From positions 1 through 38,849 of IMG/VR virus record IMGVR_UViG_3300025574_000006: a stretch of DNA of 38,849 nucleotides; one strand, given 5' to 3'. Under the pieces are notes generated by a model. That model had not been told where the DNA came from and searched no databases. It was given only the letters and a program-made list of their open reading frames with translations. Positions 1 through 38,849 of the stretch are shown here, piece by piece. The translations under genes were made by a program, and so were the position numbers. The stretch's first letter is position 1; the number at the start of each line of letters is the position of its first letter. Origin of the DNA: a virus.

Positions 1-198
<198 letters not shown>

Positions 199-211
<13 letters not shown>

Positions 212-570
212 ACAGGAACACCATCCAAAGATTTTTTGGCTTTTTCGGTGACGTCAATTATTTCAATAGCTTCTGTTACTTCGATACGATCAACAATAAC
301 AGGGAATTTACACTCTTTTGGTTTTTTCGTTCCTTCGGTTGCAAGCTGTGACAAAGATGCAGCTCCTGACCAATACCAAAGACGACGAACATTCCGAAGA
401 ACAGCTTCTTTCCCTTCTTTCTTCTCTAAATAGCCTGCGAAAACACCAGCCGTATATGTACGAACGATCACATATCGCATCCCATTGTAATCAGCCGCTT
501 TCTCGCAAACGCTTGATTTCGGAACATATGTGACTCCGTTTACTGACAATTCACTTACTTGCGTATCCAT
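199..570 (-). CDS. DUF6948-family phage protein (copy A)
   Basis: 123 residues. The core (about residues 30-105) reads RYVIVRTYTAGVFAGYLEKK, an arginine/tryptophan segment RRLWYWSGAASLSQLA and a beta-rich end with EVTEAIEIIDVTEKA. This matches my memory of the small phage family DUF6948, whose role is not known to me. The start is supported by AAAGGAG ahead of the ATG. It follows the ninG stop by one base and runs into the Gly-X repeat ORF, as copy B does at 38567-38827. Copy B is shorter and much more GC-rich, so the two are paralogues or come from different genomes, not a recent duplication. Confidence 0.8.
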
Positions 571-571
571 C

Positions 572-976
572 TTATTCTCCTTTTATTAACTTCTTATATT
601 TTTCGATCATTTCCATGTAGTCCACTCGTGTATATCTAAAGTTCTCTTTTCTTAAACTTTGAAGTTCTTCGAGAATCATATTGCCGTATCTTTTCTGAAG
701 CTTCAGCGCATAAACGGTTTGGTTGCCGTTCTTGTAGAGGTTGCATCCCCCGCATTGGTTGTGAACGTTCTTTTCGTTGAAGACAAGCGAAAGCGAAATA
801 GACTGGGGGACGTAATGTCCAGCTTGAGACTCTTTCCAGTGCATAGGTCGATCGCACGTAAAACAAACTACCATCCCGTTCTCGTCAGCATCACGACGGC
901 GGATGTACTCAGAAAATATTGACCATAATTTCTTTTTTAAAGATGGCAAAGATTTCAATTTTTTCCTTTTAAGCAT
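572..976 (-). CDS. ninG: NinG/Rap-like recombination protein
   Basis: 134 residues from the ATG at 976. The order matches lambda NinG: a basic N-terminus (KRKKLKSLPSLKKK), WSIFSEYIRRRDAD, a Cys pair in VCFTCDRP, the AGHYVPQS segment with the conserved His, HNQCGGCNLYKNGN with a second Cys pair, and a C-terminal helix. NinG (Rap) is known as a structure-specific nuclease with a zinc/HNH-like fold that promotes phage recombination. The ATG overlaps the stop of the HNH-AP2 gene upstream by 8 bases; an in-frame ATG at 1006 with a fair ribosome site would add ten atypical residues and is less likely. It belongs with the exonuclease and ssDNA-binding genes upstream. Confidence 0.85.
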   Translation of the reverse strand: MLKRKKLKSLPSLKKKLWSIFSEYIRRRDADENGMVVCFTCDRPMHWKESQAGHYVPQSISLSLVFNEKNVHNQCGGCNLYKNGNQTVYALKLQKRYGNMILEELQSLRKENFRYTRVDYMEMIEKYKKLIKGE

Positions 977-1448
977 GTTGATTTTCAAAAGAACTGAGGT
1001 ATGCATTTGAAGCTTCCTCTTCCGTATAAAAATACCCCAAATGAAATGTTTTCCCTTTTACATTCTTTTGAGCTTTCCATTTTTTAGTTTTTTTGTACCA
1101 GGTTACACCTGTGTATGAAGAATATTTTTGCCCGAGTCTTGCTCGGCTTGAATTTGCAATATTCTTAGATATGCTAACGATTCTTAGGTTGTCTCTGCGA
1201 TTATCAAGGCCATCTCCGTTTATATGATCAACTACTTTCCCGTCGATTGGATGTCCGGCCACAATATGATGAAGCTTGCACATTAAACTTCTATCCCCAC
1301 TTCTATAAATGGAATGGTTCGCATACCAAATCCCCGGCCCTCCACTTAGCGCATGCCATTTCCAATTTTTAATTACTTCATAAATATCATCGTCAACAAC
1401 AGCAATTCTATTCTGTGTTAGCTTTATAGTTTTCAAGTTATTTTCCAT
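969..1448 (-). CDS. HNH endonuclease with AP2-like DNA-binding domain
   Basis: 159 residues. The HNH core is around residues 57-95 (CKLHHIVAGHPIDGKVVDHI, then NGDGLDNRRDNLRIVS), giving the HH...DHINGD...N pattern of free-standing phage HNH enzymes. Residues about 113-150 (YTGVTWYKKTKKWKAQ through LGYFYTEEEASNAY) form an AP2-like DNA-binding domain, clipped at its end compared with the usual family. Such genes are self-mobile homing endonucleases. It sits between a small unknown gene and ninG inside the recombination block and its 3' end overlaps ninG, consistent with insertion between them. Confidence 0.85.
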   Translation of the reverse strand: MENNLKTIKLTQNRIAVVDDDIYEVIKNWKWHALSGGPGIWYANHSIYRSGDRSLMCKLHHIVAGHPIDGKVVDHINGDGLDNRRDNLRIVSISKNIANSSRARLGQKYSSYTGVTWYKKTKKWKAQKNVKGKTFHLGYFYTEEEASNAYLSSFENQHA

Positions 1449-1491
1449 AGCTTCTTCTTGAGTCGTGGCAGAGGGGGAAGTTTAGACATGG

Positions 1492-1809
1492 TCAAAAAGC
1501 CGTTCGAAGGCTTGCTCTCTTTTTCGCTGAGAGAAGCTTTTCGTATAAACGCTGATATTCCGTCTCGGCCAATATCTCTTTAAGCATCATGTCGTACCTT
1601 TCCTGATTGTTGTTGATCGCTGCTTTCATGTCACCAACACTTAGTTTTTCTTCCCCGGCCTTCAAGCGGAGATGAAGCATTGCCTCAATCTTTTCACGTT
1701 GAAGCGTTGCTATACGCCAAGCAGATAGGGCGTCGGCCACTTGGTCGGGCAAGGTATCAAGCTGATCCTCGATTTGATCCTTCTCCCCCGATAAGATGTT
1801 ATCGCTCAA
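1492..1809 (-). CDS. Small acidic coiled-coil protein of recombination block
   Basis: 105 residues, rich in Glu, Lys and Leu, with heptad-like helices over about residues 10-100 and no recognised motif. The start is TTG at 1809, overlapping the stop of the ssDNA-binding gene as TTGA, with AGAGGAAG upstream. The tight coupling suggests a partner of recombination or ssDNA binding; this is inference from position only. Confidence 0.7.
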   Translation of the reverse strand: MSDNILSGEKDQIEDQLDTLPDQVADALSAWRIATLQREKIEAMLHLRLKAGEEKLSVGDMKAAINNNQERYDMMLKEILAETEYQRLYEKLLSAKKRASLRTAF

Positions 1810-2258
1810 AACGGGACTTCCTCTGAATGCTTAGCCTTAACTTCTGCCGGGATCGTTCCAATCTGAGGAGCCGGAAGAACTGTGTATTCGGTTTCTAATC
1901 CACTCCCGACCGTTTTGATTCGGATGTCGGTCATGTGGATTGTGGATTGGCTTTCCTGCTGCATCTCGGCGATGGCTTTAATCTGGGAAGCGATAGACGC
2001 CCCGAATTCAAACTTCTTTTCTTTTTGCTCTTTGCGATCCCAAACCATAATTTGCCAGCGTTGTTTCGGTTTATCGCCTTCCATGCACAAATCACACTTC
2101 TCTTTCCCGAGACATTTAACCCGCTTCTTGTTCTGCCAGTGGATGACCTCTTTCTCTGGTTTTTGGCTCAAAATGTTGAAAGTAACCGTCTCCCCACTTT
2201 TCAATTTAAGATAGTCACTCGATCCACCGTCTACTTCCATGTCGCTATATCCGCTCAT
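1806..2258 (-). CDS. Phage single-stranded DNA-binding protein-like
   Basis: 150 residues. A beta-rich N-terminal region (DYLKLKSGETVTFNILS) is followed by a Cys cluster KCLGKEKCDLCMEGDKPKQR, which may bind zinc, a lysine-rich beta segment and an acidic tail ending SEEVPF. The ending resembles the C-terminal D/E-x-P-F tips of SSB proteins that recruit partners, and the Cys cluster recalls gp32-like phage proteins. Its ATG overlaps the exonuclease stop as ATGA, with AAAGGAG upstream. Location between an exonuclease and NinG fits a recombination role. The family call is from pattern, not a search. Confidence 0.65.
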   Translation of the reverse strand: MSGYSDMEVDGGSSDYLKLKSGETVTFNILSQKPEKEVIHWQNKKRVKCLGKEKCDLCMEGDKPKQRWQIMVWDRKEQKEKKFEFGASIASQIKAIAEMQQESQSTIHMTDIRIKTVGSGLETEYTVLPAPQIGTIPAEVKAKHSEEVPF

Positions 2259-3088
2259 TTTTGGCTCCTTTTGATAATTGTTGGGAAACTAAAAGCTTTT
2301 AGTGTAAATCCAGGGTTTCTGAAATCCCACATGGCCGAGGCATGTTTAAAGAACTCGTAATGTGGTTTTAGCTCCTCGGACGTCTTAAGCACAGAAGCGA
2401 AGCCTTCGATCCCTGATTTAACGCTGCTAGAAGTGTGCAGAACCAGCCCCCCTTTCGTTTTAAGGCCCGATAACTCTTCAAAGGCCACTTTGTATGCTGA
2501 TATCTGCGCCCAGGCTGAATCGCTGATCTGGGAGCCTGTTTTCAAGTCTCCGATGTAAATCCCGGTCTCTGGGATGATAAGTTTCTTTGAACCATTGACG
2601 TCATAGGTTCCTTTTTCGATCTCTAAGGCCATGTCCAGAGTCCCGGCGATCCCCTCTTTGATTGACCAAACCGTTTTTTCAGCCTCCACGATCTTGGGAT
2701 TGACCGTATCGAAGAACTTTTGGAGCTTAACCATCGCCAACATTTCGTCTTGATTCTGAAGGATGACAAAATAAGGGTTGGATTTCTGGTAGTCCTTAAT
2801 CTGATCGTCCGTATAGGTCGGGAACTGCGGGTTATTGTAGAGAACGATCCCGCCCATCGTATAAATGAAAAGAGCGTAGTGAATCCGTTTCCCACGATCC
2901 TGGGCCTCATGGAGTTTCTTCCGGGCTAGATCCCAGCCTTGATCGGCGTACCAGCGATACAGGAAAGGTTTATCCTCGATCCCGAGTTTTGTCGTGACGG
3001 AGGCTTGTTCGAAAATCGAACCATCTTTAAATTTGATCCGGTATCCTCTCTCGTCGAACCATAGCGATGTTTTTATCTCTTCGTCCAT
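2255..3088 (-). CDS. PD-(D/E)XK (RecB/Cas4-like) exonuclease
   Basis: About 277 residues from the ATG at 3088, chosen because GGAGGATAAG precedes it; ATGs at 3100 and a longer frame to 3130 lack such a site. Nuclease motifs are visible in order: the early RGKRIH, IVEAEKTVWS, GIAGTLDMALEI (the Asp of motif II), IYIGDLKTG (the D...LKTG form of motif III) and SAWAQISAYKVAFEEL (QxxxY motif). This is the RecB/lambda-exonuclease-type core, expected to degrade or resect DNA ends for recombination. It is first in the minus-strand recombination block, immediately after the terminator at 3150-3192. No convincing promoter was found in the short gap. Confidence 0.8.
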   Translation of the reverse strand: MDEEIKTSLWFDERGYRIKFKDGSIFEQASVTTKLGIEDKPFLYRWYADQGWDLARKKLHEAQDRGKRIHYALFIYTMGGIVLYNNPQFPTYTDDQIKDYQKSNPYFVILQNQDEMLAMVKLQKFFDTVNPKIVEAEKTVWSIKEGIAGTLDMALEIEKGTYDVNGSKKLIIPETGIYIGDLKTGSQISDSAWAQISAYKVAFEELSGLKTKGGLVLHTSSSVKSGIEGFASVLKTSEELKPHYEFFKHASAMWDFRNPGFTLKAFSFPTIIKRSQK

Positions 3089-3149
3089 CTTATCCTCCAT
3101 TGTTTGATTTATCCTGGGTATTCTTAACACTTAAAAACATGGAATGCAA

Positions 3150-3192
3150 GAAAAAAGATGCCTCCGGTTACCACGAGAGTAATAACCGGAGG
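3150..3192 (-). terminator. Intrinsic terminator of the structural operon
   Basis: A perfect 10-bp inverted repeat, CCTCCGGTTA at 3161-3170 and TAACCGGAGG at 3183-3192, encloses a 12-base loop. Read on the minus strand the stem is followed by CATCTTTTTTC, a U-tract. It lies after the last structural/lysis gene and before the exonuclease gene, so it separates the late and recombination transcription units. Confidence 0.85.
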
Positions 3193-3284
3193 CGGAGGGC
3201 CGAGGGGGATAAGGCCCCGGCTGTGTGGGGAGATGAGCCCACGGAGAGCGATTTATAACTATTTATATCAGGAACAGCGTATAC

Positions 3285-3470
3285 TTATTTAGATTTGATT
3301 CGCCACTTCTTTTCCGGGTCGTGATAAAACCAGGAATTATTCACGACCCAGGTATCCTTGCCTCCGACGATGATATGCGTTCTCGTTAAGACTATCCAAC
3401 CATCGGGGATCTCTAGTCTACTTAATTCCGGGTTGACTTGGTGCCAACTTCCCGAATAACCATCCTCCAC
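3285..3470 (-). CDS. Small hypothetical protein
   Basis: 61 residues from GTG at 3470, three bases after the stop of the holin-like gene. Trp-rich (SWHQ, DGWIVL, TWVVNNSWF, KKWRIK) and probably beta-structured. Last gene before the terminator. No family recognised. Confidence 0.6.
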   Translation of the reverse strand: MEDGYSGSWHQVNPELSRLEIPDGWIVLTRTHIIVGGKDTWVVNNSWFYHDPEKKWRIKSK

Positions 3471-3473
3471 ATT

Positions 3474-3824
3474 CTAGGCAGTAGGCGGAGTCGTTGAGAC
3501 TGTCGTGGTGGTTGTTAACCCCTCAATGCTACCGGGAATCCCGGGGATTGTTGGAAGCGCCGGGATTCCCGGGCCTTGGGGATTCTTCATCTTATTGACT
3601 TGACGGAGAATCATATATAGGGCCGTTAAGGATGTTACCGCCAGAAGCGCATAGTCGGGAGGGATGATCGAATAAAGAGCCCCGACAATAATCAAAAGCT
3701 CTAACACCACCTTGGCCACAAACTCCGACGAGAAATAACTGTGATTCATTCTATGATCCTCCTGTAAGTTTGTGATCGCACGATTCACTGCAAAGAGTAC
3801 TTTGATTTCTTTGAATAGGTTCAT
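3474..3824 (-). CDS. Two-helix membrane protein, holin-like
   Basis: 116 residues from 3824, or 91 residues from the ATG at 3749. Two hydrophobic stretches (about residues 36-55 and 58-75: VVLELLIIVGALYSII and YALLAVTSLTALYMIL) are followed by a basic RQVNKMKN and a Pro/Thr-rich tail. Size, topology and place among lysis-region genes suggest a holin; no sequence family was recognised. The inner ATG has AGGAGG upstream and is the stronger initiation site, so either one start is wrong or both are used. The longer start overlaps another possible small ORF (3751-3897). Confidence 0.65.
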   Translation of the reverse strand: MNLFKEIKVLFAVNRAITNLQEDHRMNHSYFSSEFVAKVVLELLIIVGALYSIIPPDYALLAVTSLTALYMILRQVNKMKNPQGPGIPALPTIPGIPGSIEGLTTTTTVSTTPPTA

Positions 3825-3897
3825 CTTTTACCTTTTTTGAGAACGTATTTGAAAAGTGGAAACTGATCTTGAAGAAGATATGTTTCAGGAATTTCAT
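3751..3897 (-). CDS. Possible 48-residue basic ORF
   Basis: It begins MKFLKHIFFKISFHFS; its ATG overlaps the stop of the upstream membrane gene as ATGA, and its stop lies just before the AGGAGG-driven ATG at 3749. The position fits a coupled gene, but the composition is poor and the frame competes with the long start of the holin-like gene, so only one of the two readings is likely to be right. Confidence 0.3.
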   Translation of the reverse strand: MKFLKHIFFKISFHFSNTFSKKVKDEPIQRNQSTLCSESCDHKLTGGS

Positions 3898-4142
3898 TTC
3901 GTCTGCCGCTCAATACGATTTAATTGACGTGAAATGTCCTCTAGTTGCTGCATCATGGCTGCTCTGTTTTCTCTAAGCTCTGCAAGCTGAGGTTTCAAAG
4001 CAGCCACATCGGACACCGTGGTTTCGACAGCATTTCTCAGAGTAACGATCTTGTCGGCAAAATTGAAAGCGTAAATCGTCATCCCTATGATGAACGTGAT
4101 GATCGCCATGTCTTTTCTTGCAAGCCATTTGTTACGGTTCAC
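3894..4142 (-). CDS. Membrane-anchored coiled-coil protein
   Basis: 82 residues from GTG at 4142, preceded by GGGAG. A single membrane segment (about residues 11-29, DMAIITFIIGMTIYAFNFA) is followed by a coiled coil rich in Ala, Leu, Glu and Arg to the end. The N-in, C-out arrangement resembles inner-membrane spanins or small holin-like accessory proteins. Directly coupled to the DUF5675 gene and the holin-like gene. Function is inferred from architecture and place only. Confidence 0.65.
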   Translation of the reverse strand: MNRNKWLARKDMAIITFIIGMTIYAFNFADKIVTLRNAVETTVSDVAALKPQLAELRENRAAMMQQLEDISRQLNRIERQTK

Positions 4143-4556
4143 TTATGCTCCCATATTCTTGATGTTTATAAATACTTTCTGCGTGTTCAATGCTTGATCG
4201 ATGACCGGGAAGATAATGTTGAAGGCGTCACGGCTATTGCTTACGCTATCAACATCTCTTGTGGTGCCTGGGAGGAGGCAATCATGTGTGTCCACGGGGA
4301 AATTCCCAGGATGGATCTCTACATATTCATGGCCCGGAATATTTCCTAACAAAGGGACCTTCATCCCAAAATGCGGCGAATCATAAAGCGTAATCTCGTA
4401 GCGACCCTCTGGGATCGCCACTATCCCTCGGGGATCTTTATCTCTACGAATGGTTGGCTCTAAAACAAAGCATGAAGGGTTAAATTTCTGCCCAATATAG
4501 AACTGAGAGATCGTGCTTTTGTCGGTGAACCAGCGTCTGAATGAATATATTTCCAT
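4143..4556 (-). CDS. DUF5675-family protein, lysis region
   Basis: 137 residues. The pattern CFVLEPTIR...IPEGRYEITLYDSPHFG...VPLLGNIPGHEYVEIHPGN...DTHDCLLPG matches the DUF5675 family as I recall it: a compact beta domain with conserved His-Pro-Gly-Asn and Cys-Leu-Pro-Gly, commonly encoded near phage lysis genes. Biochemical role is not established. Start ATG at 4556, two bases after the fibre stop. As no recognisable lysozyme, amidase or peptidase is present in the window, this protein is a candidate for involvement in cell-wall attack, which is speculation. Confidence 0.75.
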   Translation of the reverse strand: MEIYSFRRWFTDKSTISQFYIGQKFNPSCFVLEPTIRRDKDPRGIVAIPEGRYEITLYDSPHFGMKVPLLGNIPGHEYVEIHPGNFPVDTHDCLLPGTTRDVDSVSNSRDAFNIIFPVIDQALNTQKVFINIKNMGA

Positions 4557-4558
4557 GA

Positions 4559-7500
4559 TTAATTCTTATCATGCCCAACGCATTGGACATCAATATTACC
4601 GCTTAACCCTGTCTCAGTAATCACAACACCAGTATTTGAGGTTGTATAACTAAACGTATTGATAACACTTCCTGTTCCGGCAGTTATATTACAAGTTGGG
4701 GTGTTAATAAGAGGGTTTGCGAATGTGGCCGTGCAGCCATTCGCCCCAGAACCTGCCGTAATCGTGAACACCAAGCCGCCCCCTATAACGCTGGGACTTG
4801 CACCACAACTGGAAAGAGTCGGGCTCGATCCGTTTACATTCCAGTTGCCGTTGGTCTTAACAGTGAATGAACCGCCTCCAACCTGGAAAGAGCTTGTCGG
4901 ATTTACAATGGTAGCCGTCATTGTTGTGCCGTTCCAGGTATAGGTAGAACTTGTCCCCAACTGAGTTCCGTTCATGAAAACGACGCGGGTGTTTCCTTGG
5001 TTGAGAAGATTTATTTGGGATACGGCAATGGAAGAAATCGAAATAGCACTGGAAAATGTAGATATTGGATTGCTGAAAGAAACGATATTGGAACCATTAT
5101 TATCTACCAATGAAATTAGGGGCGTCGTGCGTGAAACAAGCAATCGACTAACTGGCGCGGATATGGCGTCATTTGACGCGACATATATTTGATAAGTCGA
5201 TCCAGTTAATTCTTCTAGCATGGAATCATTATTGGTAATGCTAGAAACGAAAGCTCGCTGCCAATCATTAGTACCATTTCCTGCATACATGTTTAAAACT
5301 GGAAAACCGGATGTAGCGGACAACTCGATTCGCCCCCCCGTAGAATTCCCGACAACAAATTTACCCGTAGAATTTCCTGTACTTGCTAAAAATCCGAAAG
5401 GAAAAGAAGCCGTTGAGGTTGCTGGGTATATAGAAGATCCACCACCACTGCTACTACTTCCTCCGCCAGTTGTTGAAGAAATTTCCAGAACCGATTCAGG
5501 GCATCCGTCGGTACTGCATGTTAGGCTCGCACTATTGAGAGCATCCTCTTGACCTTGCAAATAAAACGTATGCGAACCGGCACTTAGAGGAGCGGTTAAG
5601 AAAACGGTGCTTGCAGAAGCTCCCGATGCGGTACCACTTCCAGGGCCATATTGGACGATGCCATTTTTTGTCCCGCTGCCGAGATTTACACCATCAAGAA
5701 TAATTGTGAAATCACCCCAGCCCCCTGCAAAGCTGTCAATGACGTTTATGGTAAACGATATCTGCGCCCTATTATTAGCGGTTCCCACAACAAATGTGAG
5801 CGTTGATCCCGTAATTGTGGTGAATCCAGTGCTTAATGATTGCGATGTTGTTAATACCGTCGACGAAGAACCGAGGATCGCAGTACTTCCTCCGCCTCCG
5901 CCAGTTGCGGATATGGTTGTCATGGTGCCGCTGGGCGTCAATAAAATTCCTGAACCAGCAGTGAAAACACCCTGCAAGGTAACGGACGATTGATTGAGAG
6001 CAATATAGTTCGTTGTCCCCAGGGCTTTCGATGTGAATTGTGCCCCTTCAAATGAGATCGCCGCCGTTGGGCTTGTTACATTCGTCGTGAAGTTTGAAGC
6101 GGTTCCCGTTCCGACTGCTAAAGAAGATGAGCCCCCACCCGAACCTGCAATGATCTTTCCCGTTGAATCTGTGGCCAAAGAAGAAGCAGACAGGACTGTC
6201 CCGAGAACAACAGGAATGGTGAAAGAAGAATTGCCGATAGGATCGAATTGGACAAATGGTATTAATCCACTATCTTGAACCAAAGATATTTTTCTGGATG
6301 TTCGATCCAATAAAATTCTGGGTTGTGCTGTATACGTTCCTGATGTTGTAGTAGAAGCTAAAATCTGAAAAGATGAGCCATAATCGCCCCATTGATCTGC
6401 CAATTTTCCGTTTTCATATAAATTGTAGTAACCACCAGGAGGTCCAATATTAAATAAATTAAGAAATGGGCTTGATCCTGTTATATTTAAAGTTGACCCC
6501 ATTCCAAGATTTCCAGTAAGTGTTATGCTGCTCACCGAAGAATCGTATTGAAACCCACTATCCCCATAGAAAGAACCGGAACTATTTATCTGGACGTTTG
6601 AATTTGCTCCGCCAGGAGATGTACTAGCACCCCCAGCATTTGCCCACACTGGCCCATTCGCTCCATTGTTGGTCAAGACTTGCCCCGGAGTTCCACCTGT
6701 CGAAAAAGCAAGCTGAAAAGTCGGACTGGCTGAAATTTGGGTCATAACCTGGCCCGTGTTATTCATCGTAAGCGGAAGAGTCCAAAGCCACGAACCGGAA
6801 TCTGTAAAAGTGTTCCCCGGTCTAAATCCGACATACGAGCCAACCGTATTGGAGAATTTTAACGAACAGGTAGAGTAAAGAATCATGCCTCCACCGAAAG
6901 CACCACCAATGCGATTAAACCCTGCGATGTTTTCAAAGGCTGTATTTGCTCCATTGCGACCCGTAATATTGCAATGGTCACTATTGATACTTGGAACTTC
7001 AAATTTACCCCAGGAAGAGGTTCCACCATCCTGAGTTATATCGACAAATTCGAAATTTGGGTCTGGTGAATCGACTCGAATATCTCCATTTGAGTTACCG
7101 GCATTATTCCGAAAAATACGCATGTTGAAAGCATGATTGACGGTATTTGTGGCGATCAAAGTAAGCATACTTCCGCCACCCTGACTTTTCGTGGAATTGT
7201 CGTAAATGGTTACACCATTGCTCGTGGAATTGCTGACATCGAATAGATAGGCTGCTGCTGTTGTTTGGGGCGTGCTTCCGATATTCACACCGAAATTACC
7301 AGTGGCGTTGAAATAAGTTTTGCTGCTTGTGATTGTCATAAAGGGGCCAGCAAAAGTATTGGAACCCGTAAATGTTTGTGTGCTGGCTTTAAAAACATCG
7401 CCACCGCCCCCGGCTCCGCATGGGAACCCAGTAACAGTCAAAAGGCCATTCGTCCCGGTTTGCAAGCATTGTCCAGAAGTTAGGTTAGAAGACGCAAGCC

Positions 7501-8374
7501 CGTTGGTAAAAGTCTGAGAAGATGTAAAAACATTCGTCCCAGAAAAGGTTTGGGAAACATTGGTATAGGCTACATTCGAAGGCAAATTCGTCGAAGGCAA
7601 AGTCCCGGTAACGTCTCCAGTTAAACTGATAAGGCCCGTTATCAGTTGTTTGTTTGAATTCGTATGAACAGGTTGCGATACAGAAAGATTGGGTAGGATC
7701 ACCCCGGCATTTATTGTAGCCACATCATTTGTACTTATTGCAATGTCTTTTATGCCGGTGGTAGCATTATAAATATCAAATTCTGGGATTTTAAGATTAG
7801 TCACATCATTCCCAACTCGCCACCAAGCCGTCCCTGAAGCTTTAAACAGCACATAAACCTGATAACTTGAGACATTCACTAAAGAGAATGTTTCAGTGCT
7901 TGTAGGCAAAAATAGGGCCTGTAGCGTTGAATTCAAAATTGAGGTCGGGCCTCTAATCGTGGCGCTTGAGACATAGAAGGTCGAGCCGGTTTGCAGGCTA
8001 TTGGTGTTCTGAATATAAAGAGTAGTCCCAGGATTTAGGGTTATATTAGAAACACCCGTGGGAGATTGGGTGCCAATAAAATTGGAATCGAAAGCAATCT
8101 TGCTCGTTGGGCTTGAAACTTGAACTCCGTTAACAAAAACGCTAAGCGCAGAAGCACCGCTTCCTCCACTGGCTGCCGTTGTTTGGGTACTGCCATCGCT
8201 GAACTTAATGGTTTTGGTTTGTAAATTCGTTACGGTTCCGCTTGAGACATAGAAGGTTGCATTGGGTTGGAGGGTATTGGTATTAAGAATGTTGAGGCCC
8301 CCTACGCCAGACCCTATTGCGGCATAACAATTAATTGAGAATAACCCAAATAAGCTTAAAAATAATCTTTTCAT
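4559..8374 (-). CDS. Giant fibre-like protein with N-terminal signal peptide
   Basis: 1271 residues, Ser/Thr/Gly/Asn-rich and beta-repetitive, as in tail fibres and adhesins. Residues 1-19 (MKRLFLSLFGLFSINCYAA) look like a secretory signal peptide with an AxA-like cleavage site, which is unexpected in a virion fibre. Degenerate repeats include TLQPNATFYVSSGTVTN (about 36-52) and SLQTGSTFYVSSATI (about 125-139), plus a FSDGSTQTT motif. The end (about 1185-1265) has the Cys pattern SCGAS...NGCTATFANP...PTCNITAG, similar to terminal domains of other phage appendages. No S74 chaperone domain is seen. Its ATG overlaps the upstream gene as ATGA, with AGAAGGA upstream. Confidence 0.8.
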   Translation of the reverse strand: MKRLFLSLFGLFSINCYAAIGSGVGGLNILNTNTLQPNATFYVSSGTVTNLQTKTIKFSDGSTQTTAASGGSGASALSVFVNGVQVSSPTSKIAFDSNFIGTQSPTGVSNITLNPGTTLYIQNTNSLQTGSTFYVSSATIRGPTSILNSTLQALFLPTSTETFSLVNVSSYQVYVLFKASGTAWWRVGNDVTNLKIPEFDIYNATTGIKDIAISTNDVATINAGVILPNLSVSQPVHTNSNKQLITGLISLTGDVTGTLPSTNLPSNVAYTNVSQTFSGTNVFTSSQTFTNGLASSNLTSGQCLQTGTNGLLTVTGFPCGAGGGGDVFKASTQTFTGSNTFAGPFMTITSSKTYFNATGNFGVNIGSTPQTTAAAYLFDVSNSTSNGVTIYDNSTKSQGGGSMLTLIATNTVNHAFNMRIFRNNAGNSNGDIRVDSPDPNFEFVDITQDGGTSSWGKFEVPSINSDHCNITGRNGANTAFENIAGFNRIGGAFGGGMILYSTCSLKFSNTVGSYVGFRPGNTFTDSGSWLWTLPLTMNNTGQVMTQISASPTFQLAFSTGGTPGQVLTNNGANGPVWANAGGASTSPGGANSNVQINSSGSFYGDSGFQYDSSVSSITLTGNLGMGSTLNITGSSPFLNLFNIGPPGGYYNLYENGKLADQWGDYGSSFQILASTTTSGTYTAQPRILLDRTSRKISLVQDSGLIPFVQFDPIGNSSFTIPVVLGTVLSASSLATDSTGKIIAGSGGGSSSLAVGTGTASNFTTNVTSPTAAISFEGAQFTSKALGTTNYIALNQSSVTLQGVFTAGSGILLTPSGTMTTISATGGGGGSTAILGSSSTVLTTSQSLSTGFTTITGSTLTFVVGTANNRAQISFTINVIDSFAGGWGDFTIILDGVNLGSGTKNGIVQYGPGSGTASGASASTVFLTAPLSAGSHTFYLQGQEDALNSASLTCSTDGCPESVLEISSTTGGGSSSSGGGSSIYPATSTASFPFGFLASTGNSTGKFVVGNSTGGRIELSATSGFPVLNMYAGNGTNDWQRAFVSSITNNDSMLEELTGSTYQIYVASNDAISAPVSRLLVSRTTPLISLVDNNGSNIVSFSNPISTFSSAISISSIAVSQINLLNQGNTRVVFMNGTQLGTSSTYTWNGTTMTATIVNPTSSFQVGGGSFTVKTNGNWNVNGSSPTLSSCGASPSVIGGGLVFTITAGSGANGCTATFANPLINTPTCNITAGTGSVINTFSYTTSNTGVVITETGLSGNIDVQCVGHDKN

Positions 8375-8841
8375 TGGAATCCTTCTAGGCTATACTTAGG
8401 GAGTCGAAGAGCTATTGCGAGCAGAATGTTGTTGGCCAAGCACAATATAACTTTACCCAACACTGCACTTTCCAGCTCAGAGTCCGGTAACTCTTCGACC
8501 GATTTACCATCACAGGACTCTGGGCTGTTTTTATTCCAGCCCACAATTTGGTCTTTAAGCAATGGGAAATTCTGGCTATGCGCGAGGTTGTCCTTCAAGA
8601 CTTCAGATGTCTCGCCCATAAGTAAAAAGTGTAACAGCTTTTGAATCGTCTGATTGACCATCAGATTGCTCAGGAAAGGTCGACGCTTTGGCTCCGCTAT
8701 ACCGGGAACATATGACCCGAACCGATCAAGAGGTTCGCTCAGTTTAGAATCGCAATGACACGTAAGAGCTAGACTTGGAAAGTATCTTGACCATCTTAGG
8801 AGCATAGACGAAGGCTTACAGCATCGTCTTAGTCTCTTCAT
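8371..8841 (-). CDS. Hypothetical protein coupled to the fibre gene
   Basis: 156 residues from the ATG at 8841. The stop overlaps the fibre start as ATGA, the best evidence that it is translated. The frame stays open further upstream to 9078, but that part is antisense to the plus-strand membrane gene at 8912-9073 and is probably not coding. The N-terminal part is basic (MKRLRRCCKPSS), followed by helices and an acidic C-terminal stretch (SVEELPDSELES), with a hydrophobic segment near the end. It lies between an ejection-type protein and the fibre. No family recognised. Confidence 0.5.
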   Translation of the reverse strand: MKRLRRCCKPSSMLLRWSRYFPSLALTCHCDSKLSEPLDRFGSYVPGIAEPKRRPFLSNLMVNQTIQKLLHFLLMGETSEVLKDNLAHSQNFPLLKDQIVGWNKNSPESCDGKSVEELPDSELESAVLGKVILCLANNILLAIALRLPKYSLEGFQ

Positions 8842-8911
8842 TTCACCACTACCCAAGAATCCCCGGTGAAACAAAGACTCTAGAGACTTAAAGAAAGTGA
8901 AAGGAGGAAGT

Positions 8912-9073
8912 ATGTTGAACATTGCTGGCGGTATAATTCTCGCAATAATTGGATTAAGTATTTTAAAAATTGTGTTCGAAGTTCTATTCGAAATAGGATT
9001 TTTAAATATCCTCAAATTCGTCGGAGTTTTGATCGCTGCTGCATTATTTTTTTCACCGTATTGGTATAAATAG
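8912..9073 (+). CDS. Plus-strand 53-residue membrane protein
   Basis: An ATG at 8912 preceded by AAAGGAGGAAGT opens a frame of 53 codons to TAG at 9071-9073. The product is MLNIAGGIILAIIGLSILKI followed by a second hydrophobic segment (FVGVLIAAALFFS) and the end PYWYK; one or two membrane helices are likely. It occupies exactly the gap between two minus-strand structural genes and is the only plus-strand gene in the late operon apart from the HNH in the intein. No promoter was convincingly located upstream. Role unknown; small phage membrane proteins include holins, antiholins, exclusion factors and toxins. Confidence 0.65.
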   Translation: MLNIAGGIILAIIGLSILKIVFEVLFEIGFLNILKFVGVLIAAALFFSPYWYK

Positions 9074-9074
9074 A

Positions 9075-10376
9075 TCATTGTTGCGATCCATTAGAAAGAC
9101 CCATCGTACCAACATTGGCAACCGGAGCGGCAATACCAAGACCTTTTAGATTCATGTTGTTCAGTGAATTCAATTTGTTCGCTGTTAATGCAGGGCCGAC
9201 ATGACGCATAAGACTCTTTCCGCCTAATAGAGCAGCCGCTTCTCCGATATTACCTTCCGTAATTGCGCCAGCCGCAAGAATGTAATCCGTTAAGCTCATC
9301 TTGTCATTCCCAACTTCACTACTAATCTTATTGTAGAGAGGATCTTGTGCGTTCATCGCCGCTGAATATCGCTGTTTATTCTGAAGGAATTCTTGGTGTG
9401 CTGCAGGATTTCCCATTTGTTGTGAGGTTCTGTCCAAAGCATTGTCCACAGTTTCACGGGCTCGCCCTGCAATCATTCGATCAATAACAGTAGCGTTTTT
9501 ATTAGATTGCCAATTGGCTGCATCCTGCAAAGTACCCTTTAATTGGTTGGCATCTTGAAAAGAAATTGGCTTATCTCCATAATCGTCAACCGTTGCCAAT
9601 GCTTTATCAATAGCATCATTTATGAATTGGTTATGTCCTTGCGTTAATATCTTTCCGGTTGAAGGTTGGCTTGGTCGAAGATCTTCAATAGCTGCTTTAA
9701 ATTCTTGCGGGAGAATAAAATTACCACTGGCCCCCATAGCTTCTAAATGATCCCCAATAGCCTTCCCCGATGTTTCGGCCAATTTTTGAGTATCAGCTGC
9801 CATTTTCCGAGCATTAGAAGACACCAGCCCTTCATTAAGTAAAGTTTGTGCTGTTTGTTGCATCTTGGCTTCTTTCATAGGGTTATTCAGAAATCGTTTA
9901 GATGCCCCGATTGCATTCAAAGTTGCGTCTTGTGCCGCTTGTCCTACCATTCCTGTCTTTCCAGCAGAAGCAGCCATATCAGCTAAGCTAGCCTCCGGCA
10001 ATAATGCCCCAGCAATAGGAGCTGCAACGCTCGCCACATCTAAAGCGGTTTTGATCGGATGCTGTTGGAACGAATCAATCGGATGCGTAACAATCTGTTT
10101 AGCTCTATCGTAAATCTGCCCTGGCATTTGAGCTAATTGCTGCGCTTGCTGTCCTATTGGTGTTTGACCCATCGGTTGACCCTGGGACAATTGTTGGCCA
10201 GTCTGATAAATGCTCATGGGGATAGTTACCGGAGACATTGCAATTCCCTTGGCCGCTTGAACTGCTCCACTTGCCAGATCCCCAATATCAGAAACGGCAT
10301 TATCAAGAATGCCGCCATTGTCTTGATATTTAGACCAAGGGCCTTGATCTTGATATTTTTCCCAGGGAGCGGGCAT
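9075..10376 (-). CDS. Internal virion (ejection) protein, Ala/Gln-rich
   Basis: 433 residues from the ATG at 10376, which overlaps the upstream stop as TAATG. The N-terminus carries a duplicated PWEKYQDQGPWSKYQD motif, seen in large internal or ejection proteins of podoviruses. A hydrophobic Ala-rich helix (about 114-130, ALDVASVAAPIAGALLPEAS) and long helices follow. Position between adaptor/tail genes and the fibre, with two other Gln-rich proteins upstream, suggests one of the three proteins ejected into the host envelope. No transglycosylase motif was seen. Confidence 0.65.
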   Translation of the reverse strand: MPAPWEKYQDQGPWSKYQDNGGILDNAVSDIGDLASGAVQAAKGIAMSPVTIPMSIYQTGQQLSQGQPMGQTPIGQQAQQLAQMPGQIYDRAKQIVTHPIDSFQQHPIKTALDVASVAAPIAGALLPEASLADMAASAGKTGMVGQAAQDATLNAIGASKRFLNNPMKEAKMQQTAQTLLNEGLVSSNARKMAADTQKLAETSGKAIGDHLEAMGASGNFILPQEFKAAIEDLRPSQPSTGKILTQGHNQFINDAIDKALATVDDYGDKPISFQDANQLKGTLQDAANWQSNKNATVIDRMIAGRARETVDNALDRTSQQMGNPAAHQEFLQNKQRYSAAMNAQDPLYNKISSEVGNDKMSLTDYILAAGAITEGNIGEAAALLGGKSLMRHVGPALTANKLNSLNNMNLKGLGIAAPVANVGTMGLSNGSQQ

Positions 10377-11581
10377 TATTGTTTCTTCCAACTTTTGGGG
10401 TTTTTCTTATCCCCGCCTAAATAAATATAACCATCTTCCACATCGCCAGGTTTAGCGGCTGCTTTCCCAGGTTGATATTTGCTCGCCGCATCAGAGCTTG
10501 ATTTCATTTCATCGAATGACAATCCACGTCCTAAACGTTTTTGAGCCGCTGCGATTTCATTAGGATCTGTCAATCCACCAGGCATTGCGTTCTTAGATTG
10601 TTCCATGGTCGAATGTTGTTTATCGCTGAATTGCCCAAGGTTCGTAAACATAGTTTCAAGTCTTTGTCCGACAGCCGTTGGCAATGCGCTCTTGGACATT
10701 CCCAAATATCCTGCTAATTTAGCGTAATTCTTTTGAGCAGAGGCTTGGTTCATTTCGTCAAGTTCCGCAGGGCTTAGAACTCCACCAGTTTGCGCTTTCC
10801 ACAATTGACCGTAAAGATCAATGATTTGACCATTGCTTAGATCATAGGAGCCATCGGCTTTCTGATTTTTCTTAAGCGTGTCATATCCTTGAGCTGCTGC
10901 ATTACGTTGAGTTTCAAGACCTTTATAAACCGTGTCACCTTTTAAAGACTCAGCTCCATTGACCCAATCTTGTGCAAGTTTCTGCTGATTCTTCTGTTGA
11001 TCGACTTGCATTGTCTTTTGTTTCATTAGCTGATCCGACATTTGAGTAAGAGATTGACCCAATTCAGTTTCGCCGGGGTATTTAACATGAATTGCTTGTA
11101 AGCCAATGGCTTTTTCTTCGGGCGGTAATTTTGACGACATAAGAGCAATCGCTTCTTTTTTTGCCGGGTCATTATTAACAAAATCTTCATGTGTAAAATC
11201 TGGGCTAACGCCATATCGAGACATGACTTTTTGTGTAGCAGGTGTAATGGATTCGATTAGATGTTGCTGATAAGCAGGGACATTTCCCATATGAGCGATT
11301 TTATCCCAGGCATTTGTCACGAAATCTTCTTCATTCTTCTGTTGTTGAACTTGAGCCGCATACATTTGGGATCGGCGTTGTTGTTCCTGTTGGTTCGCTA
11401 GTTGTTGTTGGATCGCAATTTGTCTCGCCTGTAAACCTAATGAAGCACCTTGCACTGCACCTTGTTGCAAACTCATCAAAGGATTGGTTTGAGCAACACC
11501 CGACACCGGGGCTTGGTTGAGCCCTGGTATGCCCGCATTTGAGGGCATTTGAGGAATTTGTAGTTGTGGTGCGTCAGCCAT
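10376..11581 (-). CDS. Internal virion protein, Gln-rich helical
   Basis: 401 residues. A Pro/Gln-rich start is followed by a strongly Gln-rich helical segment (about 47-83) and a long helical body with Lys/Gln/Ala. The C-terminus ends DGYIYLGGDKKNPKSWKKQ, a short motif that often closes phage internal proteins. Coupled to the next gene by TAATG. Likely an ejection protein like T7 gp15 or P22 gp20 in position, without detectable similarity by eye. Confidence 0.6.
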   Translation of the reverse strand: MADAPQLQIPQMPSNAGIPGLNQAPVSGVAQTNPLMSLQQGAVQGASLGLQARQIAIQQQLANQQEQQRRSQMYAAQVQQQKNEEDFVTNAWDKIAHMGNVPAYQQHLIESITPATQKVMSRYGVSPDFTHEDFVNNDPAKKEAIALMSSKLPPEEKAIGLQAIHVKYPGETELGQSLTQMSDQLMKQKTMQVDQQKNQQKLAQDWVNGAESLKGDTVYKGLETQRNAAAQGYDTLKKNQKADGSYDLSNGQIIDLYGQLWKAQTGGVLSPAELDEMNQASAQKNYAKLAGYLGMSKSALPTAVGQRLETMFTNLGQFSDKQHSTMEQSKNAMPGGLTDPNEIAAAQKRLGRGLSFDEMKSSSDAASKYQPGKAAAKPGDVEDGYIYLGGDKKNPKSWKKQ

Positions 11582-11586
11582 ATTAG

Positions 11587-12603
11587 TTACCCGCCATAAG
11601 TGTTATTTGCTGCATAGCCAGGGGGGGCTACATTCCCTGTCCCATAATTTATCTGACTACTTGGAACCCCCGTAAATCCCATGCCTTGAGGTTGTTTATA
11701 AGCCTGGATGAAAGAACCCATGTTTCCCATCATGCCGCTATTCCCGCCTTGAGTTTGGCCCCCACCAATAAGTCCTCCGGCTTGACCGCCGATCATGGCT
11801 CCGACAGGGCCACCGATCATTGCGCCCCCAACCGTTCCAGCTAAAGAACCAATTCCAGAGGCCAAGCCCATGCTGTTCTGATAGCCTGATTGAGCTGTGT
11901 TGTAGTTAAGCCCTATCTGTTGAAGCTGTTGCTGATAAGCGTTCATGGCGTTTTGGTTCTGGATATTCGCATCGCTGGTGACTTGGTTCGTAGCTTGTTG
12001 GTATTGGCCTTGAGTCTGGGCTGCGTAGGGGGCTTGCATGGATGTGTTCATTCCAGACAGCGTGTTATACCCACCCATCGTGTTTTGATATTGTTGGTTC
12101 TGTTGACCTAATGCTTGAGCCTGTTGTTGCATCCCGATCTGCTGCTGACCTAGATTGTAGTTCTGCTCCTGGGCTGCCCATGACTTATTGAAGTCGGCTA
12201 TCTGTTGGTTCCCTGCCGTGGATTGGGAAACGGCACTTTGGGGGTTGCTCCCATTGATCTTGATCCCCTGCTGGGCGGCCTGTTGAACCATTTGGTTCCA
12301 GGCTTCCGTTTTCTGCTGGGCCATCATTTGGTTCGGTGCAATCTTGCCCTGCAAAGCGTTCTGATAGTTCGTAAGTGCTTGAGTATCAGCCTGTTGGCTC
12401 TGTTGCAAGTAAGGGTTATTACCGTAAGCTTGAACGGCCCCTTGAGCCCCGGACAAGTTGCCTTGCTGTTGGGTTAGAAGGTTCTGGGTATTCTGGCTAA
12501 AGTTTGGGTATTGGGGAAGTGTAGGCGAAACCAGAGTCGGAGCCTGTGGCAATGTCGGCGCACCAGGCGCACTTGTTCCTAAAGCGTTACTAAGCCAACT
12601 CAT
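11587..12603 (-). CDS. Gln-rich internal protein with glycine zipper
   Basis: 338 residues; about a fifth is Gln. The N-terminal 60 residues are Pro/Leu-rich, the middle is Gln/Asn-rich, and residues about 248-285 form a glycine-zipper membrane segment (SGIGSLAGTVGGAMIGGPVG followed by AMIGGQAGGLIGGG). Glycine zippers in podovirus ejection proteins are thought to help form an envelope channel. AAAGGAG precedes the ATG. The first of three consecutive internal-type proteins. Confidence 0.65.
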   Translation of the reverse strand: MSWLSNALGTSAPGAPTLPQAPTLVSPTLPQYPNFSQNTQNLLTQQQGNLSGAQGAVQAYGNNPYLQQSQQADTQALTNYQNALQGKIAPNQMMAQQKTEAWNQMVQQAAQQGIKINGSNPQSAVSQSTAGNQQIADFNKSWAAQEQNYNLGQQQIGMQQQAQALGQQNQQYQNTMGGYNTLSGMNTSMQAPYAAQTQGQYQQATNQVTSDANIQNQNAMNAYQQQLQQIGLNYNTAQSGYQNSMGLASGIGSLAGTVGGAMIGGPVGAMIGGQAGGLIGGGQTQGGNSGMMGNMGSFIQAYKQPQGMGFTGVPSSQINYGTGNVAPPGYAANNTYGG

Positions 12604-12614
12604 GATTGACTCCT

Positions 12615-13496
12615 TTAATTAAATTCAATGATTGTCACCGTGACTGAAAAAGGATCGTTCCCGGTGGCCAAAGTTTGGATATTTACAACAACCCGTAAAT
12701 TCGTGGCAGAAGTTAACGTAGCGATAAATCCCGCATTTGAAGTCGGGTCGGATAATGAACCCGGCACAAACCCCACAACTACGGGGATAGCCTTTGCGGT
12801 ATTCACTGAAGAAATAGTCGTATTTACGGTAATGCTAGCCTGCCCCGATGTGATAGTGGCACTCACCGTTTTGGTTTGGATTGATTTGAGCCCTACGGCT
12901 GCAGGAACCGTAGAATCAAGATTTGATGCCCCGACTTGAGCTGCCCCAATCTGTGAATTGACAATCGTGCCGGTAATCTTACCCGCTGCAACATCGTTGA
13001 CATTGGCATCGTGGACGGCTAGGAGGCCCAAGGCTGCGTTGTTTACCGCTTGACTACCTAAGTTTCCGGAATTGATTGTATTCGCTGCAATTTGGGCATT
13101 CGTGACTGCCAGTAAAGCAAGTTTCCCCGTAGTAACTTGGGCATCCCCTATATCAACCGTTTGAACTGGGAATCTGGCCACTGCCGCCGTGATGCGAGCA
13201 TCTAAATTGAAGATCGTATCCGCTGGGCGGTTGTACCAATACGTGCCGCCGATAACTTCAACAAATTGGAATCGAATCCTTTCGAATTCTCCGCCCATTG
13301 AGGTAGGACGAGAAGTCCCAGAAGGGAACGGGTCGGTCGTTGTTTGCATCTGAGCGTCGGTATCTGAATAAGCACCGACTCCCAAAGGGTTGATATTCGT
13401 GAACAGGTTTACAAATTCGGAATTCCAAAGACTTGAGGCGATAAGCTGGCCCGGGATAACTACAATCAACGGACACGTAAATTGTGCAGTACTCAT
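12615..13496 (-). CDS. Virion appendage/tail-associated protein
   Basis: 293 residues. The first 90 residues are a compact domain (FTCPLIVVIPGQLIASSLWN and TYWYNRPADTIFNLDARI). The middle is a low-complexity region with repeated V/I-N-N/D-A-x motifs (AQIAANTINSGNLGSQAVNN) typical of triple-stranded fibre shafts, and the C-terminus is a beta domain. Start overlaps the upstream gene as TAATG, with GGGGAG upstream. Probably a head fibre or secondary tail appendage. Confidence 0.6.
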   Translation of the reverse strand: MSTAQFTCPLIVVIPGQLIASSLWNSEFVNLFTNINPLGVGAYSDTDAQMQTTTDPFPSGTSRPTSMGGEFERIRFQFVEVIGGTYWYNRPADTIFNLDARITAAVARFPVQTVDIGDAQVTTGKLALLAVTNAQIAANTINSGNLGSQAVNNAALGLLAVHDANVNDVAAGKITGTIVNSQIGAAQVGASNLDSTVPAAVGLKSIQTKTVSATITSGQASITVNTTISSVNTAKAIPVVVGFVPGSLSDPTSNAGFIATLTSATNLRVVVNIQTLATGNDPFSVTVTIIEFN

Positions 13497-13894
13497 TAGA
13501 CTCCCCTCAAAGCTGCTGTGATTTCTGAGACTTCAGCTTTTCTTAAAACGACGTGATGATTCACTTTTGAATATTCTTCAATGAAATCTGGGAGCTTGCC
13601 TTCGTACTCAAGCTGCATCTTCAAAGCGTTTCCTAATTGCTCGGTAATATTCTTAGCTTCAAGATCACCTATTGCCACAAATTTACAGTTATCACAAACC
13701 ATGATGAAGGCCATCTTCCCACCCTCTAGTATAACCGGAATTTCTTTATAGTCAGCATGTTTCGCTATTTCTCTGATAGTCTTTCCGGATTTGGTTGTGA
13801 CCTCTTCTCGTGTTTTGATGTTTGCGGCGCAAGCCATACATCGAACTGTATGGAGTCCGAACTCGTCAAACATTAAGTAGGGGTGAGTAAACAT
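13496..13894 (-). CDS. Zinc-ribbon protein in tail module
   Basis: 132 residues with two Cys pairs, RCMACAANI (19-22) and CDNCKF (about 67-70), spaced as in a treble-clef or zinc-ribbon fold, then helices to the end. Start and stop both overlap neighbours. It lies directly after the propeller-like tail protein; a structural or assembly role is inferred from position only. Confidence 0.6.
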   Translation of the reverse strand: MFTHPYLMFDEFGLHTVRCMACAANIKTREEVTTKSGKTIREIAKHADYKEIPVILEGGKMAFIMVCDNCKFVAIGDLEAKNITEQLGNALKMQLEYEGKLPDFIEEYSKVNHHVVLRKAEVSEITAALRGV

Positions 13895-15429
13895 TAGTTG
13901 TAAATCCTTATTCCGTTCTCTTTAAAGGCAATTATTATTTCTGAGAAGAAAAAGTCCTCGTCTATATTACTATGATTTATCTGAATCTGAATGCTTTTCC
14001 CGAATGATTTGATATCAAATGGAGTTTGTGCCAGGATGTCCGCTGCGAAATAAGCGTTATCGAAAGTAGACGTGTCGAAGATCCCGCCTGAACTAGAAAC
14101 AGATAAGAACACGTCGGGAATACGGATGTTGTCAATCCATACGAATATTCTCAAAGTGATGTTCGTAGCTGACCTGACCCTAAGAACTCCCTTATTAAAA
14201 CGTTTGTTCATGACAGGGTTCCCCATCTGCCAGGGTTTAAATTTGAGGGCTGCTGGGATTGGGTTATTGTTATCGTTCTTGGATACCGTCTCTAATTCCC
14301 AAATATTACCCACATAGTCACCGGTTCTGATTCGCCAGTCACTGGTAGTCTTTCTATCCGTGAACGAACAGGATGACGTATAGCCCGAGGCGTAAGTATT
14401 GTTGTCGTGGAAAGACCACATCTTATCCGCTGGTTTATCGATAAATTGGACTAAAGCCGTATTCGTACTAGAGCCACCGACTTGGATGAACCATTTGATA
14501 CACCGTAGTTTCGGATCGTAGGAGGCGTGCCAATTCTCAATGTTGGCAAAAGTGGCGTTTTCTCTCAAATAGCGATCCATCTGGGCGGGGCGAGAGATAG
14601 AGGCTTTCCGGTAGTCACCAGTCTGAAAAACGCCTTGGAGTGAGTAAATCGTTAAATCGTCGGCCATAATATAAACGTCATTATCAGCCAAAACCATTAA
14701 TCTCCAATGACTTGCGCCACCTTCCCAGATTGCTTTGATGTAGCCCCATTTGGTTGGGTCGGTGTTCGAATCGTCGATTCTGAAAGTCTCGGTTTTGCTG
14801 AATACGAACAGTTCTTGCCCGAATTCTATGCCCCCGACTAAACCGCCCTTGCTGTAGACTGGGATCGAGATAACATCGGCGTCCGAGAAGTCGTCTCCGG
14901 TATTCACCTTCGAGGCGTAGACTCCCTGCCTATTGATAGCCCAATTTCGAAAGCTAGCACCCCTAGGATGAAATATAATCTGAAAAGGATTACCTGATAG
15001 GGCCCAATCAGATGGAGGCGTTACAGAGGTCGTGGGGCCGCCTCCTGACCATTTCTGGGGAGTCGTGCCTCCATCGGCCACGTACATATCATCGTAGAAT
15101 TGGCTGAAGTGGAAAAAGTTGCTGGTTGACATCCCCGTGGCGATCGGAACTGAGTCATTATTCGCATAAACAGATCCGTTCTGTTTGGCATAGACCATAT
15201 TCTGGGCGCCGGTTGATTGCCTGAAGTCATATCCACCCATCACCCGACTTGCCACGGTCGCTGCTTGGAGGATGCTGCTCCCCCCACGTTTACCAAGACC
15301 CAATTCGTGGAGGTTGAAATTTGTTGAGGGTTCAATTAAAGAGGTCTCCGGCAATAGCTCAAAGTTGCGGCTATAATTGAAAGTCGCTTCTTGCATCGGA
15401 ATGTGGAGTAGTTCTGATTTAAAACCCAT
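13894..15429 (-). CDS. Propeller-like tail/nozzle (stabilisation) protein
   Basis: 511 residues with many short beta strands and recurring segments of the propeller type (GQELFVFSKTETFRID, DNDVYIMADDLTIYSLQGV, CIKWFIQVG). Length, fold impression and position after the adaptor match podovirus tail nozzle or P22 gp10-like stabilisation proteins, which close the head-tail channel. SD AGGAT upstream of the ATG. Assignment rests on position and composition. Confidence 0.6.
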   Translation of the reverse strand: MGFKSELLHIPMQEATFNYSRNFELLPETSLIEPSTNFNLHELGLGKRGGSSILQAATVASRVMGGYDFRQSTGAQNMVYAKQNGSVYANNDSVPIATGMSTSNFFHFSQFYDDMYVADGGTTPQKWSGGGPTTSVTPPSDWALSGNPFQIIFHPRGASFRNWAINRQGVYASKVNTGDDFSDADVISIPVYSKGGLVGGIEFGQELFVFSKTETFRIDDSNTDPTKWGYIKAIWEGGASHWRLMVLADNDVYIMADDLTIYSLQGVFQTGDYRKASISRPAQMDRYLRENATFANIENWHASYDPKLRCIKWFIQVGGSSTNTALVQFIDKPADKMWSFHDNNTYASGYTSSCSFTDRKTTSDWRIRTGDYVGNIWELETVSKNDNNNPIPAALKFKPWQMGNPVMNKRFNKGVLRVRSATNITLRIFVWIDNIRIPDVFLSVSSSGGIFDTSTFDNAYFAADILAQTPFDIKSFGKSIQIQINHSNIDEDFFFSEIIIAFKENGIRIYN

Positions 15430-15432
15430 TAT

Positions 15433-15729
15433 TTAATCCTGACACGGGACAACTTCCCGTTCTGGTACCCAAATCCTGGTCGATTTCTTTTCAGTCACCC
15501 AGGCATTCACAGTTTTCTTTGAATTCACCCATGGAGAAACATTCTGTTTTGAATCTACCCAGCACGTCTGGTTTGAAGGCAATGGGGGACCGGCAAGAAT
15601 ACCTGCATAGACGTCACTCATCTGCTGACGGTTCGGCTGAGTATTCGTCGTCCCTGACGGGAAAGGGTTTGTCATAATCCCCGGCAATTCAAAGACAGAC
15701 ATTCTTTTCTGGGCCGAATCTATGCTCAA
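15433..15729 (-). CDS. Small tail protein with Trp-Val repeats
   Basis: 98 residues from TTG at 15729, overlapping the upstream stop as TTGA, with AAGGAC upstream. The C-terminal half has four near-regular repeats each starting Trp-Val: CWVDSKQ, PWVNSKK, AWVTEKK, IWVPERE, spaced 9-11 residues. The N-terminal half is Pro/Gln-rich. Located between two virion-type genes; probably a minor structural or assembly protein. Confidence 0.6.
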   Translation of the reverse strand: MSIDSAQKRMSVFELPGIMTNPFPSGTTNTQPNRQQMSDVYAGILAGPPLPSNQTCWVDSKQNVSPWVNSKKTVNAWVTEKKSTRIWVPEREVVPCQD

Positions 15730-16400
15730 GAGAAATTGTCCTTCGTGTAAGTTGCCCCGTTATCAGATTGAGGAGCGGTGCTAATAACAGCTCCCGAAGC
15801 GTTATAAACTCCAATCGTTGTAGCGGTTGAGGTTCGCTTGTTCCTGAAGGCCATGAGCAAGAACATGATGGCTGTTTTAAGCGTCGGGGTTGAGGCTGGG
15901 ACTCCCGATAGCTCGGCCATAGCGTCCCCGCTCAGTGATTGGTCAACCTGAGTTTTAACGGAAGCAGCGGCACTCGTTCCCAGAGCGTTGACTGTTCCGA
16001 ACGTAACGCCTGTTTGGTTGTTGTTCAAATTCACGTTCTGGCTTGTCGAGTCAAACCCTGAAATAGAGCCAGCTGGTAATTTGGCGATGATTGCGTCGAG
16101 CGTATCCTCGGTTGTCCCGTTCCAGTCAATATCGCCCTGGTCGACCGCCAGATCACCGGCCACGCCTGAGCCTTGATGCACTGAAAATGAATATTTACCT
16201 CGGGCGAGATAGGAAGGGAAAGCGGCTTGGAAGTAACCCGTCGGGACTTGCTCGGCCATAGCGATTTTATAGGTCGCATAATTGGCCACGTTATAGGCTT
16301 CTAAGGTCGCCCCGTTCGCAATGAGACCGGATAAGTCACGAACCAGGGCGTAAAGACTCACCCCACTATAAGCCATTTGTGCTGAGATTATTGCGCTCAT
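15726..16400 (-). CDS. Structural protein of head-tail region
   Basis: 224 residues. The N-terminal beta domain (about 1-100) and a motif TEDTLDAIIAKLPAGSIS resemble phage baseplate or neck-associated beta-sandwich proteins; a helical stretch with KTAIMFLLMAFRNKRTSTAT follows, ending in a short beta hairpin. The segment with LLMAFRNK and the terminal beta hairpin is a pattern I recall from uncharacterised phage structural proteins. ATGA overlap with the adaptor gene. Confidence 0.6.
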   Translation of the reverse strand: MSAIISAQMAYSGVSLYALVRDLSGLIANGATLEAYNVANYATYKIAMAEQVPTGYFQAAFPSYLARGKYSFSVHQGSGVAGDLAVDQGDIDWNGTTEDTLDAIIAKLPAGSISGFDSTSQNVNLNNNQTGVTFGTVNALGTSAAASVKTQVDQSLSGDAMAELSGVPASTPTLKTAIMFLLMAFRNKRTSTATTIGVYNASGAVISTAPQSDNGATYTKDNFS

Positions 16401-17323
16401 CGTGTTCCGCTCCCGCCGCCAAAGTTATCTAAATGGCCGAAATCAAAATCGACGATCCGGTCTGTTAGGTTACTTATGTCCATCCCGTAGGCTTCACGGT
16501 AAATTAAGACCCTCAGAGCCGACATATACTGAGCCTTGGCCTTATCTTCGTTGTCGTCATCTTCATCAGCCAACTTTTTCCACTTGATGCCCTGGATGAA
16601 CATATTTCGCCATTTGCGATAGATTACAGACATCAAAGTGCTGTTTGAGTCCACTTGGCTAATGTCGGCATAATAACGCAGCCTTGCCCCGTAGGTGACG
16701 TTTGGAGGGCAGTTTAAAACGAAGTAGCCAGCTTGATCGTCTCCCACTGGATAAAGATATTGAGGGAGTCCAGGGGCGATGACCTTAAGCCTGGTTTCCC
16801 AATCAAAAATAGGTCGGGTCTGAACTGGATATTCCTGATCAATTATCATGTAGGTATCGCCCAACGTTGGGCTGGTATTGAAGTCGGGAACCATAGAAGC
16901 AATTTTAGTCGTGCCATCATATGCCACGATCTGAGAATAACTTCCCTGGCTTCCACCCGACATCATCAAAACTTCTTTGCCCAAAATATTCGCCCCAGAC
17001 GTATCGTTGGCATTTAAAATGAGCGTGTTATTGCTTCCACCCTGGCAGCTATTGACGTTTGATCCGGTCAGGATGCTCAATGATAAATCGCTTGAATAGT
17101 CCGAAGGATAGGCATAACGGGATTGTCCAACTGGAATGGTCGTATAGGCCGTAACATGAAGAAGTTTAGGTTTCTTGCCCAGATTCCAAATGTCGTTCTT
17201 GATTTCTTCAATCCAATTGTTTGTGGCCCTGGTAATTAGGGCCGCCGAAGGGTTCATTTCCCCCGCTTGGTTGATTCCTTCTAAAACGATGGCACTAAGC
17301 AATGGATTTGCAGCTATTGACAT
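16397..17323 (-). CDS. Head-tail adaptor / tubular-tail-A-like protein
   Basis: 308 residues. An N-terminal helical part (ITRATNNWIEEIKNDIWNLG) is followed by a beta domain that starts HVTAYTTIPVGQSRYAYPSD and a C-terminal helical part (IYRKWRNMFIQGIKWKKLAD and AQYMSALRVLIYREAYGM). This helix-beta-helix layout is that of podovirus adaptors such as T7 gp11 or P22 gp4. Its ATG, preceded by GAGGGGG, lies inside the end of the glycosyltransferase gene, an overlap of 29 bases. Confidence 0.65.
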   Translation of the reverse strand: MSIAANPLLSAIVLEGINQAGEMNPSAALITRATNNWIEEIKNDIWNLGKKPKLLHVTAYTTIPVGQSRYAYPSDYSSDLSLSILTGSNVNSCQGGSNNTLILNANDTSGANILGKEVLMMSGGSQGSYSQIVAYDGTTKIASMVPDFNTSPTLGDTYMIIDQEYPVQTRPIFDWETRLKVIAPGLPQYLYPVGDDQAGYFVLNCPPNVTYGARLRYYADISQVDSNSTLMSVIYRKWRNMFIQGIKWKKLADEDDDNEDKAKAQYMSALRVLIYREAYGMDISNLTDRIVDFDFGHLDNFGGGSGTR

Positions 17324-18461
17324 TTCTTACCCCCTCAAAAGCATTTACCCATTGCATGTACTGAGTATTGATATCGAAATTCTTCTCAACAAATTGGCGA
17401 GCATTTTTCCCAATCTCAAGACGTAACACTTTGTCTTGGATTAGAGTTTCAAGTCCTTTCACCCAACCATTCACATCATTGTTCTCGACGAAAATACCTT
17501 TGTTGATTTCGTCGACATCTTGAATTGAGTCATAGGGCTGGACATAAGACGTGACACAGGGAATTCCCAAGGATGAAAACTCAACCCATTTTATATTGCT
17601 CTTTGAACGGTTAAATATGGTGTCTTTCAAAGGAATAATTGCGATGTCCACATCCAAAGTCGCCAATCGATATGGATGGGCCGGAGTCTCAACCCAAGGA
17701 TGAAATTCTAATTGTCCGGGTCTAAAATCTTTTTCCATCGTAACTGGCATATAGCCCAACATTAAAATTTTAACATTGGGATATTTGTTGGCGATCTGGA
17801 TCAAAGATTCACGGACTAACTTAAGATCTTCCCAGTGAGAATGGCCGCCTTGCCAGCAGATACGAATCTCATCCGGGTTCTTCCGAAGCAAAGGCAATTT
17901 ATTCCATTGTTTTAAATCAACGCAATTTGGCAAGACCTTAACATCGTTGAATTGACGGTATACTTTTGCCAAGTGTTCCGTCGTCGTAGTAATACAATCG
18001 ACTTGCTCGCAAGATTTTTTGATGTTGTCGAGCATCTTTCGATTCTTGGAAAGGTTAAAATTAACTCCGTCTTTCCATTCGAAGATCAATTTTCCTTCAT
18101 GGACGATTTTGATCTCTTCGGTTCCATAGTCAATATAATGATTTGAGAGTGGCGAGACATTAAAAACATCATCGTCATAGTCCATGACCAACTTTGCATC
18201 TACTTTTATGCCGTCTTTGAATTCACGTATCTTTTTAATCAAGTTCTCACTAGAGACACGCTGTAAAAAGTAAATATCGCTCTGCATTGAATTCATGAAA
18301 CTATCTTCATCATGCATCATCTTGGCTAGAAGATGAGAAACCCACATCTCAGACTTTTTAATACACTTGTTTTCTGCCGCAGTATTCATCGGTATAAGTG
18401 TTCGATAATAATCACAAGCTCCGTCCGAGGCCCTAAATATGCATACTTTCATAGGATTCAT
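17295..18461 (-). CDS. GT-B glycosyltransferase (GT4-like)
   Basis: 388 residues. The N-terminal half includes CIFRASDGACDYYRTLIPM and AKLVMDYDDDVFNVSP. The C-terminal half has the GT4 signature regions: RICWQGGHSHWEDLKLV, VKILMLGYMP, the LDVDIAIIPLKDTIFNRSKS segment and KWVEFSSLGIPCVTS, in which Glu corresponds to the conserved donor-binding E of GT4 enzymes. It transfers a sugar from an activated donor to an unknown acceptor. It lies with a second glycosyltransferase between capsid and adaptor genes, coupled by ATGA, which points to modification of virion proteins or of the host surface. Codon choice and GC look like neighbours. Confidence 0.8.
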   Translation of the reverse strand: MNPMKVCIFRASDGACDYYRTLIPMNTAAENKCIKKSEMWVSHLLAKMMHDEDSFMNSMQSDIYFLQRVSSENLIKKIREFKDGIKVDAKLVMDYDDDVFNVSPLSNHYIDYGTEEIKIVHEGKLIFEWKDGVNFNLSKNRKMLDNIKKSCEQVDCITTTTEHLAKVYRQFNDVKVLPNCVDLKQWNKLPLLRKNPDEIRICWQGGHSHWEDLKLVRESLIQIANKYPNVKILMLGYMPVTMEKDFRPGQLEFHPWVETPAHPYRLATLDVDIAIIPLKDTIFNRSKSNIKWVEFSSLGIPCVTSYVQPYDSIQDVDEINKGIFVENNDVNGWVKGLETLIQDKVLRLEIGKNARQFVEKNFDINTQYMQWVNAFEGVRNVNSCKSIA

Positions 18462-19114
18462 GGGAATAAGTGCCCGTATATCTTTTTATAATGATCCTGA
18501 AATGAATGATGGAGACTCTCAAGTTCTGTTAAAGACATTACCGAAACTACATTTGGAATAATCGTATAGGGAAAATTTTCAGCCATTGCTTTAATTAAAT
18601 CGCAATCTGATACCGGATTATTTGACATCCAGGGCTTGGGTAGTTTTTCCATGCTTCGCATATTGAATAAAGCACAAGCTCCGCTTATAAAACCGGTTTC
18701 AATTTTTCTTCCAACTTTATAGGAACTAAAATCAAGATGTGTTATGCGAGATACACAAAGAACTTGCCCCAATACCATTGAAACGTTCTTTCTTGCTTCC
18801 CAAAGATGTTGATATCCCCAGGGAAGGACACAATCATCATCGGCCGGAATATGAACCCAATCAGCCCAATCCGTTGTTTCTAAGACATGTTCGATTGAAA
18901 TACTTGGCGTACCTTGAGGAACCCCTGTTACAATCCTGATACGTTCAAGTTGTTCTTTTCTGAAGTTATCTAAAAGACCTGGATAATCGCCTTCCATCCC
19001 AATCGTTACGCGGGTATTAAGCCCACAATTCAAAGCGGTATTGATCTGGCAAATAAGATTATTTTTACGCTCAGGCTGCTTGGCTGTCGGGATAAAAACG
19101 TCTAGGTCAAACAT
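18458..19114 (-). CDS. GT-A glycosyltransferase (GT2-like)
   Basis: 218 residues. The start DLDVFIPTAKQPERKNNLI is the nucleotide-binding strand of a GT-A fold; WVHIPADDDCVLPWGYQHLW carries the DxD-type metal site (ADDD), and FISGACALFNMRSMEKLP is the typical acceptor-side segment. The enzyme is shorter than most GT2 proteins, as in phage versions. It follows a small gene after the capsid protein and overlaps the GT4-like gene. Confidence 0.8.
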   Translation of the reverse strand: MFDLDVFIPTAKQPERKNNLICQINTALNCGLNTRVTIGMEGDYPGLLDNFRKEQLERIRIVTGVPQGTPSISIEHVLETTDWADWVHIPADDDCVLPWGYQHLWEARKNVSMVLGQVLCVSRITHLDFSSYKVGRKIETGFISGACALFNMRSMEKLPKPWMSNNPVSDCDLIKAMAENFPYTIIPNVVSVMSLTELESLHHSFQDHYKKIYGHLFP

Positions 19115-19498
19115 CTAGAAAATACCCTTCACATTTTCTACTGTGGAAAAAAGTTTATTTTCTTCTCTTTTCAATAACTTCTTAAGTGCCGAATCTTCGG
19201 CCTCATGATCACCCGACATAATTTCCGGGTATTCTTGCTTCCACATCATCAATACTTCCATGGGAACAGTTAAGACCCGACGCCATTCGTGATCTTTAGA
19301 AAAACCATTCTGTGAATCTTTTCTAGATTCATAATTGGCTTTTAGGACGGGCTCAATATCGACAACTTTATTCATGATGATTTCATCACCATTTACCGTT
19401 ATCGTTTCCCCTTCTTGAAGTTTGCTTGATCGAATAATCATAAATTTTAAAAGAGTTGGTGGAGCAGGGAAGGTTAGTTCCCCACCCCACCAAATCAA
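19115..19498 (-). CDS. Small protein downstream of major capsid
   Basis: Up to 127 residues from TTG at 19498, or 108 from the ATG at 19441 (MIIRSSKLQEGETITVNGDE). Neither has a good ribosome site; the ATG version starts with a natural-looking beta segment and is equally possible. The body contains DHEWRRVLTVPMEVLMMWKQ and a charged helical C-terminus. Similar-sized proteins follow the capsid gene in podoviruses; function unknown. Confidence 0.6.
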   Translation of the reverse strand: MIWWGGELTFPAPPTLLKFMIIRSSKLQEGETITVNGDEIIMNKVVDIEPVLKANYESRKDSQNGFSKDHEWRRVLTVPMEVLMMWKQEYPEIMSGDHEAEDSALKKLLKREENKLFSTVENVKGIF

Positions 19499-19501
19499 TG
19501 G

Positions 19502-20395
19502 TTAGGTAAGCTGAGTAACCACGCCCGAAGCTTTCTCATTCAAGCTTTCGAGGGTCAATTCTGCCACCATTTGGAATTTCCGAGAGTCACCAGTACGCGC
19601 AAGTTCCGCCAATCCAACCGGACGGAGCCAAGCTTTACGCCAGTAGCTCATGTCCAGGTTGAAGATCGTATTCGGAAGCTTCGTGTTCATGATGTGGCTT
19701 AGAACCGTTTTAAGCGTTCCGAAGCTCGATTGATAGATATCAACTGAGTTCACGACTTTCGCAGCGTCTGCGGCGATGTAGCGCGTGTTCTGCGTGAATC
19801 CTGCAATGGCGATCTTCTGATTACCGCCCGACAAGATAACGTCCGGGTCTCCACCAGCCGCCCAAATGAGCTGCAAGTTCGCGTCCAGGATAGCCGAGTT
19901 CAAGGAACGGTTCGCCGTGGCCGAAGACGTATTCGTCACGATCCAGCCAGCGATACCTTCCATCGTGCGAGCCGTCGCAGATGCGCCGGTCGCCGCAGCG
20001 GTATTAACCACCAAGGCATATTCGATATCAGTCGCAAGTTCCTTGGTCAACTTCTGGACTTGATATCCGATTTCCGAGGATCGGCCCGCTTTACGGACGA
20101 TTTCTTGGGTACCAGAGATGATGAAGTTCTTGGTGAGGATCTGAGTATCGTTGTTCAAACGAGTCGTTGCAACAACTGCCGCCGCCGTTGAATCATCACC
20201 TTCAACCGCTGCATTGGCCGTAGGCGAGTTCAGGGAATCGGTTTGCCATTCGTGCAGAGTCGCAAAGGCACGAACGGATTCGGTCATAGACAACACCGGC
20301 GTTTTCGTCGGCGAAATGTTGACAATGATGTCAATCAAGTCTTCACGGTTACCTTTAGCCGCAAAGGTTTGGAATGTATTTGCTGGAATAGTCAT
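19502..20395 (-). CDS. Major capsid protein (SU10/DUF5309 family)
   Basis: 297 residues with AAGGAG ahead of the ATG. The N-terminal motif NTFQTFAAKGNREDLIDIIV followed by NISPTKTP and HEWQTDSLNSP is diagnostic, to my knowledge, for the SU10 major head protein family (DUF5309), an HK97-fold capsid protein. The later part, including GWIVTNTS, NLDMSYWRKAWLRPV and a C-terminal AELTLESLNEKA, fits. Located after the scaffold gene as expected. GC content and base composition are visibly higher than in neighbours, as is usual for a highly expressed capsid gene. Confidence 0.9.
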   Translation of the reverse strand: MTIPANTFQTFAAKGNREDLIDIIVNISPTKTPVLSMTESVRAFATLHEWQTDSLNSPTANAAVEGDDSTAAAVVATTRLNNDTQILTKNFIISGTQEIVRKAGRSSEIGYQVQKLTKELATDIEYALVVNTAAATGASATARTMEGIAGWIVTNTSSATANRSLNSAILDANLQLIWAAGGDPDVILSGGNQKIAIAGFTQNTRYIAADAAKVVNSVDIYQSSFGTLKTVLSHIMNTKLPNTIFNLDMSYWRKAWLRPVGLAELARTGDSRKFQMVAELTLESLNEKASGVVTQLT

Positions 20396-20410
20396 TGTAA
20401 AAGCTCCTTA

Positions 20411-21484
20411 TTAGTCGTTCCTGAACAAGTCAGGACGTTTTTTCATTAGTACTTCGTTCCAGGCATCCCGGTCATCAGTCCCAATCGCTCTTTTGAAGGC
20501 AGCTTTATAACTCTGGTTCTCAGGTTCAATATATTGACCTGAGCTTTGAGCCCCGCCATCAATTTGAGTCGCTGGGATGTTTTCCGGGATTCCACGTGGA
20601 ACATTTTGTGCCATTGTTTGTCTAGGAGGAGCTTTCTGCAAATCCTGGGCTTTGAGCTGGAAATAGAGGGCTTTTGACCCTTCAGGTGTGTCATAGAAAC
20701 TTACCAGGTTCGGATCTTTGAGACCGACGACGACGCTTTCCATTTTGGGAAGGTATTCGTTGAAATCATTAAAACCCTGTGCTTTAAGCTCATTGGAGAC
20801 ACGTTGCCGATTACTTTCATAGATGCTCGGCTGTATTCCTTGAGCCAATTGCTGAACCTGTGCTTCTAGAAATTGAATGCGTTGAAAGTATGGATCTTGT
20901 TGAGATTGCATTTGCTGCGATGCAGAAATCATATCCTCATTTGTTTTTTGGGGTAATGATTGCTGTTGCTGATTCCTCTGCTGATTCCATTGTTGTCTTT
21001 CTTCCGCTAATTTCCGTCGCTCTTGACCTACTCGATCTGCTTGCTCCGCTAGATGCTTCTTAATCTGGTCTTGGTCTGAATACTTTTTCAGTTCCTCAAC
21101 CGTCGTAATCACTTCTTTTCCGTCTATCTTCTGTCGGATCTTGCGACCTGACATTTTCTCCCAGTCAATGAAATCATCCGTTTCCGGGGTAGATTCCTCA
21201 TGTTTTGGGCTGTTAGACTCTTTAAATCTGGGTTGTTCGGCTTGTTCGGGATTCTGCGCTACCGGCTGGGAGATTAAAGGCTCCTGGCTGATATTCGGGT
21301 CTTGAGTATTGTCCTCAAGCTGTTCCGCTGGGCTTCCAAACAAACGTTCCGTAGTGGAGATTTCTTGATCTCCGCTTGATTGGCGAATAGCTTCTACATT
21401 GGCATTGGCTGACTGACGATCCGGCATTTCGCTGACTTTTTGGATATTTACTTTTGGGGTTCTGTCGTATACACCTTTAGGCAT
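20411..21484 (-). CDS. Scaffolding-like protein
   Basis: 357 residues, very rich in Gln, Glu, Lys and Ser. The first half is disordered and acidic, then MSGRKIRQKIDGKEVITTVE (a small beta domain often found in phage scaffold-like proteins) and a long coiled coil with Gln runs. The C-terminus has YKAAFKRAIGTDDRDAWNE. Position directly before the capsid gene and composition indicate the head scaffold. AGGAGG precedes the ATG, which lies 8 bases inside the previous gene. Confidence 0.75.
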   Translation of the reverse strand: MPKGVYDRTPKVNIQKVSEMPDRQSANANVEAIRQSSGDQEISTTERLFGSPAEQLEDNTQDPNISQEPLISQPVAQNPEQAEQPRFKESNSPKHEESTPETDDFIDWEKMSGRKIRQKIDGKEVITTVEELKKYSDQDQIKKHLAEQADRVGQERRKLAEERQQWNQQRNQQQQSLPQKTNEDMISASQQMQSQQDPYFQRIQFLEAQVQQLAQGIQPSIYESNRQRVSNELKAQGFNDFNEYLPKMESVVVGLKDPNLVSFYDTPEGSKALYFQLKAQDLQKAPPRQTMAQNVPRGIPENIPATQIDGGAQSSGQYIEPENQSYKAAFKRAIGTDDRDAWNEVLMKKRPDLFRND

Positions 21485-21800
21485 GATTATTTTCCTCCTG
21501 ATTTTCTAGGGTCGGTTGTTCCGCTAGTTCCTTAAGGGATGCAATTGCTGCGTCTCCCTGAGAAATTAAAAAGTCGAGTACTCGCTTTGGTTTCTTGCAA
21601 GCGAGGAACATTTGCTGGGCTTTTATTCTGTCCTCTTCTGTTTTCGCGTTCTCAATAGTCAGAGTCGCTTCGTCGAAGATTGCGCCGTAAATAAATTCTT
21701 GTAGCCATTTCCAATCTTGGCCGTCTCTGACTTCACGTGCTTTACTTCCGTGGAGGGCTTGCTTTTCTAGGGCTCTGACTTCGGCTTCTGGGAAGTTCAT
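21477..21800 (-). CDS. Small helical protein between portal and scaffold
   Basis: 107 residues, mostly helical (ALEKQALHGSKAREVRDGQD and WKWLQEFIYGAIFDEATLT), acidic end. Start overlaps the portal stop as ATGA and its stop lies inside the scaffold start. No family recognised; its position suggests head assembly. Confidence 0.65.
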   Translation of the reverse strand: MNFPEAEVRALEKQALHGSKAREVRDGQDWKWLQEFIYGAIFDEATLTIENAKTEEDRIKAQQMFLACKKPKRVLDFLISQGDAAIASLKELAEQPTLENQEENNHA

Positions 21801-23701
21801 TGGCCTGGAACCATGTTATTGGTTTGACTTGGCACGTTTAAAGTTTGGGCTGGCTGGGATGCTTGGCCTTGCGGTGCTCCTTGTTCTGGGGGCGGAGCCA
21901 TAGCAGGCATATCGAACTCATTCGTTTTCTTAATCCCGATCAAAGGCAGCATCTCTTTGAAAATCTTGCTGACATCGATGAAAGTGGCTTTCTGTTCAGG
22001 AAGCACACGCATCTGAACCAAAGAACCCGTAGCTTGGTTCGCAGCCGTCGCTCGATCCATCATCATCATGTATTGGTTAATCTTGGATTGTTTATTAACT
22101 GAGAAATTAACTTGTAAATCAAAATCGCCTTGAATGATTGAACGAACCGGAACTGACTTGTCCCAAATCAAAGGGCCGAAATATTTTCCTGCAATAGCCT
22201 TAATATAGTCTTCAGTTTCATAGGCTTGTTCGAGACGAAGGAGATAACGAAATACCGGCATCCATGCCGTATAGGCCAGATTTTTAATGACAAGTTCAAT
22301 TTTCTTGTTTGCATTTGTGAGTTGGTTTTGACTTTCTGTTGCAGACTCGGAGGTAGTATCTCCTCCTTGAAGTAATGGAGGCAGTCCCGTTTCGGCATAG
22401 TCATTATCCGTCCTCGCTTGTGTTTTTTGAAGAATGGCCGCCGAATTATTGCTAGGGAACATGGTCATTGCTTCATTGCCAGGCCCATCGCCAAGGACAT
22501 GGCCGCCAATTCTTTTTGTAGTTAATGCAAGCAAGTCTACGTTTGCATCTCGATTAATATAATTGGTTGGCCTTAAGTCACGGGCTACGGCTTCACGTTC
22601 TTGGTTACGTTGTGCATTGGTTTCTTTTTGAAGTGATTCGGTAATTTGAGGATAAGATTTCCCCTCTAAGCGGTGGGGTTCTGGATAGGCCTCTCCCAGA
22701 ATTATCGGAGGACGATTGTGCTCGAAAGGGGAAAAACGGTAAGGTAAATCGTTCTCGACCCATCCACGGCCAACAGTAGTTGGACGAAGCATATCGCCGA
22801 GGAGAATATAGGAACCTGATTTTAATTTCCCATCTTCATCGGGTAGAAAATCCCAGATCTCAAATACCCAGACTTCTTCCTGGTCTTGAACCTCGGTTTC
22901 GTCGTTGAAAAGTGTTTGATAGTCCTGCCGACGTTGATATTTGACCACGTCATTGATCTGATCGTCCATTGATTCAGAACCGACCTCATCAATGTTTTTA
23001 TATCCAAGAAGTCTTAATTCGCTGCGTGTCTTTTTGTAGCGATGACACATCGGATACTTAAAATAGTTCTTCCAGGTCGCACGCTTAGAAAAGAAAAGGT
23101 CTTCGGGAGGGATAGAATCGATTCTGGGCTCGAAATATTTAATCTGTTTCTGTTTGGAATCGACATAGGTCTTATAGGGCGTTCCGTCTTCAAGTTCTTC
23201 CGTTTTCTCTTTCTGCACAGTGACGGTTTCGGTTTCGACTTGAGGGTAGACCTTATAGATACAAATCATGTTGCGAACTGCATTGACTGAACCTTCATAG
23301 GCTTCTTGATACCAGTCAATCGGATGCCCGTTCAAGCGATGGTTCATGATCGTCTTCACCAAGCGGATGTGATCAGTGGGAATCTCTTTGTTGACTTTGA
23401 TATCGACTATTTCATCGGCATCGCTGAACATAGAAGCCAGAATATCCACGACAATACGCTGAGTATTAACATAGGTTTTAGGAATGAAGAGTTTAGGGAC
23501 GCCTAGAATGTCGGAATATTTACGTTCGTCGGTTTGGAATCGACCGTCGTACATATCCATATCTTTTCGCATACGTTCGTAGAAAAGTTGGTGGCCGGTC
23601 TTGGCATTGTCGTAAAGAGCGGTGCCTTGACTGAGCAAAAATCCATCGGTTACTTGCGATTTCTTGGTGATGCGAATTTCTGAGGTAGAGGAATTAAGCA
23701 A
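21797..23701 (-). CDS. Portal protein
   Basis: 634 residues. The start is TTG at 23701, overlapping the terminase stop, with GGAG eight bases upstream; no ATG occurs in frame for 40 codons. Recognisable regions are RMRKDMDMYDGRF (N-terminal helices), a long wing with PPEDLFFSKRATWKNYFKYP, ENDLPYRFSPFEHNRPPIIL followed by AYPEPHRLEGKSYPQITESL, the stem helix LQKETNAQRNQEREAVARDL, and a Gln/Pro-rich C-terminus. The dodecameric portal forms the DNA entry channel. Position after terL and before scaffold/capsid fits. Confidence 0.85.
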   Translation of the reverse strand: MLNSSTSEIRITKKSQVTDGFLLSQGTALYDNAKTGHQLFYERMRKDMDMYDGRFQTDERKYSDILGVPKLFIPKTYVNTQRIVVDILASMFSDADEIVDIKVNKEIPTDHIRLVKTIMNHRLNGHPIDWYQEAYEGSVNAVRNMICIYKVYPQVETETVTVQKEKTEELEDGTPYKTYVDSKQKQIKYFEPRIDSIPPEDLFFSKRATWKNYFKYPMCHRYKKTRSELRLLGYKNIDEVGSESMDDQINDVVKYQRRQDYQTLFNDETEVQDQEEVWVFEIWDFLPDEDGKLKSGSYILLGDMLRPTTVGRGWVENDLPYRFSPFEHNRPPIILGEAYPEPHRLEGKSYPQITESLQKETNAQRNQEREAVARDLRPTNYINRDANVDLLALTTKRIGGHVLGDGPGNEAMTMFPSNNSAAILQKTQARTDNDYAETGLPPLLQGGDTTSESATESQNQLTNANKKIELVIKNLAYTAWMPVFRYLLRLEQAYETEDYIKAIAGKYFGPLIWDKSVPVRSIIQGDFDLQVNFSVNKQSKINQYMMMMDRATAANQATGSLVQMRVLPEQKATFIDVSKIFKEMLPLIGIKKTNEFDMPAMAPPPEQGAPQGQASQPAQTLNVPSQTNNMVPGQ

Positions 23702-26297
23702 GCATCATCTCCGCATCTGGAATACCGATATCAACGGTCGCCGTTGTATGAGGACGCCAAGAGAAACGGCGTTGAAGGATGTAGCGAACACAAGCATGGT
23801 GGTCGTGGATACCTTCAGCAATTGAGTCTTTGGGGCCTTTTTTCTCTTCACCTAGTTGGGTGTCACGCTGCAAGGTCTTGAAAGTCTTGATCAAAAGTTT
23901 GTTCTCGGGACGGTTGAATATAAAGAGGCGAGGTTTACCAGTACGAGGATGGATTTTCAGTCTTTCCTTCATATTGGAAATACCCGCTGCGATACTCCCG
24001 GGGAATTTCTCGGCTTTGGTCAGGTTCGGAACGGCGTTCTTGCCACGTTTGAGCATCTGAAACACGTTTAAGTTGTCATGGATGGTCAAAGACGAGTCTG
24101 AAGACGGATCGGCTACGGCTTTAACGATTCGATGGTCTAAAGTCAGTCGTCTAAGGTCGAGTTTCATCTCTTCGACCGTCACACCTTTCTTGTAGCAGGT
24201 ATCGATATAGAAATTGTCTTCCCGGTCGGTGAAACACATCACTGCACAGGAATCTTTGACCATGTGAGGGTCGATGCCGAGAAAACCCATGTATTTCGCA
24301 TAGGGACAGCTTTCGATGTGCTGAGAACGGCCAGATTTGGCCTGACAATCGCATTCTGTGTTAAAAGGTTCGATGACATGAAGAGAATGTTGAAACAACT
24401 TGCCATAGACTAGCCCTGAAAGGCTCACAAACTCGCCCAGAAGCCGCATCTTTAGTTCTTCGTAGCTTTCCATCTCTTTTAGGATTTCACGCAGCACCTT
24501 GATGTTTGCGTGCGGATTACAAACCGAGGCGATCTGGAACCAATCGACGTTGTTGCCGTCGGTATCAGTGCCACGAGTAAACAAATCATATGTCCAACTC
24601 AAGCCTTTGGTCGGGGTCATGCAGAAGAGGACGTCAAGGCTTGACGCCGTGGTGAAACGCATCAGATTTTCTTTATAGACTTCATGGTCTGGTTCTTCGT
24701 CAAAGACGAGCATGTGCCTCGGGGGGCCTTGGAAAGTACCCAAATCTTGCTTGTTACTCATAAACTCGATGGTTCCGAGTAACTGTTTTGTAACCGGATC
24801 AATTAAGCGGAGGGTTTGTTCACCGGAGGAATAGCTTTGTTCCCAGCTTCCGCCAATGAGATGTTCTTTTGGTGCCCATTTACGGTAAGTGGGGATTAAG
24901 TTTCTTAGAACTCCGTTCTGGTAGTCCTCGCCGATGACCCGGACGTGTTGAGGGCCTTTGCGTTCTAGTCGGTGTTTGGGGTATTCGAACTTGTAGTCTT
25001 TATGGGTCGGGTCGAATACAAAGGGTAAACTGCCAGTAGCTTTAATGAGAGCTTCAATACATCCGGTTGTTGTTTTGGAATTATGCGATACTGTTTCTCC
25101 TAGGAGATAATTGTGATATAGAGGAACTTCGAAGTCGTAGTATATATTGGTTCCAATAAATGATACGCTTTCAATTGTTGTACAAGGAGGACTTAATGAA
25201 ATCAGGGCCGAAACCAGGCGCGCTTCACTTTCGATGGAAGGGTGGTATTCATAAAACAAAAACGGGTTATGTTCAAGTCTACACCCCTGGTCATCCCTAT
25301 GCACGAAAGCCCACTCCTTATGTTTGGGAGCACCGCCTTGTAATGGAGAAATCACTTGGACGATATCTCCTGCCAGTTGAAGTTGTCCACCACAAGAATG
25401 GGAATAAATCCGATAACCGTATCGAGAACCTAGAGCTTTTTCAGAGAAACTCAGATCATCTTCGACATGAATTAAGCGGTCGAGTCCCCAAATGGTCTGA
25501 AGAAGGCTATCTTCGAATGAAAGAGGCGGCGAGAAGTAAGGGCGATTTATTACGAGGGACGAAGAAACGCGTTCTTTCCGAGGAACAACTCCGCTTTTAT
25601 TTAGAAAAATGCGGGTGGATTGTTTTGGCCGTGGCTCGCCACCTTGAAACCCATCCTGAAAATGTCCTTTATTGGGTGAAACAGTATTCGATTCATTTCC
25701 ATCCGGGGAAAGCGTCACAACAGATGACCCCACTTGGAGTTCGTGAACTTTTTTCCAGCCCTCCGGCGTTAAAAGCCTATGAGCAGTCGTGCAGTCAATT
25801 TGTTTCCCGTTTGAAAACTTTACGCGATAAAGTGGCGCAACCCCTTTTTGAAAGGGAGTATTGGCTCTGGCTACTATCCTCTTACCCAGGCTCCAAGCGT
25901 ATACGAAAAACGGTTCGTGAATATCTGCAACGCGACGTTCCCCACCAAGAACTGGATCATAAATAAGGGAGTCTCCGCTAATACAGCTTTGGTTTCCTCC
26001 TGATGCGCCTCGTATAGAAGCATTTGACAGATGAACATCAATGGCCCCATGTAACTTTTGCGGGATGTCTTCTTCTTTGAGGAATTCTTTAAGGAACGCA
26101 CGTCGTTCTCCTACGATATCACCATTAACAGGGGCATAATACCAGAACGGGTTAGCTGCCTTATTACGGGCTTCCAATTCGTCTAATGCTTTTAACGACT
26201 CTTGCATCTCGGCTAAGGCTTTGGCCTTTTGCTCAGGTGTAAGAAGTCTAGGATCTTTACGTAAGATCTTGTTTGTTTCTTTACTAAGCTGGATCAA
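23694..26297 (-). CDS. terL: Terminase large subunit, interrupted in the P-loop by an intein
   Basis: 867 residues as translated, about 565 after protein splicing. The N-extein (1-104) ends GASGGNQS and the C-extein begins SKTTTG, together forming the Walker A loop GGNQSSKTT. The Walker B is HMLVFDEEP, followed by FCMTPTKG as coupling motif. The nuclease domain shows GIDPHMVKDS, VADPSSDSS and DSIAEGIHDHHA with acidic residues for metal binding. The enzyme packages DNA through the portal, whose gene follows with overlap. The start is TTG at 26297 with AAAGG upstream; the next ATG is at 26207 without a ribosome site. The intein and an antisense HNH gene are listed separately. Confidence 0.9.
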   Translation of the reverse strand: MIQLSKETNKILRKDPRLLTPEQKAKALAEMQESLKALDELEARNKAANPFWYYAPVNGDIVGERRAFLKEFLKEEDIPQKLHGAIDVHLSNASIRGASGGNQSCISGDSLIYDPVLGGERRVADIHEPFFVYAWSLGKRIVARANTPFQKGVAPLYRVKFSNGKQIDCTTAHRLLTPEGWKKVHELQVGSSVVTLSPDGNESNTVSPNKGHFQDGFQGGEPRPKQSTRIFLNKSGVVPRKERVSSSLVINRPYFSPPLSFEDSLLQTIWGLDRLIHVEDDLSFSEKALGSRYGYRIYSHSCGGQLQLAGDIVQVISPLQGGAPKHKEWAFVHRDDQGCRLEHNPFLFYEYHPSIESEARLVSALISLSPPCTTIESVSFIGTNIYYDFEVPLYHNYLLGETVSHNSKTTTGCIEALIKATGSLPFVFDPTHKDYKFEYPKHRLERKGPQHVRVIGEDYQNGVLRNLIPTYRKWAPKEHLIGGSWEQSYSSGEQTLRLIDPVTKQLLGTIEFMSNKQDLGTFQGPPRHMLVFDEEPDHEVYKENLMRFTTASSLDVLFCMTPTKGLSWTYDLFTRGTDTDGNNVDWFQIASVCNPHANIKVLREILKEMESYEELKMRLLGEFVSLSGLVYGKLFQHSLHVIEPFNTECDCQAKSGRSQHIESCPYAKYMGFLGIDPHMVKDSCAVMCFTDREDNFYIDTCYKKGVTVEEMKLDLRRLTLDHRIVKAVADPSSDSSLTIHDNLNVFQMLKRGKNAVPNLTKAEKFPGSIAAGISNMKERLKIHPRTGKPRLFIFNRPENKLLIKTFKTLQRDTQLGEEKKGPKDSIAEGIHDHHACVRYILQRRFSWRPHTTATVDIGIPDAEMMLA
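25080..25985 (-). mobile_element. Intein in terL Walker A (302 residues)
   Basis: Residues 105-406 of the precursor. Block A is CISGDSLIYD with catalytic Cys1; block B is CTTAHRLLTPEGW with the Thr-x-x-His pair, followed by VHELQVGSSVV. Near the end, block F is YYDFEVPLYHNYLLG and block G is ETVSHN with the penultimate His and terminal Asn, followed by Ser as the first C-extein residue. All residues needed for standard class 1 splicing are present. The linker between blocks B and F (about residues 195-372) shows no LAGLIDADG or in-frame HNH motif; it is the reverse reading of the plus-strand HNH gene. Confidence 0.9.
25196..25966 (+). CDS. HNH endonuclease encoded antisense within the intein
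   Basis: 256 residues from the ATG at 25196, preceded by AAGGAGG at ideal spacing; an in-frame ATG at 25160 lacks one. Residues 43-90 are an HNH domain: VWEHRLVMEKSLGRYLLP, then VEVVHHKNGNKSDNRIENLE and LFQRNSDHLRHE. Residues about 127-165 (LSEEQLRFYLEKCGWIVLAV through HPENVLYWVKQY) look like a helix-turn-helix. These domains correspond on the opposite strand to the intein linker between splicing blocks B and F. The remaining about 85 residues are antisense to blocks A and B and may be only read-through. Probable role: homing nuclease for the intein, cutting uninterrupted terL. A TATATATT sequence at 25141-25148 might be part of a promoter. Confidence 0.85.
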   Translation: MKSGPKPGALHFRWKGGIHKTKTGYVQVYTPGHPYARKPTPYVWEHRLVMEKSLGRYLLPVEVVHHKNGNKSDNRIENLELFQRNSDHLRHELSGRVPKWSEEGYLRMKEAARSKGDLLRGTKKRVLSEEQLRFYLEKCGWIVLAVARHLETHPENVLYWVKQYSIHFHPGKASQQMTPLGVRELFSSPPALKAYEQSCSQFVSRLKTLRDKVAQPLFEREYWLWLLSSYPGSKRIRKTVREYLQRDVPHQELDHK

Positions 26298-26363
26298 CGG
26301 TTGCCTTTACTGGCTTTCCCGTTGACCTTGCGGTGTTGGGGCTACTTCATTAAAACGTTTGAA

Positions 26364-26459
26364 TTAAGAAGGCTTGTTTAAGATCGCCTTTACTTCATCA
26401 GTGATACCCAGGCTTCGGATAAGGCTGATAATAATTCTAACGTTGGTCGAGTGTTCCAT
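26364..26459 (-). CDS. 31-residue microprotein upstream of terL
   Basis: The frame begins at ATG 26459, overlapping the stop of the preceding small gene as TAATG, and ends at TAA 26364. The product MEHSTNVRIIISLIRSLGIT followed by DEVKAILNKPS is helical. Support is the exact overlap and sensible composition; nothing is known of function. Confidence 0.45.
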   Translation of the reverse strand: MEHSTNVRIIISLIRSLGITDEVKAILNKPS

Positions 26460-26629
26460 TATTCTTGGTCTCCGAAGTCGGTTATCTCGTCTTTCTTCAC
26501 AAGTTTACAAAGCCACATATACTTAGTCGCAGCTTCTTGGTTTGTGATTTCCTTTATTCCGAACGGAGTGGGGATTGCCCATACCGGAGGACTATAGGGA
26601 CGTTTTGCGAATTCGAGTACCGTTTCCAC
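26459..26629 (-). CDS. 56-residue hypothetical protein
   Basis: GTG start at 26629 overlaps the previous stop as TAGTG; the stop overlaps the next ATG as TAATG. The product contains RPYSPPVWAIPTPFGIKEIT and a Lys-rich helical end. It fills the space before terL in a continuous chain of overlapping genes. No family recognised. Confidence 0.55.
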   Translation of the reverse strand: METVLEFAKRPYSPPVWAIPTPFGIKEITNQEAATKYMWLCKLVKKDEITDFGDQE

Positions 26630-26973
26630 TAGTTCTCAGGCGTATCAACGTTCAACTGGTTCGCCATCTGATCCTGACCACGGTTGAGCGGGGACAATCC
26701 CTCCTCAACACGATCTTGATTCAGATAGCCCGGAACACCATGACCTTGACTATAGACTGTCGGGCCACCCATGAACTCCAGTGTGCCTTTACGCCAAACG
26801 TGACGGGCATAATCCATCGAGTCTTTAACCGGAGGCTCAGAAGAAGGCGGATTCGCAACGGGGATATCACCTAAGATATCTTTCGTATTGAACCCTAACT
26901 CCAAGTTACCAGGAGGATAGAAGTTATAAGCCTGTGTATCCGGGCCGTTCTTATTTTTGAAATTAAGGCTCAT
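26629..26973 (-). CDS. Hypothetical protein, late operon
   Basis: 114 residues with AAGGGG ahead of the ATG. Pro/Asn/Gly-rich and probably extended (NFYPPGNLELGFNTK, GGPTVYSQGHGVPGYLNQD). The composition is like that of small virion or packaging-associated proteins. No family recognised. Confidence 0.65.
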   Translation of the reverse strand: MSLNFKNKNGPDTQAYNFYPPGNLELGFNTKDILGDIPVANPPSSEPPVKDSMDYARHVWRKGTLEFMGGPTVYSQGHGVPGYLNQDRVEEGLSPLNRGQDQMANQLNVDTPEN

Positions 26974-26982
26974 AAATACCCC

Positions 26983-27252
26983 TTATTTCGATTGATCTTC
27001 CTCAACAGCTTCTTCTTTATCTTCCGTCACGGTACGTCCTTTCGTCGATTCACCGAACAAGGTCGTGTCGTCAGAACCCAAAAGACCGGCTTTTTTCATG
27101 AATATTGCGTCCGGTTTCATCGAACTACCATTATGAAACGTAGCACTTTTATATTCGTCACGAGAAAGTCCGTTCGCCCCGCTCTTAACGTCAAAGTCTT
27201 CAAACGATTTAATCCCAGGCTTCTCGGGTGTAACACTGATTTTACCGTCCAT
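26983..27252 (-). CDS. Acidic hypothetical protein
   Basis: 89 residues from the ATG at 27252, chosen because GGAGG lies eight bases upstream; a longer frame to 27273 lacks a site. Acidic C-terminus (TEDKEEAVEEDQSK), Ser/Gly/Asp-rich body. Function unknown. Confidence 0.65.
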   Translation of the reverse strand: MDGKISVTPEKPGIKSFEDFDVKSGANGLSRDEYKSATFHNGSSMKPDAIFMKKAGLLGSDDTTLFGESTKGRTVTEDKEEAVEEDQSK

Positions 27253-27253
27253 A

Positions 27254-27427
27254 CTATTTGCCTCCACTATCATTATTATCGCCCGGGAATACGCCCGGAA
27301 CGCCTGCTACGTCAATCTTTTTCGCTGTGTCTTTATCGCTGGTATGTTTGCCACGAGAGGCCATATAGGCCGCCTCAGCCGCTTTGCCCTGTTTCTCAAT
27401 TTCACCAAAAAATAGTTTATCGCCCAT
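27254..27427 (-). CDS. 57-residue hypothetical protein
   Basis: The ATG at 27427 has GGAAGGAG at good spacing, while the frame further upstream (to 27562) overlaps another small gene and is basic nonsense. The product begins MGDKLFFGEIEKQGKAAEAA and ends in an Asp/Gly-rich tail (VFPGDNNDSGGK). No family recognised. Confidence 0.65.
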   Translation of the reverse strand: MGDKLFFGEIEKQGKAAEAAYMASRGKHTSDKDTAKKIDVAGVPGVFPGDNNDSGGK

Positions 27428-27479
27428 GTTCGCTCCTTCCAATATATACTGAATATCATACATTATCGAATGAAGCTTA

Positions 27480-27647
27480 TCATCGACTATTGTATTTCGC
27501 CACTTTTTTGTGAAATTCTTTAACCTTCTCAGGTAAACTCTTGCCCTTGCTCGCAGTATCAAACTCCTTAACTACCTTCGACGAAATCTTCCCCTTACTC
27601 GCCGCATAATGAAAGAATCGTTCCTGAGCTTTACTTTTGTATGGCAC
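27480..27647 (-). CDS. Small conserved phage protein (PYKSKAQERFFHYAA type)
   Basis: 55 residues from GTG at 27647 to TGA at 27480: MPYKSKAQERFFHYAASKGK, then ISSKVVKEFDTASKGKSLPE and a basic helix. The opening P-[FY]-K-S-x-A-Q-x-R-[FY]-F-x-A-A and the later GKxLPExV are, from memory, a very common pattern in small phage proteins of unknown role. It overlaps the preceding gene. Confidence 0.7.
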   Translation of the reverse strand: MPYKSKAQERFFHYAASKGKISSKVVKEFDTASKGKSLPEKVKEFHKKVAKYNSR

Positions 27648-27783
27648 GTTTCACCACCTTCCGCTTAATATACTTCTTACCAGATGTCTGAAAATCTTTC
27701 TGTCTCAACAATTCCATGTAAGCCGTCAATTGACGCTCAGCGTCTAACCACTTGTCTCTCCAATACTTGGCCTCAGCATCCAT
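27631..27783 (-). CDS. 50-residue basic helical protein
   Basis: ATG at 27783 overlaps the stop of the upstream gene as TAATG. The product MDAEAKYWRDKWLDAERQLT followed by a Lys/Arg-rich end is a single charged helix, possibly a coiled coil. Part of the same chain of overlapping small genes; function unknown. Confidence 0.55.
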   Translation of the reverse strand: MDAEAKYWRDKWLDAERQLTAYMELLRQKDFQTSGKKYIKRKVVKRAIQK

Positions 27784-27974
27784 TACAGCGGCCCGTAGTA
27801 TTCTTTAACAATACCCTTATTCAATCTGCGCTCTTGCCTAAGACGCCACTTACTCAAAACTTTCCAATGCCTATGGCTAATCTCATCTAACGAATTCAGA
27901 ATATCGTCCCACACCGGATCTACTTCGCCCGGTTCGTTCTTTAACCAGGCAACAAATTTTCTAAATAGTTTCAT
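27783..27974 (-). CDS. 63-residue hypothetical protein
   Basis: Start overlaps the previous stop as ATGA. Sequence FRKFVAWLKNEPGEVDPVWD and RHWKVLSKWRLRQERRLNKG suggests an amphipathic N-terminal helix and a basic helix. No family recognised. Confidence 0.6.
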   Translation of the reverse strand: MKLFRKFVAWLKNEPGEVDPVWDDILNSLDEISHRHWKVLSKWRLRQERRLNKGIVKEYYGPL

Positions 27975-28303
27975 GCCTTTTTCTTTTTTCGCGCAAATTT
28001 TGTCTTCACCTTGCTCCGCATCAGGTTAATCATACCCCGGACTTTTCCAAAAGAGTCTCCATTCGTGAAGTAGAGAGCTTTACGATAAGCCGTTCCTCGG
28101 ATTAGATCGATACCACGAAGAGTCTTTTTGTTTTCAGCGCTAAATTCTATCGTCGATCCGTTAGGAAACGTTACCCTTTTGTTTTGAGCGTAAGATTCGG
28201 GAAGAGTGTAACTATTAGGCTTAGGGGTGGTACTCCCGACCTCACCCACCTCCCCTTCGGCAAGACCATGGTTTCGTCTAATCTTTCTTAAGCCTAGGAT
28301 CAT
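27971..28303 (-). CDS. Basic hypothetical protein
   Basis: 110 residues. The middle (KRVTFPNGSTIEFSAENKKT, LRGIDLIRGTAYRKALYFTN) looks like a small beta domain with a GxxI/L-RGT motif; its FPNGS..EFSAEN..TLRGI wording recalls terminase-like P-loop neighbours only vaguely. The C-terminus is strongly basic. The ATG overlaps a 27-residue ORF as ATGA. Confidence 0.6.
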   Translation of the reverse strand: MILGLRKIRRNHGLAEGEVGEVGSTTPKPNSYTLPESYAQNKRVTFPNGSTIEFSAENKKTLRGIDLIRGTAYRKALYFTNGDSFGKVRGMINLMRSKVKTKFARKKKKA

Positions 28304-28383
28304 ATTACTTGATACTCAGTAGCTTTGATGTAAGTGCTTGATACTGTGCGTGTTGCATCACATCTGCTTCTGATAATACACAT
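28300..28383 (-). CDS. 27-residue linking microORF
   Basis: ATG at 28383 overlaps the HTH gene stop (TAATG), and its TGA overlaps the next ATG (ATGA). The product is MCIIRSRCDATRTVSSTYIK plus seven residues. The two exact overlaps fill the only gap between two coupled genes, so it may serve translational coupling rather than make a functional peptide. Confidence 0.4.
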   Translation of the reverse strand: MCIIRSRCDATRTVSSTYIKATEYQVI

Positions 28384-28874
28384 TATGTCTTATCATCCAT
28401 GCTCTCACCGTTGAGCTCAGCTATACGCTTCATGACCTTAGCTCTATCATCCTCTATGCTCTGCGTAACACCACGAAACGATACATTATCAGTGCTTAGA
28501 TTCTCCATCAATCTGCCCTTCTCAATGCCTATTGCTGATATCGTCATTAGCTGCAAAGCGCTTGATTGTGATAGCTTTTCATCTGATATTGCATCTTGAG
28601 CACGATGTGCATTAGCATATGTCATCCCAACTAGAGCATTTTTGATCGCGTCGACTTTAGATTTTGGAAGTAATTCAAAGCTCTTATCCTTCATTACACT
28701 ATATACGTTTGGTCTAGACATGCCTTCTTGCTTAGCTATCTTTGTAATACTCATCCCGGATTCAGCTAATGCTCTTACAGCTAGTTTACGAGCTACTGTG
28801 TAACGATTGCCGTGGACTTTCTTGTTGTAGGTGGGCTTAGGAGTGGATTGTTGAGGTTGGCTTGTAGAATCCAT
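28383..28874 (-). CDS. HTH DNA-binding protein, possible terminase small subunit
   Basis: 163 residues. Residues about 25-60 (RYTVARKLAVRALAESGMSI, TKIAKQEGMSRPNVYSVMKD) form a resolvase-like helix-turn-helix; the rest is helical. It is the first gene of the packaging/structural operon, some 2 kb before terL, where a small terminase is commonly found, but a transcription regulator is equally possible. The ATG has no Shine-Dalgarno; a promoter-like sequence ends seven bases before it (28882-28911). Confidence 0.65.
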   Translation of the reverse strand: MDSTSQPQQSTPKPTYNKKVHGNRYTVARKLAVRALAESGMSITKIAKQEGMSRPNVYSVMKDKSFELLPKSKVDAIKNALVGMTYANAHRAQDAISDEKLSQSSALQLMTISAIGIEKGRLMENLSTDNVSFRGVTQSIEDDRAKVMKRIAELNGESMDDKT

Positions 28875-28881
28875 TTGGTTG

Positions 28882-28911
28882 AGTATTGATCTTTGTTGAT
28901 TGTTTTGTCAA
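28882..28911 (-). promoter_or_regulatory. Putative promoter of structural operon
   Basis: Minus strand TTGACA (28911-28906), 18-base spacer, AATACT (28887-28882). The -35 is perfect and the -10 matches TATAAT at four of six positions. The hexamer ends seven bases before the ATG at 28874, so the transcript would be nearly leaderless, which agrees with the missing ribosome site. Confidence 0.45.
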
Positions 28912-29178
28912 GTGTTGAGGCGTAGAAATCCCATGGATCCTTTATTTCCGGTTTCTTACGGTATCGTGTTGGCGGCACGCTTTATGATGCGAGGCCTGAA
29001 GTAGTGTAGCTCTAGAACAGGTCTTACTCGCTTCTATGTTTGTTGTCCATTATCACGGTGCACCGATGTTTCGTGCGTTGGTGATGATCCTGCTTAGATC
29101 TACGCCTATTGCAGAATGGGTTTACAGTATAAGTTTAGGTTCTCTGGTTTGGTTGTGCAAACTATTTTTATTTAGTTG
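28912..29178. other. Divergent intergenic region without a supported gene
   Basis: This interval separates the leftward structural operon from the rightward three-gene operon. A GTG-initiated minus frame (28793-28978) overlaps the promoter and HTH gene and is not accepted. Short dyads such as GCAC/GTGC near 29060-29075 are visible, but nothing diagnostic. It may hold operator sites for a regulator acting on both promoters. Confidence 0.5.
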
Positions 29179-29208
29179 TTGACATTGGTTACATACTTGC
29201 GCTAGAAT
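29179..29208 (+). promoter_or_regulatory. Sigma70-like promoter of plus-strand operon
   Basis: TTGACA at 29179-29184, 18-base spacer, TAGAAT at 29203-29208 (five of six to consensus). The best promoter seen in the window; it points to three small plus-strand genes starting at 29258. Confidence 0.7.
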
Positions 29209-29215
29209 GTATGTA

Positions 29216-29233
29216 TCACCGATGATAAGGTGA
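29216..29233. promoter_or_regulatory. Operator-like dyad downstream of the plus promoter
   Basis: TCACC (29216-29220) and GGTGA (29229-29233) flank GATGATAA. The dyad covers the likely transcription start region, so repressor binding here would block the promoter. CACCGATG also recurs at about 29062-29069. Inference only. Confidence 0.3.
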
Positions 29234-29257
29234 AATAAAAAGTGAGTGAGGGATAAT

Positions 29258-29404
29258 ATGAACCAGAAAAATACAGAAAAGGTTTTGATGTTCTTGGAGA
29301 GTGTTTCACGTTCGGCTTGCTTAGATCAAGTCTCTGGAGACAAATGCCGTTGTTTCTCTTGCGATGCAAAGAACCTTATCGAACAGATTGAAGGGGGTAA
29401 ATAA
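29258..29404 (+). CDS. 48-residue Cys-containing protein
   Basis: ATG at 29258 with GAGGGATAAT upstream, stop at 29402-29404. The product includes FLESVSRSACLDQVSGDKCR followed by CFSCDAKNLIEQIE; Cys residues (AC, KCRCFSC) could bind a metal. First gene of the plus operon behind the 29179 promoter. No family recognised. Confidence 0.65.
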   Translation: MNQKNTEKVLMFLESVSRSACLDQVSGDKCRCFSCDAKNLIEQIEGGK

Positions 29405-29405
29405 T

Positions 29406-29729
29406 ATGAACCAATCAACCAAACAAGAGCACACGCCGACGCCGTGGGATTTAAAACAAATAAAATCGACTGGAATAATTGAAAATTGGTCATTTTGGGC
29501 CCCTATCAATGCAGGATATGACCAATTTGGTTATTTCATGGGAGATGAAGCCAACGCCGCCTTCATTGTTAATGCTGTAAACTCACATGATGCCCTGCTA
29601 GACGCATTGAAGAAAATTGCAGAGGGGCGAGGCACTTTTTCACTTGACCCATTTAAACATGCTTGTAATACCATTGAAGAGATGATCGCCATTGCAAATA
29701 ACGCTATTTCTTCAGCTGAGGGTAAATAA
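29406..29729 (+). CDS. Phage protein of HTPTPW type
   Basis: 107 residues from the ATG at 29406, with GGGGGTAAATAAT ahead. It begins MNQSTKQEHTPTPWDLKQIK, and contains DEANAAFIVNAVNSHDALLD and ALKKIAEGRG. This HTPTPW ... AFIVxAVNSHDxLLxALK pattern is common among small phage proteins of unknown function. Second gene of the plus operon. Confidence 0.75.
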   Translation: MNQSTKQEHTPTPWDLKQIKSTGIIENWSFWAPINAGYDQFGYFMGDEANAAFIVNAVNSHDALLDALKKIAEGRGTFSLDPFKHACNTIEEMIAIANNAISSAEGK

Positions 29730-29730
29730 T

Positions 29731-29874
29731 ATGAAATGCCCTAAATGCCATTTTGAGCTTAACGCTGCCTCAGAGCTTGCAAAACAAAGAGCTTTGAAGC
29801 TTACCCCGGAAAGACGCAAAGAAATCGCTCTGAAGGCTATCCAAGCACGTTGGGCGAAGGTTAAAGTTGCTTAG
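29731..29874 (+). CDS. 47-residue protein with CxxC and basic helix
   Basis: ATG at 29731, one base after the previous stop, with GAGGGTAAATAAT upstream. MKCPKCHFELNAASELAKQR shows one CxxC pair; the end LTPERRKEIALKAIQARWAK is a basic, DNA-binding-like helix. Last gene of the plus operon. No terminator was found between it and the convergent minus gene. Confidence 0.7.
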   Translation: MKCPKCHFELNAASELAKQRALKLTPERRKEIALKAIQARWAKVKVA

Positions 29875-29923
29875 ATTGAGTTTAAACCGCTGTCAATGGG
29901 CCTAGGATCGATGATTTGATGTT

Positions 29924-30250
29924 TTAGGCAGTAGGCAGTTGAATTGCTTGAATCTTCGCTGTGACAGCGTTTATGGCGTCTACAGCGGGTGTCAAATCAA
30001 CATTCTTAATGTTTCCAAGGCTTGAAACAAGCGTATCAACGGCTGTGCTCATTGCTGCGACTGCATCCAAAACGTCTTGAAGGTTCTTCATAATTTCTCC
30101 TAAATGATTGAATTTGTGATGTTTTCTTCGCTTCTTTGAGACTTGCTTTCCGGCATATTGCTGAACTGCCTCGTCAATAAGGCTCGGTTTTAAATCTTTA
30201 ATCTTCAAAATCTTCTTTTTCTTATTCTTCGATCCTTTAGTTCTAGCCAT
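29924..30250 (-). CDS. Basic protein with helical C-terminal half (possible internal start)
   Basis: 108 residues from the ATG at 30250, overlapping the upstream stop as TAATG. The first 53 residues are very basic (MARTKGSKNKKKKILKIKDL, VSKKRRKHHKF); the last 55 form an Ala/Val/Leu helix pair (MKNLQDVLDAVAAMSTAVDT). The second half starts at an ATG (30091) with its own TTTAGGAG ribosome site, so it may also be made as a separate product. Confidence 0.6.
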   Translation of the reverse strand: MARTKGSKNKKKKILKIKDLKPSLIDEAVQQYAGKQVSKKRRKHHKFNHLGEIMKNLQDVLDAVAAMSTAVDTLVSSLGNIKNVDLTPAVDAINAVTAKIQAIQLPTA

Positions 30251-30432
30251 TATCTTAAGCTCATTCCTGGCCCACCATGAAGAACACCGAAGGCATTGAG
30301 TAGGTAGAGAATAACAAATATCACCACAACCACGTTCAAGATTGTTTTGATTTTGGCATCCATTGGGATCATTGAATTCACGAGCCAAAGCAATAATCCG
30401 ATGACGATGAGTACGACAATTATAGTTATCAT
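30250..30432 (-). CDS. Two-helix small membrane protein (Thivi_2564-like)
   Basis: 60 residues: MITIIVVLIVIGLLLWLVNS, then MIPMDAKIKTILNVVVVIFV and ILYLLNAFGVL. Two membrane helices separated by the conserved MIPMDAKIKxILN loop match, as I recall, a small family named Thivi_2564 found in bacteria and phages. Start overlaps the preceding gene as ATGA. Confidence 0.75.
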   Translation of the reverse strand: MITIIVVLIVIGLLLWLVNSMIPMDAKIKTILNVVVVIFVILYLLNAFGVLHGGPGMSLR

Positions 30433-30605
30433 GATTTATATACGCCTTTCTTTTTAGTTCGTTCTTTCATAGATGATTTAATTTCTTTACGGATTATTTC
30501 ACGGGCCATTTTCTCGCCTTCTTTTAGGCATTTGTTTGTAAACGACCATCTCATTTGGTTGATGAGCATCCTTTCTAAAATCTTTGATTGAAGTTTGTAG
30601 TTCAT
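30429..30605 (-). CDS. 58-residue basic protein
   Basis: ATG at 30605 overlaps the previous stop as ATGA, and its TGA overlaps the next ATG. Sequence MNYKLQSKILERMLINQMRW followed by a Lys/Glu/Arg-rich helix. No family recognised; translation is supported by both overlaps. Confidence 0.55.
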   Translation of the reverse strand: MNYKLQSKILERMLINQMRWSFTNKCLKEGEKMAREIIRKEIKSSMKERTKKKGVYKS

Positions 30606-30850
30606 TTCTTAAATAGCCATGTTACCGATTTTGAGTTATTGGTTTTGATTCTTTCATTTTCTTGTTTTGTTGGTAAATTCCTTTGATATACCGGAATGAT
30701 ACTGGTAATTTTTCTAGCCGCTTTTTGCTCCTTTAGGATTTCTTTCCCCGCTGAGCTATAGTTTATCTTGCAAACTTTACAGATATCCTTTTGAATTGGC
30801 ATAAAACAGTTTGAGCACCATTCTGTTTCTTCAATCTTACTCTTTGTCAC
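30602..30850 (-). CDS. Zinc-ribbon small protein
   Basis: 82 residues from GTG at 30850, overlapping the previous stop as TAGTG. WCSNCFMPIQKDICKVCKIN contains two CxxC pairs, a likely zinc ribbon. The remainder is basic. Confidence 0.65.
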   Translation of the reverse strand: MTKSKIEETEWCSNCFMPIQKDICKVCKINYSSAGKEILKEQKAARKITSIIPVYQRNLPTKQENERIKTNNSKSVTWLFKK

Positions 30851-31104
30851 TATTTATCCTCCGTAAACACTTTAAAATCAGATACTAGGCAATATCCATT
30901 TACTCCGGTTCTTTGGTCGATACATTCGAATATTGTTTCTTTCGGCTTGTGTTTTATGAACTCTTTGGCCTTTTGGGGCTCATCGAATGATTTGCTCAGT
31001 CTGTATTCAGACCACCCTAAACTTGGATTGGTTGAGAACTTATAGTCCCAACTTACTAGATATTGAACTGTAATAGCTCCAATTAGAAATAGTTTTATCT
31101 TCAT
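30850..31104 (-). CDS. Small exported or membrane-anchored protein
   Basis: 84 residues from the ATG at 31104, which overlaps the upstream stop as ATGA. MKIKLFLIGAITVQYLVS is a short signal or membrane anchor. The rest (WSEYRLSKSFDEPQKAKEFI, FECIDQRTGVNGYCLVSDFK) contains two Cys that could form a disulphide outside the cytoplasm. No family recognised. Confidence 0.6.
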   Translation of the reverse strand: MKIKLFLIGAITVQYLVSWDYKFSTNPSLGWSEYRLSKSFDEPQKAKEFIKHKPKETIFECIDQRTGVNGYCLVSDFKVFTEDK

Positions 31105-31664
31105 TTTCTTTTCCCCGATATGATCCGCTGGGCTTTTATCCATTCAATCGCATGTGGAATACATCCTTTACCATGCTGTGGACATTGAGGCAAAGATTCA
31201 AGAAGTTCATCGCGTCCTTCCAACAATTTATTGTCAACTTCGATTTCTTTCCGCGCAAGCAACAAATCAAGCTTGGTTTCCTCAAACAACTTCTTCACAT
31301 CGTCCCTTTCTTTTTGGCACGAACTCAATGCCGTAAGGGCTCCTTCGTAAATATTTTTCACATCGTCCAGCATCTCTTGGGTGGTATTGGAGGATTCGAG
31401 GATTTTATTTCTTTCCTGAAGCGACCGAACTTTTGATTCTGTTAATTCCCAGACATCTACGGTAGTCGGGGCAAATGGCGTTTCCCATGCACTTACCAAT
31501 TCACGAATTCGCAGATAAGCATCGCTTAAATCATGCTCCGCTTTTAACAGCTCTTTGTTTCGTTCCAATAGGTTGTCGCGTTCTGTCTCAAGCTCTTTTA
31601 TTCTGACTTCCCATGGCGGTGGATACGTTCTTGTCTCGTAACCGCATGTTTTACATATTGTCAT
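31101..31664 (-). CDS. Coiled-coil protein with N-terminal CxxC
   Basis: 187 residues: MTICKTCGYETRTYPPPWEV, then long heptad-rich helices (about 20-155), and a Cys/His patch near the end (PQCPQHGKGCIPHA). The first and last parts may bind one zinc together. ATGA overlaps on both sides. Function unknown. Confidence 0.65.
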   Translation of the reverse strand: MTICKTCGYETRTYPPPWEVRIKELETERDNLLERNKELLKAEHDLSDAYLRIRELVSAWETPFAPTTVDVWELTESKVRSLQERNKILESSNTTQEMLDDVKNIYEGALTALSSCQKERDDVKKLFEETKLDLLLARKEIEVDNKLLEGRDELLESLPQCPQHGKGCIPHAIEWIKAQRIISGKRK

Positions 31665-31960
31665 TTCTTCTCCTCGCTTTGACTTAGGGCGGCGGCTGAG
31701 TTGAATTTTTCGAGAGCTTCATCTGCTAAGTCGCACATCGCATCTACTTGAGCGATTGGAGCGGAATCAAACTCGGGAATTTCTGGGATTTGTTTAATTC
31801 GTTTAAGATAAATCAATAGCTCCTGCACCTCCGGCCAATCTAGCGCCTTTAATCCAAGTTTCGCCTCTTTGTATCCGAAGAATCCATTTCCTTTACCCTT
31901 GATATAACCGCTTTCAGCAAGCTTTACCAAAGCTCTCGCCTCTTTCGCGCTCTTAATCAT
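31661..31960 (-). CDS. Hypothetical protein
   Basis: 99 residues, helical, with SGYIKGKGNGFFGYKEAKLG in the middle and an acidic Ala-rich C-terminus. Coupled by ATGA overlaps to its neighbours. No family recognised. Confidence 0.6.
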   Translation of the reverse strand: MIKSAKEARALVKLAESGYIKGKGNGFFGYKEAKLGLKALDWPEVQELLIYLKRIKQIPEIPEFDSAPIAQVDAMCDLADEALEKFNSAAALSQSEEKK

Positions 31961-32475
31961 TTCTCGCCTCGGTACTGGTTGAATTTTTGGAGACTTTCTT
32001 TTGATATTTTCCCCTCAAGAGTTTTGAAATACTCTTCATCCGTCATTTGGCAGATGCCGGGCATCAGACTCAAATAAAACTCCAATCTTTTAACGACACC
32101 CTGCACCGCTTCCGAGTTGAGGGTTCGTTCTTTTGATTCGGATAGTTGTTTTTCAAGGGCGGCATTAACCTTTTGAATTCTTTCACACCATGCCAATCTG
32201 TTTACTGCAAGTCTGTTGGCTTCGTCTCGCTGATCGCAAACATCGCTAAGATTTTCGCTGGTTCGACGAAGGCGTTCCTTATCCAATTCCCATTTCTCAA
32301 GCATCTCCGCATTCTCAGCTTTGGTTCGTTCGCGTTCTTCGGAGAGAGCTTGGGCAATTCTGTCTCGATCAATTCCGTAAGAAATGCCGTAATTCTTAGA
32401 ATCAAAACTTTCTCGATTGCAATTGTGAATCAGCATTACTATTTCTTCCGCTCGCTTAATATCTTCGGGGGTCAT
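31957..32475 (-). CDS. Coiled-coil hypothetical protein
   Basis: 172 residues, predominantly a charged coiled coil (AQALSEERERTKAENAEMLE, NAALEKQLSESKERTLNSEA). Near the N-terminus are IVMLIHNCNRESFDSKNYGI and ALSEERE, a layout seen in many small phage proteins. ATGA overlaps at both ends. Confidence 0.6.
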   Translation of the reverse strand: MTPEDIKRAEEIVMLIHNCNRESFDSKNYGISYGIDRDRIAQALSEERERTKAENAEMLEKWELDKERLRRTSENLSDVCDQRDEANRLAVNRLAWCERIQKVNAALEKQLSESKERTLNSEAVQGVVKRLEFYLSLMPGICQMTDEEYFKTLEGKISKESLQKFNQYRGEK

Positions 32476-32735
32476 TTGGATTTCCTCTCTTCGTTGGGAA
32501 GGGCATAGAGACGACTCATCCCGGCCAATTTCCCTAACTCATCCAATGGAAAACCGCTCTCAGCAGCTCTCATCATAAATCTCTGTATCGTTTCCTCTTC
32601 GACACGGGCAGCGATTGATTTGGCCATAGCGATCACCTTTCCACGAGCATCGCTCCACATACTGCCGTAATATTTATATGGATCGATGAGATCAAAAACT
32701 TCTTTCTCGAAGTCTATTTTCGTTCCTTGGCTCAT
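32472..32735 (-). CDS. Hypothetical protein
   Basis: 87 residues with FDLIDPYKYYGSMWSDARGK and a helical C-terminal part. It overlaps both neighbours by four bases. Nothing further can be said from sequence. Confidence 0.55.
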   Translation of the reverse strand: MSQGTKIDFEKEVFDLIDPYKYYGSMWSDARGKVIAMAKSIAARVEEETIQRFMMRAAESGFPLDELGKLAGMSRLYALPNEERKSK

Positions 32736-33019
32736 AGGAGTTTATCCACTTTGGCAATAGCCGAGCTAACTTCCGATAGTGTGTCTTCATCTTCCGGCCA
32801 CCAAGACATCTTTATACTTGGGGTCCCATTTTTTTTGTCCTCAAGACACTCTTTTGCTGATCTAAGTGCTTCCACCAACTCTTTGATCGTCTCTCGTTGG
32901 GATTCGTAGGCGTGGCAAGCCCCCACAACAGATTCAATTCTTTCAGGTTGCCAGCCTACGAACGATAGATCTTTTCTTAATAATTCAATCGTGTGCTTCA
33001 TCTCTCGATCTTGGGTCAT
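32732..33019 (-). CDS. Helical hypothetical protein
   Basis: 95 residues from the ATG at 33019, which follows GGAGAG and overlaps the previous stop as ATGA; the longer frame to 33082 is not needed. The sequence has EMKHTIELLRKDLSFVGWQP, a helical middle, and an acidic patch WWPEDEDTLSEV. No family recognised. Confidence 0.6.
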   Translation of the reverse strand: MTQDREMKHTIELLRKDLSFVGWQPERIESVVGACHAYESQRETIKELVEALRSAKECLEDKKNGTPSIKMSWWPEDEDTLSEVSSAIAKVDKLL

Positions 33020-33168
33020 AGTCTCTCCACTTGAATATATCCGCATTTCAAACAATGTCTTTCTTGAATTGTGATTTCCCACTTTAAGCCATTTTTATTG
33101 ATTGACTCACCTTGTTTTTCTATCCACTTCGTCCATCTATGCCAGCACCACATTAAAATGTTTTCCAT
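33016..33168 (-). CDS. 50-residue Trp-rich protein
   Basis: ATG at 33168 to a TGA that overlaps the next ATG. The product MENILMWCWHRWTKWIEKQG ends with a Cys pair (HCLKCGYIQVERL) that may bind zinc. The start overlaps the upstream membrane ORF by 16 bases. Support is the overlap pattern and sensible composition. Confidence 0.5.
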   Translation of the reverse strand: MENILMWCWHRWTKWIEKQGESINKNGLKWEITIQERHCLKCGYIQVERL

Positions 33169-33263
33169 ATGTGAAGAAGTAATCCGATAGAAAATATAAA
33201 TCCTCCTATAAACATAACGGTTAGCCCTATTTTTGCTATCAAAAAGAAAGTATCGTCTGTCAT
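33153..33263 (-). CDS. 36-residue membrane microprotein
   Basis: MTDDTFFLIAKIGLTVMFIG plus FIFSIGLLLHIWKTF, a single membrane helix. AAGGGG lies upstream of the ATG at 33263. Confidence 0.5.
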   Translation of the reverse strand: MTDDTFFLIAKIGLTVMFIGGFIFSIGLLLHIWKTF

Positions 33264-33278
33264 AATGATCTAAACCCC

Positions 33279-33464
33279 TTACTTGAAAACTTCTTTAAAT
33301 TGGCCCATCATCCAACCTTGATTTAAAATTTTATTTTCTTGTTGCTTTTCTGACATCCAATTAAAAAGATCACGACATAAAATTTCATACGGTCTTAATC
33401 TCTCTATCTCTAAACGTTGATTTTTTATCCTTTGCTCGTAACTCCATCGCGTTTCTTTTTTCAT
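33279..33464 (-). CDS. 61-residue basic helical protein
   Basis: Start ATG overlaps the stop of the upstream micro-ORF as ATGA. MKKETRWSYEQRIKNQRLEI is a coiled-coil start; ILCRDLFNWMSEKQQENKIL follows. No family recognised. Confidence 0.55.
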   Translation of the reverse strand: MKKETRWSYEQRIKNQRLEIERLRPYEILCRDLFNWMSEKQQENKILNQGWMMGQFKEVFK

Positions 33465-33559
33465 AGTGATCTAAATCCTTTTCTGTTCTTTCTTAATAGT
33501 TTCTTCCCGATCCAGTAGAGACTGTAGAAGAGTCCGACTGCGAAGAGAGCTTCGATCAA
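33461..33559 (-). CDS. 32-residue membrane microprotein
   Basis: TTG at 33559 overlaps the zinc-finger gene stop (TTGA) and its TGA overlaps the next ATG. Product MIEALFAVGLFYSLYWIGKK plus a basic tail; one short membrane helix. AAGGAT is upstream. Confidence 0.45.
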   Translation of the reverse strand: MIEALFAVGLFYSLYWIGKKLLRKNRKGFRSL

Positions 33560-33756
33560 ATTATCCTTCCTCTTCCATCGCATTTTACGCAAACCAAAGC
33601 CCCGTTCTCGCTCATCCCTCGGCCTCTGCATTGCTTACATCTTTCAACCTCACACCATACACAATGGTCATTGAACACATTTTCATCGATGTGATATTCC
33701 TGGTGCTCTTTTTCTCTTGCCTCAATTAAATCTTTGGCTAATCCTGGATAACTCAT
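33556..33756 (-). CDS. DnaJ-type zinc-finger small protein
   Basis: 66 residues from the ATG at 33756 (GGTGGAG upstream; overlap ATGA with the micro-ORF before it). CVWCEVERCKQCRGRG and CVKCDGRGR are CxxCxGxG-type repeats as in the DnaJ zinc domain. Such small CxxCxGxG proteins are common in phages; function unknown. Confidence 0.65.
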   Translation of the reverse strand: MSYPGLAKDLIEAREKEHQEYHIDENVFNDHCVWCEVERCKQCRGRGMSENGALVCVKCDGRGRII

Positions 33757-33827
33757 AACTCCACCACCCATGTGAAAGCGAACAATCCGATTATCATCCC
33801 TGTGAATGTTGCGATTATCTCTCCCAT
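33753..33827 (-). CDS. 24-residue membrane microprotein
   Basis: MGEIIATFTGMIIGLFAFTW plus VVEL, a single hydrophobic helix. GGAGGGATT precedes the ATG at 33827, and the stop overlaps the next gene as ATGA. Confidence 0.45.
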   Translation of the reverse strand: MGEIIATFTGMIIGLFAFTWVVEL

Positions 33828-33894
33828 AATCCCTCCGTTCTCATCTCGTTTAACTTCCCTATCAGTATATTATAAGTGGCAAGAAACACAAGGT
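33828..33894 (-). promoter_or_regulatory. Short gap with TATAATATACT, possible promoter
   Basis: On the minus strand TATAATATACT (about 33875-33865) resembles two overlapping -10 elements; the best -35 is TTGTGT at 16-base spacing. Weak, but it lies in one of the few gaps of the early array. Confidence 0.25.
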
Positions 33895-34074
33895 CTAAAT
33901 TATGATTGTTTCTTCCGTCAAAACATAGGTGTTTTCAACGCCTTTAATCAACTCGTTCTTCTTTCCCTGGAAGTCCGCTCTATGCTTGAGATTTAAGAGC
34001 ATTTCATATTCTTCCGCATGAGCTGTAAAATGCCTTAATTTCTTTCCGGGCTCTTGGCTTTTTGTCTCTCTCAT
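33895..34074 (-). CDS. 59-residue hypothetical protein
   Basis: GGAGGGACGATC precedes the ATG at 34074. MRETKSQEPGKKLRHFTAHA, then EEYEMLLNLKHRADFQGKKN and a beta-rich end (NTYVLTEETIII). No family recognised; the strong ribosome site supports translation. Confidence 0.6.
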   Translation of the reverse strand: MRETKSQEPGKKLRHFTAHAEEYEMLLNLKHRADFQGKKNELIKGVENTYVLTEETIII

Positions 34075-34086
34075 GATCGTCCCTCC

Positions 34087-34197
34087 TTATCCGCCTTTGA
34101 TACAAATTTCAATGCAAACGCATAACACCAAACAAAATATACCAAGAACCACAAAAACTGATCCAATTTTAAAAAGAAGATGCATTAAAAAATGCAT
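34087..34197 (-). CDS. 36-residue membrane microprotein
   Basis: MHFLMHLLFKIGSVFVVLGI then FCLVLCVCIEICIKGG, a Cys-rich membrane helix. GGGGAG is upstream at a long spacing. One of four one-helix microproteins within 1.1 kb. Confidence 0.4.
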   Translation of the reverse strand: MHFLMHLLFKIGSVFVVLGIFCLVLCVCIEICIKGG

Positions 34198-34199
34198 GA

Positions 34200-34379
34200 C
34201 TATATTTTCTCCCCTTTCTCTATCGTATCCACTGCATTCATCAAAACGTCCTTCGCTGATAAGATGGGAAGTCGGATTGCCAGTTTCACTTGGTTTAATA
34301 AGAACTCCAATTGACCGTCTTCCTTCCTTCGTTTGCTCTGCCGCTTCTCGTGAAAATCATCAATCATGATATCTAACAT
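34200..34379 (-). CDS. Charged helical hypothetical protein
   Basis: 59 residues from the ATG at 34379 (MLDIMIDDFHEKRQSKRRKE). A GTG at 34445 would extend it by 22 residues but would overlap the zinc-finger gene by 52 bases; an ATG at 34367 is another option. The later part is QLEFLLNQVKLAIRLPILSA. No family recognised. Confidence 0.5.
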   Translation of the reverse strand: MLDIMIDDFHEKRQSKRRKEDGQLEFLLNQVKLAIRLPILSAKDVLMNAVDTIEKGEKI

Positions 34380-34393
34380 CCTTTCGGTAAAAC

Positions 34394-34549
34394 TTAAAGC
34401 TGTTGCAGAGTCGCAACTATTGTTACTTGTCTTTTGTTCAGCCACTTCATCTGGTTATAATGCTGACGGCATTTGATTGAACAGAACTTCTTTGTTTCAA
34501 TGCTGCTCTCGAATTCTTTACCACAACGCTTACACATTTTCTTTTGCAT
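34394..34549 (-). CDS. 51-residue zinc-finger protein
   Basis: MQKKMCKRCGKEFESSIETK then KFCSIKCRQHYNQMKW: CxxC...CxxxC with a helix, the small treble-clef found in many phage and plasmid proteins. No ribosome site is visible; a TTGACA-type promoter ends six bases before the ATG, so the transcript may be nearly leaderless. Confidence 0.65.
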   Translation of the reverse strand: MQKKMCKRCGKEFESSIETKKFCSIKCRQHYNQMKWLNKRQVTIVATLQQL

Positions 34550-34555
34550 GATATC

Positions 34556-34585
34556 GATATACTACAGATATTTAGATCGTGTCAA
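34556..34585 (-). promoter_or_regulatory. Promoter between early genes
   Basis: Minus strand TTGACA (34585-34580), 18-base spacer, TATATC (34561-34556; four of six to consensus), in the 39-base gap before the zinc-finger gene. Same -35 and spacing as the promoters at 28882-28911 and 29179-29208. Confidence 0.5.
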
Positions 34586-34588
34586 TAC

Positions 34589-34858
34589 CTATTTCTCAAA
34601 ATACTTCTCGTACCCAAACCGCTGCGACTTCTCTGCGCTCGTTTTAAGACACATATCGTCGCATATGGGGCAATAGCCGTTCTTGACGTTTCCGCGCCTT
34701 AGAATTGAACGCAGGGCCTCTAGGCCGCTTACCTGGTAGCAAGTGCCTGTTTGTTCGTCCACGTGATAAAGATCCCCGTCTAAATCGAACCTATAATCTG
34801 TTCCGGGGATTGAGTGAAGGCTGTATTCTCGTCCATTGTTTATATCTGTGAATTTCAT
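34589..34858 (-). CDS. Hypothetical protein with CxxC pair
   Basis: 89 residues. The first half is beta-rich (NNGREYSLHSIPGTDYRFDL, DGDLYHVDEQTGTCYQVSGL); the end has GYCPICDDMCLKTSAEK, possible zinc ligands. GGAG precedes the ATG. No family recognised. Confidence 0.6.
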   Translation of the reverse strand: MKFTDINNGREYSLHSIPGTDYRFDLDGDLYHVDEQTGTCYQVSGLEALRSILRRGNVKNGYCPICDDMCLKTSAEKSQRFGYEKYFEK

Positions 34859-34859
34859 T

Positions 34860-35351
34860 TTATTCTCCGTTTGCTCCGTCTCTTTCCATCTGCTCTATCC
34901 ACTTGTGGCCGTTTTCGTCTCGACAGTTCTTGATTTCTATGGGAATTTCCTGTTCTTTAGTGAGCTCGACAGCATATTCATAATCGTAATCTTTCTCTCC
35001 CGACGCCTCCATCATCTTCTGGGATCTCTTGTCATCACGTTCCTGGGCCAGCCTGACCAATTCTCGCCTGTCCCATTCTCGCTGCCTTCGATCTTCCATC
35101 CTTCGGTTCGCTTCGGCTAGTTTATCCTTGTCGGGCGGGGCCTGTAGTGGCTTAGGAGCCCCCCAACGGTCTACCCTGGGCTCTTTTGCCTTCCATGTCC
35201 TAACGGCGGCTTGCCAGACCTTCATGGGGCTTTTACCGACCATCCAGCCTTTTGACTCATAGAAGTCACAGAATTGGTTACCGTCTAAAATAAACCCTAT
35301 CTTTCGAGCGTAGTTTGTTACTTCTTCGGGGGTAGGTTTAACAAATCTCAT
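34860..35351 (-). CDS. Replication-organiser-like protein
   Basis: 163 residues. Residues 6-54 (PTPEEVTNYARKIGFILDGN, FCDFYESKGWMVGKSPMKVW then QAAVRTWKAKEP) form the domain found at the C-terminus of phage replisome organisers and DnaT/DnaD-type loaders: F-x-x-x-Y-x-S-x-G-W-x-x-G-x-x-x-M-x-x-W-x-x-A-V-R-x-W. The rest is charged and helical. Likely helps bring the host helicase to the phage origin. No helicase or primase gene is present, consistent with use of the host replisome. A repeat-rich non-coding region lies 270 bases upstream. Confidence 0.7.
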   Translation of the reverse strand: MRFVKPTPEEVTNYARKIGFILDGNQFCDFYESKGWMVGKSPMKVWQAAVRTWKAKEPRVDRWGAPKPLQAPPDKDKLAEANRRMEDRRQREWDRRELVRLAQERDDKRSQKMMEASGEKDYDYEYAVELTKEQEIPIEIKNCRDENGHKWIEQMERDGANGE

Positions 35352-35617
35352 TTATTCATCCTTTCTTCAAACTCTGCTTCGGTATCTGAGATAAAATTTG
35401 TCCGATCATTGTTTGAAGCATCCATCGAGTCTTGTGCCCAATCTCTTCTGTTTTCTACTGCAATTCCAAACATGACATTGAAGGCCTTTATAAGAAGTTC
35501 AATGTCTTGCCAAGTTAATGGGATTGATCCATATGGTTTTAATTTCTCTTCAATCTCTTTTATTCTTTCCAGTGCTTTCTTGGTTTTGTGCTTCCCTTTG
35601 CAATATGGACAATTCAC
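35348..35617 (-). CDS. Small zinc-binding protein
   Basis: 89 residues from GTG at 35617 with GGAGGT upstream. MNCPYCKGKHKTKKALERIK has one CxxC pair; helical thereafter (IPLTWQDIELLIKAFNVMFG). Overlaps the replication-organiser gene by ATGA. Function unknown. Confidence 0.65.
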   Translation of the reverse strand: MNCPYCKGKHKTKKALERIKEIEEKLKPYGSIPLTWQDIELLIKAFNVMFGIAVENRRDWAQDSMDASNNDRTNFISDTEAEFEERMNK

Positions 35618-36030
35618 TTTTCCACCTCCGTCGCTACCGAATACTTTCTTTTAAATTAATTGCCGTGGCCTTGTTCTCAAGAGCACCGAAGCCGACCGTA
35701 TCGGGTTGCATTTATCACGCCATCTCGTGAACCGTATTTGGCCGCACAGCAAAATCTTCGCAGTGTCCAGGTCGCTCGGTTACTATTTGCATCACCGGGT
35801 ATGAGCCGATTAGCCTCTTCATCCGCCCTCGATGCACTGCAAAATCTTTCTTTTAAATCTGGGAACCGTTACATTTATTACACACGAACGGTTCTAGAAA
35901 GCGTGGCATCTGACTCGCGCCAGAACTCTTGCAATTAATTGCCAGTAGGTAGATTTACCACAGGTTAACTCTGTATCTACCCTCGACCTATTCAGGCCAT
36001 TTCTGGCTACTGGCAAATTGTTGTGGCTGG
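35618..36030. other. Non-coding, repeat-rich interval; candidate origin
   Basis: No convincing gene in either strand. It contains CTTTCTTTTAAAT twice (35644-35656, 35846-35858), AATTAATTGCC twice (35654-35664, 35933-35943), and GCACNGCAAAATCTT twice (35744-35758, 35834-35848). Hairpins lie at 35715-35730 and 35863-35894 (GAACCGTT/AACGGTTC), and a larger one at 35939-36016. The AT-rich direct repeats next to a replication-organiser gene suggest iterons of an origin; a regulatory leader RNA is the alternative. Confidence 0.4.
35939..36016 (-). ncRNA. Large branched hairpin, possible structured RNA
   Basis: TTGCCAGTAG (35939-35948) pairs perfectly with CTACTGGCAA (36007-36016). Inside, GTAGAT (35949-35954) pairs with ATCTAC (35975-35980), enclosing ACAG/CTGT. 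The outer and inner stems abut, giving an extended, branched structure. No U-tract follows on either strand, so it is not a simple terminator. Confidence 0.4.
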
Positions 36031-36252
36031 CTATAGAATTGCATCCGACCATGTTTGCTTACCTTCAACAACTCTTTTTATCGTCTCAAGTTTTTGATTG
36101 TCGGTGGAACATCTAGTATCCATGCGCTGAATTACTGAAAGCAAGAAAATAAAATCGTCAGGCCAGAACTCATGCTCGGAATGCATCCGACCTTTTCCAA
36201 ACTCATAATCCATGAAAATTTTGTTTTCTTTAACTTCGATTGATACTTTCAT
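36031..36252 (-). CDS. Hypothetical protein
   Basis: 73 residues, AAAGGAG upstream of the ATG. MKVSIEVKENKIFMDYEFGK is a beta hairpin, FWPDDFIFLLSVIQRMDTRC a helix. No family recognised. Confidence 0.6.
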   Translation of the reverse strand: MKVSIEVKENKIFMDYEFGKGRMHSEHEFWPDDFIFLLSVIQRMDTRCSTDNQKLETIKRVVEGKQTWSDAIL

Positions 36253-36273
36253 ATCTCTCCTTTCCTGTTGGTT

Positions 36274-36564
36274 TCACTGACCTTCATTTTGGCTTGCTGG
36301 TTCAATATCATCTATCCCGTTTCCGTCTTCATCTTCCCAATCAAGCCATTCTCCATCGTTAAAAACTGATAACCCGCCAGCATTCGAGAAATCCGGCTTA
36401 ATATTATTCTCTAGTTGCCAAATATCGTAATCCGCTAAAACACAGAGAATCTTTTTTGCTTCTGAAATATTCTCAACTGGAACAAAGAAAGATTTCCCAG
36501 GTATTTGGGGTATCCACCAGATTCTTAAGCTGCCATTCTTTGCTTTTTTATCAATCGTAATCAT
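36274..36564 (-). CDS. Acidic hypothetical protein
   Basis: 96 residues with AAAGGAGAAGG ahead of the ATG. N-terminal beta part (GSLRIWWIPQIPGKSFFVPV), acidic end (WLDWEDEDGNGIDDIE). An 11-codon ORF (MSKQGNERRRI) overlaps its start as ATGA and could be a leader peptide. No family recognised. Confidence 0.6.
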   Translation of the reverse strand: MITIDKKAKNGSLRIWWIPQIPGKSFFVPVENISEAKKILCVLADYDIWQLENNIKPDFSNAGGLSVFNDGEWLDWEDEDGNGIDDIEPASQNEGQ

Positions 36565-37072
36565 ATCCTTCTCCTTTCGTTACCTTGTTTACTCATGCTT
36601 CTACACTTAAATATAACTTCTCTCTGGGCAGTCTCTAAATAACTGTTGCCTTAAATGCCTCATCTAATCCCGGCTTTACGGGACAAATTGCAATGGTAGT
36701 CGAATCAAAAGCCTTAAGGGGCTCACCAACCAAGGACAGCGTTTACCGTGCTTTTAGACAAAAAAATAACCCAAGTCTCGGTACATCCTGCGAGGGACGT
36801 GCGATGAGACTTGGGCTTTACCAAACAGTTTCCTGTTGGAAAAATTCATGGTCGCACATTCCCTCGCAGATGATTCAATTTACCTTTACTCGTTTTCTAT
36901 TTCAAGTACTATTTTAAATTATTCCCGTTGCCGTTATTCTCGGCGTCTGCCCCGGCCGGGACATAACGGATAGCATCCGAACGGAAAAGCTTTTGTGAAG
37001 GAAGAGAATTTAACTCTTCTCGTTTAGAATGACCTCCATCGGTTCATTTTATCTGGTTCGCCCAAAACGCCA
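36565..37072. other. 500-base intergenic region with several RNA-like hairpins
   Basis: No gene accepted. Besides the terminator complex at 36755-36869, there is a small hairpin TCCCG/CGGGA at 36668-36683, a long-range CCGTTAT/ATAACGG pairing (36931-36937 with 36963-36969), and GAAGAG/CTCTTC near 37005-37021. The plus-strand frame at 36693-36917 runs through the stems and looks non-coding. An untranslated leader or a stand-alone RNA between two minus-strand transcription units is likely. Confidence 0.5.
36755..36869 (-). ncRNA. Structured RNA ending in intrinsic terminator with interlocking stem
   Basis: Read on the minus strand: segment A (36869-36852), hairpin C (36839-36821, CCAACAG/CTGTTTGG with one bulge), B (CCCAAGTCTC, 36815-36806), A' (36804-36788), B' (GAGACTTGGG, 36779-36770), then TTATTTTTTT. 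B/B' is a perfect 10-bp terminator stem. A pairs with A' over 10 plus 6 bp (CTGCGAGGGA with TCCCTCGCAG; GTGCGA with TCGCAC), separated by a 1x2 internal loop. A' lies in the loop of B/B', so the helices interlock as a pseudoknot or compete. This looks like an attenuator or a small RNA. Confidence 0.7.
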
Positions 37073-37258
37073 TCACAAATCTTTTAACTCTTCTTTGGTG
37101 AAATAGCCACTGAGGACTACCTCACCGCATTTCAAACAGAACTTATCTACAGATAAAAAAGTCTCCGATGGCTTATTCCTTTTCTGTCCGACTTCAATCC
37201 ATTTTTCAACTATTTTTGTGTGGGGATGTTTACAGAAGAAGCGTTTAAGAAAGTTCAT
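37073..37258 (-). CDS. Small zinc-binding protein
   Basis: 61 residues: MNFLKRFFCKHPHTKIVEKW, then KFCLKCGEVVLSGYFTKEEL. C-x-H-x-H and CxxC are likely zinc ligands. It ends before the structured intergenic RNA. No clear ribosome site; the closest match to a family is a small phage zinc protein. Confidence 0.6.
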   Translation of the reverse strand: MNFLKRFFCKHPHTKIVEKWIEVGQKRNKPSETFLSVDKFCLKCGEVVLSGYFTKEELKDL

Positions 37259-37274
37259 ATATCAGCGAACAAGC

Positions 37275-37898
37275 TCAAGATCTCTCTGACCGTAAATCTC
37301 GATGACCTTGGATTGCTTCATGATCTTTCCATCCATGCCCAATTCTTGACCATATTAGAGTTCTCTTGATGCCAGTTTTTTCAGCCCATCCGCTAACAGT
37401 GTCTTTGTATCCCTTATATTCCAAAATTCTGGTATTGGTTCGATTGTTCTGCTGTTCTTTCATGGTGGCCCAGCGACAATTTGAGGGTTCGTAATTTCCA
37501 TTAGGATTTATCCGATCAATGCTTTTACCTTCAGGACGATGCCCCATATCCTCAATGAAGTTATTCAGATTTTTCCATCTATCGCAAACAGTGATCCCTC
37601 GACCGCCATAGTTTTTATATCCCGAATGATTTTTGTCTCTACATCTTTGGATCATGCTTGCCCATATATGATGAATATTTGATTTATATAAACCATGTAT
37701 ATAATTTAGTTTAGAAATTCTATCAACAATGATGCACCCGCAGGATTTAGTCCCCTGCATGAGACCGTTGCTTCCAACAATTTTTTCTTTTCCGCAATCA
37801 CAAATACAATGCCAATAGGTGTGGCCATATTTATTGTAAATATCAGCACGTCTTAAAACCAATAATTTTCCTATCTTTTTATTTGAAAGATCTTTCAT
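37275..37898 (-). CDS. HNH-family homing endonuclease with zinc ribbon
   Basis: 207 residues. An N-terminal zinc ribbon (YWHCICDCGKEKIVGSNGLM, KSCGCIIVDR), then the signature of a phage HNH-like family: HHIWASMIQRCRDKNHSGYK, NYGGRGITVCDRWKNLNNFI, and MGHRPEGKSIDRINPNGNYE with PSNCRWATMKEQ. A C-terminal HTH-like region (DTVSGWAEKTGIKRTLIWSR) probably reads the target site. The same overall form occurs in many free-standing phage endonucleases. ATGA overlap with the preceding small ORF. Confidence 0.85.
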   Translation of the reverse strand: MKDLSNKKIGKLLVLRRADIYNKYGHTYWHCICDCGKEKIVGSNGLMQGTKSCGCIIVDRISKLNYIHGLYKSNIHHIWASMIQRCRDKNHSGYKNYGGRGITVCDRWKNLNNFIEDMGHRPEGKSIDRINPNGNYEPSNCRWATMKEQQNNRTNTRILEYKGYKDTVSGWAEKTGIKRTLIWSRIGHGWKDHEAIQGHRDLRSERS

Positions 37899-38008
37899 GT
37901 TGGATCACAAAATAGGCTTAGGATTTCAGGGAAACTGAATAATGTTTCCACGTCCTGAACCCATTCGTCCATTTCAAAATCACCACATCCACGGAAATCG
38001 TCAAACAT
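37895..38008 (-). CDS. 37-residue acidic protein
   Basis: MFDDFRGCGDFEMDEWVQDV plus ETLFSFPEILSLFCDPT; the stop overlaps the HNH start as ATGA. An upstream extension in the same frame (to 38167) overlaps the better-supported zinc protein and is rejected. Function unknown. Confidence 0.4.
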   Translation of the reverse strand: MFDDFRGCGDFEMDEWVQDVETLFSFPEILSLFCDPT

Positions 38009-38013
38009 ACGAG

Positions 38014-38190
38014 CTAAATCGAACCCTTCGAGTTCTCTTTCTTCGCAAATATATCTAGTGTTTTCATGTGGTAATACCATCTCTGTTTTGTTTTCGTGCA
38101 TGTAGCGCAGCGGCGTTTCCCTTTTGATGTGTAGGTGTTGTTCTTGAACGGATGACCTCGACGGCATTTAAGTGAAGGCTTATGACTCAC
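38014..38190 (-). CDS. 58-residue CxxGH-type zinc protein
   Basis: A GTG at 38190 overlaps the stop of the Gly-Tyr repeat gene as GTGA and opens a frame MSHKPSLKCRRGHPFKNNTY then TSKGKRRCATCTKTKQRWYY. The C-x3-G-H-P...N-T-Y...R-x-C-x-x-C pattern matches the zinc module seen at the N-terminus of many phage HNH proteins; here it stands alone. The reading frame would be missed if only ATG starts were used. Confidence 0.65.
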   Translation of the reverse strand: MSHKPSLKCRRGHPFKNNTYTSKGKRRCATCTKTKQRWYYHMKTLDIFAKKENSKGSI

Positions 38191-38567
38191 TTGCCGTAGC
38201 CGTCGCCGTAGCCGTAGCCGGAGCCGGAGCCGGAGCCGTAGCCGTAGCCGTAGCCGTAGCCGTAGCCGGCGCGGTAGCCGTCGCCGTCGCCGGCGCCGTA
38301 GCCGTAGCCGTCGCCGGCGCCGTAGCCGTAGCCGTCGCCGTCGCCGGCGCAGTAGCCGTCGCCGGCGCCGTAGCCGGCGCAGTAGCCGTAGCCGTAGCCG
38401 TCGGCATTCGCGGCGGCCAGCGCGTTAGGATAAAGGTCCGCCTCCTCGACCGTACCGGCAATCCGCAGGGCGTGCGACCGCACGAATCTCAAGACTCCGT
38501 CCAGGCACGCGCCAGCGTCGAGCGCATCGCAGACCGTGACGTTGCCATTGCAAAACGGCCACTCCAT
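38187..38567 (-). CDS. Gly-Tyr repeat protein (right-end copy)
   Basis: 126 residues from the ATG at 38567, which overlaps the DUF6948 stop as TAATG with GGGAGG six bases ahead. Residues 1-51 are a normal domain (MEWPFCNGNVTVCDALDAGA, CLDGVLRFVRSHALRIAG); the rest is (Gly-X)n. X includes Tyr, Asp, Ala and Cys up to about 38268, but Tyr, Ser and Asp afterwards. That change of style, and the jump in GC, suggest the ORF may be joined from two sources. Function unknown. Confidence 0.6.
   Translation of the reverse strand: MEWPFCNGNVTVCDALDAGACLDGVLRFVRSHALRIAGTVEEADLYPNALAAANADGYGYGYCAGYGAGDGYCAGDGDGYGYGAGDGYGYGAGDGDGYRAGYGYGYGYGYGSGSGSGYGYGDGYGK
38190..38400. repeat. GC-rich hexamer repeat, right end
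   Basis: Repeats of GCCGTA, GCCGTC, GCCGGA and GCCGGC encode the Gly-X tract. From 38190 to about 38265 the units are as in the left-end tract; from about 38268 to 38400 GCCGGC units dominate. Confidence 0.9.
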
Positions 38568-38827
38568 TACGCCGCCTCCCATTTCGCGACGGCCGCCGCC
38601 GTCACCTCGAAGACGGCGGTCACCTTCCGGACCTCGACGTCCGCGCGGGCGCTGATCCGACTCGTTTTCGTCGGGCCAGCCTCGGCCAGTTCCAGCACCC
38701 CGCGCGTCGTGCCGAAATAGATGGCCATCCGCGCGCTAGTGAGCGCGATGCGGTCGCCTCCGGTGTCGTCCGCGTAGCCAAAAAATACGCCGCGGTACTC
38801 CGTGCAGACAATTACGGGTCGCGCCAT
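38567..38827 (-). CDS. DUF6948-family phage protein (copy B)
   Basis: 86 residues with CAAGGAGGAGCGA ahead of the ATG. MARPVIVCTEYRGVFFGYAD, ALTSARMAIYFGTTRGVLEL and AEAGPTKTSRISARADVEVR match the DUF6948 layout of copy A (GVFAGY, RRLWYWSGAASL, LATEGTK), and both end in a WEA motif. The gene is far more GC-rich than the rest of the window. Confidence 0.75.
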   Translation of the reverse strand: MARPVIVCTEYRGVFFGYADDTGGDRIALTSARMAIYFGTTRGVLELAEAGPTKTSRISARADVEVRKVTAVFEVTAAAVAKWEAA

Positions 38828-38849
38828 TCGCTCCTCCTTGGTTAGTGGT

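Follow-up and report, generated by a model that had tools for sequence, protein, structure and literature searches.

The endonuclease of an intein is generally described as a domain in the intein's own reading frame, so that making the nuclease depends on host-gene expression and on splicing. A terminase gene in the viral record IMGVR_UViG_3300025574_000006 (IMG/VR; the 38,849-nt stretch analysed here, positions 1 to 38,849 of the record, is referred to as the window) raises the question of whether a homing intein can instead carry its endonuclease as a separate gene on the opposite strand. This arrangement had been proposed for the locus in a reading of the DNA made without database searches (the sequence-only reading).

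The host gene, terL, occupies 23694-26297 on the minus strand as an uninterrupted ORF and codes for the terminase large subunit (TerL), as indicated by a PHROG terminase large subunit match (E 5.6e-14) and by intein-free homologues, to which the predicted spliced product of 565 aa is 88% identical over 565 aa. The 302-aa intein (25080-25985, minus strand) is inserted in the Walker A motif with the junctions GGNQS/C...HN/SKTTTG (slashes mark the junctions), and corresponds to a 906-nt insert relative to empty alleles. Its splicing blocks, all on the minus strand, were assigned from intein alignments: block A (C1 ISGDSLIYDPVL; 25947-25985), in which C1 is invariant; block B (CTTAH; 25773-25814), in which H69 is invariant; block F (YYDFEVPLYHNYL; 25104-25148), in which D284 and Y293 are invariant; and block G (GETVSHN, then the +1 Ser; 25080-25103). 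The hallmarks of class 1 inteins, namely C1, T66xxH69 in block B, D284 in block F, the terminal HN302 and the +1 Ser, are present, and C1, H69, D284 and N302 are invariant across 28 aligned inteins. The Pfam Intein_splicing family (PF14890) matched the intein with an E value of 2e-8 and 34.5 bits, slightly below the cut-off of 35.8. In the AlphaFold2 model, residues 1-95 and 265-302 form a Hint fold with a pLDDT of about 97. Foldseek matched this model to the Ssp DnaB mini-intein (E 3e-8); the ordered part also matches RecA mini-inteins, and DnaB mini-inteins are the nearest structural relatives of the Hint part. Residues 97-262, the linker, are disordered, with pLDDT mostly below 50. The linker (25194-25697, minus strand) lies opposite the HNH gene described below and has no fold in its own frame. 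Neither an endonuclease nor any other domain was found in this frame by domain searches or in the AlphaFold2 model, and the intein alignment contains no invariant sense-frame linker residues. The claim of a terL intein with all its splicing blocks but no endonuclease in its own frame thus held, on the basis of the motifs, PF14890 and the Hint model. By sequence, the insert is a complete class-1-type (Hint) intein; the splicing activity itself is inferred. A self-splicing RNA intron of group I or II was also considered and rejected, as an Rfam scan of 23600-26400 gave no group I or II intron match and the insert keeps the terL frame, with its Hint motifs intact.

On the plus strand, wholly within the intein, an ORF at 25196-25966 codes for a 256-aa HNH endonuclease, identified by a match to HNH_3 (PF13392; E 1.5e-11), by matches to PHROG HNH families (E down to 7e-26) and by its relatives. 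A Shine-Dalgarno (SD) sequence, AAGGAGG, precedes it at 25184-25190 (plus strand) with a spacing of 5. The HNH_3 catalytic core (EHRLVME...EVVHHKNGNKSDNRIENLELF...HL...W.EEG; 25235-25507, plus strand) was modelled confidently (pLDDT 87-98), and H66, N74 and N78 do not vary among 31 antisense HNH proteins, nor does much of the motif around them. The best fold match of the model in the PDB was I-HmuI, and this was weak (E 1.1). The ORF therefore encodes an HNH_3-type nuclease with an intact catalytic motif, as its sequence establishes; cleavage is inferred. Residues 1-168 of the protein are encoded opposite the linker that separates blocks B and F (25697-25194). The sequence-only reading was upheld on the position of the gene, its SD sequence and its containment in the intein, and on the placement of the HNH part between blocks B and F, but its claim of a helix-turn-helix (HTH) part was weakened. 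In this copy the HTH-like segment is C-terminal to the HNH core (25580-25684, plus strand) and rests on weak support, namely a Terminase_5 HTH match with an E value of 0.14 and three helices at a pLDDT of about 70. Most antisense-HNH relatives have an HTH-like region at the N-terminus, where this copy has none.

The sequence-only reading had seen a single case; the arrangement is in fact a widespread family. A first scan of IMG/VR with the HNH protein as query returned 62 loci, and the five best HNH relatives were all antisense to an intein. An alignment of the HNH proteins from those five loci served as query for a second IMG/VR scan, from which the best 80 of 546 relatives were kept; intein splicing blocks were found on the opposite strand in all 80. 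A census over 198 loci, which include a few contigs fetched twice, found both N- and C-terminal blocks opposite the HNH gene in 91, one block only in L139, none in 90 and a sense-strand block in one locus. The Amona locus (L182) was scored 'none' despite its antisense arrangement because the script took plus-strand HNH genes only. In the antisense-HNH loci the intein is a single unbroken ORF from block A to block G, and the antisense phase was identical in 86 of 86 measured cases; Pectobacterium phage Taid, L187 and phage PHS3 agree. The 79 complete inteins formed 29 clusters at 60% identity, hence at least 29 intein families. Their host sites are mostly TerL P-loops (GGNR/SGKT and variants). 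At L005 the host gene is a DNA polymerase clamp loader (PHROG E 8.5e-58), with the insertion again at the P-loop. An assembly artefact was rejected, since the arrangement is seen in independent metagenomes and in nine isolate genomes. Several searches were negative. A scan of GTDB genomes yielded 24 HNH relatives, none of which lay antisense to an intein according to the profiles applied; the terL intein protein as a single query against viral contigs gave no match; the L005 intein had no match in phages; and the L095 intein had only distant matches in phages, in mycobacteriophage portal genes.

Other intein arrangements were observed in the same material. The TerL ORFs of L003 (560-3712, minus strand) and L004 (476-3745, minus strand) contain a second, different intein-like insert near the C-terminus (CFVAGT... 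to ...N/CD) with no obvious antisense HNH gene. A very long TerL-like ORF at L110 (1203-4910, minus strand) has a second Hint-domain match downstream of its antisense-HNH intein. By contrast, a portal-like ORF at L058 (1-4539, plus strand) contains successive inteins with in-frame (sense) HNH domains, which is the conventional arrangement.

The nine cultured phages with an antisense-HNH intein are eight Pectobacterium/Dickeya phages (Taid, Koroua, Amona, Sabo, Pappous, Ymer, Abuela and Dickeya phage Setonix) and Pseudoalteromonas phage PHS3. Taid and its seven relatives share a 288-aa TerL intein (AGFG/C...HHN/TGKS) with an antisense HNH gene, in a TerL that is annotated as 'hypothetical protein' or is missing from the annotation. 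Intein-free relatives of TerL from the Pectobacterium phages are common, and that of E. coli phage KW1E_UTAR is 72% identical. In PHS3 (L279, accession no. KX912252.1), positions 2393-4516 form a continuous ORF with a complete intein at WGGAG/SGKS. The depositors annotated the HNH gene on the opposite strand, where it is antisense within the intein; their TerL coding sequence is truncated, beginning at 3344, close to the end of the intein.

Selection on the two strands can be separated by codon position, as position 3 of the HNH codons coincides with intein position 2, and HNH position 2 with intein position 3. Substitutions were counted in 25 disjoint pairs from six families. At intein positions 1, 2 and 3 they numbered 503, 251 and 1947 in the exteins, 133, 95 and 428 in blocks A-B, and 19, 10 and 124 in blocks F-G, against 88, 365 and 84 in the linker opposite the HNH core. 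The counts thus flip in the linker: conservation follows the TerL and intein frame in the exteins and splicing blocks, and the HNH frame in the linker. The cultured pair Taid/Amona shows a similar trend in small numbers (5/16/7 for the whole HNH gene, 12/4/138 for the exteins).

The openness of both frames was tested by shuffling synonymous codons without changing the HNH protein or its codon usage. In this record the intein frame remained free of stops throughout the HNH core in 2% of such shuffles. Across the 29 intein families it is open in all 29, against 1.7 expected under shuffling; this is not a strict probability, because the families share descent. The dual-strand open frames are therefore not due to chance and are under selection, and the sequence-only claim that both strands remain open for about 770 bases held. 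HNH codons can usually leave open only one of the three antisense phases, phase 0, and in most cases they close the other two. The shared phase is thus partly a constraint; it was rejected as proof of a single origin, and common origin rests on the HNH tree. The sequence-only reading had predicted that blocks A, B, F and G would be conserved while the linker would be conserved only as the antisense HNH gene; this held by the codon-position rates in the six families, the avoidance of stops and the disorder of the linker. A search for the pattern it had named as refuting, in which the sense frame of the linker is conserved and the HNH frame is disrupted, found no such case.

That the element moves is supported by empty alleles, by discordant divergence of inteins and exteins, and by scattered occupancy, all of which bear on the earlier claim of a new design of homing element. 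Uninterrupted homologues of this record's terL were found at L171-L180. Those of L171-L174 share 88% protein identity with it, and about 1698 nt align straight across the site of the 906-nt insert; L171 and L173 align across the site without any gap. In two pairs (L083/L094 and L091/L105), inteins 93-94% identical lie within terL genes only 71-75% identical. At one well-sampled site, defined by a single TerL type (80 genes with identities of at least 86%), 54 alleles are empty, 20 carry the antisense-HNH intein and six carry a mini-intein. The six mini-inteins (L203, L218, L219, L221, L248 and L259) are 136 aa long and lie upstream of the TerL C-extein at exactly the site of the antisense-HNH intein; both linker and HNH gene are missing, a joint absence that is expected if the linker has no role other than to house the gene. 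The terL tree requires 15 changes of the antisense-HNH state, ten of them forced by well-supported branches, against 17.6 for shuffled labels, so that occupancy is near-random on this tree. Such occupancy fits an active homing element, an inference from sequence with cleavage and target untested. In the pair formed by an occupied allele (L200) and an empty one (L201), the two sides of the site differ: 3029 nt on one are 99.97% identical, but identity on the other is 91-94%; a join made in metagenomic assembly is not fully excluded. No third-position identity gradient indicative of co-conversion was found near the insertion sites in the discordant pairs. In principle, ordinary recombination between terL genes could still account for mobility, despite the near-random occupancy seen on the tree.

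In the HNH tree the antisense-intein HNH proteins form essentially one clade (34 of 35 members; SH-aLRT 98 with one outsider). The HNH gene of L187, antisense in the intein of a 1542-aa ORF without an assigned function (1844-6469, minus strand), falls outside the main clade, and a second origin is therefore possible. Expression of the gene from the plus strand is inferred, and is the weakest link of the homing model. A promoter scan found no plus-strand sigma-70-like promoter upstream of the HNH gene. An SD sequence of at least 5 nt stands at the expected place before the start in 13 of 31 family representatives, compared with 4 of 62 control frames, an enrichment that supports the SD assignment in this record. 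Because no upstream promoter is recognizable and only about 40% of the families have such an SD sequence, expression remains unproven. The earlier claim that the nuclease is made independently of splicing and cuts intein-less terL likewise remains an inference.

The reading best supported is that this is a mobile (homing) intein in which the endonuclease is a separate gene on the opposite strand, at the place where bifunctional inteins hold theirs. This is considered very likely (probability about 0.85), with splicing, plus-strand expression, cleavage and target all inferred. Sequence evidence establishes that the splicing blocks are intact, that the HNH gene is intact and under selection, that the frames on both strands are open under selection, that the arrangement recurs, and that empty alleles exist, with presence and absence scattered. 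In the proposed mechanism, the minus strand would give a TerL precursor containing the intein, from which the Hint domain (residues 1-95 and 265-302) would excise itself and so restore the ATPase P-loop, the linker being passive filler. The plus strand would give a free HNH nuclease, predicted to bind P-loop coding sequences that lack the intein in co-infecting phages and to cleave them, and repair would then copy the entire intein with its nuclease gene into the empty allele. A bolder reading, likely on present evidence, is that these elements form a widespread and undescribed class of mobile intein, in which members of one HNH clade are always antisense and in one fixed phase, splicing and cutting belong to separate products and the nuclease would be expressed independently of the host gene; here too expression and cutting are inferred.

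Three other explanations were weighed. The one that survives best, though it is unlikely, holds that the HNH gene is a free-standing selfish nuclease for which the linker is merely a safe landing site, with its true target elsewhere and no homing of the intein. In its favour, genes of the HNH_3 superfamily are common as free-standing phage genes, and there are no cleavage data. Against it, the antisense-intein HNH proteins are essentially a single clade, HNH gene and linker are present or absent jointly at one TerL site, the host sites are P-loops almost throughout, that of the clamp loader included, and intein presence is scattered. The second explanation, that general homologous recombination between terL genes spreads the intein without homing by a nuclease and that the HNH gene is kept to exclude intein-less competitors, is less likely still. 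Known roles of HNH enzymes include the exclusion of competing phages, and the identity pattern of L200/L201 is what a single crossover would give. However, closely similar inteins in divergent terL genes, with no gradient at the site, are easier to explain with targeted cleavage, and exclusion and homing can coexist. The third, a functional sense-frame linker domain with a decaying or accidental antisense HNH ORF, is all but excluded: although the linker is open in the sense frame in every case, it is already contradicted by fastest change at intein position 2, the wobble position of the HNH gene, by linker pLDDT below 50 without a domain match, by the six same-site mini-inteins without a linker and by the invariance of the HNH catalytic residues.

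Among known systems, the element can be compared with bifunctional inteins (class 1 Hint inteins with a nested in-frame endonuclease, such as PI-SceI, including HNH-type forms), whose endonuclease domains are nested within the protein at a single conserved position (PMC6801210). The likenesses are the Hint splicing domain, the position of the endonuclease between blocks B and F, and insertion at the P-loop of a conserved gene that has empty and occupied alleles. The terL intein nevertheless fails their defining feature, an endonuclease in the frame of the intein; here the opposite strand encodes it as a protein in its own right, with a separate start and, in many cases, a separate SD sequence. 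Nuclear rDNA group I introns with antisense homing endonuclease genes (HEGs), for example I-DsqI in Dsq.L2066 and Dir.S956-2 (PMC9548176), are alike in being self-splicing elements with a nuclease gene on the strand opposite the host gene. They are RNA introns of eukaryotic rDNA, however, and their His-Cys box nuclease lies in a peripheral non-coding RNA segment, whereas the strand opposite the terL HNH gene must itself encode the translated host precursor.

The ShiLan domain is a hidden out-of-frame HNH in phage methylases, read from an alternate frame of an insertion in which no splicing domain was found (PMC11855218). It resembles the terL element in being a phage HNH hidden in an insertion that is open in the host frame, with a scattered, homing-like distribution, but it uses an alternate frame and is not an intein, in contrast to an intact Hint domain with an opposite-strand HNH gene. 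The words 'antisense' and 'opposite' do not occur in the main text of that paper. A DNA methylase with a same-strand out-of-frame HNH ORF inside it, resembling a hidden HNH of the ShiLan type, was observed in Cylindrospermopsis phage Cr-LKS3 (L170, 2501-4351, plus strand). A further comparison is the split intein of a fractured gene, whose two parts are separated by a free-standing endonuclease gene. There too the endonuclease is a separate protein associated with an intein, but host gene and intein are physically split, whereas in terL both are continuous and the nuclease gene overlaps them antisense. The open-access literature searched gave no description of an intein whose endonuclease gene is antisense; elements with antisense HEGs were found there only among group I introns, and the nearest precedents are these rDNA introns and the out-of-frame ShiLan HNH; other preprints and subscription journals were outside that scope. 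The arrangement is thus provisionally regarded as undescribed.

For annotation, the consequence is that TerL appears as a hypothetical protein in the Pectobacterium phages or is cut short in PHS3, and searches limited to in-frame endonucleases would call antisense-HNH elements degenerate inteins. The locus also offers a clean natural example of genes that overlap extensively in antisense, where codon positions reveal the selection acting on each strand. For the biology of the family, placing the two functions on opposite strands would uncouple the nuclease from host-gene expression and splicing, independent expression being inferred. As empty, antisense-HNH and mini-intein alleles all occur at a single TerL site, the gain and loss of nucleases by mobile elements become directly testable.

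Follow-up and report, generated by a model that had tools for sequence, protein, structure and literature searches.

The window, an IMG/VR virus record of 38849 bases, carries on its minus strand an element (W1, 36869-36760) whose first bases are complementary to the loop of the terminator that closes it. W1 is the element singled out in a preliminary description, and it lies on the same strand as nearly all nearby genes. The arms, the U-run and an improbable pairing are present in the DNA, as are a paralogue in the window (W2) and a homologue in a related phage (G10a), and the pairing is kept between these last two. We tentatively favour, at somewhat less than even chances, the reading that W1 is an independently promoted, self-terminating, pseudoknotted phage regulatory small RNA (sRNA) acting in trans. 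Its gene would be short and noncoding and would run from about 36870 to the U7 tract at 36760. The 5' end of the RNA (arm A) would pair with the loop of its own terminator hairpin (arm A'), giving a pseudoknot with both ends buried in helices. The resulting stable RNA would work in trans, with the motif in the third loop (GATTTACCATC in the clear homologues, GATGTACC in W1) serving as an exposed contact for an RNA or protein partner. We infer that the pseudoknot forms in the cell, that the RNA is stable and that it acts in trans. Catalogues of structured noncoding RNAs are poor for uncultivated phages, and RNAs of the W1 type are recognisable by anatomy, not by sequence; one phage has two of them and a relative has another.

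Anatomy and chance expectation of W1

In transcribed order, W1 consists of A, a small hairpin, B, one base, A', the eight-base connector, B', UUA and U7 (Table 1). The terminator stem B:B' comprises 10 Watson-Crick pairs, or 12 when the flanking G-U and A-U pairs are counted, and encloses a loop of 26 nt. Its G+C-rich stem of 10-12 bp, followed by UUAUUUUUUU, is that of an intrinsic (Rho-independent) terminator; because the loop is unusually long, W1 is absent from a consensus scan that allowed loops of 3-8. The A:A' helix has segments of 10 bp and 6 bp separated by a 2x1 internal loop. The preliminary description had listed a 10-bp terminator stem with U7, a 17-base loop segment complementary (10+6 bp) to a sequence transcribed before it and a small hairpin between the elements; all three are found on the minus strand, the hairpin at 36839-36821, and a hairpin at this position is also present in W2 and G10a. 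The minimum free energy of the W1 minus strand is -44.9 kcal/mol (z -3.6). The opposite plus strand also folds well (z -4.5), as expected of any inverted repeat; the U7 is found on the minus strand only.

Table 1. Features of W1, its surroundings and related elements. Numbers refer to the window unless a contig is named.
Feature	Location	Strand	Sequence	Basis or remark
Promoter-like site, sigma-70-like	36877-36905	-	TTGAAA-17-TAAATT	weak consensus match, 9/12
W1 arm A, putative RNA 5' end	36852-36869	-	CTGCGAGGGAATGTGCGA	sequence
W1 small hairpin, loop 1	36821-36839	-	CCAACAGGAAACTGTTTGG	sequence, folding
W1 arm B, terminator 5' side	36806-36815	-	CCCAAGTCTC	Watson-Crick core of 10 pairs
W1 arm B extended by A-U and G-U	36806-36817	-	AGCCCAAGTCTC	12 pairs
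W1 arm A' in terminator loop, complementary to A	36788-36804	-	TCGCACGTCCCTCGCAG	17 nt
W1 connector (loop 3), 8 nt	36780-36787	-	GATGTACC	related to GATTTACC(ATC) of W2/G10a
W1 arm B', terminator 3' side	36770-36779	-	GAGACTTGGG	10-pair core
W1 arm B' with flanking pairs	36768-36779	-	GAGACTTGGGTT	12 pairs
W1 U7 tract, putative transcript end	36760-36766	-		sequence
Weak promoter-like site before P22 gene 17 homologue	36639-36610	-		
P22 gene 17 superinfection exclusion homologue (PF17420)	36274-36564	-		
W2, second copy in window	8368-8532	+		anatomy search, homologous to G10a
W2 promoter-like site	8368-8396	+	TTTTCA-17-TATACT	sequence
W2 arm A	8403-8411	+	GTCGAAGAG	
W2 hairpin	8421-8466	+		
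W2 arm B	8474-8485	+		
W2 arm A'	8491-8499	+	CTCTTCGAC	
W2 loop 3	8500-8514	+	contains GATTTACCATC	
W2 arm B'	8515-8526	+		
W2 T-run	8528-8532	+		
G10a	G010 reverse complement 33872-34047 = L022 about 5337-5162	- (L022)		anatomy search
G7	G007/G008, at G007 27946-28102 (C1)			anatomy search
G10b	G010 reverse complement 2330-2505			anatomy search, within shuffle range
L15	L015 reverse complement 17840-18000	-		intergenic; promoter, arms, T-run

The earlier claim that both helices are too long to arise by chance is borne out by shuffled and by unrelated real DNA, one repeat array excepted. An exact-helix search at (10 bp, 10 bp) or (8, 9) gave no comparable match in 25 shuffles, each as long as the window. 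The combined helix score of W1 is -60.3, whereas 0.78 Mb of shuffled sequence gave nothing better than -51.0; with a promoter required before A, W1 reaches -64.3 and the shuffles (0.93 Mb) no better than -44.3. In real DNA of unrelated viruses and genomes (2.46 Mb), the W1 score was exceeded only by a repeat array in a spirochaete contig, outside which just one match passes -45.5.

The promoter-like site and the terminator bracket the element. The -10 box ends 7 nt before arm A, so that A would be the 5' end of an RNA of about 110 nt; sites of this quality (9/12) are expected by chance at about 20 per 10.8 kb, and transcription of W1 from here is inferred from the sequence. At the matching place before its own arm A, G10a has a near-perfect promoter, TTGACA-18-TATAAT; as the anatomy search required a promoter before A, only promoter strength and position are informative.

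W1 could also be an ordinary terminator, for instance a strong 3' end of the upstream operon, whose upstream complementarity merely protects or insulates it and regulates nothing. It is indeed a good intrinsic terminator in an intergenic position, and phages carry many such terminators. We nevertheless regard this reading as quite unlikely: an ordinary terminator has no need of a further, conserved pairing with the start of the transcript, A is preceded by a promoter-like site, and W2 and G10a have kept the same third-loop motif.

Relatives and family members

A terminase search of IMG/VR yielded ten contigs of the window's lineage and one distant match, and a terminase search with alignment in IMG/VR returned no further relatives. 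Aligned against GTDB genomes, the terminase has no match there. The large terminase itself (23694-26297, minus strand) appears to contain an intein of about 300 aa, with a match to Intein_splicing (PF14890, E 2.2e-8) that falls slightly short of the curated cut-off; the terminases of related phages are without one.

Long related contigs were searched for this layout, from promoter through A, B, A' and B' to the T-run. Scores better than in any shuffle were obtained at five separate places, namely W1, W2, G10a, G7 and L15; a sixth, G10b, scores inside the shuffle range. W2 and G10a are clearly homologous, with a local alignment score of 48 against 17.9 +/- 2.9 (0/1000 shuffles). The terminase of the phage carrying G10a is only about 52% identical to that of the window's virus. 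W2 and G10a have the exact 11-nt third-loop motif in common, together with AGCTC...GTCC in B and GCARAATGT ahead of the hairpin. Both pair, even with different A arms (GTCGAAGAG in W2, GTTCAAGG in G10a) and different A' arms (CTCTTCGAC and CCTTGAAC). The compensatory changes that the preliminary description had proposed to look for are thus seen in W2 and G10a, which keep both helices through changed pairs. Across the three cores of W1, W2 and G10a, 11/21 pairs show two-sided changes and 98.4% of cells are paired; as the arms were picked for complementarity, only the independent homology of W2 and G10a makes such pair changes evidence of covariation.

W1 itself is only marginally similar, its global score being reached by 4/1000 shuffles against W2 and by 29/1000 against G10a. 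When the window and relatives were scanned for the motif with a terminator stem, W2, G10a and W1 ranked at the top (-28.5, -24.5 and -23.3; next -19.1). W1 thus appears to be a weaker third member beside two clear homologues. G7 and G10b form a related pair (global score 81.5 against 50.9 +/- 6.6, 1/1000) and have no clear kinship with this group. L15 was first taken as a chance match and was revised since its minus strand has promoter, arms and T-run; its membership is tentative, as it is without the third-loop motif and has no sequence kinship to W2 and G10a. A 14-nt DNA match in G007/G008 was set aside as chance. W1 and its look-alikes in the window and in a distant relative point to a new, small family of putative regulatory RNAs of viruses.

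Wider searches added no member. The exact B-loop-B' pattern was not found in IMG/VR. The third-loop motif with a T-run gave 109 stretches there, and among the 80 checked for a terminator stem the anatomy occurred only in G010, as it did for the motif with the B' pattern in IMG/VR and GTDB genomes. Taking neighbouring genes as a route to relatives, we found five GP17-like loci, none of which shows a trace of the element on its upstream side; the 61-aa gene led to no relatives. Similar DNA in annotated phages and plasmids amounted to chance matches or none.

The members also bear on whether a translated leader peptide controls the structure, which we regard as highly improbable. Frames run in W1 from an ATG inside A (13 codons) and from about 36848 (31 codons, through the terminator), and open frames also cross the terminators of W2, G7 and L15. 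Short open frames are, however, expected by chance, the members share no peptide sequence, and G10a has an ATG followed immediately by TGA at the matching place.

Helix coexistence and genomic context

Whether the two helices exclude each other is central to a second interpretation, a cis-acting leader attenuator, in which A would pair with A' before B' emerges and so hinder the terminator stem. A factor, ribosome or RNA holding A would then let the terminator form and switch off downstream early genes. This is the main rival of the sRNA reading because a gene adjoins the terminator in G010, and we consider it possible, if on the doubtful side. In its favour, the A:A' fold of W1 is slightly better than the terminator fold (-41.1 vs -36.9) and is the predicted nascent fold, forming before B' is transcribed. 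Against it, the terminator fold clearly wins in W2 (-40.9 vs -29.9) and in G10a (-37.5 vs -30.9). The best predicted fold of these two is the terminator with a short upper stem formed from the loop-3 motif and with A largely free; A' lies in or around the apical loop and makes up nearly the whole 9-nt loop in G10a.

The terminator and A:A' use distinct bases, so that any exclusion is steric only: borderline in W1 and absent in W2 and G10a. In the latter two, a pairing of 8-9 bp between 5' end and loop can form atop the terminator, and both helices can coexist because the connectors (loop 3) are 15-16 nt long. In W1, a rough ideal A-form model requires a span of about 59-60 A for 17 stacked positions on the shallow-groove side, and nine linkages reach about 54-60 A; with the distal 10 bp alone, about 42-46 A suffices. 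A full H-type pseudoknot geometry, which W2 and G10a fit, would thus need partial melting or full extension of the 8-nt loop in W1. The earlier claim that eight bases are too few to span a 16-bp helix is therefore borderline under this model: the connector barely spans the full helix and is near its limit, and mutual exclusion in W1 is possible on modelling grounds, not required. In L15, loop 3 is 0 nt, so the full helices exclude each other, as an attenuator would have it.

The surroundings of the elements speak to both readings. The next gene after W1 lies 195 nt downstream and encodes a 96-aa P22 gene 17 homologue (PF17420, E 9.7e-21); it may have a weak promoter of its own. This homologue sits in a phage whose terminase is unlike that of P22. 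W2 ends about 370 nt before the next likely gene, so that neither element is a tight leader, and the two downstream genes are unrelated. W2 is opposite a 235-aa minus-strand ORF (8371-9078) that has an ATGA overlap at either end; its codon usage resembles that of noncoding sequence (-0.015 per codon vs 0.045-0.31 in 17 training genes). Near W2, a plus-strand ORF at 8912-9073 encodes a hydrophobic protein of 53 aa, has a ribosome-binding site (RBS) and is without relatives in phage records. W2 therefore appears to be part of a small plus-strand island, and the region 8371-9078 is possibly a small inserted plus-strand unit.

In G010, G10a follows a holin-like gene (assigned by sequence reading) and that gene's terminator, and its own terminator is adjoined by a 106-aa zinc-finger-like gene with an RBS, with no room for a promoter between. 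G7 and G10b are leaders that begin with a promoter, have long-loop terminators and stop immediately before replication genes, a role read from the gene sequences, and are candidate attenuators of these genes; the G10b score within the shuffle range weighs against using it as support. Of the two labels in the preliminary description, "pseudoknotted RNA" is thus supported by two homologues that keep both pairings with different sequences and longer connectors. "Attenuator" has evidence on both sides: the adjoining G010 gene and the early A:A' pairing of W1 fit it, and the coexisting pairings of W2 and G10a and the 195-nt gap after W1 do not.

We favour the sRNA reading because the helices coexist in the two best members, because the next genes in the window are unrelated and distant, and because loop 3 is the best conserved part. 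The weak W1 promoter, the marginal similarity of W1, the gene directly after the terminator in G010 and the tiny family count against it. So does the search for antisense targets of the loop-3 motif at phage translation starts, where no site beat those of shuffled motifs. A bolder proposal, which we think unlikely, is that such elements form a new class of phage control: a transcript's first bases would zip into a terminator loop about 100 nt later, and the fate of the 5' end (free, protein-bound or ribosome-covered) would set whether polymerase stops. One phage lineage would use this device at several of its promoters, those of replication genes among them.

Two further stretches of the window are repetitive. 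The 413-nt intergenic stretch at 35618-36030 has nested inverted repeats (TTGCCAGTAG / CTACTGGCAA and GGTAGAT / ATCTACC) and is possibly another structured RNA, with a fold that is not significant (z -1.3). At 38187-38582 (minus strand), GTAGCC/GTCGCC repeats make a low-complexity repeat gene (GYG/DGYG); the related contig L015 ends in a similar GGGTCC/GGGTAC repeat.

Comparison with known RNA systems

As the preliminary description had proposed, the window was searched with Rfam covariance models. No family matches at its gathering score, and at permissive thresholds the best sub-threshold matches remain far below it. ARAGORN reported no tRNA or tmRNA. We place the W1 type among putative pseudoknotted, terminator-ended RNAs, outside any named family. 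In the open-access literature searched, we found no description of such an element; nearest in kind are RydC and the HK022 put RNA.

Attenuators and transcriptional pseudoknot riboswitches such as class I preQ1 switch through overlapping, mutually exclusive helices. As in W1, a segment further upstream pairs within a terminator hairpin or close to it; in the W1 type, by contrast, the two helices are built from different bases, and in two of three members they can form together. The HK022 put RNA is a phage RNA element of early transcription that acts through its structure, as W1 may do (PMC9378689). Compared by description, put suppresses pausing and termination, whereas the W1 structure ends in a terminator.

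RydC of Escherichia coli and Salmonella is folded as a pseudoknot whose disruption destabilises the RNA and allows a plain 5' stem-loop and terminator hairpin to form (PMC4337610). As an sRNA, W1 would share with RydC its short length and pseudoknot fold. RydC, which is enterobacterial and Hfq-dependent, exposes its 5' end as a seed, whereas the 5' end of W1 is a paired arm; pairing of the W1 type extends over 8-16 bp, and no Rfam model matches it. What can be tested is the proposed contact between the start of the transcript and the loop of its own terminator. An effect of A on termination would make the element a simple regulatory device; without such an effect, it would be a compact, stable sRNA scaffold comparable to RydC.
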